Source: Pseudogemmatithrix spongiicola (GTDB lineage Bacteria; Gemmatimonadota; Gemmatimonadetes; Gemmatimonadales; Gemmatimonadaceae). Taken from it: a DNA stretch of 64,000 nt. Shown here in pieces: positions 1-64,000 of the stretch. The stretch covers positions 1,054,001 to 1,118,000 of the forward strand of contig NZ_CP130613.1 of the NCBI RefSeq assembly GCF_030623445.1, written 5' to 3'. How positions within the stretch are numbered: position 1 is the stretch's first letter; each line of letters opens with the position of its first letter. The notes beneath the pieces were generated by a model. It was not told the DNA's origin. It made no database searches and was given only the letters and a program-made list of their open reading frames with translations. A program made the translations under genes and the position numbers.

Positions 1-1
1 C

Positions 2-3000
2 GCGGTGCAGGAGCGCGGCGCGCGCACGGCGGTCGCGACGAGCGTCATCCACGCGGAGCCGCCGGCGGACGCGCTAGTCGACGCCTTGGCGGAGCGAATC
101 GCGGCGGATGCCAAGGCCGCGGGCTTCGTCTACGCGGCGCCGGAGGCCGCCGGTCGAGTGGCCGACGCGGCCCTGCTGCGCGTCGACTCGTTGCCGCTGC
201 TGGCGGTGCGTGCGGTGATGCCGTCGGTCGAGGCACTGCAGGCGGCGCGCTGGGAACGCGCGCTTCCTTGGGTCGGCGCCTCGCTCGCGGCGATGCTGCT
301 TTGCCTTTTGGCAATGGCGTGGCGGCGAGATCTCGGCTTGCGCCCGCGGTTCTTCGCGCTGGCCGCCGCGCTTGCGGTGCCGACGCTGTTGCCGCTCAGC
401 GTGTTCTCGAACCTCAGCACTTGGTTCGATCCGACGTTCTACCTCGTGCGCTCCGGCGGCCCCTACACGGCGAACGCCGCCGCGCTGGCGCTCACGGCAG
501 CGCTGCTGCTGCTCGCGCTCCTGACGCTGCGTCGCGCGCGGGGGCGGCTCATGACGCGCGGGCAAGGCATCCTCGCGGTCATCGTCGTGGCGGGCCTCGG
601 CCCCTTCCTGCTGCGGGAGCTCGCGAGCGGCGTGCAGATGCCGGTGGTCGGTGCGTCGGTAGGGCTGTGGTTGAGCTGGCAGATCACGGTGTTCCTCGCG
701 TCGGTGACGGTGCTGCTGCTCGGCGTGAGCGCCGGCCAGAGCGCGCTGGGGCGCGATCGCGGGCTGCCGCTGTGGAGCGCGCCGGCGCTGGCGGTGGTCG
801 CGTCGGTGCTGGCGCCATTGCTGCTGGAGGCCCCCGGCCGATTCCCGCAGGCCTACACGGCGCTGTGGGCAGCGGCCATCGTGGCCTTGGCCGTGACCCG
901 ACGCGGGCGTGCCATCGTGATTTCCGTGGCGCTCGTCGCCGCGTCGGGCGCCACGACGCTCACGTGGTTCTCGGCGGTGCGCGAGCGCGTGTCGCTGGCG
1001 GTGCGCGACGTGCAAGGCTTGGACCGTCCGGATACCGATCGGGCCGTGCTGCTCGATCGCTTCACCGAGGCGCTCGATCCGATGCGCGCCGCGCGAACGC
1101 GCGTCGAGCTGCTGGCACAGTTGGCGGCGACGGAGCTGGCCCGCGCCGAGTATCCGACGGAGATCGCGACCTGGGGCCGCGACGGCAACCTGTTGGCCGA
1201 ACTGACCGTGGGTCGCGCGGCGGGCGTGACGCCGGGCGTGAATCTCGTCGCCGCGGAAGCGCAGCAGCGCCAGACGCCCATCCTATCGGAGGTGCAGGGA
1301 AATCCCGGGCTGCACCTGATCCTCGCGTTGCCGCACGCCGACGGGTCGGCGACGACGGTGGTCGTGGCCCCGCGCTCGCGGCTCGTGGCGCAGGATCCGT
1401 TCGGTGCATTCCTCGGATTCTCGCCGCCGCCGACGCCCGAGCCGCCGTACGTGCTGCGCATCGGCGAGGGCTCGGCCGCGGACGTGGGCGCGCCCATGGG
1501 CACGCGCGGCGCGTGGGCGCGGTTCGGCAACGAACTGCACGGCGACTGGCAGCTGCCCTCGGCGGGCGACATGCCGCGGCGCCTGCACGCCGTCGTCGAG
1601 CTGCGCGGCGTCGGTGCGCTCGTGACGCGTGGCGTCCTGCTCGTGCTCGTCGACCTCGCGGTGCTCGGGGCCATCTGGCTGCTCATCGTGATGGCGGAAG
1701 GCGTGTTGCAGCGCTGGTGGCGGCAACGGCGGCGCGAACTGCTGGGCAGCTACCGCGTGCGCCTTTCGGCGGCGCTGTTCGCGTGCTTCCTGGTGCCGTC
1801 GCTGCTGTTCGGCCTCTGGTCGTGGCGGCGCATCCAAGCCGATGACGTACAGGCGCGTGACTTGCTCGTGCGTGAGACGCTGCGCGCCGTCGGCGCGTCG
1901 ACGGAGTCGGTGGACTTGGTGGAGGCGGCGGCGCGATTCGAGACGCCGCTGCTGCTGTACGCGCGCGGTACGCTGATCGGCACCAGCGATCCGTTGCTCG
2001 AGGCGCTGGCGCCGGTGGGCCTGCTGCTGCCTCCGGAGATCGTGCTGGCCTTCGCCGACCGCGAGGAGACGACGGCAGGTCGCGCCGAAGTCGTCGGGAC
2101 GGCGTCGGTGCGACTGGGGTATCGCAGCGCGACGGATTCGTCCGGCGTGCAATACGTGCTCGCCGCGCCGGCGCGGCTCGATGACCGGCTGCTCGACCGC
2201 CGCCGCAACGACCTCGCCGTCTTCCTGCTCTTCGCATTGGCGCTGGGCGCGCTGGCCGCGCTCTGGGCCAGCGGCGCGGCGTCGCGACAGCTCTCGCGCC
2301 CGATCCGCGAACTGCGTGACGCCGCCCTGGCGCTGGCGCGCGGCAGTGAGACGCCGCCGCTGCGCGACGATCCGCCCGAAGAGTTCGACCCGGTGTTCCG
2401 CGCGTTCCGGCGCATGACGAGCGACCTCGCCGAGAGCCGCGAGGCGCTGGAGACCGCGGAACGCCGCCTGGCGGCGACGTTGCGCAGCGTCGCGTCGGGC
2501 GTGCTCGCGGTCGACGAAGCCGATCGGCTGACGTTCGCGAACCCGATGGCCGAGCAGTTGCTCGGCGTGGCGCTACCGGTCGGCCGGCCGCTGCCCGCGG
2601 AGGCGCGTGCGTTGGTGGGTGACCGCCTCGCCGAGCTGCGCGCGGGCGCGACGGACGATGCGGCGTTCGAGACGGAGTATCGCGGGCGCCGGCTCAGCAC
2701 CCGGCTGACGCGGATCTCGCCGACCTCGCGCCGCGCCGTGGTCACGCTCGAGGACGTCACCGACGTGACGCGCGCCGAGCGCGTGCTCGCGTGGGGTGAG
2801 ATGGCGCGGCAGGTCGCGCATGAGATCAAGAACCCCCTGACGCCGATGCGCCTCGGCATGCAGCACCTGCGGCGCGCGCGGCACGATGCGCGCGTGGACT
2901 TCGATCGGGTGCTGGAGGAGAACACGACGCGCATCCTGGCGGAGATCGACCGCCTCGATGAGATCGCGCGCGCGTTCAGCCGCTACGGAACGGCGCCCGA

Positions 3001-3451
3001 GCGGGATCTCCCGCCGGAGTCGGTGGATGTCGCGTCGGTCGCGCGGGATGTGCTGGAGCTGGAGCGCATGGGCCAGGCGGAGATCGCGTGGGTGGCCGAG
3101 GTGCCGGACGCGCCGGTGCTGGCGGCGGCGCGGGCCCGCGAGTTGCGGGAAGTGCTGCTCAACCTGCTGGAGAACGCGCGGTTGGCGGGCGCGACGCGGG
3201 TCACCCTGCGCGTGCTGCCGGACGACGGCGGCGCACGCCTCGAGGTTCGGGACAACGGCAGCGGCATCCCCGACGCGCTGCTCACGCGCATCTTCGATCC
3301 GCATTTCTCGACGCGCACCAGCGGCAGCGGCCTAGGCCTCGCCATCAGTCGGCGGTTGATCGATGGCTGGGGCGGCAGCATCGCGGCGGCGCACGGTTCG
3401 GAAGGCGGGGCCGTCCTGACGGTGCGGTTAGCTCCCCCGCCAGTGGGGTGA
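2..3451 (+). CDS. NtrY-like multi-TM sensor histidine kinase (5' partial)
   Basis: The reading frame is open to the left window edge, so the true start may lie outside; the first in-window start-type codon is GTG at 5. Residue numbers count from that GTG. About eight hydrophobic segments lie in residues 88-330, two more at about 545-610 and one at about 735-755, followed by a HAMP-like linker. A PAS-like region precedes the HisKA motif VAHEIKNPLTPM (His about 939). HATPase boxes DNGSGI and GSGLGLAISRRL follow near the C-terminus. The HEIKNPLTP form is typical of NtrY-type kinases, which phosphorylate sigma-54 activators. No regulator is adjacent; the NtrC-type gene at 17653 is a possible partner by inference only. 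The stimulus is unknown. Confidence 0.85.
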   Translation, partial: AVQERGARTAVATSVIHAEPPADALVDALAERIAADAKAAGFVYAAPEAAGRVADAALLRVDSLPLLAVRAVMPSVEALQAARWERALPWVGASLAAMLLCLLAMAWRRDLGLRPRFFALAAALAVPTLLPLSVFSNLSTWFDPTFYLVRSGGPYTANAAALALTAALLLLALLTLRRARGRLMTRGQGILAVIVVAGLGPFLLRELASGVQMPVVGASVGLWLSWQITVFLASVTVLLLGVSAGQSALGRDRGLPLWSAPALAVVASVLAPLLLEAPGRFPQAYTALWAAAIVALAVTRRGRAIVISVALVAASGATTLTWFSAVRERVSLAVRDVQGLDRPDTDRAVLLDRFTEALDPMRAARTRVELLAQLAATELARAEYPTEIATWGRDGNLLAELTVGRAAGVTPGVNLVAAEAQQRQTPILSEVQGNPGLHLILALPHADGSATTVVVAPRSRLVAQDPFGAFLGFSPPPTPEPPYVLRIGEGSAADVGAPMGTRGAWARFGNELHGDWQLPSAGDMPRRLHAVVELRGVGALVTRGVLLVLVDLAVLGAIWLLIVMAEGVLQRWWRQRRRELLGSYRVRLSAALFACFLVPSLLFGLWSWRRIQADDVQARDLLVRETLRAVGASTESVDLVEAAARFETPLLLYARGTLIGTSDPLLEALAPVGLLLPPEIVLAFADREETTAGRAEVVGTASVRLGYRSATDSSGVQYVLAAPARLDDRLLDRRRNDLAVFLLFALALGALAALWASGAASRQLSRPIRELRDAALALARGSETPPLRDDPPEEFDPVFRAFRRMTSDLAESREALETAERRLAATLRSVASGVLAVDEADRLTFANPMAEQLLGVALPVGRPLPAEARALVGDRLAELRAGATDDAAFETEYRGRRLSTRLTRISPTSRRAVVTLEDVTDVTRAERVLAWGEMARQVAHEIKNPLTPMRLGMQHLRRARHDARVDFDRVLEENTTRILAEIDRLDEIARAFSRYGTAPERDLPPESVDVASVARDVLELERMGQAEIAWVAEVPDAPVLAAARARELREVLLNLLENARLAGATRVTLRVLPDDGGARLEVRDNGSGIPDALLTRIFDPHFSTRTSGSGLGLAISRRLIDGWGGSIAAAHGSEGGAVLTVRLAPPPVG

Positions 3452-3452
3452 G

Positions 3453-3458
3453 TATCTT
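3453..3458 (+). promoter_or_regulatory. TANNNT -10-like motif before kinase start
   Basis: TATCTT ends 9 nt before the ATG at 3468, and no Shine-Dalgarno sequence is visible. It is one of ten such placements in the window, consistent with a leaderless or very short-leader mRNA. No convincing -35 box was found. Confidence 0.35.
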
Positions 3459-3467
3459 GCAGTCGCG

Positions 3468-5240
3468 ATGCAGACCAGCGAGCCCACGCTCCCCAACCGC
3501 CATGTGACCGGCATTCCGCCCCATCTCGCGGATTGGCAGCTGCCGCCGGATTGGCGTTGGGGCGCGGGTGGCGTGTACACGCCGCATCGGTATGCGCACG
3601 AGGTCATCGATGCCCTCGGGCGCTCGCTGGCGCTGGTGACCGCGCCGGATCCGACGCACCACGCGTGGTTGTTCAGCGAGGCGCGGCATCTCGCGCTGCG
3701 GAACCATCCCAGCATTCCCACCACGTATCACTTCTGGCAGCAGCATCCGGGCAGCCGTCGCGGGCCCGGGTACCTGCGCCGCTGGATCACGGGCGAGACG
3801 GTCCTCGAGCGGCTGCGTCGCACGGCGGAGCGCGAGACCGTGCCGTTCACGCTGCGTATGCTGCGCGCGATCGGGTCGACGCTCGCCTACCTGCATGACT
3901 CGGGCGGCGTCCACGGCGCGATCGCGCCGGGCTCCGTGTACTTCACGCCGACCGGCCGCGTGTGGCTGCTCGGCTGGCAGTGGGCGGTGCCGGCGGAGGA
4001 GCGGCCGGTGGGCATCGCGCCGGACCGTGCGTGGTGTCCGTACGTGCCCGAGTGGGGCACGGAGTGGCGGCCCAGCCCGGCGGCGGACCAATGGCAGTTG
4101 GGGGCGTTGGCATTCGCGTTGCTGACCGGCGAGGTGCCCATGGGCGCGGGCACGCCGCCGATCCGGCTCGCGCGGCCCGACACGCCCACGACCGTGGCAG
4201 ATCTCGTGGACCAGATGCTGGCCGACAAGCCGGAGCACCGCTTCTCGTCGATTGCCGGCATGCTGCGGCGCATCGAACGCATCTCCGGCACCTCGTCGCT
4301 GGCATTCCCCGGCACGGACCAGGCCAGTGGCGAGCACCCCGCACTCAGCGAAGAGGATCGCCTGCGCTGGGCGACCGGCGATGACTACGAAGTCCTCGCG
4401 CCGCTGGGGCAGGGCACCTACGGCTCGGTGTGGCGCGTCCGCGATCTCTCGCTCGAGCGCGAAGTGGCGCTCAAGATGTTGCACCCCACCGTCGCACGGA
4501 ACGCCACGGCCGTGGGCCGGTTCCGCCGCGAGGCGCAGTTGGCGGCGCAGCTGCAGCACCCGGCGATCGTGCCGATCTTCGCGTGGGACAACAAGGGCGA
4601 CGTGAACTGGTACATCATGGAGCTGGAGGAGGAAGGCTCCGTGGCGGACCTCGTCGCGCGCAGTGGGCCGCGCCCGTTCGCCGAGATTGCGCCTCAGGTG
4701 GACGCCGTGCTCGACGGCCTCGCGGTCGCGCACCACGCGGGCATCATCCACCGCGACCTGAAGCCGGAGAACATCCTGATTGACCGGTATCGGCGCTGGC
4801 GCATCGGCGACTTCGGCATCGCGAACGCCCTTGGCGTGGAGAAGGCCGGTGCGTCGGGGACGCCGAACTTCGCGGCACCGGAGCAGCTGTTGGGCGAAGA
4901 GCAGGGGGTGTCGACGGATCTCTTCGCCGTCGCCGGCATCGTGATCTTCGCGTTGACGGGCAAGGTGCCCTTCGAAGGCGGCGACGGCCGTGCGATCCTT
5001 GCCGCGCAGCTGGCCGGGCGCGTCGACCTCTCGGAGTTCCCCGATGACCTCGCGGATTGGCTGCAGCGGGCGCTGAATCCGGATCCCGCCAAGCGCTTCC
5101 CGGATGCGGAAACCATGCGGGCGGCGTGGCGCGACGTCGTGCGGCGCGTGACGCGCGAGGAGCGGCGGGCGAACTCGGCCTTCGGGCGCCTGCTGCGGCA
5201 GCTGGGCGCCGCCTTCCGAGACCGACCGCGGGCGCGCTAG
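3468..5240 (+). CDS. Tandem pseudokinase / Ser-Thr protein kinase
   Basis: The 590-residue protein has two kinase-like halves. The N-terminal half (about 1-275) keeps the overall layout but reads VHGAIAPGSV where the HRDLKPEN catalytic loop belongs and has LGW in place of DFG, so it is probably inactive. The C-terminal half (about 305-570) is a complete Hanks-type kinase, with glycine loop GQGTYGSV, VALK lysine, HRDLKPENIL, DFG and an APE-like APEQ. No transmembrane segment is apparent, so it is probably cytosolic. ATG 3468 is preceded by TATCTT, which supports this start. The stop codon TAG lies inside the 6-bp target site of the following IS481-type element, yet the gene is intact. Its substrates are unknown. 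Confidence 0.88.
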   Translation: MQTSEPTLPNRHVTGIPPHLADWQLPPDWRWGAGGVYTPHRYAHEVIDALGRSLALVTAPDPTHHAWLFSEARHLALRNHPSIPTTYHFWQQHPGSRRGPGYLRRWITGETVLERLRRTAERETVPFTLRMLRAIGSTLAYLHDSGGVHGAIAPGSVYFTPTGRVWLLGWQWAVPAEERPVGIAPDRAWCPYVPEWGTEWRPSPAADQWQLGALAFALLTGEVPMGAGTPPIRLARPDTPTTVADLVDQMLADKPEHRFSSIAGMLRRIERISGTSSLAFPGTDQASGEHPALSEEDRLRWATGDDYEVLAPLGQGTYGSVWRVRDLSLEREVALKMLHPTVARNATAVGRFRREAQLAAQLQHPAIVPIFAWDNKGDVNWYIMELEEEGSVADLVARSGPRPFAEIAPQVDAVLDGLAVAHHAGIIHRDLKPENILIDRYRRWRIGDFGIANALGVEKAGASGTPNFAAPEQLLGEEQGVSTDLFAVAGIVIFALTGKVPFEGGDGRAILAAQLAGRVDLSEFPDDLADWLQRALNPDPAKRFPDAETMRAAWRDVVRRVTREERRANSAFGRLLRQLGAAFRDRPRAR

Positions 5241-5241
5241 C
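5236..5241. repeat. Left target-site duplication GCTAGC of the IS481-type element
   Basis: GCTAGC directly precedes the left inverted repeat and recurs at 6277-6282 directly after the right one. It fits the NCTAGN target and 6-bp duplication known for Bordetella IS481. It contains the TAG stop codon of the kinase gene. Confidence 0.85.
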
Positions 5242-5269
5242 TGTTGTTGGTGAGGAGGTTGTTCACAGG
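5242..5269. repeat. IS481-type left inverted repeat
   Basis: Starts TGTTGTTGGTGAGGAGG and ends TTGTTCACAGG. It pairs with 6249-6276, with two mismatches in 28 bp. Confidence 0.92.
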
Positions 5270-5337
5270 AGCGTAGCGGATGCAAGCTGGGGTTGCTGAG
5301 ACGCTCAACCGGCACCCCGCCAGAGGCTCCTGTGAAC
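5261..5337 (+). promoter_or_regulatory. Hairpin sequestering the transposase start codon
   Basis: GTTCACAGGAGC (5261-5272, partly inside the left inverted repeat) is perfectly complementary to GCTCCTGTGAAC (5326-5337), which includes the GTG start at 5332. An mRNA read in from the upstream kinase gene would contain both arms and bury the start. A transcript beginning after 5272 would not. Comparable fold-back protection is established for IS10 and IS50; its use here is inference. Confidence 0.6.
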
Positions 5338-6255
5338 ATCCACAAGAATGCACGTCTGACCGTCGCGGGGCGACTCGCCGTCGCGACCGCCGTTCTGGGC
5401 GGGCAGGATCCCGCCGCCGTCGCCCGGGGCGCGGCCTGTTCCGTCCGCACCGTCTGGAAGTGGGTCGCCCGCTTCCGCACCGGCGGCGCGGCGGCGCTCG
5501 CGGACCGCTCGTCGCGCCCGCATCGCCTCACCCAGCTCCCGCGGCCGCAGCGCCGCGCGATCCTTCGGGGCCGCACCCGGCGGCGCTGGAGCTCGACGCG
5601 CATCGCCCAGGAGACGGGCATCCCGCTCTCAACGGTGATCCACTTCCTGCGCCGCCACGGCCTGCAGCGGCTCCCTCGGCTCGAGCCGCCGCGCGCGGTG
5701 CGCCGCTACGAGATGCGGGCACCGGGCGAGCTGCTGCACGTCGACACGAAGAAGCTCGGGCGCATCGGCCGCGTGGGGCACCGCATCCACGGCGACCGCC
5801 GGACCCGCGTGCGCGGGATCGGCTGGGAGGCGGTGCACGTCGCGGTGGACGCCTACTCGCGCGTGGCCTACGCCGAGGTCCTGCCCGATGAGCGCGCGGC
5901 GACCACGGCGGCCTTCCTCGCACGGGCGATCGCGTGGTACGCGGCGCTCGGCGTGCGGGTGCGCGCCGTGCTCACCGACAACGGGAGCTGCTATCGCAGC
6001 CACGCGGTGCGCACGCTCCTCCGCTGCGACGGCATCACGCACAAGCGCACCATGCCCTACACGCCGCGCACGAACGGCAAGGTCGAGCGGCTGATCCAGA
6101 CGCTCCTGCGGGAATGGGCGTACGCGCGCCCCTACCCCTCCTCGCGGGTGCGCACGGAGTGGCTCGCGCGCTACCTGCGGACGTACAATGAGGCGCGCGG
6201 ACACTCAGCCCTCAACTACCTCCCCCCCATGCTGCATCTCGCTGCGGCCCTGTGA
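5332..6255 (+). CDS. IS481-family transposase (DDE integrase core)
   Basis: The 307-residue protein has an N-terminal helix-turn-helix region (about 1-65, with VRTVWKWVARFRTGG) followed by an rve/DDE catalytic core. The acidic residues are visible in LLHVDTKK, VLTDNGSCYRS and NGKVERLIQTLLREW. GTG 5332 was chosen because it follows an AGAGG stretch and gives a family-typical length. A TTG at 5293 is in frame but less likely. The TGA stop lies inside the right inverted repeat. The start codon is buried in a 12-bp stem with IS end sequence. The gene is uninterrupted. Confidence 0.92.
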   Translation: MNIHKNARLTVAGRLAVATAVLGGQDPAAVARGAACSVRTVWKWVARFRTGGAAALADRSSRPHRLTQLPRPQRRAILRGRTRRRWSSTRIAQETGIPLSTVIHFLRRHGLQRLPRLEPPRAVRRYEMRAPGELLHVDTKKLGRIGRVGHRIHGDRRTRVRGIGWEAVHVAVDAYSRVAYAEVLPDERAATTAAFLARAIAWYAALGVRVRAVLTDNGSCYRSHAVRTLLRCDGITHKRTMPYTPRTNGKVERLIQTLLREWAYARPYPSSRVRTEWLARYLRTYNEARGHSALNYLPPMLHLAAAL

Positions 6256-6276
6256 ACAACGTCCTCACTAACAACA
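6249..6276. repeat. IS481-type right inverted repeat
   Basis: Reverse complement starts TGTTGTTAGTGAGGACG. It matches the left repeat at 26 of 28 positions and contains the transposase TGA stop. Confidence 0.92.
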
Positions 6277-6282
6277 GCTAGC
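6277..6282. repeat. Right target-site duplication GCTAGC
   Basis: Second copy of the 6-bp sequence at 5236-5241, abutting the right end of the IS481-type element. Confidence 0.85.
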
Positions 6283-6304
6283 GCGCGCTACGCGCATCAG
6301 CACC

Positions 6305-6322
6305 CGCGCGGCGCGCCGCGCG
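6305..6322. other. Perfect GC-only palindrome between convergent genes
   Basis: CGCGCGGCGCGCCGCGCG is an 18-bp perfect palindrome between the IS element and the 3' end of the minus-strand hybrid kinase gene. It could help termination for convergent transcripts, but no T-tract follows. A tandem copy of GTCAGCTCGC lies beside it (about 6331-6350). Confidence 0.3.
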
Positions 6323-6341
6323 CGGCGCGCGTCAGCTCGCG

Positions 6342-8636
6342 TCAGCTCGCGTCGAGCGCGGTGCGCAGGGCGAGGAGGACTTCCCGCGCGGTGAACGGCT
6401 TCTGCAGGAAGGCGTAGCGTGCCGCGCCGAGATCCGCCCGCAGCGCGGCGTCGTCGGTGTAGCCGGACATCAAGACCACGCGTGTATCCGGGCGCGACTC
6501 GGCGAGGCGCTGCACCAACTCCTTGCCGCCGATGCCCGGCATCATCACGTCGGAGAGCAGGAGGTGGATGGGCCTCGAGTCGGCATCGGCGAGGCGCAGG
6601 GCCTCGCCGCCGTTGGAGGCCTCGAGCACGTCGTAGCCCGCGGCCCGCAGGATGCGCGACAGGGCGGAGCGGATGGCCGGTTCGTCCTCGGCGAGGAGGA
6701 TGCGTTCGGTGCCGCCCGCGACGTCGATGCCGCGTACCGGCGTCGAGCGACGCTGCTTGACGTCGCTGCTCGGCTCGGCCTGGGGGAGCACCACGCGGAA
6801 GATGGAGCCGTCGCCGGGCACCGAGTGCACGTCGATGCGGCCGCCGGCCTCGCGCACGATGGCGTAGGACGTCGCGAGGCCGAGGCCGGTGCCGCGTCCG
6901 GCGGGCTTGGTCGTGAAGAAGGGCTCGAACAGCCGCTCGCGCACCTCGTCGGACATGCCCGTGCCGGAGTCCGCGACCTCGAGCGTCATCGTCGGGCGTC
7001 CGTCGTCGCCGGCGGGGCCGGCCGACGTCTTGACGACGAGGCGGCCGCCGTCCGGCATGGCGTCGACGGCGTTGATGGCGAGGTTCATCACGACCTGCTC
7101 GAGCTGCCCGGCATCAATGCGGACCACGAGCGGCTCCTCGTCGAGCTCGAGGGCGAGGTCCACCGACGGCGGCACGAGGCGCCGCAGGATAAGCTGCATG
7201 CCGAGGATCACCTCGCGGACGTTGACGTCGCGCGGGATGATGACGTCGCGTCGCGCAAAGGCCAGGAGTTGACGGGCGAGGCCGGCGGCGCGATCGGCGG
7301 CCGCGCGGATCGCCTCGACTTCCTCGCGGCCTTCGCCGCGTTCCTCGAGCTCGAAGCTCAGGACCTCGGCGTAGCTCTGGATGACCGTGAGCACGTTGTT
7401 GAAGTCGTGCGCGATGCCGCCGGCGAGGCGGCCCACGGCTTCCAGCTTCTGCGCCTGCCGCAGCTGCTGCTCCGTCTGGTGCTGCTCGGTGACGTCCTGC
7501 ACGATGCAGCCGACGCCGACGACTGACTGCTGCGGTCCGGGGATCGGGTAGTAGGTGACGACCCAGCGCCGTGTCGCATTGGGCTGCGCGGGCGTCCGGC
7601 CTTCGATCGCGACGTTGCTCGCGCTGCTGCCGGTCTGCAGCACCTGCTCGAGGATGGGGCGGATGGTCGGCGCGAGCGCCGGGATCATCTGGTCGATGGT
7701 CTTGCCGATATGCGCCTCCGTCGGCGCGCCGTTGATCAGCGCGAGCGCCTTGTTGATGCGCAGGAAGCGCATCCGTCGGTCGTAGAAGGCGATGCCGTAG
7801 GGCGAGCTGTCGATGGCGGAGTCGAGGAAGCGCGAGGTTTCCTCGAGCAGCGCGAGCGTGGAGTCGCGTTCCGCCACTTTCTCCTCGAGGGCGGCGGTCT
7901 GCTCCTCGAGTTGGCCGGCCTGCTCTTCGAGCACCTGCGTCTGGTGCTCGAGTTCGACGGCCTGTTCTTCGACGACCCGCTGGCGTTCCGCGGCTTCCTC
8001 GGCCTTGTGGACCAGGCCGTCGGTGAGGCGGCGGACGGCGACGAAGGCGGTGGCGAGGGCGGCGAGGATGAGGACGAAGGCGCTCCACAGCAGCGCGGCC
8101 TGTCGCCGCCAGAGTTCGGCCCGCAACTGGCTCGCGTCGCCCACGAGGTTCTCGAAGGGGTGCGCCATGCGGTCGAAGGCCTGCGTGCCCTCGAAGGCGA
8201 GGCCGCGCGTCATCGTCTCGCCGGCGAGGACCGGGCGCACGAAGACGCGTTCCCAGTCGTCGAGGCCGGAGAGGATGCTGTCGACGCGCGTGCGCTGCAG
8301 CGGATCGTCGGCGAGGGCGACGCGCAGGGCCCGAAGCAACACGCGCGCCGAGTCGGTGCGGGCGGCGCGGCGGCGCGCGGCGACGGTGTCGACCTGGGGA
8401 TTGAGATAGAGGGCGCGCACCGCGGCCTCGGACGTCCACACCGCCTCCTGCGCGCTCGTGGCCATCCAGAGCACGTTGCCCGTCTGCAGCACGACGCGGC
8501 TCGTGGAGCGCTCGATCAGGAAGGCGCCGGTGCACAGGATGGCGATGACCACCACGGCGGCCGTCGCGAGCCGACGCCAGCGGTCGAGTGCCTGGGTCAG
8601 CACATCCTTTGAAGTGTCAGGAGCCTGCTGCGGCAT
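6342..8636 (-). CDS. Hybrid sensor histidine kinase with CHASE3-like sensor and receiver
   Basis: The protein has about 764 residues. In order it has an N-terminal transmembrane helix, a CHASE3-like extracytoplasmic region of about 150 residues, a second transmembrane helix, a coiled coil with repeated EEQ(A/T) heptads and a PAS domain. HisKA (GRLAGGIAHDFNNVLT), HATPase (GRGTGLGLATSYAIV) and a C-terminal receiver (LLAEDEPAIRSAL, LLSDVMMPG) follow. The phosphorelay output is unknown; the receiver can act as an internal phosphate acceptor or sink. ATG 8636 was chosen; an in-frame GTG at 8645 would add three residues. A -35/-10 pair lies upstream. It resembles the truncated gene at the right end of the window. 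Confidence 0.88.
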   Translation of the reverse strand: MPQQAPDTSKDVLTQALDRWRRLATAAVVVIAILCTGAFLIERSTSRVVLQTGNVLWMATSAQEAVWTSEAAVRALYLNPQVDTVAARRRAARTDSARVLLRALRVALADDPLQRTRVDSILSGLDDWERVFVRPVLAGETMTRGLAFEGTQAFDRMAHPFENLVGDASQLRAELWRRQAALLWSAFVLILAALATAFVAVRRLTDGLVHKAEEAAERQRVVEEQAVELEHQTQVLEEQAGQLEEQTAALEEKVAERDSTLALLEETSRFLDSAIDSSPYGIAFYDRRMRFLRINKALALINGAPTEAHIGKTIDQMIPALAPTIRPILEQVLQTGSSASNVAIEGRTPAQPNATRRWVVTYYPIPGPQQSVVGVGCIVQDVTEQHQTEQQLRQAQKLEAVGRLAGGIAHDFNNVLTVIQSYAEVLSFELEERGEGREEVEAIRAAADRAAGLARQLLAFARRDVIIPRDVNVREVILGMQLILRRLVPPSVDLALELDEEPLVVRIDAGQLEQVVMNLAINAVDAMPDGGRLVVKTSAGPAGDDGRPTMTLEVADSGTGMSDEVRERLFEPFFTTKPAGRGTGLGLATSYAIVREAGGRIDVHSVPGDGSIFRVVLPQAEPSSDVKQRRSTPVRGIDVAGGTERILLAEDEPAIRSALSRILRAAGYDVLEASNGGEALRLADADSRPIHLLLSDVMMPGIGGKELVQRLAESRPDTRVVLMSGYTDDAALRADLGAARYAFLQKPFTAREVLLALRTALDAS

Positions 8637-8663
8637 GCGGGGCACACGGACAGGGTTCTGGGC

Positions 8664-8692
8664 ATTGTGTGGAGTGGACCATCGTTCGTCAA
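8664..8692 (-). promoter_or_regulatory. Putative sigma-70-type promoter of the hybrid kinase gene
   Basis: On the minus strand TTGACG (8692-8687) and CACAAT (8669-8664) are separated by 17 bp, about 28 nt upstream of the kinase ATG. The -35 box is strong and the -10 box moderate. Confidence 0.45.
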
Positions 8693-8719
8693 CTCATCCG
8701 CATCTCCACCGCCGTCGCA

Positions 8720-8725
8720 TAAGTT
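8720..8725 (+). promoter_or_regulatory. TANNNT -10-like motif before TonB receptor start
   Basis: TAAGTT ends 8 nt before the ATG at 8734, and no clear ribosome-binding site intervenes. Confidence 0.35.
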
Positions 8726-8733
8726 CCTCCATC

Positions 8734-10860
8734 ATGCGAGTCCTCGCCATCCTCCCCGTCTGCCTCCTCGCCCTGCCCCTCGCGGCGCAGGGCCGCCCAT
8801 CGCCGGACAGCGTCCGAGCGGATTCCGCCCAGCGGCTCGCGACCCAGCGCGTGACCGTTGCCCGGGGCGACGCCGCGCTGGACCGCGTGCCCTGGGCCGT
8901 GGGCACGCAGCGCGTCGAGCAAGTGCGGCGCGGCCAGGCGACGGTCGGCATCGATGAGGCGCTCGCGAACATCCCGGGCGTCGTGGTCGCGAATCGCTAC
9001 AACTACGCGCTGGACCAGCGGGTGTCGATCCGCGGCGCGGGGAGTCGGGCCAACTTCGGCCTGCGCGGCGTGAAGGTGTTGCTCGACGGCGTGCCGCAGT
9101 CGCTGCCGGACGGACAGTCGCAGCTCACCAACGTGGACCTGGCGGCGATCGGGTCGGTCGAGGTGCTGCGCGGCTCGGCGTCATCGCTGTACGGCAACGG
9201 GTCGGGCGGCGTGATCGCATTCACCACGGATCTCAGCTCGCCGACGCCGCTGGGTGTCACGCTGCGGCACACGAGCGGCTCGTTCGGGCTCGAGAAGTCG
9301 CAACTGCGGCTCGCCGGCCGCGGGGAGCGCACGCTGGGCATGCTCAGCGTGTCCCGCACGCGCGTGGATGGCTTCCGCCAGTACAGCGCGGCGGAGACCT
9401 CGCAACTGCTGGCGGCGCTCGACCGCGCCATCGGCGCCAACATGACGCTGCAGCTGCGCGCCGGCACGGCGGAAGTGCCGAAGGCCTTGAATCCGGGGGC
9501 GCAGACGCAGGCGGAGTACGACGCGAATCCCGACAGCGCCGCCCTGGCCAACGTGAATCGCGGCGCGAGCCGCGAGGTCACGCAGCGGTATCTCTCGGCG
9601 CGGCTGCGGGGCAGCATGGCGCGAGGCGAGTGGAGCGCGGCGCTGTACGGGCAGCGCCGCTTCGTGGACAACGCCCTCGCCGTTCCGCCTCCGGGTGCGC
9701 CGACGGCCGCGACCTCGCCGCGCGGCACGTTCAGTACGCTCGACCGCCGCGTGACGGGCGCGCGCGTCGATGTCCAGCGGCAGCTGGCGGAGGCGTGGCG
9801 ACTCACGACGGGCTTCGACCTGCAGCGCAGCTTCGACGTGCGGCGCAACCAGGCGGCGACGGGGGGACGGCCGACGACGCCCACAGACACGTTGCTGCTC
9901 GACCAGAACGAGATCGTCGTCAGCGTCGGGCCGTTCGCGCAGGTGCAGTGGGAGCCCACGCCCACGCTCACGGTCAGCACTGGCGCACGCTGGGATCGCC
10001 TGGAGTTCCGGGTCGACGACAACTTCCTGACCGACGGGCGCGACAACACGGGCAGCCGTCTGCTCACCGCGACGACCGGGCACCTTGGCGCGGTGTGGCG
10101 GCTGCGGGAGTGGATCGCGCCGTACGCGAACGTGGCCACGGCCTTCGAGACGCCGACGACGACGGAGCTGCAAGTGCGGCCGGACGGGCAGGGGGGATTC
10201 AATCCCGAGCTCGGCCCGCAACGACTGCGCACGCTCGAGGTCGGTGCGCGCGGACGTTGGGGCGCGCGGCTGACCTACGAGCTGGCGCTGTTCCAGGTCG
10301 ACGCCGAGGACGCGATCGTGCAGTACTTGGAGACCTCTGGTCGCGCGTTCTTCCGCAACGCGGGGCAGACACGGAGCCGCGGCGCGGAGCTGGGGCTCGG
10401 GCTGCGCGCGACGACCTGGTTGGAGCTGCAGGCGGCGTATACGCTGGCGGACTATCGCTTCGACGAGTACATCCTGCCGCTCACGAGCACGACGGCCGAC
10501 ACGCTGGACGGCAATCGCCTCGCCGGGGTGCCCGAGCGCGCGCTGCGGCTCGGTGCGCGGGCCCGCTGGCGCGCGACGACCGTCGATGTGGACCACAGCA
10601 CGCAGGGCGCGATGTTCGGCGACGATCGGAATCTCGTGCCGGTGGGCAGCTGGGGGCGTGGGCAGCTCAACCTGCGCGTCGCGCACACGGCCGAGCTGCG
10701 CGGCTGGCGCGTGGAGCCCTTCGCCAGCGTGCAGAACGCGCTCGACGAGCGCTACGTGGGGGCCGTGACACTGAATGGTGCCTTCGGGCGCGTGCTCGAG
10801 GGCGCGCCGGGTCGCAACTGGTATGTGGGCGTGGAGCTCGCCGCGCCGCTGCTGCGCTGA
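8734..10860 (+). CDS. TonB-dependent outer-membrane receptor
   Basis: The 708-residue protein begins with a signal peptide (MRVLAILPVCLLALPLAAQG). A plug domain follows at about residues 60-175 (IDEALANIPGVVV, RGAGSRANFGLRG, LRGSASSLYGNGSGG). The rest is a beta-barrel with many alternating aromatic strands, ending in VGVELAAPLLR. Such receptors import siderophores, cobalamin or other large ligands using TonB energy. No ligand-specific neighbour is present, so the substrate is unknown. ATG 8734 was chosen because the signal peptide starts there. It is divergent from the hybrid kinase gene, with 97 bp between the starts. Confidence 0.9.
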   Translation: MRVLAILPVCLLALPLAAQGRPSPDSVRADSAQRLATQRVTVARGDAALDRVPWAVGTQRVEQVRRGQATVGIDEALANIPGVVVANRYNYALDQRVSIRGAGSRANFGLRGVKVLLDGVPQSLPDGQSQLTNVDLAAIGSVEVLRGSASSLYGNGSGGVIAFTTDLSSPTPLGVTLRHTSGSFGLEKSQLRLAGRGERTLGMLSVSRTRVDGFRQYSAAETSQLLAALDRAIGANMTLQLRAGTAEVPKALNPGAQTQAEYDANPDSAALANVNRGASREVTQRYLSARLRGSMARGEWSAALYGQRRFVDNALAVPPPGAPTAATSPRGTFSTLDRRVTGARVDVQRQLAEAWRLTTGFDLQRSFDVRRNQAATGGRPTTPTDTLLLDQNEIVVSVGPFAQVQWEPTPTLTVSTGARWDRLEFRVDDNFLTDGRDNTGSRLLTATTGHLGAVWRLREWIAPYANVATAFETPTTTELQVRPDGQGGFNPELGPQRLRTLEVGARGRWGARLTYELALFQVDAEDAIVQYLETSGRAFFRNAGQTRSRGAELGLGLRATTWLELQAAYTLADYRFDEYILPLTSTTADTLDGNRLAGVPERALRLGARARWRATTVDVDHSTQGAMFGDDRNLVPVGSWGRGQLNLRVAHTAELRGWRVEPFASVQNALDERYVGAVTLNGAFGRVLEGAPGRNWYVGVELAAPLLR

Positions 10861-10897
10861 GCGCCGACGCCGCGGCCAGCGCCGTTGCACGCGTGAT

Positions 10898-10903
10898 TAG
10901 TTT
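10898..10903 (+). promoter_or_regulatory. TANNNT -10-like motif before SET gene start
   Basis: TAGTTT ends 6 nt before the ATG at 10910, and no Shine-Dalgarno sequence is present. Confidence 0.4.
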
Positions 10904-10909
10904 GCGCGG

Positions 10910-11440
10910 ATGCCACAACCGAACCCCTTAGCCTTCGAAATCCGCGACTCCGGCATCGCCGGCAAGGGCGCGTTTGCCATCCGTCCCATTCAGAAGGGCG
11001 AGCAACTCATCGAATACGTGGGCGAGCGCATCACGCACGCCGAGGCCGATGCGCGCTACGACGACGAGTCGATGGACGAGCACCACACGTTCCTGTTCAC
11101 GATCTCGTCGCGCATGGTGATCGACGCGACCAACGACGGCAACGAGTCGCGCTACATCAATCATTCCTGCGATCCGAACTGCGAGGCGGAGATCGACAAG
11201 GGCCGCGTGTTCATCTCGGCCATCCGCGACATCCCGGTCGGCGAGGAACTGCACTACGACTACGCGTACGAGCGCAGCGGCGACGAGACCGAGGAAGACG
11301 AGAAGCGCTACAAGTGCCTCTGCGGCACGGCCAAGTGCCGCGGCTCGATCATGGAACCGGTGAGCGTCTTCAAGGCCCGCAAGCGCAAGGAGGCGGCGCA
11401 GCGCGCCGCCCGGAAGCGCAGGGCCGCTACGAAGAAGTAG
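10910..11440 (+). CDS. SET-domain protein lysine methyltransferase
   Basis: The 176-residue protein is a compact SET domain with post-SET motif. It shows GKGAFAI (residues 18-24), RYINHSCDPNC (81-91, cofactor binding), the catalytic-tyrosine strand YDYAY (116-120) and the post-SET pattern C136-x-C138-x4-C143, which with Cys91 can bind zinc. SET enzymes transfer methyl from S-adenosylmethionine to protein lysines. The last 23 residues contain about 12 Lys/Arg and could bind nucleic acid or be a substrate tail. Bacterial substrates of this subgroup are unknown to me. The 3' end overlaps the convergent esterase gene by 14 bp. Confidence 0.9.
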   Translation: MPQPNPLAFEIRDSGIAGKGAFAIRPIQKGEQLIEYVGERITHAEADARYDDESMDEHHTFLFTISSRMVIDATNDGNESRYINHSCDPNCEAEIDKGRVFISAIRDIPVGEELHYDYAYERSGDETEEDEKRYKCLCGTAKCRGSIMEPVSVFKARKRKEAAQRAARKRRAATKK

Positions 11441-12047
11441 CCGTACGCCACGCGCGCGACGCGTCCACGTCGTCGCGCGTGAGTTGGTGGCCGACCGGTG
11501 CCCAACGCAGCGTCACGTCGGCGCCGGCCTCGCGCAGCATCGTCGCGAGGCGTTCGCTGTTGCTCGGCGTGATGATGGGGTCGTGCTCGCCGGCGGCGAT
11601 GAACACGCGCGTGCCGCGCAGGTCGGGCAGCGTCTCGGGCTCGAACGGCACCATCGCGCGGTAGAGGATCGCCTCGCGCACGAGGCCCGGCCGCAGCAGG
11701 AGCAGCGCCGCCGCGATGTTCGCCCCGTTGCTGAAGCCCACCGCCGTCACGCCGTCGGTGGCGAAGCCGTATTCGGCGCTGGCGGCTACGACGAAGTCGC
11801 CGAGCTGCGCGGTGCGGGCCTTGAGATCGGGGATGTCGAAGACGCCCTCGGCGAGCCGGCGGAAGAAGCGCGGCATGCCGTGCTCGAGCACCTGCCCGCG
11901 CGGCGACAGGAGATTCGCCTCGCGGTCGATGAGGTCGCCGAGGGGAATGAGGTCGTTTTCGTCACCGCCGGTGCCGTGGAGGAGCAGCAGGGTGCGGGCG
12001 CTGCCCTCGCGGGGCTCCCAGCGGTGCGTGAAGGCGAGGTCGGTCAC
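11427..12047 (-). CDS. Phospholipase/carboxylesterase-type alpha/beta hydrolase
   Basis: The 206-residue protein has the alpha/beta-hydrolase pattern LLLLHGTGGDENDL (oxyanion region), GFSNGA (nucleophile Ser), GEHDPII (acid) and VGHQL (His). The layout matches the small carboxylesterase/lysophospholipase family that includes YpfH-like proteins; the substrate cannot be assigned. It starts at GTG 12047, overlapping the TGA stop of the upstream cyclophilin gene by 4 nt (GTGA), which argues for translational coupling. It is the last gene of a three-gene operon. Confidence 0.85.
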   Translation of the reverse strand: MTDLAFTHRWEPREGSARTLLLLHGTGGDENDLIPLGDLIDREANLLSPRGQVLEHGMPRFFRRLAEGVFDIPDLKARTAQLGDFVVAASAEYGFATDGVTAVGFSNGANIAAALLLLRPGLVREAILYRAMVPFEPETLPDLRGTRVFIAAGEHDPIITPSNSERLATMLREAGADVTLRWAPVGHQLTRDDVDASRAWRTATSS

Positions 12048-12712
12048 GGAAACCAGGCTTTGATGACGGTTGCCCGTACAATCCGATCGAGTAGCGGGAA
12101 GTTCGCGGCGAGGTAGGCTTCGCCTTCCCGGGTGATGCGCTCCTGGCTGGGCGCGTTGGCGCCGTCGCCGTAGCCCGTGTAGAGCGAGTCGACCGCGTCG
12201 AGTCCGCTGATCACTTCGCCGATGGGCGGAAAGCCGAGGCCATCGAGACGCGGATTGTCGCGCAGGTTGACGAACATCTGGGTGGTGCGCGTGTTCGGGC
12301 CACCGCTGGCGAAGACGAGCGTACCGCGGCGGTTGGTCTGCGTCACCGGATCGTCGGGGATCGTGCGCGTGCGCCAGCGCGCGGTGACGGCAGTGTCCGC
12401 GGCGAGGCCGAACTGCGAGACGAAGCCGCGGATGGTGCGGAAGAAGCGCGCGCCGTCGTAGTAGCCAGTGGCTACCGCTTCGTAGAACTGCGCGGCGCCA
12501 TTCGGGGCCCAATCGCGGCGGACGATGATGTCTACCTCGCCCTTCGTGGTCGTGAGGCGCGCGACGAAGGAGTCCGGCACGACGCCTGGCGTGAACGGCG
12601 GGACGTCGGGCGCGGGTGCGACGCTGGCCGCCTGCGGCGCGCAGGCGGCCAGCACGACGGCGACGGTGACGACGAGAACGCGGCGAAGGGCGGATGTGGG
12701 AGGGCGCTGCAT
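12044..12712 (-). CDS. Cyclophilin-type peptidyl-prolyl isomerase lipoprotein
   Basis: The 222-residue protein has a lipoprotein signal ending VVLAAC (Cys24), so it is probably anchored in the cell envelope. A cyclophilin fold follows: TTKGEVDIIVRRDWAPN, FFRTIRGFVSQFG, then GTLVFASGGPNTRTTQMFVNL and FPPIGEVISGLDAVDSL. It would catalyse cis-trans proline isomerisation during envelope protein folding. FASGGPNT/TQMF resembles the active-site MA(R)...SQFF region with substitutions, so activity may be altered. It begins 7 bp after the preceding gene and overlaps the next by 4 nt. Confidence 0.85.
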   Translation of the reverse strand: MQRPPTSALRRVLVVTVAVVLAACAPQAASVAPAPDVPPFTPGVVPDSFVARLTTTKGEVDIIVRRDWAPNGAAQFYEAVATGYYDGARFFRTIRGFVSQFGLAADTAVTARWRTRTIPDDPVTQTNRRGTLVFASGGPNTRTTQMFVNLRDNPRLDGLGFPPIGEVISGLDAVDSLYTGYGDGANAPSQERITREGEAYLAANFPLLDRIVRATVIKAWFP

Positions 12713-12719
12713 GGGAGCC

Positions 12720-13208
12720 TTACAGGATGTTGTCGTTGCGGCGCATCACGAGGCGCCGGTCGCGCTCGCGGGTGCCGTTGCGGTACTGGAAGGGCACGGT
12801 GATCTCACGGCCGTTCACCACCGTGCCGGAGAGCATGCGGAGTCCACGCGTCTCCTCGGAGGGATCAGGCGTGAACCTCACTTCGCTGCCGACGATCTCA
12901 TAGCGCCCCGTGACCGCCATCGTCTGCAGCGGGATGCGGCGGTCGCGGCCGCGCGGATCGTTGGCGTACAGCGTGCGGCGGTATCGCACCGAGGCCCGGA
13001 ACCGCCCATCGTCGCGCAACGAGAGCACGAGGCGGTCGAACACGATCAGGTACGTGGTCCCATCCTCGTCCACGACGCGATCGGTCTGCGGCAAGGGGTC
13101 CCGGTCGATGCGTTCGGCGACGAAGGTGCCGGCGCGCAGCGCCGGCACCTGCGCGCGCAGGGGCGCGGCGAGCAACGCGAACGCGAGCAGCAGGAGACGC
13201 AGCGGCAT
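12720..13208 (-). CDS. Secreted protein of unknown function
   Basis: The 162-residue protein starts with a signal peptide (MPLRLLLLAFALLAAPLRAQ). The mature part contains short beta-strand-like stretches (TTYLIVFDRLVLSLRDDGRF, VTGRYEIVGSEVRFTPD, GREITVPFQYRNG), suggesting a lipocalin-like or small beta-sandwich fold. No catalytic motif is recognised. ATG 13208 fits both the signal peptide and a TACCTT motif 6 nt upstream. It is the first gene of an operon with the cyclophilin lipoprotein and the esterase. Confidence 0.7.
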   Translation of the reverse strand: MPLRLLLLAFALLAAPLRAQVPALRAGTFVAERIDRDPLPQTDRVVDEDGTTYLIVFDRLVLSLRDDGRFRASVRYRRTLYANDPRGRDRRIPLQTMAVTGRYEIVGSEVRFTPDPSEETRGLRMLSGTVVNGREITVPFQYRNGTRERDRRLVMRRNDNIL

Positions 13209-13214
13209 GCGCGA

Positions 13215-13220
13215 AAGGTA
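13215..13220 (-). promoter_or_regulatory. TANNNT -10-like motif before secreted-protein gene
   Basis: TACCTT on the minus strand lies 6 nt upstream of the ATG at 13208. Confidence 0.4.
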
Positions 13221-13322
13221 TTCCGTCCGCGGCACGCTGCGCGAGCGCGCCCGGGGATGACGATGCTCCCGCTCGCAATCCTACGATGCCGCGGCGGCGC
13301 GGGGCGCTCGCAGGTTCGGCGC

Positions 13323-14855
13323 ATGCTCGCCGCCCTCCAATCCGCCGCCGTGCTCGGCATCGATGCCTTCACGGTGACCGTGGAAGTCGACGCCGCCCCG
13401 GGACTCCCAGGGTGGACCATGGTGGGTCTGCCCAGTGGCAGCGTGAAGGAGGCCCGCGAGCGGGTCGGCGCGGCGCTGGCCAACGCGGGGCTGCAACTGC
13501 CCCCGCGTCGGTGGACCGTGAATCTCTCGCCCGCCGACGTGCGCAAGGACGGGACGGCCTTCGATCTGCCGATCGCCCTCGCCGCGCTCGTCGCGAGCGG
13601 TCAGCTCGCGGCCGCAGCGGTCGAGGGGCTGCTCTGCGTGGGCGAGCTCGGACTCGACGGGTCGATTCGCCCGGTGCGCGGAGCACTGCCGCTCGCCCGC
13701 GCCGCACGCGCGAGCGGTGCTCGCGCCCTCGTGCTGCCGGCCGCGAATGCCGCCGAGGCCGCCCTGCTGCGCGACGTGCGGCTGGCGCCCTGCGCCTCGT
13801 TGCCGGAACTGATGGCGCATCTGCGCGCGGGGACGCTGCCGCCCGCGCCGGAGCCGACCGTGAGCGCCGAGCGCGTCGATGCGGCCTGCCTGAGCGATGT
13901 GGTGGGGCAACCGGTCGCGAAGCGCGCCCTCGAGATCGCCGCAGCCGGCGGGCACAACCTGTTGCTCGTTGGGCCACCGGGCGCCGGCAAGACCATGTTG
14001 GCGCGTCGGTTGCCGAGTATCCTGCCGGCGCTCGACGACGAGGCGCTGCTGGAGGTCGTCGCGGTGCACAGCGTGGGCGGGATCCTCCCGACGGACCGCG
14101 CCCCGACGCGCACACCGCCGTTCCGCGCCCCGCATCACACGATTTCGCTCCCCGGGTTGATTGGCGGCGGCCCGGGCCCGCGTCCCGGTGAGGTCTCGCT
14201 GGCGCACCGTGGCGTGCTGTTCCTCGACGAGTTGCTCGAGTTGCCGCGCTACGTGCTCGATGCGATGCGGCAGCCGATGGAAGACGCGCGTGTGACGATC
14301 GTGCGTGCCGCGCAGGCCGTCGCGTTCCCAGCGCGCTTCCTCTTGGTCGGTGCGGCGAATCCCTGCCCCTGCGGGCAGGACGGGGAGCCCTCGCAGCGCT
14401 GTCGCTGCTCGGCGGCGGAGATCCAGCGGTACCGCGCGCGGCTCAGTGGTCCGTTGGCCGACCGCATCGACCTCCACGTGCGCATCGGCGCCGTGAAGCT
14501 GGCGACCTTGGGCGAACTGGCGACGGACGAACCGAGCAGCGCTGTGGCGGCGCGGGTCGTAGCTGCACGCGCGCGGCAGACGGCGCGCTACCGCGTGCTG
14601 CCCGGCGTGCGGCTGAACGCCGAGGCGCCGGGCCGCTGGTTGCAGCAGCACGGTCTGCTGACGAGCGAAGCGAGGTCGCTGCTCGGCGAGGCCGCCGACC
14701 GGCTGCGACTCTCGGCACGCGCGTACCACCGCGCGCTGCGCGTGGCGCGCACCGTGGCGGACCTCGACGGCGACGAGCGCGTGGGGACGGGCGCGATCGC
14801 CGAGGCGCTGGTCTTTCGTGCAGGAGACTCCCAGCCGCCCGGGGGAGGCGGATAG
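13323..14855 (+). CDS. comM: YifB/ComM-family magnesium-chelatase-like AAA+ ATPase
   Basis: The 510-residue protein has an N-terminal ChlI-like subdomain (GLPSGSVKEARERV, VNLSPADVRKDGTAFDLP). An AAA+ core follows with Walker A GPPGAGKTML (about 217) and the Walker B segment GVLFLDELLELPR. The zinc-finger-like NPCPCG...CRCS insert and the C-terminal helical domain complete the usual full length. ComM is a branch-migration helicase that aids integration of DNA during natural transformation. ATG 13323 gives the canonical N-terminus MLAALQSAAVLGIDAF. The gene stands alone, divergent from the secreted-protein operon. Confidence 0.93.
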   Translation: MLAALQSAAVLGIDAFTVTVEVDAAPGLPGWTMVGLPSGSVKEARERVGAALANAGLQLPPRRWTVNLSPADVRKDGTAFDLPIALAALVASGQLAAAAVEGLLCVGELGLDGSIRPVRGALPLARAARASGARALVLPAANAAEAALLRDVRLAPCASLPELMAHLRAGTLPPAPEPTVSAERVDAACLSDVVGQPVAKRALEIAAAGGHNLLLVGPPGAGKTMLARRLPSILPALDDEALLEVVAVHSVGGILPTDRAPTRTPPFRAPHHTISLPGLIGGGPGPRPGEVSLAHRGVLFLDELLELPRYVLDAMRQPMEDARVTIVRAAQAVAFPARFLLVGAANPCPCGQDGEPSQRCRCSAAEIQRYRARLSGPLADRIDLHVRIGAVKLATLGELATDEPSSAVAARVVAARARQTARYRVLPGVRLNAEAPGRWLQQHGLLTSEARSLLGEAADRLRLSARAYHRALRVARTVADLDGDERVGTGAIAEALVFRAGDSQPPGGGG

Positions 14856-14886
14856 CTTTCAGGCTTTCCTTTCCCCGACCTGCCAC

Positions 14887-16644
14887 GTGTCCTGTTTCGG
14901 CCGCCAACGCCTCTCGCTGCTGCTCGCCCTCGTCACCTGCGTCGCGGGCGGCGCGCGTGCCCAAGAGGCGGCCGCGCCGTACGACGTGCTCATCCTGAAC
15001 GGGCGCATCGTGGACGGCAGCGGCGGCCCCTCGTTCTACGGCGACTTGGCGATCCGCGGCGACCGCATCGCGATCGTCGGCCCGTCTGGCTTTCTCGTCG
15101 GGCGCGAAGCGAAGGACACGGTGGACGCCACGGGCCTCGTGGTTGCGCCGGGCTTCATCGACATCCTCGGCCAGAGCGGCTGGTACTTCCTCTATGGCGA
15201 CACGCGGTTGATCGCCAAGGTCTCGCAGGGTGTGACCACCGAGATCATCGGCGAGGGCACGACGTACGCGCCGCGGAACCCGCGGTTCATCGGCGCGCGG
15301 CCCGATTCGCTGGCACGGCGGTTCGCGCGGTCCGACGGCTTCGGCCAGTTCCTTGAGGCGATGGAGAAGCGCGGCAGCTCGGTGAACGTCGGGGCGTTCG
15401 TCGGCGGGCATACGCTGCGGCAGTACGGCATGAATACCCGCACGGGGCCGGCGACCCCGGAGGCCGTGCGCGAAATGCAGGGCGCGCTGGTGCGCGCGAT
15501 GCGCGATGGCGCGTTTGGGATCGGCACGGCGCTGATCTACGCACCGGGGACCTTCGCCGGCCCGGATGAACTGATCGAGGTGTCGAAGGCGATGGCCGAG
15601 CTCGACGGCATCTACGCCACGCACCTCCGCTCCGAGGGCGACGGCCTGCTCGACGGGCTGGACGAGGCCATCCGGATCGGGCGCGAAGCGGGCGTCCGCG
15701 TGGAGATCTGGCATCTCAAGGCGGCAGGGCGCCTCAACTGGAACAAGGGCGCGGAGTCGCTGGCGCGGATCGAGGATGCGCGCGCGACGGGGCTCGACAT
15801 CGAGGCCAACATGTATCCGTACGTCGCCGCGGCGACGGGCCTGACGTCCTGCCTGCCGCCGAGCGCGCAGGGGGCGCAGTTGTACACGCGCCTCGCCGAC
15901 TCGGCGCAGCGTCGCGTGATCCGTCGCGAGATCGAACGGCCGACGGGCTTTTGGGAGAATCTCTGCGCACTCGCGACGCCGGAGAACGTGCTGATCTCGC
16001 GGCTGTCCACGCCGGCGCTGCGGAAGTACTCGGGTCAGCGACTCTCGCAGATCGCCGACGACATGGGCGTGGATTGGATCGAGGCGGCGTTCCGGCTCAT
16101 CCGCACCGAGCGCAACCGCGTCGAGACGATCTACTTCCTGATGGACGAGTCGAACGTGGTCGAGAACATGCGGCGCCCGTGGATGAAGTTCGGCTCTGAT
16201 GCCGGCGGGCCCAACCCCCGCGCCGCGTCTGGGCTGGTGCATCCGCGGTCCTACGGCACGTTCACCCGCGTGCTCGGGCCGTACGTGCGCGAGCAGCAGG
16301 TGATTCCACTCGAGGATGCCGTGCGGAAGATGACGTGGGCGAATGCGCGGCGCTTGGGCATCCAGGAGCGCGGGCTGCTCGCGCCGGGCTTCTTCGCCGA
16401 CGTGGTGGTGTTCGATCCTGCGACCGTTGGCGATCGCGCGACGTTCGAGCGGCCGCATCAGGTGTCGGTCGGCGTGCTCCGCACGTACGTGAACGGGACG
16501 CTGGTCTGGCAGAATGGCCAGCACACCGGCGCGAAGCCCGGTCGCGCGGTGCGTGGTCCGGCGTACGCGCCGGGCGCGTCCACGGCGCTCGGCGCGGCAG
16601 CCGGCGTGGGCAACGTCACGCCGGGGCAGAGCGTCGGGCGCTAG
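14887..16644 (+). CDS. D-aminoacylase-like amidohydrolase, exported
   Basis: The protein has about 585 residues with a signal-like N-terminus (LSLLLALVTCVAGGARAQ). The amidohydrolase/D-aminoacylase fold shows in YDVLILNGRIVDGSG, VVAPGFID, ISQGVTTE-like VSQGVTTEIIGEG, THLRSEG, EIWHLK and a C-terminal GFFADVVVFDP strand. The HxH metal motif normally after GFID is replaced by ILGQSGW, so metal binding must differ from characterised D-aminoacylases. The start is uncertain: GTG 14887 was chosen to retain the signal peptide. A TAGCTT motif lies about 28 nt upstream. It may act on N-acyl-D-amino acids or related amides. Confidence 0.75.
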   Translation: MSCFGRQRLSLLLALVTCVAGGARAQEAAAPYDVLILNGRIVDGSGGPSFYGDLAIRGDRIAIVGPSGFLVGREAKDTVDATGLVVAPGFIDILGQSGWYFLYGDTRLIAKVSQGVTTEIIGEGTTYAPRNPRFIGARPDSLARRFARSDGFGQFLEAMEKRGSSVNVGAFVGGHTLRQYGMNTRTGPATPEAVREMQGALVRAMRDGAFGIGTALIYAPGTFAGPDELIEVSKAMAELDGIYATHLRSEGDGLLDGLDEAIRIGREAGVRVEIWHLKAAGRLNWNKGAESLARIEDARATGLDIEANMYPYVAAATGLTSCLPPSAQGAQLYTRLADSAQRRVIRREIERPTGFWENLCALATPENVLISRLSTPALRKYSGQRLSQIADDMGVDWIEAAFRLIRTERNRVETIYFLMDESNVVENMRRPWMKFGSDAGGPNPRAASGLVHPRSYGTFTRVLGPYVREQQVIPLEDAVRKMTWANARRLGIQERGLLAPGFFADVVVFDPATVGDRATFERPHQVSVGVLRTYVNGTLVWQNGQHTGAKPGRAVRGPAYAPGASTALGAAAGVGNVTPGQSVGR

Positions 16645-16647
16645 GTT
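16642..16647 (+). promoter_or_regulatory. TANNNT -10-like motif before larE
   Basis: TAGGTT ends 7 nt before the ATG at 16655 and overlaps the stop of the preceding amidohydrolase gene. Confidence 0.35.
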
Positions 16648-16654
16648 TCGCTGC

Positions 16655-17518
16655 ATGATTGCGCATGACTCCGATTCCTCCGACGTCACCGACGCGCAGC
16701 GCGCGAAGGAATCCGCGCTGCTGACGTGGTTCGCGGCGCAGGGCTCGGCGTTGGTCGGGTTCTCGGGCGGCGTGGACTCCGCGTATCTCGCCATCGTCGC
16801 GCATGAGGCCTTGGGTCCCGCCCGTGCGCTGGCGGTGATCGGCCGCAGCGCGTCGTACCCGGCCGTGCAGTGGGAAACGGCGCGGCGCGTGGCGGCGGGC
16901 TTCGGCGTGTCCGTGCTCGAGGTGGACACGGACGAGATGAACGATCCGCGGTACGCGGCGAACCCCACCAACCGCTGCTACTTCTGCAAGAGCGAGTTGT
17001 GGAGCCGCCTGCAGCCGATCGCCGAAGCGCGCGGCCTGGCGGTGGTGGTCGACGGCACCAACGCCGATGACTTGGGTGACTATCGGCCGGGCAAGCAGGC
17101 CGCGGCGGAGCGCGGGGTGCGGTCGCCCCTCGCGGAGCTGGGCTTCACCAAGGCGGACATCCGTGCCCTCAGCCGCGCCCGCGGCATTCCCACCTGGGCG
17201 CAGCCGTCGTCGCCGTGCCTGTCCTCGCGGTTGCCGTACGGGACGGCGGTGACGCCCGAGCGTTTGCGCATGGTGGAGCTGGCGGAAGCGGGGCTGCGCG
17301 CCCTCGGCGTCACGGGTGACCTGCGCGTGCGCTACTTCGGCGAGACGGCGCGTGTGGAGCTCGCGCGCGAGGTGCTGGCCGAGTGGTCGGTGTCGCCGCG
17401 GCGCGAGGCCGTGGAGCGCGCCGTGCGCGAGGCGGGCTTCACGACGGTGGAGATCGATCCGCGCGGGTTCCGCTCGGGAGCCCTCAATGTGCTGGCCGGC
17501 GTCACGGGAGGGGACTGA
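16655..17518 (+). CDS. larE: LarE-type sulfur transferase
   Basis: The 287-residue protein has the PP-loop ATP pyrophosphatase motif FSGGVDSAYL (36-45). It also has the LarE signatures NRCYFCKSELW (107-117) and PSSPCLSSRLPYG (about 185-197). LarE inserts sulfur into the nickel-pincer nucleotide cofactor of lactate racemase and related enzymes. Cys108, Cys111 and Cys188 form the three-cysteine arrangement seen in [4Fe-4S]-binding LarE proteins; the single-cysteine sacrificial type lacks it. No larA, larB or larC gene is in the window. The TGA stop directly abuts the ATG of the following small membrane-protein gene. Confidence 0.88.
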   Translation: MIAHDSDSSDVTDAQRAKESALLTWFAAQGSALVGFSGGVDSAYLAIVAHEALGPARALAVIGRSASYPAVQWETARRVAAGFGVSVLEVDTDEMNDPRYAANPTNRCYFCKSELWSRLQPIAEARGLAVVVDGTNADDLGDYRPGKQAAAERGVRSPLAELGFTKADIRALSRARGIPTWAQPSSPCLSSRLPYGTAVTPERLRMVELAEAGLRALGVTGDLRVRYFGETARVELAREVLAEWSVSPRREAVERAVREAGFTTVEIDPRGFRSGALNVLAGVTGGD

Positions 17519-17652
17519 ATGTTCTTCGGGCTCATCGGGCGCATCGGATGCGCGATCATCTTGCTCGTGGCGGGTGCGGTGGGCTTCGCCACGAAGGACC
17601 TCTGGATCCCGAAGGTGAAGCCGCACCTCCCGCCGATCATCCAGGAGTGGCT

Positions 17653-17656
<4 letters not shown>
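17519..17656 (+). CDS. 45-residue single-span membrane protein
   Basis: The ATG at 17519 directly follows the larE stop. The frame encodes 45 residues and ends in TGA overlapping the GTG of the response-regulator gene (GTGA). The sequence begins MFFGLIGRIGCAIILLVAGA, a hydrophobic segment with glycines, followed by a polar tail with DLWIPK and PHLPPII. Zero spacing upstream and a 4-nt overlap downstream strongly suggest a real, translated gene. The function is unknown. It could modulate a membrane kinase linked to the downstream regulator, but nothing in the sequence shows this. Confidence 0.65.
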
Positions 17657-19025
<1,369 letters not shown>

Positions 19026-19029
<4 letters not shown>

Positions 19030-19514
19030 CCGATCGCGATTGGGACGCCGAGCTGAAGAAGATCGACGCGGAGATGGCGAAGCAGGCGAGTCGGCCGGCG
19101 CCCGCGCCGTCGCGCGCACCGGCCGCTCCGAGCGCGCCGAGTGGGGGTGGGGCAAGCGCTGGTGTGGCCGGTGGAATGCCCGGCTTCGGCGCCCCTGCGG
19201 CCCCGGCCACCTCGAGCTTCGGTGTGTACGCCCGGCTTACGCTCGCGGTCGCGATCGGCGTGGGAATCATCTTCTGGCCCTACGCCAACCGCTGCGGACT
19301 GGGTCTCGCGGGCTATCTGGGCGCCGTGTCGGCGGTGGTGGTGAGCGGCGCGTGGAGCGCCGTGTGGACGTTCCGGCACCGCGCGGGGCGCGCGCATGTG
19401 CTGTCGCTGCTGCTGGTGCTGTGGGGCCTGATCCTTGCGTCGCTCGACGTCCTGCCGCGGATCGGCTATGCGAAGCCGACGGTCGAGCACCCGGCGGCTT
19501 GGGCCTGCGAGTGA
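19026..19514 (+). CDS. Small membrane protein, Ala/Pro-rich N-terminus
   Basis: The 162-residue protein has an N-terminal charged start (MTDRDWDAELKKIDAEMAKQ), an Ala/Pro/Gly-rich linker to about residue 62 and then three hydrophobic helices (about 68-86, 93-112, 124-142). No family is recognised. Its ATG overlaps the TGA of the response-regulator gene by 4 nt, so it is translationally coupled and the last gene of the larE operon. The 3' end nearly abuts the convergent acetyltransferase gene. Confidence 0.75.
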
Positions 19515-19515
19515 G

Positions 19516-20013
19516 TCATCGCGCCACCCACTCCGCGCGATCCAGCCGCATGACATGGCAATCGTCCGCGCCGAACATGCGGCGCTCGACGAAGCGAAAT
19601 CCCAGCCGCTCGTAGAAGCGAATCGCGTCGGTGTTCGACGCGAGCGGGTCGATGAGGATTGCCGTGACCGCCGGCGGCGCGAAGCAGCGACGGATCGCCT
19701 CCCGCATCGCCGCGCCCCCGACGCCGCGGCCGCGATGCCGTGCCTCACCGATCCAGATGTCGATCGCGCGCAGGCCGGGGCCGCAGTCGCCCCAGTAATG
19801 GCTGTCCTCGAGCTGCGGGTCGATGATCTGCACGAAGCCCACCGGTTCGCCGTCGGCCTCGATGATCAGCTGTTCGCGCCAGGGCGGCGTCTTGGCGAGC
19901 TCCTCGGCCCAGTGCCAGTCGTCGTTCGGATCTGAGTCGACGACGTCGGGATCCTCGTCCCAACGCTCGAGCAAGGGCTGGTCGGCCGGGGTGGCGGGGC
20001 GGAGCGTGACCAT
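19516..20013 (-). CDS. GNAT N-acetyltransferase, AAC(6')-like
   Basis: The 165-residue protein is a GNAT acetyltransferase. It shows the acetyl-CoA pyrophosphate-binding pattern (RHRGRGVGGAAM), a downstream LIDPLASNTDAIRFYERLGF motif and GPGLRAIDIWIGE. The order and spacing resemble aminoglycoside 6'-N-acetyltransferases (EPVGFVQIIDP), but a single sequence does not prove drug resistance. The substrate could be another amine. It starts at ATG 20011-20013, only 20 bp from the divergent aldehyde dehydrogenase start, so the two genes must share a very small control region. Confidence 0.82.
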   Translation of the reverse strand: MVTLRPATPADQPLLERWDEDPDVVDSDPNDDWHWAEELAKTPPWREQLIIEADGEPVGFVQIIDPQLEDSHYWGDCGPGLRAIDIWIGEARHRGRGVGGAAMREAIRRCFAPPAVTAILIDPLASNTDAIRFYERLGFRFVERRMFGADDCHVMRLDRAEWVAR

Positions 20014-20020
20014 AGGCGGC

Positions 20021-22789
<2,769 letters not shown>

Positions 22790-22815
22790 CTCCTCACCTT
22801 CGAGACACGGTTGCT

Positions 22816-22824
22816 TCGTGGTGA
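22816..22824. repeat. Right remnant of the interrupted palindrome
   Basis: TCGTGGTGA after the IS110 right end completes the outer stem with TCACCAC at 21523-21529. It shows that the insertion point is inside the 3' arm of the palindrome. Confidence 0.75.
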
Positions 22825-22880
22825 CTGCCGATGTCTCCCCGGCCTTGCCCGAACGCGCCGCTCCGGTGTATCTCCCAAGT

Positions 22881-23681
22881 ATGAGCGAGCAGGAGCGCCC
22901 AGCGGCCTCAGAGGGACCGGACGTCAGCGACGGCGCTGCGTCTGACCCCGCGCTCGGCGCTCCCGCCGCCGCTCCGCCGCCGCGGCCGCCGAGGTTCCGC
23001 GTGGTGCGCGGGCTCTGGGAGTGGGCCAAGTCGGTCCAAGTGGCCATCCTGCTCTTCCTGCTGGTGCGCGCCTTCCTCGTGGAGGCGTTCAAGATCCCCA
23101 GCGGGTCCATGGAAGGCACGCTGCTCGTCGGGGATTTTCTCCTGGTGAACAAGCTCGTGTACGGCGCAGAGGTCCCGCTTCTCGAGAAGCGGCTGCCGGC
23201 CGTGCGCGAGCCCGCGCTGGGCGACGTGGTCGTCTTCCAGTGGCCCGAGGACACCGAGAAGCACTTCGTGAAGCGCCTGGTCGGACTGCCGGGCGACACG
23301 CTCGAGATGCGGGCGGGCCTCCTCGTGCGCAATGGCGCAGCGCAGGACGAGCCCTACGTGCAGCGCAGCGTCGCCCTGCGCGAGCCGGGCGGCGACGAGT
23401 TCCGCTGGCAGCGCGATTACCTCACCGACGGCCCCGGCGGGCGGGGATTCCATCCCACGCGCAACGATTGGGGACCGCTCGTCGTGCCGCCCGCGCACTA
23501 CTTCGTCCTCGGCGACAACCGCGACAACTCCCTCGACAGCCGCTACTGGGGCTTCGTGCCGGACTCGTTGATGCGGGGCTCGCCGATCTTCGTGTACTAC
23601 AGCTACTCGCCCGATAGCGGCCGGACGTTCGACTGGCTCACGCGGGTGCGGTGGAAGCGACTCGGTGACCTGATCCACTGA
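22881..23681 (+). CDS. lepB: Signal peptidase I
   Basis: The 266-residue protein has a Pro/Ala-rich cytosolic start and a transmembrane helix (about 52-70). The S26 boxes follow: IPSGSMEGTL with nucleophile Ser76, KRLVGLPGD with general-base Lys131, and YFVLGDNRDNSLDSR near the C-terminus. It removes signal peptides from exported proteins at the periplasmic face of the inner membrane. ATG 22881 has TATCTC 6 nt upstream and no ribosome-binding site. It lies between the IS110 element and the sigma factor gene. Confidence 0.95.
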   Translation: MSEQERPAASEGPDVSDGAASDPALGAPAAAPPPRPPRFRVVRGLWEWAKSVQVAILLFLLVRAFLVEAFKIPSGSMEGTLLVGDFLLVNKLVYGAEVPLLEKRLPAVREPALGDVVVFQWPEDTEKHFVKRLVGLPGDTLEMRAGLLVRNGAAQDEPYVQRSVALREPGGDEFRWQRDYLTDGPGGRGFHPTRNDWGPLVVPPAHYFVLGDNRDNSLDSRYWGFVPDSLMRGSPIFVYYSYSPDSGRTFDWLTRVRWKRLGDLIH

Positions 23682-23762
23682 CGGCGGCGGGAGGGGAGCT
23701 ACCGCCCGACGCGTCCGGCCTGCACATTCACGTCAGCACCACGGATTCCCCCGGAGAGACGG

Positions 23763-24623
23763 ATGGCTGGCGGTCCGCCACGCAAGCAGCGCTTTGACGA
23801 AGGTTCGCTCGACCAGTACCTGCGGGACATCAGCATCTATCCGCTGATCTCGCGCGAGGAGGAGGTCCGCCTCGCGCAGCGCATCCGCCAGAACGACCAG
23901 GAGGCCCTCGACACGCTGGTGCGGTCGAACCTCCGCTTCGTCGTCTCCGTGGCCAAGAAGTATCAGAACCAGGGCGTCAACCTCTCGGACCTGATCAACG
24001 AGGGCAACCTCGGCTTGATCCGCGCCGCCCACAAGTTTGACGAGACGAAGGGCATCAAGTTCATCTCGTACGCCGTGTGGTGGATCCGCCAGGCGATCCT
24101 GCAGGCGCTGGCCGAGCAGAGCCGCATCGTGCGCGTGCCGCTGAACCGTGCGGGCACGCTACACAAGATCGGCAAGCGCGCCACGGCGCTGCTGCAGGAG
24201 CTCGGTCGCGAGGCCACGCACGCCGAGATCGCCGAGGGGATGGAGATCACGGAGGAGGAGGTCGCCAAGACGATGGCGATCTCGCAGACGCACATCTCGC
24301 TCGACGCCCCGATGGCGCCGGGCGAGGACAACCGGTTGATGGATTACATCCCGGACACCGAGAGCGCGTCGCCCGACGACGAGACCTTCGACAAGGCCCT
24401 CACGGATTCGGTGCAGGAGGCGTTGGCGGGGCTCAAGGAGCGCGAGGCGAAGATCCTGCGGCTCTACTTCGGGTTGGACGGCAGCGAGCCGATGACGCTG
24501 GAGCAGATCGGGGCGGTGCTGAATATCACGAGGGAGAGGGTGAGGCAGATCAAGGAGAAGGCGCTCTCACGTCTTCGTCACGTGTCTAGGGCCCGCGCAC
24601 TCGAGTCGTATCTCGGGGAGTAA
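23763..24623 (+). CDS. rpoD: Primary-type RNA polymerase sigma factor (short RpoD)
   Basis: The 286-residue sigma-70 factor starts directly in region 1.2 (DQYLRDISIYPLISREEE), with no acidic region 1.1. Region 2 (NLRFVVSVAKKYQNQGVNLSDLINEGNLGLIRA, KFISYAVWWIRQAI), region 3 and region 4 (MTLEQIGAVLNITRERVRQIKEKALSRLR) are complete. Similar short primary sigma factors occur in Bacteroidota and related groups, so this is probably the housekeeping factor. A group 2 role cannot be excluded. GGAGAGACGG just before ATG 23763 is a good ribosome-binding site. Confidence 0.9.
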   Translation: MAGGPPRKQRFDEGSLDQYLRDISIYPLISREEEVRLAQRIRQNDQEALDTLVRSNLRFVVSVAKKYQNQGVNLSDLINEGNLGLIRAAHKFDETKGIKFISYAVWWIRQAILQALAEQSRIVRVPLNRAGTLHKIGKRATALLQELGREATHAEIAEGMEITEEEVAKTMAISQTHISLDAPMAPGEDNRLMDYIPDTESASPDDETFDKALTDSVQEALAGLKEREAKILRLYFGLDGSEPMTLEQIGAVLNITRERVRQIKEKALSRLRHVSRARALESYLGE

Positions 24624-24626
24624 CGC

Positions 24627-24769
24627 AACTGCAGATGTGAGATGTAAGATGTAAGATGTGAGACTGGGGCAACTACGGGTTTGGTGTGGGGGCGGAACTG
24701 GGCGCCCTGCACCGAACCCGCGAGCGTTTCCCCCTTACATCTCATATCTTACATCTTACATCTGCAGTT
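24627..24769. repeat. Long intergenic palindrome with GATGTRA heptads
   Basis: AACTGCAGATGT begins the left arm at 24627 and its complement ends the right arm at 24769. Each arm holds four 7-bp units of GATGTRA type. The centre (about 24676-24720) forms another hairpin with GGGTTTGGTG facing CACCGAACCC. The arms are AT-rich against a very GC-rich background. This looks like a mobile palindromic repeat or terminator-like structure between rpoD and yajQ. Confidence 0.75.
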
Positions 24770-24782
24770 CAGCCCCCGAGCC

Positions 24783-25286
24783 ATGGCCAAAGACGCAAGC
24801 TTCGACATCACCACCTCCGTCGACCTCCAGGAAGTCGACAACGCCGTCAACCAGGCGTCCAAGGAGATCGCGCAGCGCTACGACTTCAAGGACGCCAAGC
24901 TGGCGACCGTGGAGTTCAAGCGCACCGAGGGCCTCGTGAAGCTCTCGAGCGACACCGACATGCGGTTGCGCGCGATGTGGGACATCCTGCAGTCGAAGCT
25001 CATCAAGCGTGGCGTGCCGGTGCAGAACCTCGACGCCGGCGAGCCCACGCCGGGCGGCGGTGATACCTGGCACCGCGACATCAAGTTGAAGCAGGCCCTG
25101 GACGGCGAGACCTGCAAGAAGGTCGTCGCGGCGATCAAGGCGCAGAAGTTCAAGAAGGTGCAGGCGTCGATCCAAGGCGACACCGTGCGCGTCTCGGCGC
25201 CTGATCGCGATGAGCTGCAGGCGGTGATCGCCTTCTGCCGCGGCGAGGACTTCGGCGTGGCGCTTTCGTTCGGCAACTACCGGTGA
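24783..25286 (+). CDS. yajQ: YajQ-family nucleotide-binding protein
   Basis: The 167-residue protein matches YajQ throughout. It starts MAKDASFDITTSVDLQEVDN, then has QRYDFKD, the two ferredoxin-like halves and the C-terminal VQASIQGDTVRVSAPDRDEL and CRGEDFGVALSFGNYR. YajQ proteins bind cyclic di-GMP in some bacteria and influence gene expression. Its TGA stop overlaps the GTG of rimO (GTGA), so the two are co-translated. The start follows the long palindrome by 13 bp. Confidence 0.93.
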   Translation: MAKDASFDITTSVDLQEVDNAVNQASKEIAQRYDFKDAKLATVEFKRTEGLVKLSSDTDMRLRAMWDILQSKLIKRGVPVQNLDAGEPTPGGGDTWHRDIKLKQALDGETCKKVVAAIKAQKFKKVQASIQGDTVRVSAPDRDELQAVIAFCRGEDFGVALSFGNYR

Positions 25287-26677
25287 GAGTCAAACTCGTC
25301 ACCCTCGGCTGCGACAAGAACACTGTCGACTCCGAACGCTACCTCGCGCAGCTGCTCGACCACGGGGCCGAGCCGGTGGAGGACGCGGAGTCGGCGGAGC
25401 TGATCATCGTCAACACCTGTGGCTTCATCGATGCGGCGAAGGCCGAGAGCATCGATGCCATCGTCGCGGCCGGGCGCTTGAAGGGGAGCGGCGCGGCGCA
25501 GGCGGTGGTCGCGGTGGGCTGCATGGTGGAGCGGCACAAGGACGAGCTCGTCGAGGCGCTGCCGGAAGTGGACTTCTTCCTCGGGGCGTCGGAGACGGAA
25601 CAGCTGCTCCCGAAGCTGCGCGAGCGCGGCTTGATCGGCGATCCGGTCGTGCAGCATCCTGGCGTGCGCGTGCACGCCGGCGACACGCCGTTCGTGCGCT
25701 ATCTGAAGGTCAGCGAGGGCTGCGACCACGGCTGCGCGTTCTGCGCGATCCCGCTCATGCGCGGCAAGCACCGCAGCTTCCTGCCCGACGACGTGGTGAA
25801 GGAAGCGCAGCTGCTGGAGCTCCAGGGCGCGCGCGAGGTGAACCTCGTGGCGCAGGACCTCGCGCACTACGGCCGCGACCTGCGCGACCAGTCCGTGCGG
25901 CTGCCGGAGCTGCTCGAAGCACTGGTCCGCGAGACGTCGATCCCGTGGATCCGCAACATGTACCTCTACTCCTCCGGCATCTCGCCGCGGCTGCTGGAGG
26001 TCATCGCGAGCAATCCGCGCATCGTGCCATATCTCGACATGCCGATCCAGCACGCCAGCGATGCCGTGCTCGAGCGCATGCGCCGGCCCGAGCGGAAGAA
26101 GACCATCCGCGAGAAGGTCGCGCGCTTCCGCGAGGCCGTGCCGGGCGTGGCCATCCGCACGACCTGCATCGTCGGCTTCTCCGGCGAGACCGAGGACGAT
26201 TTCCAGCAGCTTGTGGACTTCCTGCGGGAGATCCAGTTCGAGCGCGTGGGTGTGTTCACGTACTCGCCGCAGGAAGGCACCCGCGGAGCGCTGCTGGACG
26301 ACGACGTGCCTGAGGGCGAGAAGCTCCGCCGTCTGGAGATCGTGCAGGAGCTGCAGCGGCACATCACGGCGGAGCGCTACGAGTCCCGCGTCGGCACGGT
26401 GGCGCCGGCCTTGATTGAGGCCGCGGCGACACCGGACAGTCCGGCGCGCGCGCGGCTGCCCTGGCAGGCGGATGACATCGACGGCGTGACGTGGATCGAC
26501 ACCGACGCGGCGGCGGGCAGCATCGTGGAAGTCGAGGTCGACGAAGTCGTCGACGACTACGACTTCACGGCGACCTACCGGCGAACACTGCTCGCGGCGC
26601 CGAGCCCGGATGCGGCCACCGCGACGCGCGGGCGGGCGCTGCCGATGCTCGCGTCGATCGGGAGCTTCGGGCGTTGA
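25283..26677 (+). CDS. rimO: Ribosomal protein uS12 methylthiotransferase RimO
   Basis: The 464-residue protein has the N-terminal MTTase domain cysteines (TLGCDKNTVDSE, NTCGFI, VGCMVERHKDEL). The radical-SAM motif CDHGCAFCAIPLMRGKHRS and a C-terminal TRAM-like region (VDEVVDDYDFTATY) follow. The CDKNTVDSE and GKHRS forms are diagnostic for RimO over MiaB. It methylthiolates an aspartate of ribosomal protein S12 using two [4Fe-4S] clusters and S-adenosylmethionine. It starts at GTG overlapping yajQ, and its TGA overlaps the TTG start of the SpoIID-like gene. Confidence 0.95.
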   Translation: MRVKLVTLGCDKNTVDSERYLAQLLDHGAEPVEDAESAELIIVNTCGFIDAAKAESIDAIVAAGRLKGSGAAQAVVAVGCMVERHKDELVEALPEVDFFLGASETEQLLPKLRERGLIGDPVVQHPGVRVHAGDTPFVRYLKVSEGCDHGCAFCAIPLMRGKHRSFLPDDVVKEAQLLELQGAREVNLVAQDLAHYGRDLRDQSVRLPELLEALVRETSIPWIRNMYLYSSGISPRLLEVIASNPRIVPYLDMPIQHASDAVLERMRRPERKKTIREKVARFREAVPGVAIRTTCIVGFSGETEDDFQQLVDFLREIQFERVGVFTYSPQEGTRGALLDDDVPEGEKLRRLEIVQELQRHITAERYESRVGTVAPALIEAAATPDSPARARLPWQADDIDGVTWIDTDAAAGSIVEVEVDEVVDDYDFTATYRRTLLAAPSPDAATATRGRALPMLASIGSFGR

Positions 26678-27774
26678 GTCGCGCAGCGCTGCTACTCGCG
26701 GCGCTGCTGTTGGTGTCGTGCGCGCCGCGCGGTCCGCGCGGAGGGAGCACACGCAATCCCGCCGTGCGTGTCGCCCTCGGCGTGGCCCGCGGCGACGAGG
26801 TGCCCGCGCAGCTCGCCCCGCGCGGCAGCGACCCCGTCCGCTTCAAGGGCAAGCGCTACCGCGGCCTGCTGCGCACCGTCTCGACCGACAGCGGCATGCT
26901 CGTGGTGAACGTCCTGCCACTCGAAGACTATCTCAAGGGCGTGGTGCCGCTCGAGCTCGGCGAACGGCCGGCGGCCGAGCGCGCGGCACTCGAGGCGCAG
27001 GCCATCGCCGCGCGCTCGTACACGGTGTCGCGGCTCGCGGCGGCGCGTGGCGGCCGGGGGCGCAGCGAGCACTTCGATCTGGTGCCGTCCACCGCCGACC
27101 AAGTCTACGGCGGCGTGGATGCCGAGCGGCCGAACGCCAGCGCGGCGGTGGACGCCACGCGCGGGCAGGTGCTGCTGTACGGCGGGCGCGTGATCACCGC
27201 GCCGTATTCGAGCGCCTGCGGCGGCGAAACGGCGGCGGCCGAGGAGGCCTGGAACGGCCAGCCGGTGGCGTACCTGCGTCGCGTGAGCGACCGCATCGGG
27301 CGCTCGGAGCGCTACTACTGCGACATCGCGCCGCGTTTCTACTGGGAGCGGACCATCGCGGGCGGCGAGCTGGACGCGGCCGTGGGCCGCTACCTCCGCA
27401 CGATCACCGACGTGCCGCCGCAGGGCCCGGGGGAGGTCCGCGGCCTGCGGGTGGCCGAGCGTTTCCGGGGTGGACGGGTGAAAGTGCTGGAGCTGCGCAC
27501 GGCGCGGGGGACGTTCGACGTCGGCGGCAACGATGCCCGCGCGATCCTCCGCACGCCCAGTGGCGAGCCGTTGCCCAGCTCCTATTTTTCGGTGTCCACC
27601 GAGGGCGGCGACGCGGGCATCGCCCGCGTCATCCTGCGCGGCAACGGCTACGGCCACGGCGTCGGGCTCTGCCAGTGGGGCGCCATCGGTCGGGCCCGGG
27701 CTGGGCAGAGCGCCCGGCAGATCCTCCGCACTTACTTCCCTGGCACTTCCGTCGGACCGCTACCTTCCTCGTAG
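26674..27774 (+). CDS. SpoIID/LytB-domain lipoprotein
   Basis: The 366-residue protein starts at TTG, overlapping the rimO stop (TTGA), with a lipobox LLLVSC (Cys16). The SpoIID/LytB domain follows: LPLEDYLKGVVPLELG, AAERAALEAQAIAARSY, then STADQVYGGV, YSSACGGETAAAEEAW and the closing YGHGVGLCQWGAIG. SpoIID enzymes are peptidoglycan lytic transglycosylases acting on denuded glycan. This non-sporulating diderm presumably uses it in envelope remodelling. The TTG start is the only one that gives a lipoprotein signal. Confidence 0.88.
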   Translation: MSRAALLLAALLLVSCAPRGPRGGSTRNPAVRVALGVARGDEVPAQLAPRGSDPVRFKGKRYRGLLRTVSTDSGMLVVNVLPLEDYLKGVVPLELGERPAAERAALEAQAIAARSYTVSRLAAARGGRGRSEHFDLVPSTADQVYGGVDAERPNASAAVDATRGQVLLYGGRVITAPYSSACGGETAAAEEAWNGQPVAYLRRVSDRIGRSERYYCDIAPRFYWERTIAGGELDAAVGRYLRTITDVPPQGPGEVRGLRVAERFRGGRVKVLELRTARGTFDVGGNDARAILRTPSGEPLPSSYFSVSTEGGDAGIARVILRGNGYGHGVGLCQWGAIGRARAGQSARQILRTYFPGTSVGPLPSS

Positions 27775-27795
27775 CTCCCCGTAGCCCACCCCACC

Positions 27796-28827
27796 GTGCC
27801 CACGCTCTCTTCGCTCAAGACCGGTCCCGTGCGCTTCGGCGTGCTCGGCCTCGGCGCCATCGCCCAGACGGCCCACCTGCCGGCGCTCGCGAAGATGCGC
27901 GGCGCGGAGATCGCCGCGCTCTGCGACAACGACGCGGCCAAGGCCCGCGGCATCGCCCAGCGCTTCAGCGTGAAGAACTGGTGCACCGACATCGATGACC
28001 TGCTCGAGGTGCCCGATCTCGACGCCATCGTGATCTGCTCGCCCAACCATGCGCACGAGGTGCACACGCTCTCCGCGCTGAAGGCGGGCAAGCACGTGCT
28101 GGTGGAGCGTCCCGTCGCGCTGAGTTCGAAGGGCGTGGAACGGCTCGTGGCGGCGGCGGAGAAGGCGGATCGCCTGTTGATGGTCGCCAACAACCATCGC
28201 TTCCGGCTCGATGCGCAGACGCTCGATAGCTTCCTGCGCGGTGGGGAGCTGGGCAAGCTGGTCGCGGTGCGGGCCGGCGCGTACCGCCGTCGGGGTCCCT
28301 CGGCGCCGTGGCGGCAGCGGCGGCAGGAAGCCGGTGGCGGGGCCTTCCTCGAACTCGGCCTGCCGCTCCTCGACCTCGCCGGGTGGCTCACGGACTTCCC
28401 GCGCGTGAAGCGGGTCAGCGCGACGATGGAGCGCGCCCGTGGCGCCAATGCCGTCGAGGATGCCATGCTGGCGATGATCGAATGCGACGGCGGATTCACC
28501 GTCACGATCGACACGCGCTGGAACTACATGGGCGACGAGGATCGCTGGTGGTTCGAGGTCATCGGCACGCAGGGTTCGGCCCGGCTCTCACCGCTGCGCA
28601 TCACGAAGGAGATCCACGGGAGCCCGGTGGACGTGTCGCCGAGCGGCGCCTCGCAGCGCGACAGCGCGACGATGCAGAGCTACCGCAGCGAACTCGCCCA
28701 CTTCCTCGCCGTCCTTCGTGGCGAGACGTCGTATGATGCGCACAAGGACCAGGTGCGCGTCTACAAGCTGCTCGACGTGATCTACAAGGCGGCGGACGAG
28801 GCGAAAGAGATCCGGCTCGAGAAGTAA
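27796..28827 (+). CDS. Gfo/Idh/MocA-family oxidoreductase
   Basis: The 343-residue protein has an N-terminal Rossmann fold (FGVLGLGAIAQTAHLPAL), ALCDNDAAKARGIAQRF, the segment VERPVAL in place of the EKP motif, and the C-terminal alpha/beta domain (GGGAFLELGLPLLDLAGWL, where D/H residues often bind substrate). The family performs NAD(P)-linked oxidation or reduction, mostly of sugars. The lysine of EKP is replaced by Arg (ERP), so activity may differ. GTG 27796 is the assumed start. It is followed 2 bp later by the Lnb-like gene frame. Confidence 0.85.
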   Translation: MPTLSSLKTGPVRFGVLGLGAIAQTAHLPALAKMRGAEIAALCDNDAAKARGIAQRFSVKNWCTDIDDLLEVPDLDAIVICSPNHAHEVHTLSALKAGKHVLVERPVALSSKGVERLVAAAEKADRLLMVANNHRFRLDAQTLDSFLRGGELGKLVAVRAGAYRRRGPSAPWRQRRQEAGGGAFLELGLPLLDLAGWLTDFPRVKRVSATMERARGANAVEDAMLAMIECDGGFTVTIDTRWNYMGDEDRWWFEVIGTQGSARLSPLRITKEIHGSPVDVSPSGASQRDSATMQSYRSELAHFLAVLRGETSYDAHKDQVRVYKLLDVIYKAADEAKEIRLEK

Positions 28828-28844
28828 TCGTGCCATTCGCGCCG

Positions 28845-30074
28845 ATGCGGGTTGCGGTGCTGGCCATGATGCTCGCCGTCCTCGGGTCCGTGCCGGCGGC
28901 GGCACAGGGGCCGACGGCGGCGAGCGCCCTGCGCGTCTCGGTGCTGACCTTCGGCCCCGGCGACCTCGTCTTCGAACGCTTCGGGCACAACGCCCTGCGC
29001 ATCGTCGATCCCGCCACGGGTAGCGACCTCGCGTACAACTGGGGCATGTTCAGCTTCGACCAGCCGAACTTCCTCGGGCGATTCCTCTCCGGTGACACCC
29101 AGTACTGGGTCGAGGCCTTCCCCAGCGAGCCGCTGATCGCCTTCTACGCCAAGTTCGACCGCGATGCCGTCGAGCAGGTGCTCGACCTGACGGACGCCGA
29201 GAAGGCGGAGCTCAAGGCCTTCGTCGAGGCGAACGTCCGCGAGGAGAACAAGTACTATCGGTATCAGTACTTTCTCGACAACTGCTCCACGCGGATCCGT
29301 GATGCCTTGGACCGCGTGATGGGCGGCGCGCTGCAGCGGCGTTTCGTGCCCATCACGACCACTTGGAGCTACCGGGACGAGTCGATCCGACTCACGGGCC
29401 CCACGTATTACTCCCAGCTCGGCATCGAGCTCGCGCTCGGGCCCTCGGCCGACCAGCCGCTGACGGCTTGGGAAGCGATGTTCGTGCCGATGCGGCTGCG
29501 CGATTACCTGCGTGAGGTGACGGTGCCCGCGCCGGGTGGCGGCACGCGGCCGCTGGTGGCGCAGGAGCGCGTCCTGCACACGCCGACGGCGCGGGCCCCC
29601 GAACCTGCCGAGCGTCGCGGCCTCACGCTGGGCGCCCTGGGTCCCGTGCTCGGCGCCTGGATGCTGATGCTCGTGCCGACGTCGCTCGAGGCGCGGCGCA
29701 AGCGCCGCATCCCCGCTGCCGTGATGGCCGCGCTGTTCTACGGGCTCACGGGACTCGTCGGCTGCGTGTTGCTCGGCATGTGGTTGTTCTCGGCGCACAC
29801 GTTCTGGTACTGGAACCTCACGCTGCTGCTCTGCTCGCCGCTGGCGCTCGCGGCCGCGATCCTCGGCGCGCGCGCGGTGTGGCGCGGGGAGCGCGACGTG
29901 CTCGCGACGATGGTGCTGGCCGCGGTGGTCATCCCCGCGGCGCTCGCGCTACTGCTCACGCCCTTCGTCCCGCAACGCCTCGGCGGCCCCCTGATGCTCT
30001 TGCTGCCCGGGCATCTCGGCCTCGCCCTCGTCATCTGGCGCCACACGCAGGCGCCGTCGGCCGCAGCCTCCTGA
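28845..30074 (+). CDS. Lnb-type (DUF4105) membrane protein
   Basis: The protein has about 409 residues. A signal peptide (MRVAVLAMMLAVLGSVPAAA) is followed by an Lnb N-terminal periplasmic domain with GHNALRI (His48), YNWGMF and DNCSTRIRD (Cys147). Five or so transmembrane helices follow from about residue 260. Enterococcal Lnb makes lyso-form lipoproteins by intramolecular acyl transfer, and its His/Cys residues appear conserved here. The role in this diderm is unproven. An in-frame GTG at 28830 is an alternative start. The stop overlaps the likely CTG start of hyuA. Confidence 0.8.
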   Translation: MRVAVLAMMLAVLGSVPAAAQGPTAASALRVSVLTFGPGDLVFERFGHNALRIVDPATGSDLAYNWGMFSFDQPNFLGRFLSGDTQYWVEAFPSEPLIAFYAKFDRDAVEQVLDLTDAEKAELKAFVEANVREENKYYRYQYFLDNCSTRIRDALDRVMGGALQRRFVPITTTWSYRDESIRLTGPTYYSQLGIELALGPSADQPLTAWEAMFVPMRLRDYLREVTVPAPGGGTRPLVAQERVLHTPTARAPEPAERRGLTLGALGPVLGAWMLMLVPTSLEARRKRRIPAAVMAALFYGLTGLVGCVLLGMWLFSAHTFWYWNLTLLLCSPLALAAAILGARAVWRGERDVLATMVLAAVVIPAALALLLTPFVPQRLGGPLMLLLPGHLGLALVIWRHTQAPSAAAS

Positions 30075-32023
30075 GCACCCACTGGCGCGTCGGCGTCGAT
30101 GTCGGTGGCACCTTCACCGACCGTGCGGCGCTCACGTCCGACGGCCGCGTCGTCGCGCACAAGGTGCTGTCGACGCCCGGCGACCAAGGCGAGGGCGTCG
30201 TCGCGTCACTCGACGGCCTCGCCGCGCGCGCCGATGCCATCGTCCACGGCACGACGGTCGTCACGAACCTCCTGTTGGAGCGTCGCGGCGCGCGTGTTGT
30301 GCTGGTCACCACGGCCGGCGCCGAAGATGTGCTGTTCCTGCGGCGGCAAGACCGTGCATCGCTCTATGACTTGAGTCGCCAGCATCCCGCGCCGCTCGTC
30401 GCGCGGGAGGACGTCATCGCGGTCGCGGAGCGGTTAGTGGTGCGCGACCGAGAGGCGAACGGCGCCCTTGCCGCCACGCCGATCGCGGAGCGAGCCCTCG
30501 AGGCGACCGAGCTGAGGCGCGTCGTTGACGCCACGCTCGCACGGGACCCCGAGATCGTGCTGGTCGCGCTGCTGCACAGCTACGCCGATGCCCGGCACGA
30601 GCAGGCGGTGGCCGCGGCGCTGCGCCAGGCGCGACCGGGCTTGGAGGTCGTCACGAGCGCCGAGGTGCTGCCGGAGATCCGGGAGTACGAGCGCTTGGCG
30701 ACGGCCAGCGCCGAGGCCTACGCGCGGCCGGCCGTGCTGCGGTATCTCGAGCGGCTGACGGAGCGCCTGCACGCCGCGGGGCAACCCGCGCCGTCGGTGA
30801 TGACCAGTGGCGGCGGCATGCAGCCGGCTGCGACGGCGGCGCGCCATGCGGCGGCTTTGGCGCTCTCAGGACCGGCAGGCGGAGTCGTCGGCGCTGCCGC
30901 AGTGCTGCGGGCGCTGCGCGCGTCTGCGCCGCAGCCGTCAGCGTCCGCTTCGGCGTTCGAGGACGCGCTCACGATCGACATCGGGGGCACCAGCGCCGAT
31001 GCGGGGCTGATTCTTTCCGGCGAGCCGTTGGTCGAGGCCGGCGGCGAGGTGGCCGGCGTGCCCATCGCTCTGCCGCGCGTGCTCGTGGACACCGTAAGCG
31101 CCGGCGGCGGCAGCATCGCGTGGATCGATGACGGTGGCGCACTGCGCGTCGGGCCGCGCAGCGCGGGTGCGCGCCCCGGTCCCGTGGCCTTCGGACGCGG
31201 CGGCACCGAGCCGACCGTCACCGATGCGCAGCTGGTGCTCGGGCGTATCGTCGCGCGCGGGATGAGCGGCGGTGTCGCGCTCGACGCGGACGCGGCGCGG
31301 GCCGCCATCGGCGCGCTCGCGGCCACGCTCGGCAGCGACGTCGAGCGCACGGCGCGCGCCATCCTCGCGATCGCCGACGCCGAGATGGCGCGGGCGTTGC
31401 GCCGCGTGAGTGTGGAGCGCGGGGTGGATCCGCGGCGCTGTGCGCTGGTGGCGTTTGGCGGCGGGGGACCGCTTCATGCCTGTGCCCTCGCCGATGCGCT
31501 GGCGATGCCGCGCATCGTGGTGCCGCCGTTCGCCGGCGTGCTGAGCGCGGTTGGCCTCGCGCTCGCGCCGGAGCGGCGCGAGGCGGCGATGAGCCTGCTC
31601 CTGCCGGCCTCGCAGCTGACGGCAGCACACTTGGCCAGCATGGACCACCGGTTGTCCGAAATGCTCGAGGGTTCGGAGCGGCGCAGCTTCGCGCGCATGC
31701 GGTATCGGGGGCAGGGGCACGAGCTGGAGATTCCGGTGCATGCGGGGGCCGGTGGCGATGACGGCTCAGTGCTCGCGGCGCGATTCGCCGAGGCCCACGC
31801 CGCGCGCTATGGCTTCACGCTGCCATCGGACGCCGAGGTGGTGGCCCTGCGCCACGAAGCGGGCGAGCCCGCGCGGAGCGTGCGGTTCCAGCGTGAGCAG
31901 GCGGCCGACACCGTCACCGGCCCCGCCACGCTCGCGCTCAGCGACGCGACGTTGTTCGTCGCCGAGGGCTGGGCGGCGCTGCCACTCGACATCGGCGGCT
32001 GGCTGCTGGAGCGAGTCGCATGA
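30071..32023 (+). CDS. hyuA: Hydantoinase/oxoprolinase subunit A (HyuA)
   Basis: The protein has about 650 residues. ASKHA-type nucleotide-binding motifs GVDVGGTFTDRAA (about 6-18) and DIGGTSADAGL are visible, with ALVAFGGGGPLHACALADAL near the C-terminus. With HyuB it forms an ATP-dependent hydantoinase or 5-oxoprolinase-type carboxylase/hydrolase. The N-terminal motif begins within six residues of codon 30071, and no ATG, GTG or TTG lies close enough. The best start is therefore CTG 30071, overlapping the upstream stop as CTGA. The TGA stop overlaps the ATG of hyuB. Confidence 0.88.
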   Translation: MSTHWRVGVDVGGTFTDRAALTSDGRVVAHKVLSTPGDQGEGVVASLDGLAARADAIVHGTTVVTNLLLERRGARVVLVTTAGAEDVLFLRRQDRASLYDLSRQHPAPLVAREDVIAVAERLVVRDREANGALAATPIAERALEATELRRVVDATLARDPEIVLVALLHSYADARHEQAVAAALRQARPGLEVVTSAEVLPEIREYERLATASAEAYARPAVLRYLERLTERLHAAGQPAPSVMTSGGGMQPAATAARHAAALALSGPAGGVVGAAAVLRALRASAPQPSASASAFEDALTIDIGGTSADAGLILSGEPLVEAGGEVAGVPIALPRVLVDTVSAGGGSIAWIDDGGALRVGPRSAGARPGPVAFGRGGTEPTVTDAQLVLGRIVARGMSGGVALDADAARAAIGALAATLGSDVERTARAILAIADAEMARALRRVSVERGVDPRRCALVAFGGGGPLHACALADALAMPRIVVPPFAGVLSAVGLALAPERREAAMSLLLPASQLTAAHLASMDHRLSEMLEGSERRSFARMRYRGQGHELEIPVHAGAGGDDGSVLAARFAEAHAARYGFTLPSDAEVVALRHEAGEPARSVRFQREQAADTVTGPATLALSDATLFVAEGWAALPLDIGGWLLERVA

Positions 32024-33564
32024 CGAGTGCCCTCGACCTCGCCGTGTGGTCCAGCGCCTTCGCGATGATCGCCGAGGAGATGGGCAGCGTGCTGATCCGC
32101 GGTGCGCTGTCGCCGAACATCCGCGAGCGCCGCGACGCGAGTTGCGCGCTCTTCGACGCCGAGGGCCGCATGATCGCGCAGGCGGCGCACATCCCCGTGC
32201 ACTTGGGCGCGCTGCCTGAAGCCGTGCGCGCCGTGCGCGCGCGGGCGCCGCAGCCCGGCGATGTGTTCCTGCTCAACAGCCCGTGGGCGGGCGGCTCGCA
32301 CTTGCCGGACCTGACGATGGTCGAGGCAATCGCGCTCGACGGCGTGATTGTCGGCTATACCGTGGTCCGCGCGCACCACGCCGACGTGGGCGGCATGAGC
32401 CCGGGCTCGATGCCGCAGGGCGCGACGGAGTTGGTGCAGGAAGGGCTGGTGCTGCCGCCGGTGCGGCTCGTGCGCGGCGGTGTGATGGACGAGGAACTGT
32501 TCGCCCTGGTGTTGGCCAACGTGCGTACGCCCGAGGAGCGGCGCGGCGACCTTGCGGCACAGCGTGCGAGTTGTGCCGCGGGTGCGGCCGGCTGGCGCGC
32601 GCTCATCGCGCGGCATGGCCGGGCGGTCGTCGAACAGGCCGGCGCGTCGTTGCTCGAGTACGCGGAGCGGCGCGCCGTGGCGCGCCTTGCGCCGCTGGAC
32701 GGTGCGAGCGGTGTCGCCGAGGATTTCCTCGAGGGCGACGGCGTGAGCGACCGCGAGGTGCCGCTGCGCGTGGCGTTGCGCGTGGCGGAGGGCCGGCTGC
32801 ACCTCGATTTCGCGGGCACGAGCCCGATGGTCGCGGGCAACGTGAACTGCCCGATCCAGGTCACGCGCGCGGCTGCGCTGTTCGTGTTGCGGGCGCTCCT
32901 GGATGATGACGTGCCGACGAACGAGGGCATCGCGCGCGCGATCGCGATCACCACGCCCGACGACTGCTGCGTGGCCGCGAAGGCGCCGGCAGCGGTGGCC
33001 GCGGGCAATGTGGAGATGAGCCAGCGCATCACCGACCTGTTGTTCGCGGCGCTCGCCGGGGCGGGCGTCGAGGTGCCGGCCCAAGGGCAGGGCACCATGA
33101 ACAACGTCACGTTCGGCGGCCGCGGCTGGACGTTCTACGAGACGTTGGGTGGCGGCCAAGGTGCCAGCGCCAAGGGCCCCGGACCGAGCGGCGTGCACGT
33201 GGGCATGAGCAACACGCGCAACACGCCGATCGAAGCGTTGGAGCACGCGTACCCGATCGTCATCGAGCGCTACGCGTTACGCGACGGCAGCGGCGGCGCC
33301 GGCCGCCACCGCGGTGGCGACGGCATCGTGCGGCGGTATCGGGTGCTGGAGCCTTGCACCGTCACGCTGCTCACGGAGCGCCGCGCGCGCGCGCCGAAAG
33401 GCGCGCAGGGCGGGGCAGCTGGCGCCGTCGGGGAGAACCTGTTGAATGGCGAGCGTCTCCCCGCGAAATGCCGGCGCGATCTCAAGGCCGGCGATGTACT
33501 CGAGATCCGTACGCCCGGTGGAGGCGGATGGGGTGAACCGCTGGAAGACGGGAGAGGGCGGTAG
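32020..33564 (+). CDS. hyuB: Hydantoinase/oxoprolinase subunit B (HyuB)
   Basis: The 514-residue protein is a full HyuB subunit, with RGALSPNIRERRDASCALFD, the HIPVHLGALPEAVRA stretch, GDVFLLNSPWAGGSHLPDLT and a C-terminal GGDGIVRRYRVLEP...GGGGWGEP. It pairs with HyuA to cleave hydantoins, N-methylhydantoin or 5-oxoproline using ATP. The ATGA overlap with hyuA indicates 1:1 coupled translation. A carbamoylase-type hydrolase that could act on hydantoinase products is encoded 12 kb away at 46216. Confidence 0.92.
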   Translation: MTSALDLAVWSSAFAMIAEEMGSVLIRGALSPNIRERRDASCALFDAEGRMIAQAAHIPVHLGALPEAVRAVRARAPQPGDVFLLNSPWAGGSHLPDLTMVEAIALDGVIVGYTVVRAHHADVGGMSPGSMPQGATELVQEGLVLPPVRLVRGGVMDEELFALVLANVRTPEERRGDLAAQRASCAAGAAGWRALIARHGRAVVEQAGASLLEYAERRAVARLAPLDGASGVAEDFLEGDGVSDREVPLRVALRVAEGRLHLDFAGTSPMVAGNVNCPIQVTRAAALFVLRALLDDDVPTNEGIARAIAITTPDDCCVAAKAPAAVAAGNVEMSQRITDLLFAALAGAGVEVPAQGQGTMNNVTFGGRGWTFYETLGGGQGASAKGPGPSGVHVGMSNTRNTPIEALEHAYPIVIERYALRDGSGGAGRHRGGDGIVRRYRVLEPCTVTLLTERRARAPKGAQGGAAGAVGENLLNGERLPAKCRRDLKAGDVLEIRTPGGGGWGEPLEDGRGR

Positions 33565-33582
33565 GGGCGGGGGGCGTCGCAC

Positions 33583-33648
33583 GGGAATGTGAGAGACGGG
33601 GGGAAGACGGCCTACGTCGCCCGTCTGCCCCCCGTCTGCCCCATTCCC
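33583..33648. repeat. G-rich intergenic hairpin between convergent genes
   Basis: GGGAAT (33583) to ATTCCC (33648) encloses a long near-perfect stem in which GAGACGGGGGGAAGACGG faces CCGTCTGCCCCCCGTCTG. It lies between hyuB and the convergent HD-GYP gene and may terminate both. Variant copies of the arms extend into both gene ends, including the last codons of the HD-GYP protein. Confidence 0.65.
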
Positions 33649-33695
33649 CTCTCTCCATCTCCGCCCGTACGGTCCGTCTCCCTTCTCCCGCCGCG

Positions 33696-35687
33696 TCACG
33701 GAACGGGAAACTGCCCAGTCTGCCCCGATCTCCGCCGAGTGCCCTCCGACGGCGTCACGCGCCTCCACACCTGCGCCGCCGTGAACGTCGTCAGGAGATG
33801 CGGATCCACCAGCCCTTCCTTGGCCTCCGCGCGCAGGATGTCCAGCGCCCGCTCCGCCGGCACCGCGCGCTTGTAGGGACGGTCGGTGGCCGTCAACGCG
33901 TCGTAGATGTCGGCAATCGTCATCATGCGCGTCTGCACGGGGATCTCGGCGTCCTTCACGCCGCGCGGGTAGCCCATGCCGTTGAGCTTCTCGTGGTGCC
34001 CGTAGGCGATCTGCGGGATGCCCTTGAGCTCCTTCGTCCACGGGATCTGCTGCAGGAAGCGATACGTGTGCGTCACGTGGCTCTCGATCTCGCGGCGCTC
34101 GCGCGGATCGAGGTTGCCCTTGTTGATCATCAGGAAGCGCAGCTCGTCGTCGCTGAGCAGCGGGCGCACGACGCCGTCGAAGTCCACGTAGGTCTGCTGG
34201 TGGATCTCTTCCAGTTCGTGGAAGGTGCCCTCGGGCAGGATCGTCGGTTCGTTGGCCCGCGTGATGGCGTCGAGCCAGCGCACGAGCTGGTCGCGGCGCT
34301 CGCGACGGTACTCGTCCAAGCGCGCCGCGGCCTCCGCATAGTCGCGCGGCCCATGCTCGGCGAGGAACTCCGCGCGTTCGCGCTCGTACTCCAGGTCCGC
34401 CTGCTGCATGAGGAACTGGAAGCGGTTCCGCAGCAGCGTGAGGTCGGGCCCGTAAAGCTTCTTCTGCTTCACGAGCACCTGCTCGCGCACACCGACCTTG
34501 CCGAAGTCGTGCAGGAGGCCGGCGTAGCGCAGCTCGCGCAGTTGGTCCTTGCTGAACTGGAGCCCGCGGTACGGGCCTTCGCCCGCGCGATCCACGCTCT
34601 CGGCGAGGCCGGTCGTCAGCGTCGCGACGCGGAACGAATGACCGCTGGTCGTCGGGTCGCGGGACTCGATGGCGGTGACCGCCGCGGTGACGAAGCCCTC
34701 GAACAGGCGTTCGATGTCCTCGTAGAGGCGCGAGTTCTCGATGGCGACCGCCGCCTGCGCGGCGAGCGCCGCCACCACTTCCGCGACATAGTCGTCGAAG
34801 GGCACGACCTGCTGCGCCACCGCCTCCGCGGAACTGAGCCGCGTGTCGAAGTCGCGCTTGCGGTTGATGAGCTGCAGCACGCCGATCACCTCGTCCTTCA
34901 AGGTGAACATCGGCAGCACGAGCATGGACTTGGTGCGGTAGCCGAACTTCTCGTCGAAGCTGCGGTTCTGCCGGTAGGTCACGTGCTCGGGCAGGAGGTA
35001 CACGTCGCCGACCATGAGCCGCTCGCCCGTCGCCGCGACATAGCCGGAGAGGGAGCTGTGGTCGATGGGGATCGTGAACTCGCTGAACGGCAACTCGGGC
35101 AGCGTCGTGTTCTGCGAGAGCTTGAAGCGCAGGGCGGCGGGGTTCCCGTCGTCGTCGAGGTCCACCAGGTACAGCGAGCCGGCATCGGCGTTGGAGAGCC
35201 GGCGCGCCTGCGTGAGGATCATCGCCAGCAGCGTGTCGAGGTCGCGCTCGGTGGCGAGCGCGGCGCCGACGCGCGAGAGCTCGCGCAGGTCGGACGCCGA
35301 GGACTGCTGGAGACGCCTGGCGCGCGTGGCGGCGACCAAGCTGGCGGCGTGGCGCAGCGCCCCTTGGAGGACGGTGCGTCCGAGCGCGGGGTGGGCGTCG
35401 GCGGGGAGCCAGCCGATCAAGGCGGCGTCGGCGAGCGCGCCGCTGGGGCCCGCTTCGCCGGCCTCGCCGATGCCGACCAGCGCCGCGTGCTCGGCCAGCG
35501 GGGCGAGATGCGCCGCACTGCCGTGGGCCAGCGCCGCGTCCACGAGGATGACGATGGGGTGATCCTCGGGCAGCGCAGTGGCGTGCGGCAGCGCGCGGAC
35601 GCGACGAAGGTCGAGCGCTGCGTCCGCCCCCAACTGCGGGAGAGCGGCCAGCGCTCGACCTTCCGGCGCGAAGACGAGTGGCTGCAC
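33696..35687 (-). CDS. GAF-HD-GYP signalling protein
   Basis: The 663-residue protein has an Ala-rich N-terminal region (about 1-125), a GAF domain (about 140-310, with ERDLDTLLAMILTQARRL and SMLVLPMFTLKDEVIGVLQLINR) and an HD-GYP domain. HD reads LLHDFGKVG and GYP reads HHEKLNGMGYPRG. These two motifs are about 164 residues apart, where about 60 is normal, so roughly 100 extra residues are inserted. HD-GYP enzymes degrade cyclic di-GMP. The C-terminal tail overlaps the flanking repeat. It is the third gene of a minus-strand set with the CsgG-like and MBL genes. Confidence 0.85.
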   Translation of the reverse strand: MQPLVFAPEGRALAALPQLGADAALDLRRVRALPHATALPEDHPIVILVDAALAHGSAAHLAPLAEHAALVGIGEAGEAGPSGALADAALIGWLPADAHPALGRTVLQGALRHAASLVAATRARRLQQSSASDLRELSRVGAALATERDLDTLLAMILTQARRLSNADAGSLYLVDLDDDGNPAALRFKLSQNTTLPELPFSEFTIPIDHSSLSGYVAATGERLMVGDVYLLPEHVTYRQNRSFDEKFGYRTKSMLVLPMFTLKDEVIGVLQLINRKRDFDTRLSSAEAVAQQVVPFDDYVAEVVAALAAQAAVAIENSRLYEDIERLFEGFVTAAVTAIESRDPTTSGHSFRVATLTTGLAESVDRAGEGPYRGLQFSKDQLRELRYAGLLHDFGKVGVREQVLVKQKKLYGPDLTLLRNRFQFLMQQADLEYERERAEFLAEHGPRDYAEAAARLDEYRRERRDQLVRWLDAITRANEPTILPEGTFHELEEIHQQTYVDFDGVVRPLLSDDELRFLMINKGNLDPRERREIESHVTHTYRFLQQIPWTKELKGIPQIAYGHHEKLNGMGYPRGVKDAEIPVQTRMMTIADIYDALTATDRPYKRAVPAERALDILRAEAKEGLVDPHLLTTFTAAQVWRRVTPSEGTRRRSGQTGQFPVP

Positions 35688-35703
35688 GGCGCCCCTCAGG
35701 GCG

Positions 35704-36417
35704 TCAGCCGCCCGAGCCCTGCAGGCGCTCGCGCGCCTTCTTCGCGTCCTCGAACTCCGGGAACTCGTTGACGACCTGGTTGAACAGCGTCAGCGCCTCC
35801 TGGCGGTTGCCCTCGTCCTGCGCGCTGATCGCGCGCGAGTACATGACGACGGCGCGGAACGGCACGCGGGCCTGCGCCTGCGTGCGGGCCTCGCTGGTCT
35901 GGCGGGCCTGCGGCGTGAGCGCCGGCAGGTTGAGGCCGCGGTTCGCCGCCTGCCCGACCTTGCTGACCAGGGCGAGGAAGTTGTCCGTGCGGTCGCGGTC
36001 CATGTGCGTCCACGAGATGCGCGTGGTCTCGACGTCGATCGTCTTGAGCGTGAGCACCATGGTGCCCGAGCGGTCCGTGACGAACGAGCCCGTGATCATG
36101 TGCTTGGCGCCGAGGATGCGGCCGATGCGCGCGGCGGTGGCGTCGTCGACGCGGCCGTCGCGGGCCAGGTTCTGCTCGCGCAGGATGGCCTCGATGTTCT
36201 CGCGCTCGACCACGCGGATGCCGGTGTTCTGCGCGAGTTCGATGATCAGGAGGTCGGCAATCCCCTTGGAGAGCGGCGCGAGTTCCGCGTTCGCGGCGCC
36301 GATCGCGCTGTTCACGAACGGCAGCACGGCGACCGTCGGGCGGGTGTCGTCCTGCGCGACCAGCGGCAGGGCCGCAATCGCCAGGGTCGCGGTGGCACGC
36401 ACGATCTGCTTCAACAT
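35704..36417 (-). CDS. Exported CsgG-like protein with TPR-type tail
   Basis: The 237-residue protein has a signal peptide (MLKQIVRATATLAIAALPLVAQ). A CsgG/TolB-like fold follows: TVAVLPFVNSAIG, ADLLIIELAQNTGIRVVEREN, and ARIGRILGAKHMITGSFV. A C-terminal helical segment (RAVVMYSRAISAQDEGNRQEALTLF) resembles a TPR. CsgG relatives assemble in or on the outer membrane; here the role is unknown. GGAGG lies 6 nt before ATG 36417 (5'-GGAGGCTGTGATG), a clear ribosome-binding site. It sits 17 bp after the MBL gene, probably in one operon. Confidence 0.8.
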   Translation of the reverse strand: MLKQIVRATATLAIAALPLVAQDDTRPTVAVLPFVNSAIGAANAELAPLSKGIADLLIIELAQNTGIRVVERENIEAILREQNLARDGRVDDATAARIGRILGAKHMITGSFVTDRSGTMVLTLKTIDVETTRISWTHMDRDRTDNFLALVSKVGQAANRGLNLPALTPQARQTSEARTQAQARVPFRAVVMYSRAISAQDEGNRQEALTLFNQVVNEFPEFEDAKKARERLQGSGG

Positions 36418-36434
36418 CACAGCCTCCGGGGAGG

Positions 36435-37310
36435 TTAGAGAGTCAGGGTCAAGCCTTCCGCGGCGGCCACGACCTGCACCTTGGCCCCGCGGTCCTTCAC
36501 CATCTGGCGGCACGCCGCCACCTGCTGGTCCAACTGGTCATCGGTACGGCGCGGCTCGTGATGGAACAGGACGAGCTGCTGCACCTCCGCCTCGATCGCC
36601 AACTCCACGGCCTGGGCGAAGGTCGAATGCCCCCAACCGCGATGGTGGTCGTATTCCTCGGTGGTGTAGGTCGTGTCATGGATCAACACCGCCGCCCCAC
36701 GCGCGAACGCCACCATCCGCTGCCGCCAGTCGGCCGGCGAGTCGTACCGCGCGTGCGGCGCGAGCTCACTGTCCGACACATACACCAAGGCCCCGCCACG
36801 TCCGTCGGTCGCCGTGAAGCGATACCCCAACGCCCCGCCGGGATGCTGCACCGCGAAGGCCGTGACTTCGTACCCCCGCCCGGCCGTCGGCGTGCCTTCC
36901 GGCAATCCCTTGAAGTCGATCGTCGCGTCGAGCTCCTCGAAGCTCACCGGAAACACGACGGGCGACATCTGGTCCCGCAACACTTTCGCAAAGCTCCGTT
37001 CCAGCGACTCGGAGCCCCAGATCGTGAAGTGATTCCCCCGCCCGAAGATCGGCGCGAAGAAGGGGATGCCCTGGATGTGGTCCCAGTGCGCGTGCGTGAG
37101 GAAGAGATCCCCCACGATCGGCGCCCCGTTGGACCGCCCCAGCAAGTCCCGCCCCAGCTCGCGGATGCCCGTCCCGGCGTCGAGGATGATCAGCCAGCCC
37201 TCGTCCGTCCGGACCTCCACGCAGGGGGTGTTGCCCCCGTATCGCACCGTCTGCGCGCCCGGCGTCGGGATGGACCCGCGGGTGCCCCAGAATCGGACCC
37301 GCAAGCTCAT
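36435..37310 (-). CDS. MBL-fold metallo-hydrolase
   Basis: The 291-residue protein is a metallo-beta-lactamase-fold hydrolase. It starts MSLRVRFWGTRGSIPTPG, has the metal motif THAHWDHIQGIPFF, a later HDTTYTTEEYDHHRGWGHST and FHHEP. The GTRGS and HAHWDHIQG forms resemble RNase Z-like, PhnP-like and cAMP-phosphodiesterase-like members, so a phosphodiester substrate is plausible. It heads the minus-strand set leading to the CsgG-like and HD-GYP genes, which hints at nucleotide signalling but proves nothing. Confidence 0.85.
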   Translation of the reverse strand: MSLRVRFWGTRGSIPTPGAQTVRYGGNTPCVEVRTDEGWLIILDAGTGIRELGRDLLGRSNGAPIVGDLFLTHAHWDHIQGIPFFAPIFGRGNHFTIWGSESLERSFAKVLRDQMSPVVFPVSFEELDATIDFKGLPEGTPTAGRGYEVTAFAVQHPGGALGYRFTATDGRGGALVYVSDSELAPHARYDSPADWRQRMVAFARGAAVLIHDTTYTTEEYDHHRGWGHSTFAQAVELAIEAEVQQLVLFHHEPRRTDDQLDQQVAACRQMVKDRGAKVQVVAAAEGLTLTL

Positions 37311-37428
37311 CGCGCCCCCGAAGTCACACCGTAATGTGCGGCACGGTGCGGTCTGAAGTGAAGGAAGGCCATCACGGCCTCGGGGTGACGAATGTCACAG
37401 GCGGCCCGCCGGGCGTGGTCGCGGCGCG

Positions 37429-38100
37429 TCACAGGCGCTGCTGGGAGCGCGTCTCGAGCGCCGGCCGATCCGTGATGCGGATGCGGCGGCCCTCGGTGGA
37501 GATCCAGCCACTTTCGACGAAGTCGCGCATCGCGCGGCTCACCGTCTCGCGGCTCGCGCCGATGACGTGGGCGATGGTCTGGTGCGTCAGAGGCTTCTCG
37601 ATGACGTCCTTGCCGGCCTCGTCCGCGGCGTCGAGGATGACGCGCGCGATGCGGCCCGGCACGTCGAGCAGCACCAGGGAGCCGATCTTCTCGTCGGCGC
37701 GGCGGAGGCGGCGCGAGAGCTCGACGAGCAGCGCCCATGCCACGGCAGGGTTCTGCTCAACGCGGCGGCGGAAGTCGTCGCGGCGCAGCACGAGGAGCGT
37801 GGAATCCTCCATCGCGACGACGTGGGCCGAGCGCGGCTGGTCGTCGATGAGGGAGAGTTCGCCGAAGTGCTCGCCGACACCGAGGATCCCGAGGATGACC
37901 TCGCGGCCGTCGTCGGCGACGAGGACGACCTTCACGCGGCCCTCCCGCACGACGAACAGCGAGTCGCCGGGATCGTCCTCGAAGAGGATGACGCTGCCCT
38001 TGGGATAGCTCTTCTCGCGGGCCATCTGGGCGAAGCTGGCCACTTCAGGCCCCAGGCTACGGAAGAGGGGGACCGAAGCGAGGAAATCGGCGGTGTTCAT
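37429..38100 (-). CDS. Crp/Fnr-family transcription regulator
   Basis: The 223-residue protein has an N-terminal cyclic-nucleotide-binding-type barrel ([45 protein letters not shown]). A long dimer helix and a C-terminal winged helix ([24 protein letters not shown]) follow. No Fnr cysteine cluster is visible. [13 protein letters not shown] resembles the cAMP-binding cassette, so a nucleotide effector is possible. ATG 38100 has TACCTT 6 nt upstream. It is divergent from rpmE across 120 bp. Confidence 0.9.
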
Positions 38101-38106
38101 GCCGCG

Positions 38107-38112
38107 AAGGTA
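38107..38112 (-). promoter_or_regulatory. TANNNT -10-like motif before crp-type gene
   Basis: TACCTT on the minus strand is 6 nt upstream of ATG 38100, identical in form and spacing to the motif at 13215-13220. Confidence 0.4.
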
Positions 38113-38155
38113 CCGCCGTCTGTGGGGGGCTGTCAAACCACAAATCGTTGTCACC

Positions 38156-38184
38156 TTGCGTCTTACCCCGACTTCGGATATTCT
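38156..38184 (+). promoter_or_regulatory. Possible rpmE-prfA promoter
   Basis: TTGCGT (38156-38161) and TATTCT (38179-38184) are 17 bp apart in an AT-richer stretch, about 36 nt before the rpmE ATG. The -35 match is weak. Confidence 0.35.
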
Positions 38185-38220
38185 TCTTGGCTCGCTCCAA
38201 ACCAGTTCCTGAGGTCTCTC

Positions 38221-38427
38221 ATGAAGCCCGAAATCCACCCGACCTACGCCACCGCCACGGTGAGCTGCGCCTGCGGCAACACGTTCCAGACGCGCTCGAC
38301 CATCGCGGAGATCCATACCGACATCTGCGCCGCTTGCCATCCGTTCTTCACGGGCAAGCAGAAGCTCATCGACACGGCTGGCCGTGTTGAGCGCTTCCGC
38401 CAGAAGTACGGGAAGGCGACCGCCTGA
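38221..38427 (+). CDS. rpmE: Large ribosomal subunit protein bL31
   Basis: The 68-residue protein has [22 protein letters not shown], then [30 protein letters not shown]. The CxC plus CxxC cysteines mark the zinc-binding (C+) form of bL31. It binds the 50S subunit at the central protuberance, and the zinc form also serves as a zinc reserve. A GAGG sequence lies about 8 nt before ATG 38221. The TGA stop overlaps the likely CTG start of prfA. Confidence 0.96.
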
Positions 38428-39497
38428 GTATCCGCGACCGGCTCGCCGACGCGCTGCTGCGCGCCGAAGCGGTCGAGCGCGACCTTCTCGATCCCAAGAC
38501 CGTCCGCGACGCCAAGTTGATGGCGTCGCTGGGTCGGGAGCACCAGCGCCTCGGACAGGTCGTCGAGCGCGCCAAGGCCCTCGAGAAGATGGACGACGAG
38601 CTCGCGCAGGCGCGCGAGCTTTTGTCGTTTGATGACCCCGAGATGGCCGCCGAGGCGAAGCGCGAGGTCGAGCGTTTGACGGCGGCCATCGAACGTGCGG
38701 AGCTGGAGCTCCGCCCCCTGCTCGTGCCGCCCGACCCGCTGCACGACCGCAATGCCATCGTCGAGATCCGCGCGGGCACCGGCGGCGACGAGGCCGCGCT
38801 CTTCGCGGCCGACCTGTACCGCATGTACACGCGCTACATCGAGCGCCACGGCGGCTGGCGTATCGAGATGATCTCGCTCGCCGACGGCACCCTGGGCGGC
38901 ATCAAGGAAGCCATCTTCAAGGTGAGCGGTCCGCAGGCCTTCGGCGCGCTGCGCTTCGAATCCGGCGTGCATCGCGTGCAGCGTGTGCCGGCCACCGAAG
39001 CCGCCGGCCGCATCCACACCAGCGCCGCGACCGTCGCCGTACTGCCGGAGGCCGAGGAGATCGATCTCAAGATCGAGGACAAGGATCTCCGCATCGACGT
39101 GTTCCGTTCCTCGGGGCCCGGCGGCCAGTCGGTGAATACCACCGACTCCGCAGTGCGCATCACGCACCTGCCCTCGGGCTTGGTGGTCTCGCAGCAGGAT
39201 CAGAAGAGCCAGCTGCAGAACAAGCTCAAGGCCATGGAAGTGCTGCGCTCGCGCTTGCTTGACCTCAAGGTGGCGGAGGCGGAAGCCGAGCGGTCGCGGA
39301 TGCGCAAATCGCAGGTATCGACCGGCGACCGGTCGGCGAAGATCCGCACCTACAACTATCCGCAGTCGCGCGTGACCGATCATCGCATCGGCTACACGAC
39401 GCACGACCTCACGGGCGTGATGGACGGGAAGCTCGATGAGCTGATGGACGCGCTGCATCTCGCGGACATCGAGGAGCGCTTGGCGGGCGACGCCTGA
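38424..39497 (+). CDS. prfA: Peptide chain release factor 1
   Basis: The protein has about 357 residues from CTG 38424, the length expected for RF1; starting at TTG 38517 or ATG 38520 would lose about 31 conserved residues. It carries the catalytic GGQ loop ([22 protein letters not shown]) and a stop-recognition region ([20 protein letters not shown], with the RF1 tripeptide position PAT). It releases peptides at UAA and UAG. The CTG overlaps the rpmE stop as CTGA, implying re-initiation. A hairpin terminator follows the gene. Confidence 0.92.
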
Positions 39498-39506
39498 GCG
39501 AAACGC

Positions 39507-39534
39507 AAACGGCCGCGAGGATTGGCGGCCGTTT
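39507..39534. terminator. Hairpin terminator between prfA and convergent kinase
   Basis: AAACGGCCGC (39507-39516) and GCGGCCGTTT (39525-39534) form a perfect 10-bp stem with an 8-nt loop. The A/T ends on both sides could serve convergent transcripts. Confidence 0.8.
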
Positions 39535-39565
39535 CGTGCGTATGGAGACGCGGGTGTGGCTACGC

Positions 39566-42256
39566 TCAATCGTCGGCGAACAGTTTCTCGAAACGCGGGT
39601 TGCCACGCAGCGGGGCGTAGTAGGGGCTCGTGCGGAAGAAACCTGGCGGAAGTCGCAACGGCAGCGTGCGTGACTCCTCGAGCCAACCGAGCGCGGTGTC
39701 GACCTCACCGGCCGCGACGGCCATACCGGCAGCCGCCTCGAGTGTGCTGACGTACCGCATACTCTGCTTGTGCATCCCCTCGCGAAGCGCGAGCCGGATC
39801 ATTTCCTGGACCTCGCGCATCGCTTCGGCACCGCGACCGGCGTGATTCAGTGCCTGCGCGTACTCATACCGCAGCGGGCCGTTCTCCGGGAGTGCGGCGA
39901 CTTCGCGCGCCAGCATCCGTCGGGCCGAGTCACCCCACAGGCGCTCGCGTGCGGTATCGCCGTTGAGCAGGGCCCAGTCGGCCCGCCAGAGCATCACGCG
40001 GTGGCGCGCTTCTCCCGGGAATGCGTCGTAATCACGCCGCAAAAACTCCTCGATGACCGCGGGATCGGCGAGCCACAGGTACCCGGAGTTACTGAGCAAC
40101 TGGAGGAACACGTCCTTCGGGACGGCGTTCAGGGCCTCGGCCACCACCCTGCGGGCCCGAACCGTATCGCCCATCCAAGTGGCATACGTGAAACGGCGTT
40201 GGTAGGTCCCAATCGATCGCGGGGCCAGCGCCTGCAAACGGTCCACCAGTGGTTGGGCCTCGTCAGCGCGATCGGTGAGCATCCGTAACTGCGTGCGATG
40301 GCTGACCACGCCGTAGCTCTGCGGGTCCAGGCGTGCCGCGCGGTCGAGGAGCGCCGAGGCCTCGTCAATGCGGCCGACGTCGAGATATATGAGTGCAAGA
40401 TTGGTGACGACCGAGACGTAGTTGGAGTCGACGCGAAGCGCCCGCTCCATCTGCGCAATCCCGCTCGCCATATCACCCTTCACATTTCTGTAGTACACCC
40501 CCATCGCCCTTGGACCGCTGGCGCCGGTGGGGTCCAGGTCAAGCGCGCGCTGCGCGGCGGAACGCACCTGCTCCCCGAGGGCCTCCGAGGGCTGGTGCAC
40601 GAAGAGATTCGCGCGAGCGATCGCGAGGGTGGCCCACGCCTCGACGTAGAGACTGTCCCGCTCCACGGCTTGCTCGAGCAGTCGCTCGGCCGCCTTCATC
40701 GCCGTGGGCGAGCTGTTCGCGCCGTAATCGATGGCCGCTCTCGAGCGCAGGTAGAGATCGTGCGCGATGGGATCACGCGTCGCCAACGTGCGGAGGCGTG
40801 CCTGGTCCGCGCCGGCGATGCCGGGCACTTCCATCGCCGAGACGACGCGCGTCGCGACATCACCCTGCAGGCGCAGGACGTCGTTGCCCGCGGCATCGAA
40901 GGGCTGGCCCCAGCGGCTCTGCGGCTGGCCATCCGACGTGACCTCGACGAGCTCCGGGCGCACGATCACGCGGCGCTCGCTGCCGCTGCCGGTCACGCGC
41001 ACCGTCCCGGTGAGCAGCCAGCGCACGCCCAGGTCCTTCGCGATCTCCTGCGGCGTCTTGTCGCTATCGCGGAACGCATTGGAGCTCGCGCGTGCAATCA
41101 CGATCAGATCGCGCACGCCGGCCAGCTTGGTGCGGATCTCGTCCGTGATTCCCTCGGTCAAATAGATGTCTGCCGAATCGCCTTGGTGTTCGAACGGCAA
41201 CACGGCCAGCGACGGCTGCTCGGGCGCGCCGCCGAGGCCGAAGCGCGCGAGCGCACCGCTCGTGCCCAGCCACGCCGCGGCGGCCAGCAACAGCACGGCG
41301 ATCGCCGCCAGCCAGCCACGCCGCGCGCCGCGTCCCGACGAGACCGCCGCTGCGGGCATTCGCGCCGCCGCCATCGCGCCGGAGTCGCCGCTGACGCCTG
41401 CCAGCACGCTCAAGAGCGTCGTGGCATCGGTCGGCCGGTTCTGCGGCTCCTTGGCCAGGCACTGCATCACAAGATCGGCCAGCGCCGGCGGCAGCGTGGG
41501 CCTGACGCCGGCGAGTGCCGGCGGCATCTCGCTGAGCTGCGCCGCCATCAGTTGCGCCTGCGTGCGTGACGCGAATGGATGCGCGCCTGTCAGCACCTCG
41601 TAGGCGACCATTCCCCAGGCGTAGAGGTCGGTACGGTAATCGATGGCGTCCGCCGCCACCTGCTCGGGCGCCATATAGGCCGGCGTGCCGAGCGAGAGTC
41701 CCACGGAAGTCAGCGTACCCTTCGACGCCGAGTCGCGCGCCGCACTCACGGCCTTGGCGATGCCGAAGTCCGTCACCATTGCGCTGCGGCCGGTGAGCAG
41801 CACGTTCTCCGGCTTGATGTCGCGATGTACGATGCCGCGCGCGTGGGCGTACTCGAGCGCTTCCGCCACGTCGCGCAGGATCCGCAGGGCTTCGTCTAGC
41901 GGGACGCTCCCGCGCTCCAGACGGGCGCGCAGCGATTCCCCCTCGATGAACGGCATAGTGTACCAGGGAAGGCCGTCCGCCGTTTGGCCCGTGGTCAGCA
42001 CCGGCACGATGTGCGGGTCCTGCAGCTTGGCTGCCAGCGCGACTTCTCGCGAGAAGCGCTCGGCGCTCACGCCCTCGAAGAGATCTGGCGACAACACCTT
42101 CACCGCGACGCGGCGGGCGAGTGCCGTCTCCAGCGCGACGTACACGCGGGACATCCCGCCGCCGCCAAGTTCGCGCTCCACCGTGAAGCCAGCACCGAGC
42201 GCGGCCTGGACCGACGCGAGGATCTGGGCGTCGGCGGGGGTGGGCGTGTCAGCCAT
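39566..42256 (-). CDS. Membrane Ser/Thr kinase with TolB-like and TPR regions
   Basis: The 896-residue protein has a Hanks-type kinase (about 25-285; GGGGMSRVYVA, VKVL, HRDIKPENVLL, DFG) and a transmembrane helix at about 320-340. A TolB-N-like segment follows (SLAVLPFEHQGDSADIYLTEGITDEI, VRWLLTGTVRV), then a long TPR region to the C-terminus. The arrangement places the kinase in the cytosol and the sensor/TPR part outside the inner membrane. A second protein of the same design is encoded at 54245. Ligand and targets are unknown. ATG 42256 was chosen as it starts just before the kinase domain. Confidence 0.88.
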   Translation of the reverse strand: MADTPTPADAQILASVQAALGAGFTVERELGGGGMSRVYVALETALARRVAVKVLSPDLFEGVSAERFSREVALAAKLQDPHIVPVLTTGQTADGLPWYTMPFIEGESLRARLERGSVPLDEALRILRDVAEALEYAHARGIVHRDIKPENVLLTGRSAMVTDFGIAKAVSAARDSASKGTLTSVGLSLGTPAYMAPEQVAADAIDYRTDLYAWGMVAYEVLTGAHPFASRTQAQLMAAQLSEMPPALAGVRPTLPPALADLVMQCLAKEPQNRPTDATTLLSVLAGVSGDSGAMAAARMPAAAVSSGRGARRGWLAAIAVLLLAAAAWLGTSGALARFGLGGAPEQPSLAVLPFEHQGDSADIYLTEGITDEIRTKLAGVRDLIVIARASSNAFRDSDKTPQEIAKDLGVRWLLTGTVRVTGSGSERRVIVRPELVEVTSDGQPQSRWGQPFDAAGNDVLRLQGDVATRVVSAMEVPGIAGADQARLRTLATRDPIAHDLYLRSRAAIDYGANSSPTAMKAAERLLEQAVERDSLYVEAWATLAIARANLFVHQPSEALGEQVRSAAQRALDLDPTGASGPRAMGVYYRNVKGDMASGIAQMERALRVDSNYVSVVTNLALIYLDVGRIDEASALLDRAARLDPQSYGVVSHRTQLRMLTDRADEAQPLVDRLQALAPRSIGTYQRRFTYATWMGDTVRARRVVAEALNAVPKDVFLQLLSNSGYLWLADPAVIEEFLRRDYDAFPGEARHRVMLWRADWALLNGDTARERLWGDSARRMLAREVAALPENGPLRYEYAQALNHAGRGAEAMREVQEMIRLALREGMHKQSMRYVSTLEAAAGMAVAAGEVDTALGWLEESRTLPLRLPPGFFRTSPYYAPLRGNPRFEKLFADD

Positions 42257-42362
42257 TGTGCGGAGAGGAAGGGTGGGGGCGCAGCCAGCGTGACAGGCGA
42301 CCAATCAGTTTGGTGGCCGGGGCAGGGAAGGGCAAGGCGACGAGGGGCCTCGCCAGCCGCGC

Positions 42363-43226
42363 CTAGCGCGAGATTGCCCTGAGCATCGCGAAGATCTGCG
42401 CCCACGCCTCCGTCCACGGCGCCACAAGATCAAAGTGCCCGCCCGGCACGCGCAGCTCTCGCGCGGCGCTGAAGCGAGCGAGATACGCCTCCGCCTGCGC
42501 GCGCGGCACGACGCGATCGTCGTCCGCCGTCACCAGCAGGACCGAGGTGTGCGCGGACGCCCCGCTGCGAAGTGCCGGAGAGTACGGGGCATAGCGTGCG
42601 ACGATCTCGGCGTCGGGAGCGTCAGGCGCGCCACCCATCAAGCGCGGCACGGCCGAGCCGCAGCCCGAGGGCGCGGCGAAGGCGGCGAGATCCGTGACCG
42701 CGGCGAGCGCGACCACGGCGCGAAGCCTGACGCCAGGTTCGCTCGCCAACCACAGCGCCAGCTGCCCGCCTGCCGAGTGTCCGATTGCCATCACGCGACT
42801 CGTGTCCATCGCGTAGCGCGGCGCGATCGCCCGCAACGAATCGAACGCCACGCGCACGTCGTCGAAGGTCCCGGGCGCGCCAGCGCCTTCCTCGCCCACG
42901 CGGCGGTACTCCGCGGCAAACACCGCGAAGCCATTCCGCCGCAGCGACTCGGCGATGCCCGCCACGTGATCCACGCCGTAGGCATCCAGCCAGCAGCCGC
43001 CGTGCAGCAGAAACACCACGGGGTGCGGTCCGCTGCCGCGCGGGACGCGCAGTTCCGCGAACTGTGAAGCGGCCGCGCCATAGACGATGCGATGATCCGC
43101 GGCGGGGGCGCGGCGGGCCGAGTCCGCGACCTCTCGGAACGGCACAGCGCCTTCCTGCGAGATGAGGGCACGCGCCGGAATGGCGGCGAGGGCGAGGCAC
43201 GCGCCCACCACGAACGGCAGGCGCAT
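42363..43226 (-). CDS. Exported alpha/beta hydrolase (esterase-type)
   Basis: The 287-residue protein has a signal peptide (MRLPFVVGACLALAAIPARA). The HGG oxyanion motif follows (VVFLLHGGCWLDAYG), then nucleophile elbow IGHSAGGQLA, acid in TADDDRVVP and His in VPGGHFDL. This is the hormone-sensitive-lipase-like/BD-FAE-type esterase layout; the substrate is unknown. Its ATG overlaps the stop of the truncated DUF2200 gene by 1 nt (TGATG), so it is coupled to the NhaC gene set. Confidence 0.85.
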   Translation of the reverse strand: MRLPFVVGACLALAAIPARALISQEGAVPFREVADSARRAPAADHRIVYGAAASQFAELRVPRGSGPHPVVFLLHGGCWLDAYGVDHVAGIAESLRRNGFAVFAAEYRRVGEEGAGAPGTFDDVRVAFDSLRAIAPRYAMDTSRVMAIGHSAGGQLALWLASEPGVRLRAVVALAAVTDLAAFAAPSGCGSAVPRLMGGAPDAPDAEIVARYAPYSPALRSGASAHTSVLLVTADDDRVVPRAQAEAYLARFSAARELRVPGGHFDLVAPWTEAWAQIFAMLRAISR

Positions 43227-43429
43227 CAGGTGCCGCGCCGGATCTTGTCCATCGGCCACCCCTTGGCGAGTGCGTCCACCAACTTGTCGAGCCAGCGGAT
43301 CTGCTGCATCAGCGGGTCCTCGACATTCTCCACGCGCACGCCGCAGACCACACCCGTGATCAGCGCCGAGTGCGGCGTCATGCGCGGCGCTTCGGCGAAG
43401 AACGTCCGGATGTCCACCTCGCGCTTCAT
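43226..43429 (-). pseudogene. Truncated DUF2200 protein (C-terminal half)
   Basis: The 67-residue frame ([17 protein letters not shown] ... DKIRRGT) matches residues 51-115 of the complete DUF2200 protein encoded at 60370, at about three quarters identity. The N-terminal half is missing. Its ATG sits on the stop of the NhaC gene (ATGA) and its stop overlaps the esterase start. It may be a decayed paralogue left by rearrangement or a functional short form. Confidence 0.7.
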
Positions 43430-44802
43430 GTGGCGACGTCCTCCGCTGCGAGCCCGCGCTGCTCCCGTCCGTACCCCGTGATGACGGCCAGCGCTACCGT
43501 GAGTACGAGCGCCCATGCATAGGTGTTGTACAAGCCGACCGTGAACGGACTCAACGCCGGCATGCCGAGCGGGACCGCGTCGCGCGTGGCGCCGGAGGCG
43601 AGGATGGTCGGCAGGAACCACGGCAGCAGGAAGGGCCAGGTGCAGACCGTGAGGTCGAGCAGGTTCGCGCGTCGGTACGCGGAGATCCCGTGCTGTTCCC
43701 CCGTCGCCTTGGCGAAGGGGCCGGTCATCAGCACGGCGACCACCGAGTGCGTGGTGAGCAGCACGGCGGCCGACACGGTGCCGACGATCCACGCTTCGGC
43801 GGCGCGCGCGCCGGTGGCGCGGCGCTCGACGCTGCGGATGAGTCGCGGGAGCAGGTCGGTGGCTTGGATCGTCCCGACGAGGGCCATCAGCAGCAGCGTG
43901 AACACGCTCACGCCGATCGCGCGGTTGAAGCCGTCGAGGATCGCCCCGCTGGCGCTGAACGATCCGTCCTCGACGCGCATGAGGTCTTGCGTGGAGACCA
44001 GTCCGAACGCGAGCGCGAGTACCGTCGCCGCCAGGATACCGACGAGCAACGCTTCGATGAGATGGCGCTTCGCGAAAAGCATCGCGAGCACCACCACGGG
44101 GACGACGAGCATCACGAGTGGCAGCGCTGACCTGCCGATGAAGGTGACCGGAGCTCCGCCGTCGCCGGCGCCGACCAAGACTGAGACCAGCAATGCGACC
44201 AATCCCGCGGGTAACGCATAGCGCAGCCGCGCCCGCACCGTGCCGCCGATGTCCGCGCCTTGGGTGCCGCTCGAGGCGATCGTCGTGTCCGACACCGGCG
44301 ACATCGAGTCGCCCCAGGTGGCGCCGGCGAGGATCGCACCCATCAGTGCAGCCGGTGCCGCGCCGGACGCGCCTCCTGCCGGATAGAGCAGCGGCCCCGC
44401 GACGAGAATCGTCCCGAAGCTGGTGCCGGTGGCGGTCGACACCAGCGCGCAGGCCACGAAGGCCGCGCCCACGTACGCGCCACCCGTCAGCCCGAGGGAC
44501 TGCGCCGCCCAGGCCAGTGCGCTGACAAATCCCGACGCGGCGAGCAGGCTGCCGAGGACGCCGGCGAAGAGCCAAGCGCACACCATGATCATCACGATGC
44601 GTTGGCTCATGCCGTCGAGCATGGCTTCGGCGTAACGCGCCCGGTCATGCGCCAGCAGCAGGCCGACGATGAGCGCAAGCAGCAGCACGGGCCAGAAGCC
44701 CTTCTCGTCTGGTGCGCCGGCCAGCGCGAGCGCGGTCACGCCGGCGAGAAACACCGCGAAGGGCGTCAGGGCGCCGAGGATTCCGCCGCGAAAGGTCAGC
44801 AT
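43426..44802 (-). CDS. NhaC-family Na+/H+ antiporter
   Basis: The 458-residue integral membrane protein has about 11-12 hydrophobic helices. NhaC-type signatures [30 protein letters not shown] and [18 protein letters not shown] (polar residues inside helices) are visible. Members exchange sodium or organic anions/amino acids for protons, so a substrate other than sodium is possible. ATG 44802 has TATCTT 9 nt upstream. It is divergent from the TIGR04076 gene with only 40 bp between, and its stop overlaps the DUF2200 fragment. Confidence 0.87.
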
Positions 44803-44811
44803 AAGTGGACG

Positions 44812-44817
44812 AAGATA
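44812..44817 (-). promoter_or_regulatory. TANNNT -10-like motif before NhaC gene
   Basis: TATCTT on the minus strand lies 9 nt before ATG 44802. Confidence 0.4.
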
Positions 44818-44829
44818 CGCAGGGCGCGC

Positions 44830-44835
44830 TATCCT
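44830..44835 (+). promoter_or_regulatory. TANNNT -10-like motif before TIGR04076 gene
   Basis: TATCCT lies 7 nt before ATG 44843, back-to-back with the minus-strand motif at 44812-44817. Confidence 0.4.
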
Positions 44836-44842
44836 TCGCGAC

Positions 44843-45190
44843 ATGAGCGCTCCCGACGACAGCTTCACCCTGTACGACTTGCGCGTGGAAGTCGTCGCCA
44901 CCGATCGGCCGATGGTCTGCAACCATCGAGCGGGCGATTGGTTCGAGCTGGTCGGCGAGAACCTGCGCTTCCCGCCGGGGCAGTCGTTTCCGCTGTATCC
45001 GCTGGCGGCGATTCTTCCCCTGCTGCCGGCCAAGCAGCGTGTGACGCATCCCAACGATTGGATGACCACCGACGCCGAGATCGCCTGCCCGGACCCGTAC
45101 TGCGGCGGCCGCTTCCGCATTACGCGCACGGGAACCAGCACCTGGCGCCACGGCGAGGTCACGCGCGTGCCGCTGCCGCCGACGCCGTGA
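44843..45190 (+). CDS. TIGR04076-family protein
   Basis: The 115-residue protein fits the TIGR04076 pattern: an N-terminal YDLRVEVV, a cysteine in MVCNHRAGDWFELVGENLRFPPGQ, LYPLAAILPLLPAKQR and the C-terminal ACPDPYCGGRFRITR. The family is small, cysteine-containing and of unknown function. Its cysteines (VC, ACPD, YC) could bind a metal. The stop overlaps the GTG of the aldo/keto reductase gene (GTGA), so the two are coupled. Confidence 0.8.
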   Translation: MSAPDDSFTLYDLRVEVVATDRPMVCNHRAGDWFELVGENLRFPPGQSFPLYPLAAILPLLPAKQRVTHPNDWMTTDAEIACPDPYCGGRFRITRTGTSTWRHGEVTRVPLPPTP

Positions 45191-46206
45191 CGTCACGGCT
45201 CATCAAGGGCGGTTGGCAACTCGCCGGCGGCCACGGCAGCGTCGAGGAAGCCGCGGCGATTGCCGACATGTTCGCCTATGCCGAAGCGGGCATCACGACC
45301 TTCGACTGCGCGGACATTTATACGGGCGTCGAGGCGATGATCGGCAGGTTCCTCGCGCAGTGGCGCGCGCATCACGGGGCCCAAGCCCCGCAGATCCGCG
45401 TCAACACCAAGTGCGTGCCGGATCTCGATCTCCTGCCGTCCCTGCGGCGCGCGGATCTCGAGCGCACGATCGACCGCTCGCTGCGCCGACTCGGCGTCGA
45501 GCGACTCGACCTCGTGCAGTTCCACTGGTGGGACTATGCGCTCGGCGACCCCGTGCAGGCGGCGGTGCATCTCGATGCCATGCGACGCGAAGGGAAGATC
45601 GCCGCGCTGGGCGTGACGAACACCGACGTGCCGCACCTCCAGGCGATTCTCGACGCCGGCGTGCCGATCGTCGCGCATCAGGTGCAATGTTCGCTGCTGG
45701 ATCGGCGTGCGTTGGGGCCGATGCGTGCCCTCTGCGAGCGACATGGCATTTCGTTGCTGGCGTACGGCGCGCTCGCCGGCGGCTTCCTGCATGAGCGCTG
45801 GCTGGGGGCGCCGGCGCCCGAAGAACCGCTGGAGAACCGCTCGCTGGTGAAGTACAAGCTGATCATCGACGAGTGGGGCGGGTGGGAGCCGTTCCAGACG
45901 CTGCTTCGCGCGCTGCAGCAGGTGGCGCAGGCCCACGCGACGAGCATCGGGGCTGTAGCAATCCGGTGGGTGCTCGATCAGCCCGCGGTCGGGGCGGCGA
46001 TCGTGGGCTCGCGGGATGCCAAGCACCTGCCCGGTACCCTGGCGGCCCTGACGCTCGCGCTGAGCGACGCCGAGCGTGCAACTTTGGCCGGCGCGCTGGG
46101 CGATGCGCCGGGGCCGACGGGCGACGTGTACTCGTTGGAGCGCGAGAAGGGCGGGCGCCACGCCGCGATCATGCGGTATGGATTGAATCGAATGGCCACG
46201 GACTGA
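45187..46206 (+). CDS. Aldo/keto reductase
   Basis: The 339-residue protein is an aldo/keto reductase TIM barrel. It has FDCADIYTGVEAMIG (catalytic Asp/Tyr), RVNTKCVPDL (Lys), LDLVQFHWWDY (His) and C-terminal AAIVGSRDAKHL (NADP binding). These enzymes reduce carbonyls with NADPH. It starts at GTG overlapping the TIGR04076 stop and lies 9 bp before the carbamoylase-like gene, so it is probably the middle gene of a three-gene operon. The physiological substrate is unknown. Confidence 0.88.
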   Translation: MTSRLIKGGWQLAGGHGSVEEAAAIADMFAYAEAGITTFDCADIYTGVEAMIGRFLAQWRAHHGAQAPQIRVNTKCVPDLDLLPSLRRADLERTIDRSLRRLGVERLDLVQFHWWDYALGDPVQAAVHLDAMRREGKIAALGVTNTDVPHLQAILDAGVPIVAHQVQCSLLDRRALGPMRALCERHGISLLAYGALAGGFLHERWLGAPAPEEPLENRSLVKYKLIIDEWGGWEPFQTLLRALQQVAQAHATSIGAVAIRWVLDQPAVGAAIVGSRDAKHLPGTLAALTLALSDAERATLAGALGDAPGPTGDVYSLEREKGGRHAAIMRYGLNRMATD

Positions 46207-46215
46207 GGAGACCTC

Positions 46216-47523
46216 GTGCATCGTCGTGACTGGCTCAAAAGCGCCGCGGCAATCGCCGTCGCCTCGCCCCTCGCGGGCCCCGCGCTCCGCGCTGCCCAGG
46301 GGCAGCGCACGCTGCGCGCCAACGGTGCCCGCGTCAACGCGCAGCTCGCGCGCTTCGACGCCATCGGCCGCACGCCGGGCGGCATCAATCGCGTGGCCTA
46401 CTCCGACGCGGATCTCGCGGGACGCGCCTTCACGCTCGCGCTTTTCCGAGAGGCGGGCCTCACGCCGCAGCTCGATGCGGCCGGCAACATCATCGCCCGC
46501 GTGGAGGGCCGCGAGGCGCTGCCGCCGATCATCATCGGCTCGCACGTGGACTCGGTGACCGACGGCGGCAACTACGACGGCCCGGTGGGATCCTTCGCCG
46601 CCATCGAAGTGGCGCGCTCGCTGCGTGAGCAGGGCATCCGGCTGCGGCATCCCCTGGACGTGGTGGTGTGGGCCAACGAGGAAGGCGGCACGATCGGCAG
46701 CAAGTGCTACATCGGCGCCACGGAGAGCATCGCGTTCGACGGCACCGCGCGCTCGGGCTTCACGCAACGCGAAGGAATCGCGCGGCTCGGCGGCGATGTG
46801 GCGCGCGTCCCGGCGATGGCCAAGCCGAAGGGCAGCGCGCACTGCTATCTCGAGTTGCATATCGAGCAGTCGGCCTCGCTGGAGCGCACGGGACGCAGCA
46901 TCGGCACGGTGCAGGGCATCGTCGGGCTTACCTGGCTCGAGGTGACGATCACGGGCTTCGCCAACCACGCCGGCGCGACGCCGATGGACCAGCGGCAGGA
47001 CGCGATGCTTGCGGCGGCGCGTTTCACCGTCGCCGTGAACGAGGCCGTGCGCGCCGAGCCCGGGCGTCAGGTCGCGACGGTGGGGCGCATCAACGCGACC
47101 CCCAACACGACGAATGTCGTCGCCGGCAGCGTGGTGCTCACGGTGGACCTGCGCGATCTCGATGACGCCAAGGTCGCGCGCTTCGCCGCGCGCTTCCGCG
47201 AGATCGGCGCCGAGATCGGTCGTTCCACAAGCACGACCTTCGCGTTCCGCGAGCTCGTGACCAGCAAGGCGGCGCTCGCCGAGTCGCGCATCATGGACGT
47301 CATTGATGCGAGCGCGGACGCCCTCGGCCTCACGCACCAGCGCATGCCCAGCGGGGCGGGGCACGATGCTCAGGAGTTGGCGTTGATCTGCCCGATGGGC
47401 ATGATCTTCGTGCCCAGCGTCGGCGGCATCAGCCACTCGCCGCGGGAATTCACCAAGCCTGGGGACGTCGCGAATGGCGTCAACGTCCTCATGAACGCCG
47501 TACACCGGGCCGACGCGCTCTAG
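46216..47523 (+). CDS. Exported M20-type N-carbamoyl amino-acid/allantoate hydrolase
   Basis: The 435-residue protein starts VHRRDWLKSAAAIAVASPLAG, a Tat-like signal, indicating export of a folded metalloenzyme. Di-metal ligands are visible in IGSHVDSVTDGGNYDG, WANEEGGTIG, LELHIEQ and SGAGHDAQE. The pattern is that of the carbamoylase/allantoate amidohydrolase/beta-ureidopropionase group of peptidase family M20. It may act with the hydantoinase HyuAB encoded at 30-33.5 kb. GGAGACC precedes GTG 46216 as a ribosome-binding site. Confidence 0.88.
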   Translation: MHRRDWLKSAAAIAVASPLAGPALRAAQGQRTLRANGARVNAQLARFDAIGRTPGGINRVAYSDADLAGRAFTLALFREAGLTPQLDAAGNIIARVEGREALPPIIIGSHVDSVTDGGNYDGPVGSFAAIEVARSLREQGIRLRHPLDVVVWANEEGGTIGSKCYIGATESIAFDGTARSGFTQREGIARLGGDVARVPAMAKPKGSAHCYLELHIEQSASLERTGRSIGTVQGIVGLTWLEVTITGFANHAGATPMDQRQDAMLAAARFTVAVNEAVRAEPGRQVATVGRINATPNTTNVVAGSVVLTVDLRDLDDAKVARFAARFREIGAEIGRSTSTTFAFRELVTSKAALAESRIMDVIDASADALGLTHQRMPSGAGHDAQELALICPMGMIFVPSVGGISHSPREFTKPGDVANGVNVLMNAVHRADAL

Positions 47524-47560
47524 CCGCGTCAGCCCGGTGTCGGAACGCCCTGCCGCGTCG

Positions 47561-48802
47561 TCAGCGCGGCGCGCGCGTGAACGTCACCTCGGCGGCGCCG
47601 GGATGACTGTAGTCCTTGCGGATGGTGCTGAGTCCCGTGGCGTTCGCCGGATCCGGCCGGAAGATCGTCGTCGCGCGTGGCGGCTCGCGCCGGTCGGCGG
47701 GGCCGTACACATAGTCGCCGATCAAGCCGCCGAACGACACGGCCCCCAGCGCCTCTGACGCGCGCACGATGCCGCCGCGCGAGAGGTCGCCCAGCTCGAC
47801 AGCCTTGGCGAGCACGGCTTCGGTCGCGATGGCCATCGTGTAGCCGGCGGTGAAGTAGAGGTCGGGTTTCTGCTGCGGGCGGTACGTCTGCAGGTCCGCC
47901 ATCGCCGCCGCCATTCGCGGCGCGGTGGTATCGCCCCACTCTGCACCGTCGAAGCTCACCCACAGTCGCGCGCGCATGTAGTCGCGGAGCGGCGATTCGA
48001 GCATGGCCGGGTGCCAGCCGGGGGAGAGCGTGATCCATTGCGGCGCGAAGCGCGCCTGCGCCGCGGTGCCAAGCACACGGCCGGTGTTGGCGGGCAACGA
48101 GACGAGCAGCACGGCATCGCAGCGCGCGTTGCGCAGCTGCGTGATCGGCGCGACGAAATCCTGGTCGTCCTGCTTGAAGCGCACCGTGGCCGCCACCTCG
48201 AAGCCGAGCTTCTCGGCGGCCATCGTCACGCCGCCGAGCCCGGCGTCGCCGTAGCCGGTGGCGAGGGCCATCGCGCAGATGCGCTTGTCGGCGCCGGCGG
48301 TCTCGCGGTAGTACGCCAGCGCGTTGTAGGCCCAGAGCTGGTACGTGGAGCCCCACGGAATCAGGAACGGCTCGCGCACCCACTCGCTATCGAACGTCGC
48401 CGGCCCGACGAGGACGCTGTCCTCGGCCAACAGCGGCAGCAGCGTGTTGATGTGGTCGGTGCCGAGGACGAGGCCGAAGAGCGCCACCTGGTCCTTGATC
48501 TTCTGGTATTTCTGGGCGCTCGTGGAGGGGTTCGCATACGTCTGGTCTTCGACGAGCACGTTCACCTTGTAGCGCCCGCCGATGCCGCCGCGCGCATTGA
48601 GGGCCTCGAAGTAGACCTGCATGCCGGCGGTGATCGGCGTGCCGATGACGGCGACGGCGTCGCTGAGCGGCGCGATGACGCCGATGGTGATGGTGTCGCC
48701 GCTGACGCCGGGCGTCGGCTTGGCCGCTTCGCCGCAGGCGGAGAGCAGGCCGATGCCGGCGACGGAGACACTCGAAAGGAACCACCTGATCCGCATCCGC
48801 AT
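47561..48802 (-). CDS. Liv-type ABC transporter substrate-binding lipoprotein
   Basis: The 413-residue protein has a lipobox (GLLSAC, Cys23) and a periplasmic-binding type I fold: ITIGVIAPLSDAVAVIGTPITAGMQVYFEALNARGGIGG and VEDQTYANPSTSAQKYQKI. It captures the substrate for the permease and ATPase encoded upstream. Branched-chain amino acids are the classic ligands, but the acyl-CoA ligase in the same operon suggests a carboxylic acid. GGAGG lies 5 nt before ATG 48802. It is the last gene of the minus-strand operon. Confidence 0.9.
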   Translation of the reverse strand: MRMRIRWFLSSVSVAGIGLLSACGEAAKPTPGVSGDTITIGVIAPLSDAVAVIGTPITAGMQVYFEALNARGGIGGRYKVNVLVEDQTYANPSTSAQKYQKIKDQVALFGLVLGTDHINTLLPLLAEDSVLVGPATFDSEWVREPFLIPWGSTYQLWAYNALAYYRETAGADKRICAMALATGYGDAGLGGVTMAAEKLGFEVAATVRFKQDDQDFVAPITQLRNARCDAVLLVSLPANTGRVLGTAAQARFAPQWITLSPGWHPAMLESPLRDYMRARLWVSFDGAEWGDTTAPRMAAAMADLQTYRPQQKPDLYFTAGYTMAIATEAVLAKAVELGDLSRGGIVRASEALGAVSFGGLIGDYVYGPADRREPPRATTIFRPDPANATGLSTIRKDYSHPGAAEVTFTRAPR

Positions 48803-48819
48803 GCGCACCTCCAAGGCAT

Positions 48820-49917
48820 TCAGTAAGAGAACGGCCACGCCAGGAAATACCGTTTGACCCGCCGCCAAATCTCGATTAGCCCCCGCGGCTCCGCCAGCAG
48901 GAACACGATGATGAGCAGCCCGAACATCGCCTGGTTGAGCGAGAACACCGTGATGCCACCCCCGCCGCCGGTGCTTGAGATGAACGGCAGCGAGGCACTG
49001 AGCGACTCGATGACGCGCGGGAGTGCCGTGAGGAACACGGCCCCGAGGATCGACCCCGCCACGCTGCCGACGCCCCCCACGACCATCATCGCGATGTACT
49101 GGATGGACAGGAACAGCGTGAAGTCCAGCGGGCTCACGTAGCGCGCGTACGATGCGTACATCGCGCCCGCGCAGGCGGCGTAGGCGCTCGACACCACGAA
49201 CGCGCCCACCTTGTACTGCACGAGGCTGACCCCGATCACCTCGGCGGCCAAGTCACGGTCGCGGATGGCCTGCAGCGCCCTGCCGGGCCGCGAGCGCAGC
49301 AGGTTGCGCGTGGCGAAGGCGATTACCGCGACGACGATCCACGTGAAGTAGAAGTAGCCCTGATTGCGGGCGAGCGGTCGCCCGAACAGCGACATCGTGG
49401 TGAGGTCCAGGCCGCCGACGGCGACCGCCGCACGCACGGGCGTGCCCGTGAGCCCACCGGTCACACTGGTCCAGTGTTCGAACACGTGCTGCCCGACGAT
49501 GACGAGGCCGAGCGAGACGATCACGAGGTAGTTGCCGCGCAACCGCAAGGCCGCCGGACCCACGCAGCCGCCGATGAATCCGCCGATCGCCGCCGCCCCG
49601 ATGAGCCAGAGCGGGAACGGCCAATGCGCGCTGCCGGTGAGGACCACCGTGGCGTACGCCCCGACCCCGAAGAAGAACGCGTGTCCCAGCGACGCCTGGC
49701 CGGCGAAGCCCGTGAGCAGGTTGAGCCCCAGCGTGCCCACGGCCGCAATGCCCGCGTACACCAGCACCGTCGTCCAATAGTTGCTCAGCACGAACGGCGC
49801 GGCGGCGAAGCCGGCCACCACCAGCGCGATGCCGCTGCGCGCCCACCACGAGCGCCAGAGCACGAGGTCGTGCGCATACGTGGTCGAGATGCGGGTGTTG
49901 CGCAGCTTGAGCCTCAT
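48820..49917 (-). CDS. livM: Liv-type ABC permease, LivM-like
   Basis: The 365-residue membrane protein has about nine to ten hydrophobic helices and LivM signatures: LNLLTGFAGQASLGHAFFFGVGAYA, LRLRGNYLVIVSLGLVIV, and the EAA-like GRALQAIRDRDLAAEVIGVSLVQYKV loop that contacts the ATPase. It pairs with LivH. ATG 49917 overlaps the livH stop by 4 nt (ATGA). An upstream in-frame extension was rejected because it would overlap livH almost completely. Confidence 0.92.
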   Translation of the reverse strand: MRLKLRNTRISTTYAHDLVLWRSWWARSGIALVVAGFAAAPFVLSNYWTTVLVYAGIAAVGTLGLNLLTGFAGQASLGHAFFFGVGAYATVVLTGSAHWPFPLWLIGAAAIGGFIGGCVGPAALRLRGNYLVIVSLGLVIVGQHVFEHWTSVTGGLTGTPVRAAVAVGGLDLTTMSLFGRPLARNQGYFYFTWIVVAVIAFATRNLLRSRPGRALQAIRDRDLAAEVIGVSLVQYKVGAFVVSSAYAACAGAMYASYARYVSPLDFTLFLSIQYIAMMVVGGVGSVAGSILGAVFLTALPRVIESLSASLPFISSTGGGGGITVFSLNQAMFGLLIIVFLLAEPRGLIEIWRRVKRYFLAWPFSY

Positions 49918-50810
49918 GCGCGTCGCACCTCTTCGCGCCCGAACAGGCCATACGGACGCACGATGAGGATCACGACCATCACGAGGTAGGGCATCACCAC
50001 GTGGAAGTTGGCGCCGACGCCGGGCACGGCGGTCACGAGATACGCCGCGGTGAGGACCTCGATCAGTCCAATGAGCACGCCGCCGGTCACCGCGCCCTCG
50101 GGCGAATCGAGCCCACCGAGGATCATCGCCGGAAAGGCACGAAATGCGACAAGGCTCAGCGAGAGATCCACGCCCTTGGGCCCCGCGCTCAAGAACACGC
50201 CGGCCAGCGTGGCCACGGCGCCCGCGATGGCCCACGACAGGCCGTGAATGGCCTGCGGGCTGATGCCGTGCGCGAGCGCGGCTTCGGGATCGGCCGCGCC
50301 AGCGCGCATCGCGATGCCGAGCGTGGAGAAGCGGAAGAGCGCGAACAGCGCCGCCAAGGCCGCACCGGCGGCGCCGAGCGTCCAGAGGTCGGCCACCTTC
50401 ACCGTGGCGCCACCGATCTGCACGGTCTGTACGCCCCACGGATCGCCGATCAGCAGCACGTCGTAGCCCCAGCGCGCGGCGCTCGCCTGTTCCAGCACGA
50501 ACAGCACGCCCAGCGTGATGAGGATCATCGCGAACGTCGGCTGGCCGACCATCGGACGGAACACCACGCGCTCCAGCGCCATGCCGATGCCCGCCACGGC
50601 GGCCACCGCCAGCACCACCGCGAGGCTGAACGGCAGGCCCTGCCGCACCGCGAACTCGTGCGTGAGGAAGGCGCCGAGCACCACGAGGCCGCCCTGGGCG
50701 AAGTTGATGACGCCCGTCGCGCGGTAGATCACGACGAAGCCGAGGCAGATGAGTGCGTAGACCGAGCCCAGCGCCAAGCCCGCGAGCAGGAACTGGACGA
50801 GATCGCTCAT
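49914..50810 (-). CDS. livH: Liv-type ABC permease, LivH-like
   Basis: The 298-residue protein starts MSDLVQFLLAGLALGSVYALICLGF, a typical LivH N-terminus, followed by IYRATGVINFAQGGLVVLGAF and about seven more helices. The coupling loop GIAMRAGAADPEAALAHGI is present. It forms the membrane channel with LivM. ATG 50810 overlaps the stop of the acyl-CoA ligase gene (ATGA). Confidence 0.92.
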   Translation of the reverse strand: MSDLVQFLLAGLALGSVYALICLGFVVIYRATGVINFAQGGLVVLGAFLTHEFAVRQGLPFSLAVVLAVAAVAGIGMALERVVFRPMVGQPTFAMILITLGVLFVLEQASAARWGYDVLLIGDPWGVQTVQIGGATVKVADLWTLGAAGAALAALFALFRFSTLGIAMRAGAADPEAALAHGISPQAIHGLSWAIAGAVATLAGVFLSAGPKGVDLSLSLVAFRAFPAMILGGLDSPEGAVTGGVLIGLIEVLTAAYLVTAVPGVGANFHVVMPYLVMVVILIVRPYGLFGREEVRRA

Positions 50811-52630
50811 GCGTACATCCCGGCGATGAGGTCCGAGAAGGCCTTCTCGATGGCGCGGCGCTTCACCTTCTGCGTGGCGGTGAGTTCGCCCTCCTCGTGG
50901 TCCAGCGGCTTGGGAATCATCGCAAAGCGCTTGATCTGCTCCACGGGCGCGAGGTCGGCGTTCACCTGTTCGATCCACGCCGCGATCAGCTCCTTCACCT
51001 CTGGCTGTGCGCTCAAGTCCTCGTACGTGGTATACGAGATGCGCCGCCGCGTCGCCCAGTCCGCCACCGTGTCCATCTCGATGCCGATCAGCGCCGTGCA
51101 GTACTTGCGTCGGTCACCGATCACGATGGCCTCGCGCACGAAGGGCGAGACCTTGAGTTTGTTCTCGATCCATGACGGCGCGATGTTCTTGCCGCCGGAG
51201 GTGATGATGAGGTCCTTCTTGCGGTCCGTGATGCGCAGGAACCCGTCGGGCGAGAGCTCGCCGACGTCACCCGTGTGCAGCCAGCCATCGGCATCCACCG
51301 TCTCGCGCGTCGCGGCTTCGTTGCGATAGTAGCCGGCGAACACGCAGGCGCCGCGCACCAGGATCTCCCCGTCCTCGGCGATGCGCAGCTCCACGCCGGG
51401 GAAAGCGGTGCCCACGAGCCCGGGCCGCACGTCGTGCTCCGGCGTGAAGGTCGCCAGTCCGCAGCCTTCGGTTTGCCCGTACGCTTCCCGGATGCGCACC
51501 CCGAGCGACCAGAAGGCTTCGATCACCTGCGGCGCCACCGGGGCCGCGGCACTGCTGGCGTATCGCACGCGCGCCATGCCGAGCCGCTCACGCAGCGGGC
51601 GATAGAGCAGTAGCCAGCCGAGCCATTCGAGCGCGCGGTCCAGCGGCGTCAGCGGTACGCGGTCGATCCGCTTGCGTGCCAGCCGACGGCCGACGCCCAT
51701 CCACAGGTGGAAATTGCGCTTCTTGAGCCAACTGGCGTCGTTCATCCGGATCTCGATGCCGGCGAGCATCTTTTCCCACACCCGCGGCACGCCGAAGAAG
51801 ATCGTCGGCTGGATCTCGCGGAGGTCCGCCACCAGCTCGTCCACGCCGCCGCCGAAGCTCACGACGGATCCCTTCTCCAGCGGCGCCAACAGCGAGAAGA
51901 TCTGCTCGGCGATGTGGCACAGCGGCAGGTACGAGAGCGTCTCGTCGTCCTCGTCTGCGTCGAAGGCGTCGGCGATGGTGCGCGCCGTGAAGTCGAGGTT
52001 CGCGTGCGAGAGTATCGCGCCTTTCGGCGCGCCGGTGGTGCCCGACGTATAGATGAGCACCGCGGCGTCGCTCGGGTCCAGCGACGCCACCGAGGCCTCG
52101 AACTCGGTCACCGGCGCCGCGGCGCCGCGTGCGAGCAGCGCCTCGAAGGTCATCGCACGGCCGTCCGCGAGATGGTGCGCGGCGCCGCGCGGCTCGATGA
52201 GGATCACGTCGCGCAGGGCCGGCAGCCGGTCCCGCACGGCGAGCACCTTGTCGAGCTGCTCTTCGTCCTCGACGATGACCACGGCACTGCCCGAATGCTC
52301 GAGCACGTAGTGCACCTCCTCGGCCGGCGACGTGGCATACACGCCTACCACCACCGCGCCGATGCCTTGCACGCCGAGGTCTGCAAAGAGCCATTCGGGG
52401 CGATTGTCACCGATGATGGCCACGCGGTCGCCGGCGCCGACGCCCAGCGCGCGCAGCCCCAATCCCGTCTGTGCAACGCGCTCGGCGTATTCGCGCCACG
52501 AGTACTCGCGCCAGAGCCCGAGCTCGCGGTGGCGGAGGGCCAGGCGTCCCGGCTTGACGCGCGCCCAGTGCAGTACGCGGGCCGGCAGCGTGCGCAGGGC
52601 GGCGGAGACGGGCGCGGCCATCGTCGTCAT
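50807..52630 (-). CDS. Long-chain acyl-CoA ligase (AMP-forming)
   Basis: The 607-residue protein has all adenylate-forming motifs: P-loop YTSGTTGAPKGA, YGQTEGCG, GWLHTGDVG, ITDRKKDLIITSGGKNIAP and a C-terminal lysine in LTATQKVKRRAIE. It activates a carboxylic acid to its CoA thioester with ATP. Its place inside the transporter operon (4-nt overlaps with livG and livH) suggests that it traps the imported substrate as CoA ester, so the transporter may carry fatty or aromatic acids. That is inference. Confidence 0.9.
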   Translation of the reverse strand: MTTMAAPVSAALRTLPARVLHWARVKPGRLALRHRELGLWREYSWREYAERVAQTGLGLRALGVGAGDRVAIIGDNRPEWLFADLGVQGIGAVVVGVYATSPAEEVHYVLEHSGSAVVIVEDEEQLDKVLAVRDRLPALRDVILIEPRGAAHHLADGRAMTFEALLARGAAAPVTEFEASVASLDPSDAAVLIYTSGTTGAPKGAILSHANLDFTARTIADAFDADEDDETLSYLPLCHIAEQIFSLLAPLEKGSVVSFGGGVDELVADLREIQPTIFFGVPRVWEKMLAGIEIRMNDASWLKKRNFHLWMGVGRRLARKRIDRVPLTPLDRALEWLGWLLLYRPLRERLGMARVRYASSAAAPVAPQVIEAFWSLGVRIREAYGQTEGCGLATFTPEHDVRPGLVGTAFPGVELRIAEDGEILVRGACVFAGYYRNEAATRETVDADGWLHTGDVGELSPDGFLRITDRKKDLIITSGGKNIAPSWIENKLKVSPFVREAIVIGDRRKYCTALIGIEMDTVADWATRRRISYTTYEDLSAQPEVKELIAAWIEQVNADLAPVEQIKRFAMIPKPLDHEEGELTATQKVKRRAIEKAFSDLIAGMYA

Positions 52631-53424
52631 TCGCCGGTCCCCACGTACGCGCGCACGACGTCCTCGTTCGCGCGCACGTCGGCCGGCGCCCCCACGGCCA
52701 GCACCTTGCCGAAGTCCATCGCCAGCACGCGCTGCGCGAGATCCATCACCATGCGCAGGTCATGTTCCACGAGCAGCACCGCGATCTTCCATTCCTCGTT
52801 GATCTCGCGGATGTAGCGGGCCATGTCCTCGCTTTCCTCGAGGTTCATGCCGGCGGCGGGCTCGTCGAGCAGCAGCAGCGACGGCTCCATGGCCAGTGCC
52901 CGCGCCACCTCGACCCGCTTCCGCACGCCATAGGGCAGCAGGGCCACGTGCTGGAAGCGATACGGCTCGAGCTCGAGCAGTTCGATGATCTCCTCGCAGC
53001 GCGGCCGGTGCGCGAGCTCCTCCTGCCTCGCCTTGCCGAACCACAGCGCACCCGCGAAGAACCCGGTGTGCATGAGGTGATGCCGACCGAGCATCACGTT
53101 CTCGAGCACCGTGAGCGTGCTGAAGAGCCCGAGGTTCTGGAACGTGCGCGCCATCCCGAGCCGCGCGATGGCGACCGGGCGACGGCCGGAGATCACGTGG
53201 CCGTCGAAGGTGATGCTCCCTTCCTGCGGTCGGTAGACGCCGTTCAGGCAGTTGAAGATCGACGACTTGCCCGCGCCGTTGGGGCCGATGATGGCGAAGA
53301 GTTCGCCGCGCCGCACGTCGAAGGACACGCCGTTGAGCGCGGTGACGCCGCCGAAGCGCAGCGTGACGCCCTCCACCGTGAGCAGGGGCGTGTGGGCGGC
53401 ATCCCGCAGAGCCTCGGCGGTCAC
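52627..53424 (-). CDS. livG: Liv-type ABC ATPase, LivG-like
   Basis: The 265-residue ABC ATPase has Walker A GPNGAGKSS, the LivG stretch GMARTFQNLGLFSTLTVLENVMLG, PYGVRKRVEVARALAMEP as signature region, Walker B LLLLDEPAAGMN and switch His in LLVEHDLRMV. The signature departs from LSGGQ, as is common in LivG proteins. Start GTG 53424 overlaps the livF stop by 4 nt (GTGA), matching the habit of this operon; an in-frame GTG at 53433 is an alternative. Confidence 0.9.
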   Translation of the reverse strand: MTAEALRDAAHTPLLTVEGVTLRFGGVTALNGVSFDVRRGELFAIIGPNGAGKSSIFNCLNGVYRPQEGSITFDGHVISGRRPVAIARLGMARTFQNLGLFSTLTVLENVMLGRHHLMHTGFFAGALWFGKARQEELAHRPRCEEIIELLELEPYRFQHVALLPYGVRKRVEVARALAMEPSLLLLDEPAAGMNLEESEDMARYIREINEEWKIAVLLVEHDLRMVMDLAQRVLAMDFGKVLAVGAPADVRANEDVVRAYVGTGE

Positions 53425-54248
53425 GCGCTCCACCGCTTGCGGCGCCGGTAGGTCTTCACGTCGCGGTAACTGCGTCCGGCGGCGTCGCCGCCGCCCAGGT
53501 AGAACTCCTGCACGTCCTTGTCCTTGGCGAGTTCGGCGGCGGAGCCATCACGCACGACCTTGCCGTGCTCGAGGATGTATCCCGCATGTGCGATGCCCAA
53601 GGCCATCGCCGCGTTCTGCTCCACGAGCAGCACGGCGGTGCCCGACTCGTGGATCTTCACGATGAGATCCCGGATCTCGCCGACGATCTTCGGGGCCAAG
53701 CCCAGCGATGGCTCATCGAGCAACAGGATGCGCGGCTGCGACATCAGCGCACGGCCGATCGCCACCATTTGCTGCTCGCCGCCCGAGAGGTATCCCGCCA
53801 TCTGGCTGCGGCGGTCCTTGAGGGCCGGGAAGAGTGCGTAGGCGCGCTCGAGGCCCTCCGCGAGCGCGGCGCGCGTGCGGCAGGTGAAGCCGCCGGCGCG
53901 CAGGTTCTCCTCGACCGTGAGGTCCGCAAAGATGCGGCGTCCTTCCATGACTTGGGCAAGGCCCCGTCGCACGATGCTCGGCGCCGGCGCGTCGTCGATG
54001 GCAGTGCCGTCGAGCGTGATGCTGCCCTTCGTCACGCGGCCGCGATGCAGCGGGAGCAAGCCGGTGATGGCGCGGAGTACGGTCGTCTTGCCGGCGCCGT
54101 TTGCACCGAGCAGGGCGACGATCTGACCTGCGGGGACGTCGAGGCTCACGCCGCGCAGCACGAGCACCACGTCGCTGTAGACCACTTCGACGTTGCGCAG
54201 GCTGAGTAGCGCTGCGCCTCCGCTGGACGAGGCGGCGGGAGGCGTCAC
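53421..54248 (-). CDS. livF: Liv-type ABC ATPase, LivF-like
   Basis: The 275-residue ABC ATPase has Walker A GANGAGKTT, the LivF stretch GLAQVMEGRRIFADLTVEENL, signature YLSGGEQQMVAIGRALM, Walker B ILLLDEPSLGLAP and LLVEQNAAMAL. It partners LivG in driving transport. It starts at GTG 54248, overlapping the stop of the upstream kinase gene by 4 nt (GTGA), so the kinase and transporter genes are translationally linked. Confidence 0.92.
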   Translation of the reverse strand: MTPPAASSSGGAALLSLRNVEVVYSDVVLVLRGVSLDVPAGQIVALLGANGAGKTTVLRAITGLLPLHRGRVTKGSITLDGTAIDDAPAPSIVRRGLAQVMEGRRIFADLTVEENLRAGGFTCRTRAALAEGLERAYALFPALKDRRSQMAGYLSGGEQQMVAIGRALMSQPRILLLDEPSLGLAPKIVGEIRDLIVKIHESGTAVLLVEQNAAMALGIAHAGYILEHGKVVRDGSAAELAKDKDVQEFYLGGGDAAGRSYRDVKTYRRRKRWSA

Positions 54249-56668
54249 TCGATGGCGCTCCGGCGGCCGGAGGCGGCCGCGGGAACGGCCGGCCCGGGCG
54301 TTGGGACCCGCTCCAATCCCATCTGCGTCAGCAGCGCTCGCACGCGCGGGTCATCCCGCACGCCGTCCGCCAACGGATGCACGGCGAGCTCGGAGATGAA
54401 CCAGTCGCGCTCGCCCACCGCGCGCGTCAGGGCATCGACCGCGGCGTCGCGGTCACCGAGTCCGATGTGCACCACGGCTTCGAGCGTGGGCGGCACATAG
54501 GCGACGGCCGACGCGCGGCGCATCTCGCGCAGGAGTTCGCGCGCCATCTCGGGACGGCCGGCGTCGGCCTCGGCGCGGGCGAGGATCGCCAGCATCCCCG
54601 GATGCCGCCCGGCCAGTTGCGTGGCCCGTAGCGCGGCGCGCGCCGCGTCCTCGGGGCGCGCGAGGCTGATGAGGATCATCGCGCGCCAGAGTTGATTGAA
54701 CGCGAACTCCGGTTCGAGCTCGATTGCGCGATCGACCTGCACCAAGGCGTCGTCGAATCGCCGCGCATGGTAGAGGATCTCGGCGAGGCCGAGGACGTTC
54801 AGGGCGTTGAGCGGATCGAGGCGCAAGCCCGTGCTCGCCAGCGTGATGGCATCCTCGTGGCGCGCCTGGACGGACATGAGCTTCGCATAGTCGAGATACG
54901 GCTGCCAAGCGCTCGGCGTGGCGCGCCGTGCGGCGCGAAGATCCTGCGCGGCGCCCTCGAAGTTCCAGTCCCGGCGATGCCGCAGACGCGCTCGCGCCGC
55001 CAGTGCCTCGCCGAGGCTCGGTTGCGCTCGCAGTGCCGACGCGACGGCAGCCTCGGCGGCGGTGTACTGCGGCGTCGGCGGCGCCATCCAGCGCCCGACG
55101 AACGAGAGGTGTACGTCGGCGACGCCGGCCCAGGCCAGCGCGAAGTTCGGATCCTGCTGCACCGCCTGCCTGAGCAATTGCCCGGCGCTCTCGAGGCCGT
55201 CGAGCGTCGACCGGTGCCAGGCATGCCGCCCGCGCATGTAGAGCGAGTAGGCGCTGTCCTGCGTGATTGTCGTGGTCGGGCCTGGCCGCTGGGTGCCGCG
55301 CATCGTCACGCTCAGCGCCTGCACGATGTGCATCGACGCGTCGAGCTGCGGCTTGAGGATGCCCGACGTGCTGTCGGTGTAGTCGCGGGTCATCAGCACG
55401 TTGCCCGATGCGGCATCCACGACCTGCGCGCCGATGCGGACGCCCTCGGGCTGGCGGTTCGCGGTGCAGAGCACGAGCAGGTCGGCATCGAGCTCGCGTC
55501 CGATCTCGCGGGCCTCCTTGGTCGTCCCGCGGAAGCGCATCACGGAGAGCATGTTGATGACGTGCAGGTCGGGGAGGGCGGAGAGCTGTGCGATGATCTG
55601 CTCGGTGACGCCGTCGCTGAAGTAGTCCTGCGCGGGATCGCCGCTGAGATTGCGGCAGGGCAGCACGGCGATGCTGCGTGCACGGTCCGCAGGGTCGCCG
55701 TCCTTGAGCCTGCCGCCGACGAAGAGGCCGGCGCCAAGGCTGCCGACCAACAGCAGCACGGCGGCGGCGCGCGTACGCGGCGTCCAGACCTGACGCAGCG
55801 CGGCGGTGGTCTCGAGGTTGGCAAGGAACACCTCGAGGAAGGCGGCCACTGACGGGAAGCGATCGTCTGGCTGCTTGGCCAGCGCCCGCTTGAGCGCAGC
55901 CTCCATCACCGGCGGCACGTCGGCGCGGAAGGTGCTCACCTCGGGCGGCGGCTCCGTGGTGTGCGCGACGACGATCTCGACGACGTTTTGCGTCGGGAAC
56001 GGCTTCTGGCCGGTCAGCGCCTCGAACAGCACACAAGCGAAGGAGTACTGGTCGCTGGCGGTCGTGAGTTCGCGGTCGGCGTAGAGCTGCTCCGGACTCG
56101 CGTAGGACGGCGTACCGAGAAAGGCCCCCGTGGTGCTGGCGCTGCCGCTCGCGAGTCCCGGCGCGCTGCCGCCGCGGGCGACTCCGAAATCGGCCAACAG
56201 GAAGCTGCCGGAGGCGTAGAGGATGTTCTCCGGCTTGACGTCGCGGTGGATGAGCCCGAAGCCGTGCGCGTAGTCGAGGGCCCCGCCGATCTGCTCGGCC
56301 AGCCGTCGCACTTCCGCGAGCGGCAGCCCGCCCCCGGCCTTGAGGCGATCGCGCAGCGTGCCGCCGGTGAGGCGCGGCATCACGAAGTACATCGTTTCGC
56401 CTTCGACGCCGGAGTCGAAGACGGGCACGACGTGCGGATGGACGAGGCGCGCGGCGACGGCGATCTCGCGCTCGAAGCGCTCGACCATCGCCTTGCTGGT
56501 GAGTTCGGGCCGGATGAGCTTGACCGCGACGGCGCGCTCGTGGCGCCGATCCCAAGCGTCGAAGACGACGGCCATACCGCCCGCGCCGATCTCCTCGCGG
56601 ATATCGTAGCGCTCGGAGAGTTTGGCGGGGATGCCGGGGCGGGATTCGCTCACATTGCCGACAAGCAT
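54245..56668 (-). CDS. Membrane Ser/Thr kinase with TolB-like and TPR regions, heading liv operon
   Basis: The 807-residue protein has a Hanks kinase (about 20-275; GAGGMAVVFDA, VAVKLI, HRDVKPENIL, DFG, SPEQ) and a transmembrane helix at about 305-325. A TolB-N-like segment follows (SIAVLPCRNLSGDPAQDYFSDGVTEQI, ELDADLLVLCTA), then a TPR-rich region. It is the first gene of the seven-gene transporter operon, which makes regulation of uptake or of the acyl-CoA ligase a reasonable guess. ATG 56668 was chosen; a GTG twelve nt inside (56656) is an alternative. Confidence 0.88.
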   Translation of the reverse strand: MLVGNVSESRPGIPAKLSERYDIREEIGAGGMAVVFDAWDRRHERAVAVKLIRPELTSKAMVERFEREIAVAARLVHPHVVPVFDSGVEGETMYFVMPRLTGGTLRDRLKAGGGLPLAEVRRLAEQIGGALDYAHGFGLIHRDVKPENILYASGSFLLADFGVARGGSAPGLASGSASTTGAFLGTPSYASPEQLYADRELTTASDQYSFACVLFEALTGQKPFPTQNVVEIVVAHTTEPPPEVSTFRADVPPVMEAALKRALAKQPDDRFPSVAAFLEVFLANLETTAALRQVWTPRTRAAAVLLLVGSLGAGLFVGGRLKDGDPADRARSIAVLPCRNLSGDPAQDYFSDGVTEQIIAQLSALPDLHVINMLSVMRFRGTTKEAREIGRELDADLLVLCTANRQPEGVRIGAQVVDAASGNVLMTRDYTDSTSGILKPQLDASMHIVQALSVTMRGTQRPGPTTTITQDSAYSLYMRGRHAWHRSTLDGLESAGQLLRQAVQQDPNFALAWAGVADVHLSFVGRWMAPPTPQYTAAEAAVASALRAQPSLGEALAARARLRHRRDWNFEGAAQDLRAARRATPSAWQPYLDYAKLMSVQARHEDAITLASTGLRLDPLNALNVLGLAEILYHARRFDDALVQVDRAIELEPEFAFNQLWRAMILISLARPEDAARAALRATQLAGRHPGMLAILARAEADAGRPEMARELLREMRRASAVAYVPPTLEAVVHIGLGDRDAAVDALTRAVGERDWFISELAVHPLADGVRDDPRVRALLTQMGLERVPTPGPAVPAAASGRRSAIE

Positions 56669-56738
56669 ACGACTTGTGCGCAGGCGCCACTAGAGGGGCG
56701 TGGCTGGCGGCGGCGACGGTTGTGCGGAACCTTTAGGC

Positions 56739-57710
56739 ATGACGCTTCGCCGATTCGCCGCTGGCATGCTGGCCCTCACCGCCTGCGCCAGCGGTCCCCG
56801 TCCCGCGTTCGAGCACGCCCTGCCGGGCCCCGCGCTGCCGTGGACGCACGCCACCTTCGACACCACGGGCGGACGTTTCACCTTCGCCATCGTCTCTGAC
56901 CTGAATGGCGGCGAACGCCGCGATGTGTTCGCGCTGGCGGTGCGCCAGCTCGCGTCGCTGCGCCCCGAACTCGTGATGAGCGTTGGCGACCTGATCGACG
57001 GGCCGACCGCGAACGCCGATTCCCTCACGCGGGAGTGGGACGACTTCGACGCCCGCGCCCGCGCGATGCCGGCGCCGTTCTTCCGCGTCGGCGGCAACCA
57101 CGACCTCACCGGTGACGAATTGAAGGACGTCTGGCGCTCGCGCTACGGGCCCACGTACTACGCCTTCGTGTACAAGCAGGCGCTGTTCCTGGTCCTCGAC
57201 ACCGAGGATCTCGCGCCCGAACGGGCGCGGGAGATCTTCGTCGCGCGCACGAAGGCCGTGCAGGCGGCCGCGGAGAACCAGGGCGGGCAGGACACGCTGT
57301 CCTACTACCGCATGCAGGAGCGCGCCACGGGTGACATCGGCGCGGAGCAGGCCGCCTACATGCAACGCGCGATCGCCGAGCAGGCGGGCGTGCGCTGGAC
57401 GTTCCTCTTCCTGCATAAGCCCGTCTGGGGCAACCCTGCCGACGACGACTTCAAGGCAATCGAACGCGCGCTCGCTGGCCGTCCGTATACGGTCTTCAGC
57501 GGCCACTTGCACTCGTTGGCGCTGCGGGAACGCCTCGGCCGCGAGTACTACACGCTCGGCACGACGGGCGGCAGTCAGAACCCGCGTGACCCGATGGCCT
57601 TCGATCACCTCACGTTGGTGACGATGACGCAGGATGGACCCGCCATCACCCACTTGCGCCTCGAGGGCATCCTCGGGCGCGACGGCAAACTCCCACCGGT
57701 GACTCCGTGA
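56739..57710 (+). CDS. Calcineurin-like metallophosphoesterase lipoprotein
   Basis: The 323-residue protein has a lipobox (LALTAC, Cys16). Metallophosphoesterase motifs follow: FAIVSDLNGGER (an Asp followed by LNGG where DxH is usual), VMSVGDLIDG, VGGNHD, and VFSGHLHSLAL. The DxH histidine is replaced by Asn, so one metal ligand is altered. It is probably attached to the envelope and hydrolyses phosphoesters. Its stop overlaps the GTG of the S9 peptidase gene (GTGA). Confidence 0.85.
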   Translation: MTLRRFAAGMLALTACASGPRPAFEHALPGPALPWTHATFDTTGGRFTFAIVSDLNGGERRDVFALAVRQLASLRPELVMSVGDLIDGPTANADSLTREWDDFDARARAMPAPFFRVGGNHDLTGDELKDVWRSRYGPTYYAFVYKQALFLVLDTEDLAPERAREIFVARTKAVQAAAENQGGQDTLSYYRMQERATGDIGAEQAAYMQRAIAEQAGVRWTFLFLHKPVWGNPADDDFKAIERALAGRPYTVFSGHLHSLALRERLGREYYTLGTTGGSQNPRDPMAFDHLTLVTMTQDGPAITHLRLEGILGRDGKLPPVTP

Positions 57711-59896
57711 CGACCCGACTCCTCCCACTGGCCTCCCTCGCGCTCAGCGTGCTTGCGCAGCCGCTGGCGGCGCAGGCCCCGTTCACGCTCGACCAAGTGA
57801 TGAGCGCGCCGTATCCCACAGGCCTCACCGCCGCGGCCACCGGGGAGCGTCTCGCCTGGACGCTCAACGAGCGCGGCCTCCGCAACATCTGGGTGGCCGA
57901 GGGTCCCGCCTTCGCCGCGCGGCGTCTCACCAACTACGAGACGGACGACGGCCAGGAACTCACCTCGGTGAGCATCTCGGCCGACGGCCGCTGGGTCGTG
58001 TACGTGCGCGGCGGCGATTTCGGCTCCAACTGGGACGACGCGTTGCCCGTGAACCCGCTCGGTGCGACGCAGCCCGTGAAGGTCGAGATGTGGGCCGTGC
58101 CCTTCGCCGGTGGAACGCCCGTGTCGCTGGGCGATGGCCTGAACCCGGTGATCTCGCCGAAGAGCGATGTGGTGGTGTTCGAGCGCGCGCGGCAGCTCTG
58201 GTCCGTGCCGATCGACGGTTCCTCGCCTGCACGGCGGCTCTTCGAGCAGCGCGGCAGCGCGAGTGATGCGCAGTTCTCGCCGGATGGTTCGCAGATCGCG
58301 TTCGTGAGCGGCCGCGGCGACCACAGCTACATCGCCATCTATAAGGATGCGGCCACGCCGCTGCGCTACCTCGTGCCGACGACGAACCGTGACGGCTCGC
58401 CGCGCTGGTCGCCGGACGGCACGCAGATCGCCTTCGTGCGCCGTCCGGGCGCGGGCGGTGCGGTGGTGAACTCGCTGGAGCCGCAGCCGAATCCCTTCGC
58501 CATCTGGGTGGCGGATGTACGCACGGGTGAGGCGCGCGAGCGCTGGGCCAGTGCGCGCACGCTGCGCGGCAGCGTGCCCACCACACACGGTGGCGTTAAC
58601 CTGCACTGGGCGGCCGGTGATCGCCTGGTGTTCATGCATATGGCCGACAACTGGTCGCATCTCTACTCGATGACCGCGCGTGGACGCGAGGCGCCGCTGC
58701 TGCTCACGCCGGGCGAGCACATGGCCGAGCACGTGACGATGTCGGCGGATGGGCGTTATGTGCTTTACTCCGGGAACACCGGCAACACGCCGGGCGACAT
58801 CGATCGCCGGCATGTCGTGCGCGCGGCGGTGGACCGCCAGCAGCTCGACGTGCTCACCCCCGGCACTGGACTCGAGTGGACGCCGGTAAGCATGGCGAAT
58901 GGTCGCATCGCCGCGATCGGTGCTACGGCGCAGCGTCCGCCGGTTCCCTTCGTGCTCGAGATGGCGAGTGGCGGGCCCGCGCGCGCGGATGCGCGCGCGG
59001 ATGCGCCGCGCCGCTGGCTCGGCGCGGACCGCGTGCCCGCAGAGTTCCCGGCAGCACGTCTCGTCACGCCGCGACAGGTCATCTACACCTCAAGCGACGG
59101 CGTCCGCGTGCACGCGCAGCTCTTCGAGCCAGCCGCGAACGCGGGGGCGAGCGCTGGCGGCCGTACCGCCGCCAAGCGCCCGGCGGTGGTGTACGTCCAT
59201 GGCGGTCCGCCGCGGCAGATGCTGCTCGGCTGGCACTACGGCGACTACTACTGGAACGCCTACGCGATGAACCAGTATCTCGCGAGCCGCGGGTTCATCG
59301 TGCTGAGCATCAACTATCGCTTGGGCATCGGCTATGGGCACGACTTCCAGCGTCCGCCGAAGGCCGGCATCGCCGGCGCGAGCGAGTATCTCGACGTGAA
59401 GGCCGCCGGTGAGTGGCTCCGCACGCAGCCGAACGTGGATGGCTCGCGCATCGGCATCTACGGGGGCAGCTATGGCGGCTATCTCACCGCGTTGGCCCTC
59501 GGCCGCGACAGCGATCTCTTCGCCGCCGGTGTGGACATCCACGGCGTGCATGACTTCACCAGCGACGGCGGCGGGCGCATCGGCGCCAACACGTGGCGCT
59601 ACGAACGTCCGGCCGGCGAAGTCGAGCGTCTCGCGCGACTCGCGTGGGAGAGCTCGCCGGTTTCCGCCATCGACACGTGGAAGTCGCCGGCTTTGTTCAT
59701 CCATGCCGACGACGACCGCAATGTCCGCTTCAGCCAGACGGTGGACCTGCTGCAGCGGCTGCGCGCCAAGGGCGTGGAGCTCGAGGAGATTACCATCGTG
59801 GACGACACGCACCACTTCATGCTGCACGCCAACCAGCGGCGCGTGAATGCGGCGATCGCCGAGTATTTGGAGCGGAAGCTGAGGCCTGGGCAGTAG
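57707..59896 (+). CDS. Secreted S9-family (prolyl oligopeptidase-type) peptidase
   Basis: The 729-residue protein has a signal peptide (LLPLASLALSVLAQPLAAQ). A beta-propeller-like region with SADGRWVVYV and SPDGSQIAFV repeats follows. The C-terminal alpha/beta-hydrolase catalytic domain has Ser in IYGGSYGGYL, Asp in HADDDRNV and His in DDTHHFML. It is probably a dipeptidyl or acylaminoacyl peptidase in the periplasm. It starts at GTG overlapping the phosphoesterase stop. Confidence 0.92.
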   Translation: MTTRLLPLASLALSVLAQPLAAQAPFTLDQVMSAPYPTGLTAAATGERLAWTLNERGLRNIWVAEGPAFAARRLTNYETDDGQELTSVSISADGRWVVYVRGGDFGSNWDDALPVNPLGATQPVKVEMWAVPFAGGTPVSLGDGLNPVISPKSDVVVFERARQLWSVPIDGSSPARRLFEQRGSASDAQFSPDGSQIAFVSGRGDHSYIAIYKDAATPLRYLVPTTNRDGSPRWSPDGTQIAFVRRPGAGGAVVNSLEPQPNPFAIWVADVRTGEARERWASARTLRGSVPTTHGGVNLHWAAGDRLVFMHMADNWSHLYSMTARGREAPLLLTPGEHMAEHVTMSADGRYVLYSGNTGNTPGDIDRRHVVRAAVDRQQLDVLTPGTGLEWTPVSMANGRIAAIGATAQRPPVPFVLEMASGGPARADARADAPRRWLGADRVPAEFPAARLVTPRQVIYTSSDGVRVHAQLFEPAANAGASAGGRTAAKRPAVVYVHGGPPRQMLLGWHYGDYYWNAYAMNQYLASRGFIVLSINYRLGIGYGHDFQRPPKAGIAGASEYLDVKAAGEWLRTQPNVDGSRIGIYGGSYGGYLTALALGRDSDLFAAGVDIHGVHDFTSDGGGRIGANTWRYERPAGEVERLARLAWESSPVSAIDTWKSPALFIHADDDRNVRFSQTVDLLQRLRAKGVELEEITIVDDTHHFMLHANQRRVNAAIAEYLERKLRPGQ

Positions 59897-59903
59897 GCGC
59901 CGC

Positions 59904-60383
59904 ATGGCGGAGCAGGGGGCGTCGCAGCCGCTGTACGAGTACGGCGGGATGGCCTGGGTGTGGCGCCTGCTCGCCGCTCCCCTGTTCGCCGGCGGTGTGC
60001 TGCTCGGCCTGTGGGGGGCGTTGTCGCGAGAGTATTGGGCGGTGGCGGCGAGCGTCGCGCTGTGGGGCCCCGTGCCTTACTTCTTCCGACGAGTGGCGAC
60101 GGTGATCTCGCTCGTCCACGTGGACGGTGCCGAGCACCTGCAGGTGCGCACGCTGGCCGGCACCACGCGTCTCATCCCCATCAGCGCGCTCGACGGCAGC
60201 CGCTACAGCCGGACGGCGACATCATCCGCCGGGGCGGTGTACTCGCCCAGTGTGTGGCTGCGCGTGCGGGGCACGTCGAGTATCTACATCGACTTGCTGG
60301 GCACGATCCACGATCGCGAACGACTCGCGGCGCTCATCGGGCAACCGGTCGCGAAGCTTCCCAAGCGCGTCAGCGAGCGCTGA
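59904..60383 (+). CDS. Small membrane protein of unknown function
   Basis: The 159-residue protein has two hydrophobic segments (about 20-40 and 45-62) followed by a soluble beta-rich domain ([39 protein letters not shown]). No family is recognised. It begins 7 bp after the peptidase gene, so it is probably in the same operon, and its end overlaps the convergent DUF2200 gene by 14 bp. Confidence 0.7.
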
Positions 60384-60738
60384 CTGGCGCCTTGCGCAAG
60401 ACCTTCTCCATCGGCCAGCCCTTCGCTAATTCATCGACAAGCTTGTCGAGATAGCGGATCTTCTGCATAAGCGGATCCTCCACCTGCTCGACCCGCACGC
60501 CGCAGACCACGCCGGTGATCAGCGCCACGTTCGGGTTGGGCGTGGGCGCCTCCGCGAAGAACGTGCGCAAGTCCACCTCGCGCTTGAGCTGCTTGGCCAG
60601 CCCCGCCGCGGTGTAGCCCGTGAGCCAGCGGATCACCTGGTCCACCTCGGCTTTCGTGCGCTGCTTCCGCTCGGCCTTGGCGACGTAGAGCGGATACACC
60701 GCGGAGAACTTCATGGCGAAGACGCGTTCGAGCTTCAT
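60370..60738 (-). CDS. DUF2200-family protein
   Basis: The 122-residue protein is a full-length DUF2200 member. It has [36 protein letters not shown] in its N-terminal half and [13 protein letters not shown]...[40 protein letters not shown] in its C-terminal half. Function is unknown. It begins 8 bp after the YdeI-like gene, with which it is probably co-transcribed. A truncated paralogue lies at 43226. Confidence 0.88.
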
Positions 60739-60746
60739 GCTGGACG

Positions 60747-61367
60747 CTACTTCTTCTTGGCCGGCTTCGGCAATGGCGTGATCGTCTCGCCCTTCGCGAG
60801 CATGGCGACCAGCGCGGCGATCTTCTTCGCCCGTCCCGCCGGCGTGCGCATTGCGTTCGTGCGGAAGGCGAGGGCGAAGAGGTTCATCTTGTTGAGCGAT
60901 TGAAACGTGCGCTCGGCCTTGGCGTTTGCGCGGATGGCGGCGCGCAAGTCATCGGGGATGCTCTCCGCGGAGACGCTGCGGATCGGTGCGTAGGCGGCAT
61001 CCCAGCGCCCGTCCCGCTTCGCGGCCTCGACGTGACGGAGTCCGTGCGGCGTCATGCGCTTCGCCTTGATCAAGCGTGCGACGTGCTCGCGGTTCACCTG
61101 GCTCCACAGGCTCTTCGCGCGGCGCGGTGTGAAGCGTTGCAGGTACGACAGTTCATCGTAGCGCTTGACGATGCCGTCGATCCAGCCCCAGCAGAGCACC
61201 ACGTCGAGGGCCTCGGCGTAGGTGATGCTCACCACGCCGGAGTTCTTCTTGTAGATGCGGATCCAGAGCTCCTCCGCCTTGGCGTGATTTGCGGTGAGCC
61301 AGCGCTCGAAGGCGGCGGCGTCGCGGAAGGGCTTGATGCGGGCAGGATCGACGACGACGGGGGGCAT
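60747..61367 (-). CDS. YdeI/OmpD-associated family protein
   Basis: The 206-residue protein has family features: [77 protein letters not shown], and a Lys-rich C-terminus. The family is linked to bacteriocin or envelope stress protection in enterics, with unknown chemistry. ATG 61367 has TAAATT 6 nt upstream. It heads a two-gene operon with DUF2200. Confidence 0.85.
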
Positions 61368-61373
61368 GCGACC

Positions 61374-61379
61374 AATTTA
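61374..61379 (-). promoter_or_regulatory. TANNNT -10-like motif before YdeI-like gene
   Basis: TAAATT on the minus strand lies 6 nt upstream of ATG 61367. Confidence 0.4.
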
Positions 61380-61440
61380 TCGTGCGCGGGGTGTCCCGTC
61401 GGTAGATTGTCAGGAGACGAATCGCCTTCACGGAGCCTCG

Positions 61441-62871
61441 ATGCACCGCCGTTCCCTGACCCTCGCCCTGCTCATGGCCGCACTCAGCGGCTGCGCCATC
61501 AACCCGGCCACCGGCCGGCGCGAACTGATGATGATCTCCGAGAGCCAGGAGATCGCGATGGGGCGCGAGTACGATCCGCAGATCGTCGCCGAGATGGGCC
61601 TCGTGCCCGACTCTGCCTTGCAGCGCTACGTCGCCGCGCTGGGCATGCCGATGGCCGCGAAGAGCGAACGGCCGAACCTCCCGTGGACCTTCCGCGTGGT
61701 GGACGACCCCATCGTGAACGCCTTCGCCGTGCCGGGCGGCTTCATCTACATCACGCGCGGCATCCTCGCGCACTTCAATTCCGAAGCGCAGCTCGTCGCC
61801 GTGCTCGGGCACGAGATCGGCCATGTCACGGCCCGCCACTCCGCGGCGCAGATGAGTCGGCAGCAACTCGCGCAGGCCGGACTCGCCCTCGGCAGCATTG
61901 CCAGCGAGCGCTTCGCGCAGGTGGCGAACATCGGCGGCGCCGGACTTGGCGTGCTGTTCCTCAAGTACGGCCGTGACGACGAGACGCAGGCTGATGCGTT
62001 GGGGCTGCGCTACATGCGGCAGAGCAATCACGACGTGCGCGAGATGCCTGGCGTGTACGCCATGCTTGCCACGCTGAGCGGCGGTGCCGGTGGACGCGCC
62101 ACGCCGGATTGGCTGTCCACGCACCCTGCGCCGGAGGACCGGCAGGCGCGCATCCAGCGCGCCATCGCCGCGATGCCGCAGGATAGCCTCGGCAGCCTCA
62201 TCGAGCGCGAGAGCTACCTGCAGCGCCTCAACGGCTTGGTGTACGGCAACAACCCGCGCCAGGGCTACTTCGTGGGGCAGCGATTCAATCATCCGGACCT
62301 GCGGTTTACGCTCACGTTCCCCGAGGGCTGGGCAACGCAGAATGCGACGCAGGCCGTGACGGCGATGAGCGCCAGCAAGGACGCGATCATCCAGTTGACG
62401 CTCAGTCGCGCTCCGAGCGCGGACTCAGCGGCGCGCGCGTTCGCGGCGCAGCAGGGCGTGCAGGCCGGTGCCATCGTCCGGCCGGCACTCACGGCGTTTG
62501 CGTCGTCGGTGGCGCTGCCGTTTGCGGCCGTGATCGAGGCCGATACCCTGCGCGGGCGCGTCCTTTTCCTCGAGCACGGGGGGTTGGTGTTGCAGCTGCT
62601 CGCGTATGGACCGTCGACGGGATGGGCCTCGCATCAGGTGGTAGCCGAGCGAGCGCTTGGGACGTTTGCGGTGCTGACGGACCGCGCGGCGCTGGAGGTG
62701 CAGCCGCGGCGGCTGCAGATCGTGCGCGTGGACCGGGCGATGACGATGCAGCAGTTGCGCGCAGCGCGGACGAGCCCGTTGAGTGCGGAGCAGTTGGCGC
62801 TGCTCAATCAGGTGCGGGTGGATGAGGTGCTGACGGTGGGGCGGAGTGTGAAGTGGGTGGTGGGACAGTAG
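61441..62871 (+). CDS. M48-family metalloprotease lipoprotein
   Basis: The 476-residue protein has a lipobox (LSGC, Cys18). The M48 zinc motif HEIGH (124-128) and third ligand region RDDETQADALGLRYM follow, with the domain start NPATGRRELMMISESQEIAMGRE. It resembles BepA/LoiP-like outer-membrane quality-control proteases. The C-terminal 180 residues (NHPDLRFTLTFPEGWATQN onward) form an extra domain and end in a TVGRSVKWVVG peptidase-associated motif. GGAG before ATG 61441 serves as ribosome-binding site, and TAGATT lies 34 nt upstream. Confidence 0.92.
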   Translation: MHRRSLTLALLMAALSGCAINPATGRRELMMISESQEIAMGREYDPQIVAEMGLVPDSALQRYVAALGMPMAAKSERPNLPWTFRVVDDPIVNAFAVPGGFIYITRGILAHFNSEAQLVAVLGHEIGHVTARHSAAQMSRQQLAQAGLALGSIASERFAQVANIGGAGLGVLFLKYGRDDETQADALGLRYMRQSNHDVREMPGVYAMLATLSGGAGGRATPDWLSTHPAPEDRQARIQRAIAAMPQDSLGSLIERESYLQRLNGLVYGNNPRQGYFVGQRFNHPDLRFTLTFPEGWATQNATQAVTAMSASKDAIIQLTLSRAPSADSAARAFAAQQGVQAGAIVRPALTAFASSVALPFAAVIEADTLRGRVLFLEHGGLVLQLLAYGPSTGWASHQVVAERALGTFAVLTDRAALEVQPRRLQIVRVDRAMTMQQLRAARTSPLSAEQLALLNQVRVDEVLTVGRSVKWVVGQ

Positions 62872-62882
62872 GGGGGGGGCGT

Positions 62883-64000
62883 TCAACCCACCGTCAACAC
62901 GTCTTTCACTTTGCGCAGCAGCGAGTCTGACGTGAACGGCTTCTGAAGGAACGCGACGTCACCTTCCAGCACGCCGTGCCGGACAACGACGTCATCCGTG
63001 TAGCCCGACACGAAGAGCACCTTGAGGGTTGGGCGCATCGCGCGCATGCGCTCGGCGAGCTCGCCGCCGCTCATTCCGGGCATGATGACGTCGGTCACCA
63101 GCATGTCGAACTTGTACGCGTTCGCTTCGGCCAATAGCAATGCCTCACCGCCGCTCGAGGCGACCAAGGCGTCGTAGCCATTTGCCGTCAACGTGCGCTG
63201 CGTCACCCGACGCACCATATCGTCGTCTTCGACCACGAGCAGTCGTTCCGTTCCGCGCGGTGGTGCGTCTAGTGGAGCTGTCGCCAATGAGTCCGCCGCG
63301 ACCTCGACGCGGGGCAAGAGGATCTTGAAGGTCGCGCCTTGCCCCGGTTCGCTCTCCGCCCAGATATAGCCGCCGCTCTGTTTGACGATGCCGTACGCGG
63401 TCGAGAGGCCGAGGCCAGTCCCTTTGCCCTTGGGCTTTGTGGTGAAGAAGGGCTCCCACAGCCGTGCCTGCGTCTCGGGGGACATGCCAGCGCCCGTGTC
63501 GTGAACGCTGAGCATCACGTAGGAACCGGGCGTGACGAGCAACTGGGTGCTGGCATGGGTCTTGTCGATCTCGACGTTGGCGGTCTCGATCGTCAAGCGA
63601 CCACCGTTCGGCATCGCGTCGCGGGCGTTTACGACGAGATTGACGAGCACCTGCTCGAGTTGGCTTGGATCGGCGCGCACGGTCCCGAGCTCGCCGGCGC
63701 AGGAGGTGTGGAGGTCGATGTCTTCGGAGATCAGGCGTCGCAGCATCCCCGTCATTCCCGTGACCACCTCGTTCAGGTTGAGGGGGCGTGGCTGCAGTAC
63801 CTGTCGTCTGCTGAAGGCGAGCAGCTGACGCGTGAGGTCCGCGGCGCGTCGCGCCGCGTCGCGGATCTCGGTGACGTCCCGCACGCTCTCCGGGTCGCCT
63901 GACAACGTTTCGATCAGCAGCTCCGCTGGCGCGAGGATCGCGGTGAGCAGGTTGTTGAAGTCGTGCGCGATACCGCCGGCGAGGCCCCCGACGGCCTCGA
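62883..64000 (-). CDS. Hybrid sensor histidine kinase (5' partial, C-terminal part)
   Basis: The frame continues past the right window edge, so the sensor part is missing. Present are HisKA (VGGLAGGIAHDFNNLLTA), HATPase (NARDAMPNGG, DTGAGM, GKGTGLGLSTAYGIV) and a receiver (LVVEDDDMVRRVTQ, MLVTDVIMPGMSG, FLQKPF). The layout is the same as in the kinase at 6342, suggesting paralogues. Ten G residues precede it at the end of the M48 gene. Its signal is unknown. Confidence 0.9.
   Translation of the reverse strand, partial: EAVGGLAGGIAHDFNNLLTAILAPAELLIETLSGDPESVRDVTEIRDAARRAADLTRQLLAFSRRQVLQPRPLNLNEVVTGMTGMLRRLISEDIDLHTSCAGELGTVRADPSQLEQVLVNLVVNARDAMPNGGRLTIETANVEIDKTHASTQLLVTPGSYVMLSVHDTGAGMSPETQARLWEPFFTTKPKGKGTGLGLSTAYGIVKQSGGYIWAESEPGQGATFKILLPRVEVAADSLATAPLDAPPRGTERLLVVEDDDMVRRVTQRTLTANGYDALVASSGGEALLLAEANAYKFDMLVTDVIMPGMSGGELAERMRAMRPTLKVLFVSGYTDDVVVRHGVLEGDVAFLQKPFTSDSLLRKVKDVLTVG

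Follow-up and report, generated by a model that had tools for sequence, protein, structure and literature searches.

The window analysed here, a stretch of 64,000 nucleotides from Pseudogemmatithrix spongiicola, encodes a SET-domain protein, SET-A, that may act as a DNA-tethered lysine methyltransferase for the bacterium's own nucleoid proteins, with a SWIB protein bearing a histone H1-like tail as the leading candidate substrate. We put the probability of this sequence-based reading at roughly 45%. It draws on what was observed of the SET domain, its motifs and fold model, the retention of the gene throughout the family, the basic extension and the co-occurrence of SET-A with SWIB. The gene is kept by nearly the whole family without an obvious host and is found also in a second phylum, and it combines a tether-like extension with a concrete candidate substrate. 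SET-A and the H1-like SWIB protein may belong to a home-grown bacterial chromatin system. The features of the locus are collected in Table 1.

Table 1. Features of the SET-A locus, in window coordinates
Feature	Position	Strand	Description and basis
SET-A, SET-domain protein-lysine methyltransferase gene	10910..11440	+	176 aa plus stop (ATG 10910, stop ending 11440; window ORF list); predicted from ORF, Pfam PF00856 and fold
SET catalytic core, residues 9-122 (GKG, EYVGE, NHSCDPNC, ELHYDY)	10934..11275	+	Pfam, alignment, motifs
NHSCDPNC, residues 84-91	11159..11182	+	motif; C87, presumed fourth zinc ligand, invariant in 50 rows
Post-SET CxCx4C (C136, C138, C143)	11315..11338	+	motif; invariant in 50 rows
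Basic C-terminal extension, residues 151-176	11360..11437	+	12 K/R in last 23; a single long helix in the model; charge conserved
TonB-dependent receptor gene	8734..10860	+	49 bp before SET-A; Pfam, genus adjacency; possibly co-transcribed; start is the ATG ahead of the apparent signal peptide, chosen by reading
MhqD-like esterase gene	11427..12050	-	convergent; overlaps SET-A stop by 14 bp

SET domain, catalytic motifs and fold model

The start of SET-A is well fixed, because the open frame gains just 3 more codons upstream of the ATG (179 aa). The Pfam SET model (PF00856) matches the protein with 94.6 bits against a curated cut-off of 22.4 (E 5.8e-27). A match of this strength is not due to chance, and it places the protein in the SET-domain family, as do its motifs and fold. 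No domain besides SET was found in the Pfam search of the protein. Its sequence matches in the PDB are yeast Set1 (E 2e-26), ASH1L, and enzymes of the MLL-family, SETD2 and NSD types. By sequence, SET-A is an ordinary member of the SET enzyme family, with an activity that is predicted.

The first-pass annotation had credited the protein with every hallmark of a eukaryote-type SET enzyme, including NHSCDPNC and CxCx4C. All of these were located, namely GKG at residues 18-20, EYVGE at 35-39, NHSCDPNC at 84-91, ELHYDY at 113-118 and CLCGTAKC (CxCx4C) at 136-143, and the claim is borne out further by the Pfam score and by an MLL3-like model. The protein thus holds the GxG, NHxC and ELxxDY motifs of the S-adenosylmethionine (SAM) and lysine sites, where we presume for each motif the role assigned to it, as well as the CxCx4C and NHxC cysteines of the post-SET class. 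In an alignment of 50 diverse rows, S14, G18, G20, E35, Y36, G38, N84, H85, C87, N90, C91, E113, L114, D117, Y118, C136, C138 and C143 do not vary. Because the rows were retrieved with patterns at residues 58-66 and 111-120, the lack of variation in these two stretches is in part built in. The CxCx(3-6)C pattern is present in 80 of 80 relatives and the NHxC pattern in 79 of 80.

The AlphaFold2 model (pLDDT 91.4, pTM 0.81) displays a SET fold followed by a helix at residues 151-175. When the first 150 residues were compared to the PDB with VIA-align, the best match was MLL3 (Z 18.3, rmsd 1.6, 139 residues aligned), followed by MLL1 (Z 18.1) and yeast Set1 (Z 17.8). The model is metal-free, and we infer a putative zinc site on C87, C136, C138 and C143, of which C87 is taken to be a ligand by assumption. 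Alignments place a tyrosine ahead of the catalytic D-Y of SET-A, as in Set1 and MLL. The residue at this position is a product-specificity switch, and tyrosine favours mono- or dimethylation.

A basic extension conserved in charge

The tail had been described as 23 residues with about 12 Lys/Arg, and residues 154-176 indeed hold 12. The SET-A C-terminus is the most basic of 45 crudely called window genes, with 12 K+R in the last 30 residues against a mean of 4.42 (sd 2.40) for the window genes. Over the last 30 residues, the net charge averages +9.2 in 78 relatives compared to +1.2 in 534 neighbouring genes (Mann-Whitney 1e-34), a comparison that uses crude gene calls and related sequences that are not independent. 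The N- and C-terminal extensions taken together have a net charge of at least +5 in 75 of 79 relatives, and the median for the core is -5. The basicity of the tail is a conserved trait rather than noise.

No invariant column was found within the tail in the 50-row alignment; charge, not sequence, is conserved in the extension. It is as if charge rather than position were selected, because four relatives (L096, L100, L105 and L129) move the basic extension to the N-terminus: their C-tail is 9 aa long and neutral, and an N-extension of 43-54 aa, a length that rests on the nearest ATG, carries +9 to +15. The tails of Myxococcaceae and Archangiaceae have 51-83 aa and a Lys/Ala/Ser/Pro composition of the histone-H1 type, and the net charge of the tail reaches +27 among the relatives. 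Both Nitrospirota members (L093, L109) are exceptions with acidic C-tails. We read the extension as a putative polyanion-binding tether that is under selection. It should be mentioned that AlphaFold2 confidently models the SET-A tail as helical rather than disordered, which counts against the tether reading. Single charged helices are often over-confident in models of this type.

Distribution and phylogeny

A SET match is present in 17 of 17 same-genus genomes, and a SET-A ortholog in 16 of 17, with at least 65% identity in the 15 others. The genus member without it, G009, has a 1.8-Mb genome with a weak and distant SET match, and lacks SWIB as well. At the family level, a match was obtained in 146 of 148 genomes and one at E ≤ 1e-40 in 141 of 148, where orthology is assigned by score rather than from an all-hit tree and some genomes hold two such genes. 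The exceptions to this threshold are G009, G071, G076, G094, G111, G131 and G142, and the scores of G076, G094, G111 and G142 are no better than that of the genus paralog.

In a draw of 298 Gemmatimonadota genomes at E ≤ 1e-54, SET-A was found in 99 of 103 genomes of the home family and in 12 of 195 outside it. Among 146 Myxococcota genomes, 48 have a match at E ≤ 4e-79, 17 have one at 9e-15 or weaker, and 81 have none. The best 80 of 327 relatives in the contig scan are mostly from Gemmatimonadota, then from Myxococcaceae and Archangiaceae, and the rest are two Nitrospirota-labelled MAGs, one Rhodospirillales and one further bacterium.

In a tree of 95 rows, midpoint-rooted and with eukaryotes represented by four fragments on long branches, SET-A clusters with its genus (15 rows, 100/99) inside a larger bacterial group, of 79 rows (94/87), that includes neither the genus paralog nor any of the four eukaryotic fragments. 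The tree, charge and neighbour analyses omit two relatives, L144, whose frame extends into other sequence, and L126, whose frame is still open where the contig ends. Absence from close relatives together with eukaryotic nesting had been named as the pattern that would point to recent acquisition without a core role. Neither was found. A recent eukaryotic transfer is ruled out by retention in 16 of 17 genus and 141 of 148 family genomes and by the bacterial clade in the tree, and SET-A is, as judged from these comparisons, a family-core gene with no recent eukaryotic acquisition.

A SWIB protein with an H1-like tail as candidate substrate

An internal role such as methylation of nucleoid proteins had been suggested, along with a check of the genome for histone-like or Lys-rich DNA-binding proteins. 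In the genome (3.26 Mb, single contig), neither the histone-fold family PF00808 nor the Hc1 family PF07432, which belongs to the Chlamydia-type set of SET, H1-like and SWIB proteins, gave a match, and the one copy of HU has 107 aa and no lysine-rich tail. On the PF00808 result, SET-A does not qualify as the methyltransferase of a true histone. The suggestion of a nucleoid role is strengthened by a SWIB/MDM2 protein (PF02201, 91.9 bits; L192:1216-1656, - strand; C1 3058949-3059389), the SWIB member of the Chlamydia-type set, which has an N-extension of 32 aa and whose N-terminal tail, MAAKKKAAKKPAKKAAKKPAKKAAKKATKRKP, is histone-H1-like in its Lys/Ala/Pro make-up and includes KKPAKKAAKK, and by the co-occurrence of SWIB and SET-A in two phyla. 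Because PF00808 and Hc1 are unmatched and the lone HU is without a lysine-rich tail, the substrate is probably more narrowly defined than had been guessed. A long distance separates the SWIB gene from SET-A in the genome.

A search of the genome for KKAxKK-coding DNA gave 6 matches at 2 places, compared to 1 for a reversed-pattern control. The place other than the SWIB gene is a 21-codon ORF, MAAKKKKAAKKATKKKAAKKK (L189:1474-1539, + strand; C1 521877-521942), with a strong AAGGAG Shine-Dalgarno-like site 8 bases ahead, and it is possible that this ORF encodes an H1-like micropeptide.

In Gemmatimonadota (298 genomes), SWIB is present in 99 of 111 genomes with SET-A versus 41 of 187 without (Fisher 1e-31), and in Myxococcota in 48 of 48 versus 37 of 98 (Fisher 3e-15); the Fisher and Mann-Whitney tests used in this work ignore relatedness, and the counts are not independent events. 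Outside the home family, within Gemmatimonadota, SWIB occurs in 5 of 12 genomes with SET-A versus 38 of 183 without, a difference that is not significant (p 0.14). The SET-A genomes without SWIB comprise 7 outside and 5 inside the home family. SWIB does not need SET-A, since many genomes carry SWIB alone. The co-occurrence is confounded by phylogeny, and SET-A may track a few clades.

A basic N-extension with a net charge of +5 to +30 is present on 31 of 31 Gemmatimonadota SWIB loci inspected, these being the 30 best-scoring loci plus that of P. spongiicola, with the last in-frame ATG taken as the start. Its median is 61 aa and +24 in genomes with SET-A (n=24) versus 21 aa and +10 in those without (n=7; length p 0.001), and in Myxococcota 30 aa and +10 (n=5) versus 15.5 aa and +6.5 (n=6; p 0.007), in a post hoc comparison that covers the best-scoring SWIB loci only, includes many close relatives and omits L235, which has no in-frame ATG. 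The lone SET-A row from outside the home family in Gemmatimonadota, L222, has the longest SWIB tail (70 aa, +30). Counter-examples are L212, with SET-A and a tail of 18 aa, and L223, without SET-A and with a tail of 50 aa and a net charge of +27.

Proposed role of SET-A and alternatives

We propose that the SET core would bind SAM and transfer a methyl group to a lysine side chain, with the lysine channel closed by zinc on C87, C136, C138 and C143. The basic extension may tether SET-A to DNA, which would lead it to act on nucleoid-bound proteins. The most likely substrate would be the H1-like Lys/Ala/Pro tail of the SWIB protein encoded in the same genome, and the tail of SET-A itself and HU are further candidates. 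Methylation of this kind would change the compaction of the nucleoid or its transcription. In a broader and more doubtful form of the proposal, a DNA-tethered SET protein in Gemmatimonadaceae and in Myxococcus-type myxobacteria would mark the SWIB H1-like tail as well as itself and set compaction or expression, independently of any eukaryotic host. Myxococcus xanthus is a genetically tractable laboratory species, and the question is directly testable because an ortholog-like gene is present there (L112:5983-6648). As a putative family-core, DNA-tether-like SET protein beside an H1-like SWIB protein, SET-A appears to be a variant worth an experiment.

DNA need not be the only ligand of the polybasic tail, which could bind RNA too, a point against the DNA-tether reading. 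A tail that cannot tell the two apart might bind ribosomal RNA, in which case SET-A would methylate a ribosomal protein or a translation factor, and retention as a family-core gene suits a housekeeping modification of this sort. We consider such a role unlikely. No translation gene adjoins SET-A in the few annotated loci, most other families of the phylum are without SET-A, which would be odd for a universal target, and SET-A is associated with SWIB.

The length of the tail, its H1-like make-up and a net charge that reaches +27 also fit a protein that is chiefly an H1-like DNA-binding protein. Its own tail would then be the substrate, with binding to DNA tuned by self-methylation and any other substrates incidental. 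A basic extension that is kept with its sequence free to vary fits this reading too. The catalytic core, however, is much better conserved than the tail, the tail encoded in the window is short (26 residues), and SET-A tails show no excess of the ARK motif (16 of 74 versus 13.7 in shuffles). These points make self-methylation as the main function rather improbable. The reading of SET-A as a DNA-tethered methyltransferase of nucleoid proteins, with SWIB as its leading substrate, is preferred over both.

Comparison with known SET systems

Basic stretches can serve as nuclear signals, and the closest solved structures to SET-A are eukaryotic H3 methyltransferases. SET-A could on these grounds be a secreted nucleomodulin that targets histones in eukaryotic neighbours, like Legionella LegAS4/RomA or Chlamydia NUE. 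A partial match to the Dot/Icm effector model AnkI/LegAS4 (NF043024), with which SET-A shares the SET domain, amounts to 44.8 bits against a cut-off of 550 bits, and in SET-A, unlike AnkI/LegAS4, no second domain was found by Pfam; membership in this T4SS effector family was rejected. No secretion gene was found among the annotated neighbours, and SET-A is near-universal in the family and separate from the eukaryotic rows of the tree. An effector function is very improbable.

SET-A resembles the SET1/MLL (KMT2) enzymes in its SET plus post-SET fold, in its best sequence and structure matches and in the tyrosine before DY. It differs from them as a stand-alone protein of 176 aa on a separate tree branch, in a genome without a PF00808 match. 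The chlamydial set of cpnSET/NUE, Hc1 and SWIB is similar, by description only, in that a bacterial SET protein is accompanied by lysine-rich H1-like and SWIB proteins. Unlike in Chlamydia, there is no obvious host, SET-A has a basic extension of its own, the H1-like tail forms part of the SWIB protein, and the Hc1 family is unmatched. The archaeal Go1-SET of Methanosarcina mazei is, again by description, likened to SET-A as a prokaryotic SET protein reported to act on the DNA-associated MC1-alpha, a substrate of another family.

In passages of published work, cpnSET methylates chlamydial Hc1 and Go1-SET methylates MC1-alpha (PMC3980110), and the reports are discordant for the chlamydial enzyme, with Hc1 methylation by cpnSET and none by NUE (PMC3980110, PMC6426960). 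The portions of PMC6426960 on SWIB describe ChIP-seq peaks of the Waddlia SWIB protein over the whole genome, and the co-occurrence of SET and SWIB is already in print there. SET genes are known in free-living bacteria at 1-4 per genome, according to part of PMC3980110. In passages of a 2022 review (PMC10117894), the bacterial SET proteins described are for the most part effectors directed at a host. The review regards as open how protein modification affects DNA processes in bacteria, and calls the modification of bacterial chromatin proteins 'still under discussion'. A search of the titles and abstracts of open-licence PMC papers found no literature on the SET-A protein itself, and no earlier account, in the same papers, of a basic SET extension, of near-universality in Gemmatimonadaceae and the Myxococcus group, or of a pairing with H1-tailed SWIB. 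The nearest precedents are known; what appears to be new is the conserved basic extension of the SET protein, its family-wide presence and its pairing with an H1-tailed SWIB protein.

Genomic neighbourhood

SET-A had been taken to stand outside any obvious operon. This has to be corrected, since a TonB-dependent receptor gene lies immediately 5' of it on the same strand, at 49 bp in the window, in 16 of 16 genus loci (the window and 15 others), and no terminator-like site was found on the + strand of the TonB receptor/SET-A region. The order TonB receptor, SET, PPIase is kept in the 15 other genus loci, with hyp171 and ComM where the contig reaches. The MhqD-like esterase gene is matched in only 5 of these 15. 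The best NCBIfam match of the receptor is PqqU (NF041535), whose 308.9 bits are far under the cut-off of 1200.

Outside the genus, the receptor adjoins SET in two of five loci (L067 and L068) and does not in L069-L071, and the M. xanthus locus L112 has an altogether different neighbourhood, with no TonB receptor beside SET. Up to three genes per side were clustered for 78 relatives, and no cluster occurs in more than 32 loci; the clusters come from a crude gene caller and are mostly unannotated, and an informative partner of lower frequency may have escaped notice. The TonB cluster covers 32 loci, one of them myxobacterial, and supplies the immediate same-strand upstream gene 21 times. The receptor, constant in the genus and in L067 and L068, was rejected as a conserved operon partner. 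Because it is absent from L069-L071 and L112 and only one of the 32 cluster loci is myxobacterial, its linkage to SET-A is regional within Gemmatimonadota and gives no clue to a function shared with myxobacteria. The adjacency and the missing terminator-like site would suit a TonB-linked function, with SET-A co-transcribed with the receptor and acting on an envelope or uptake protein, which is the least probable reading of all in view of this patchy linkage, the polybasic tail and an N-terminus at which no signal peptide is apparent by reading.

Elsewhere in the window, an IS481-family transposase gene (5293-6255; NF033577, 273 bits) lies between a Ser/Thr kinase gene and a hybrid histidine kinase gene. 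It is probably a recent insertion, as it has no match in 20 related loci, 7 of which span the same kinase pair.

Further SET genes in the genome

The genome holds four SET matches. The second is a SET plus post-SET gene (C1:2262142-2262591; L002/L026) whose product has 45% identity to SET-A and a less basic tail. It sits between a sigma-factor-like ORF and a DUF445-like ORF, both named by sequence reading, and is present in 16 of 17 genus genomes. The third SET domain (C1:92260-92703) forms the C-terminus of a long protein (L003:139-1938) that is ATP-grasp-ligase-like by reading, with matches in frames of 362-740 aa in 14 of 17 genus genomes. The fourth is a protein of 196 aa (L004:1354-1944, - strand; C1 about 1434906-1435271) with NHSCDPS and a C-terminal CxCx4C.
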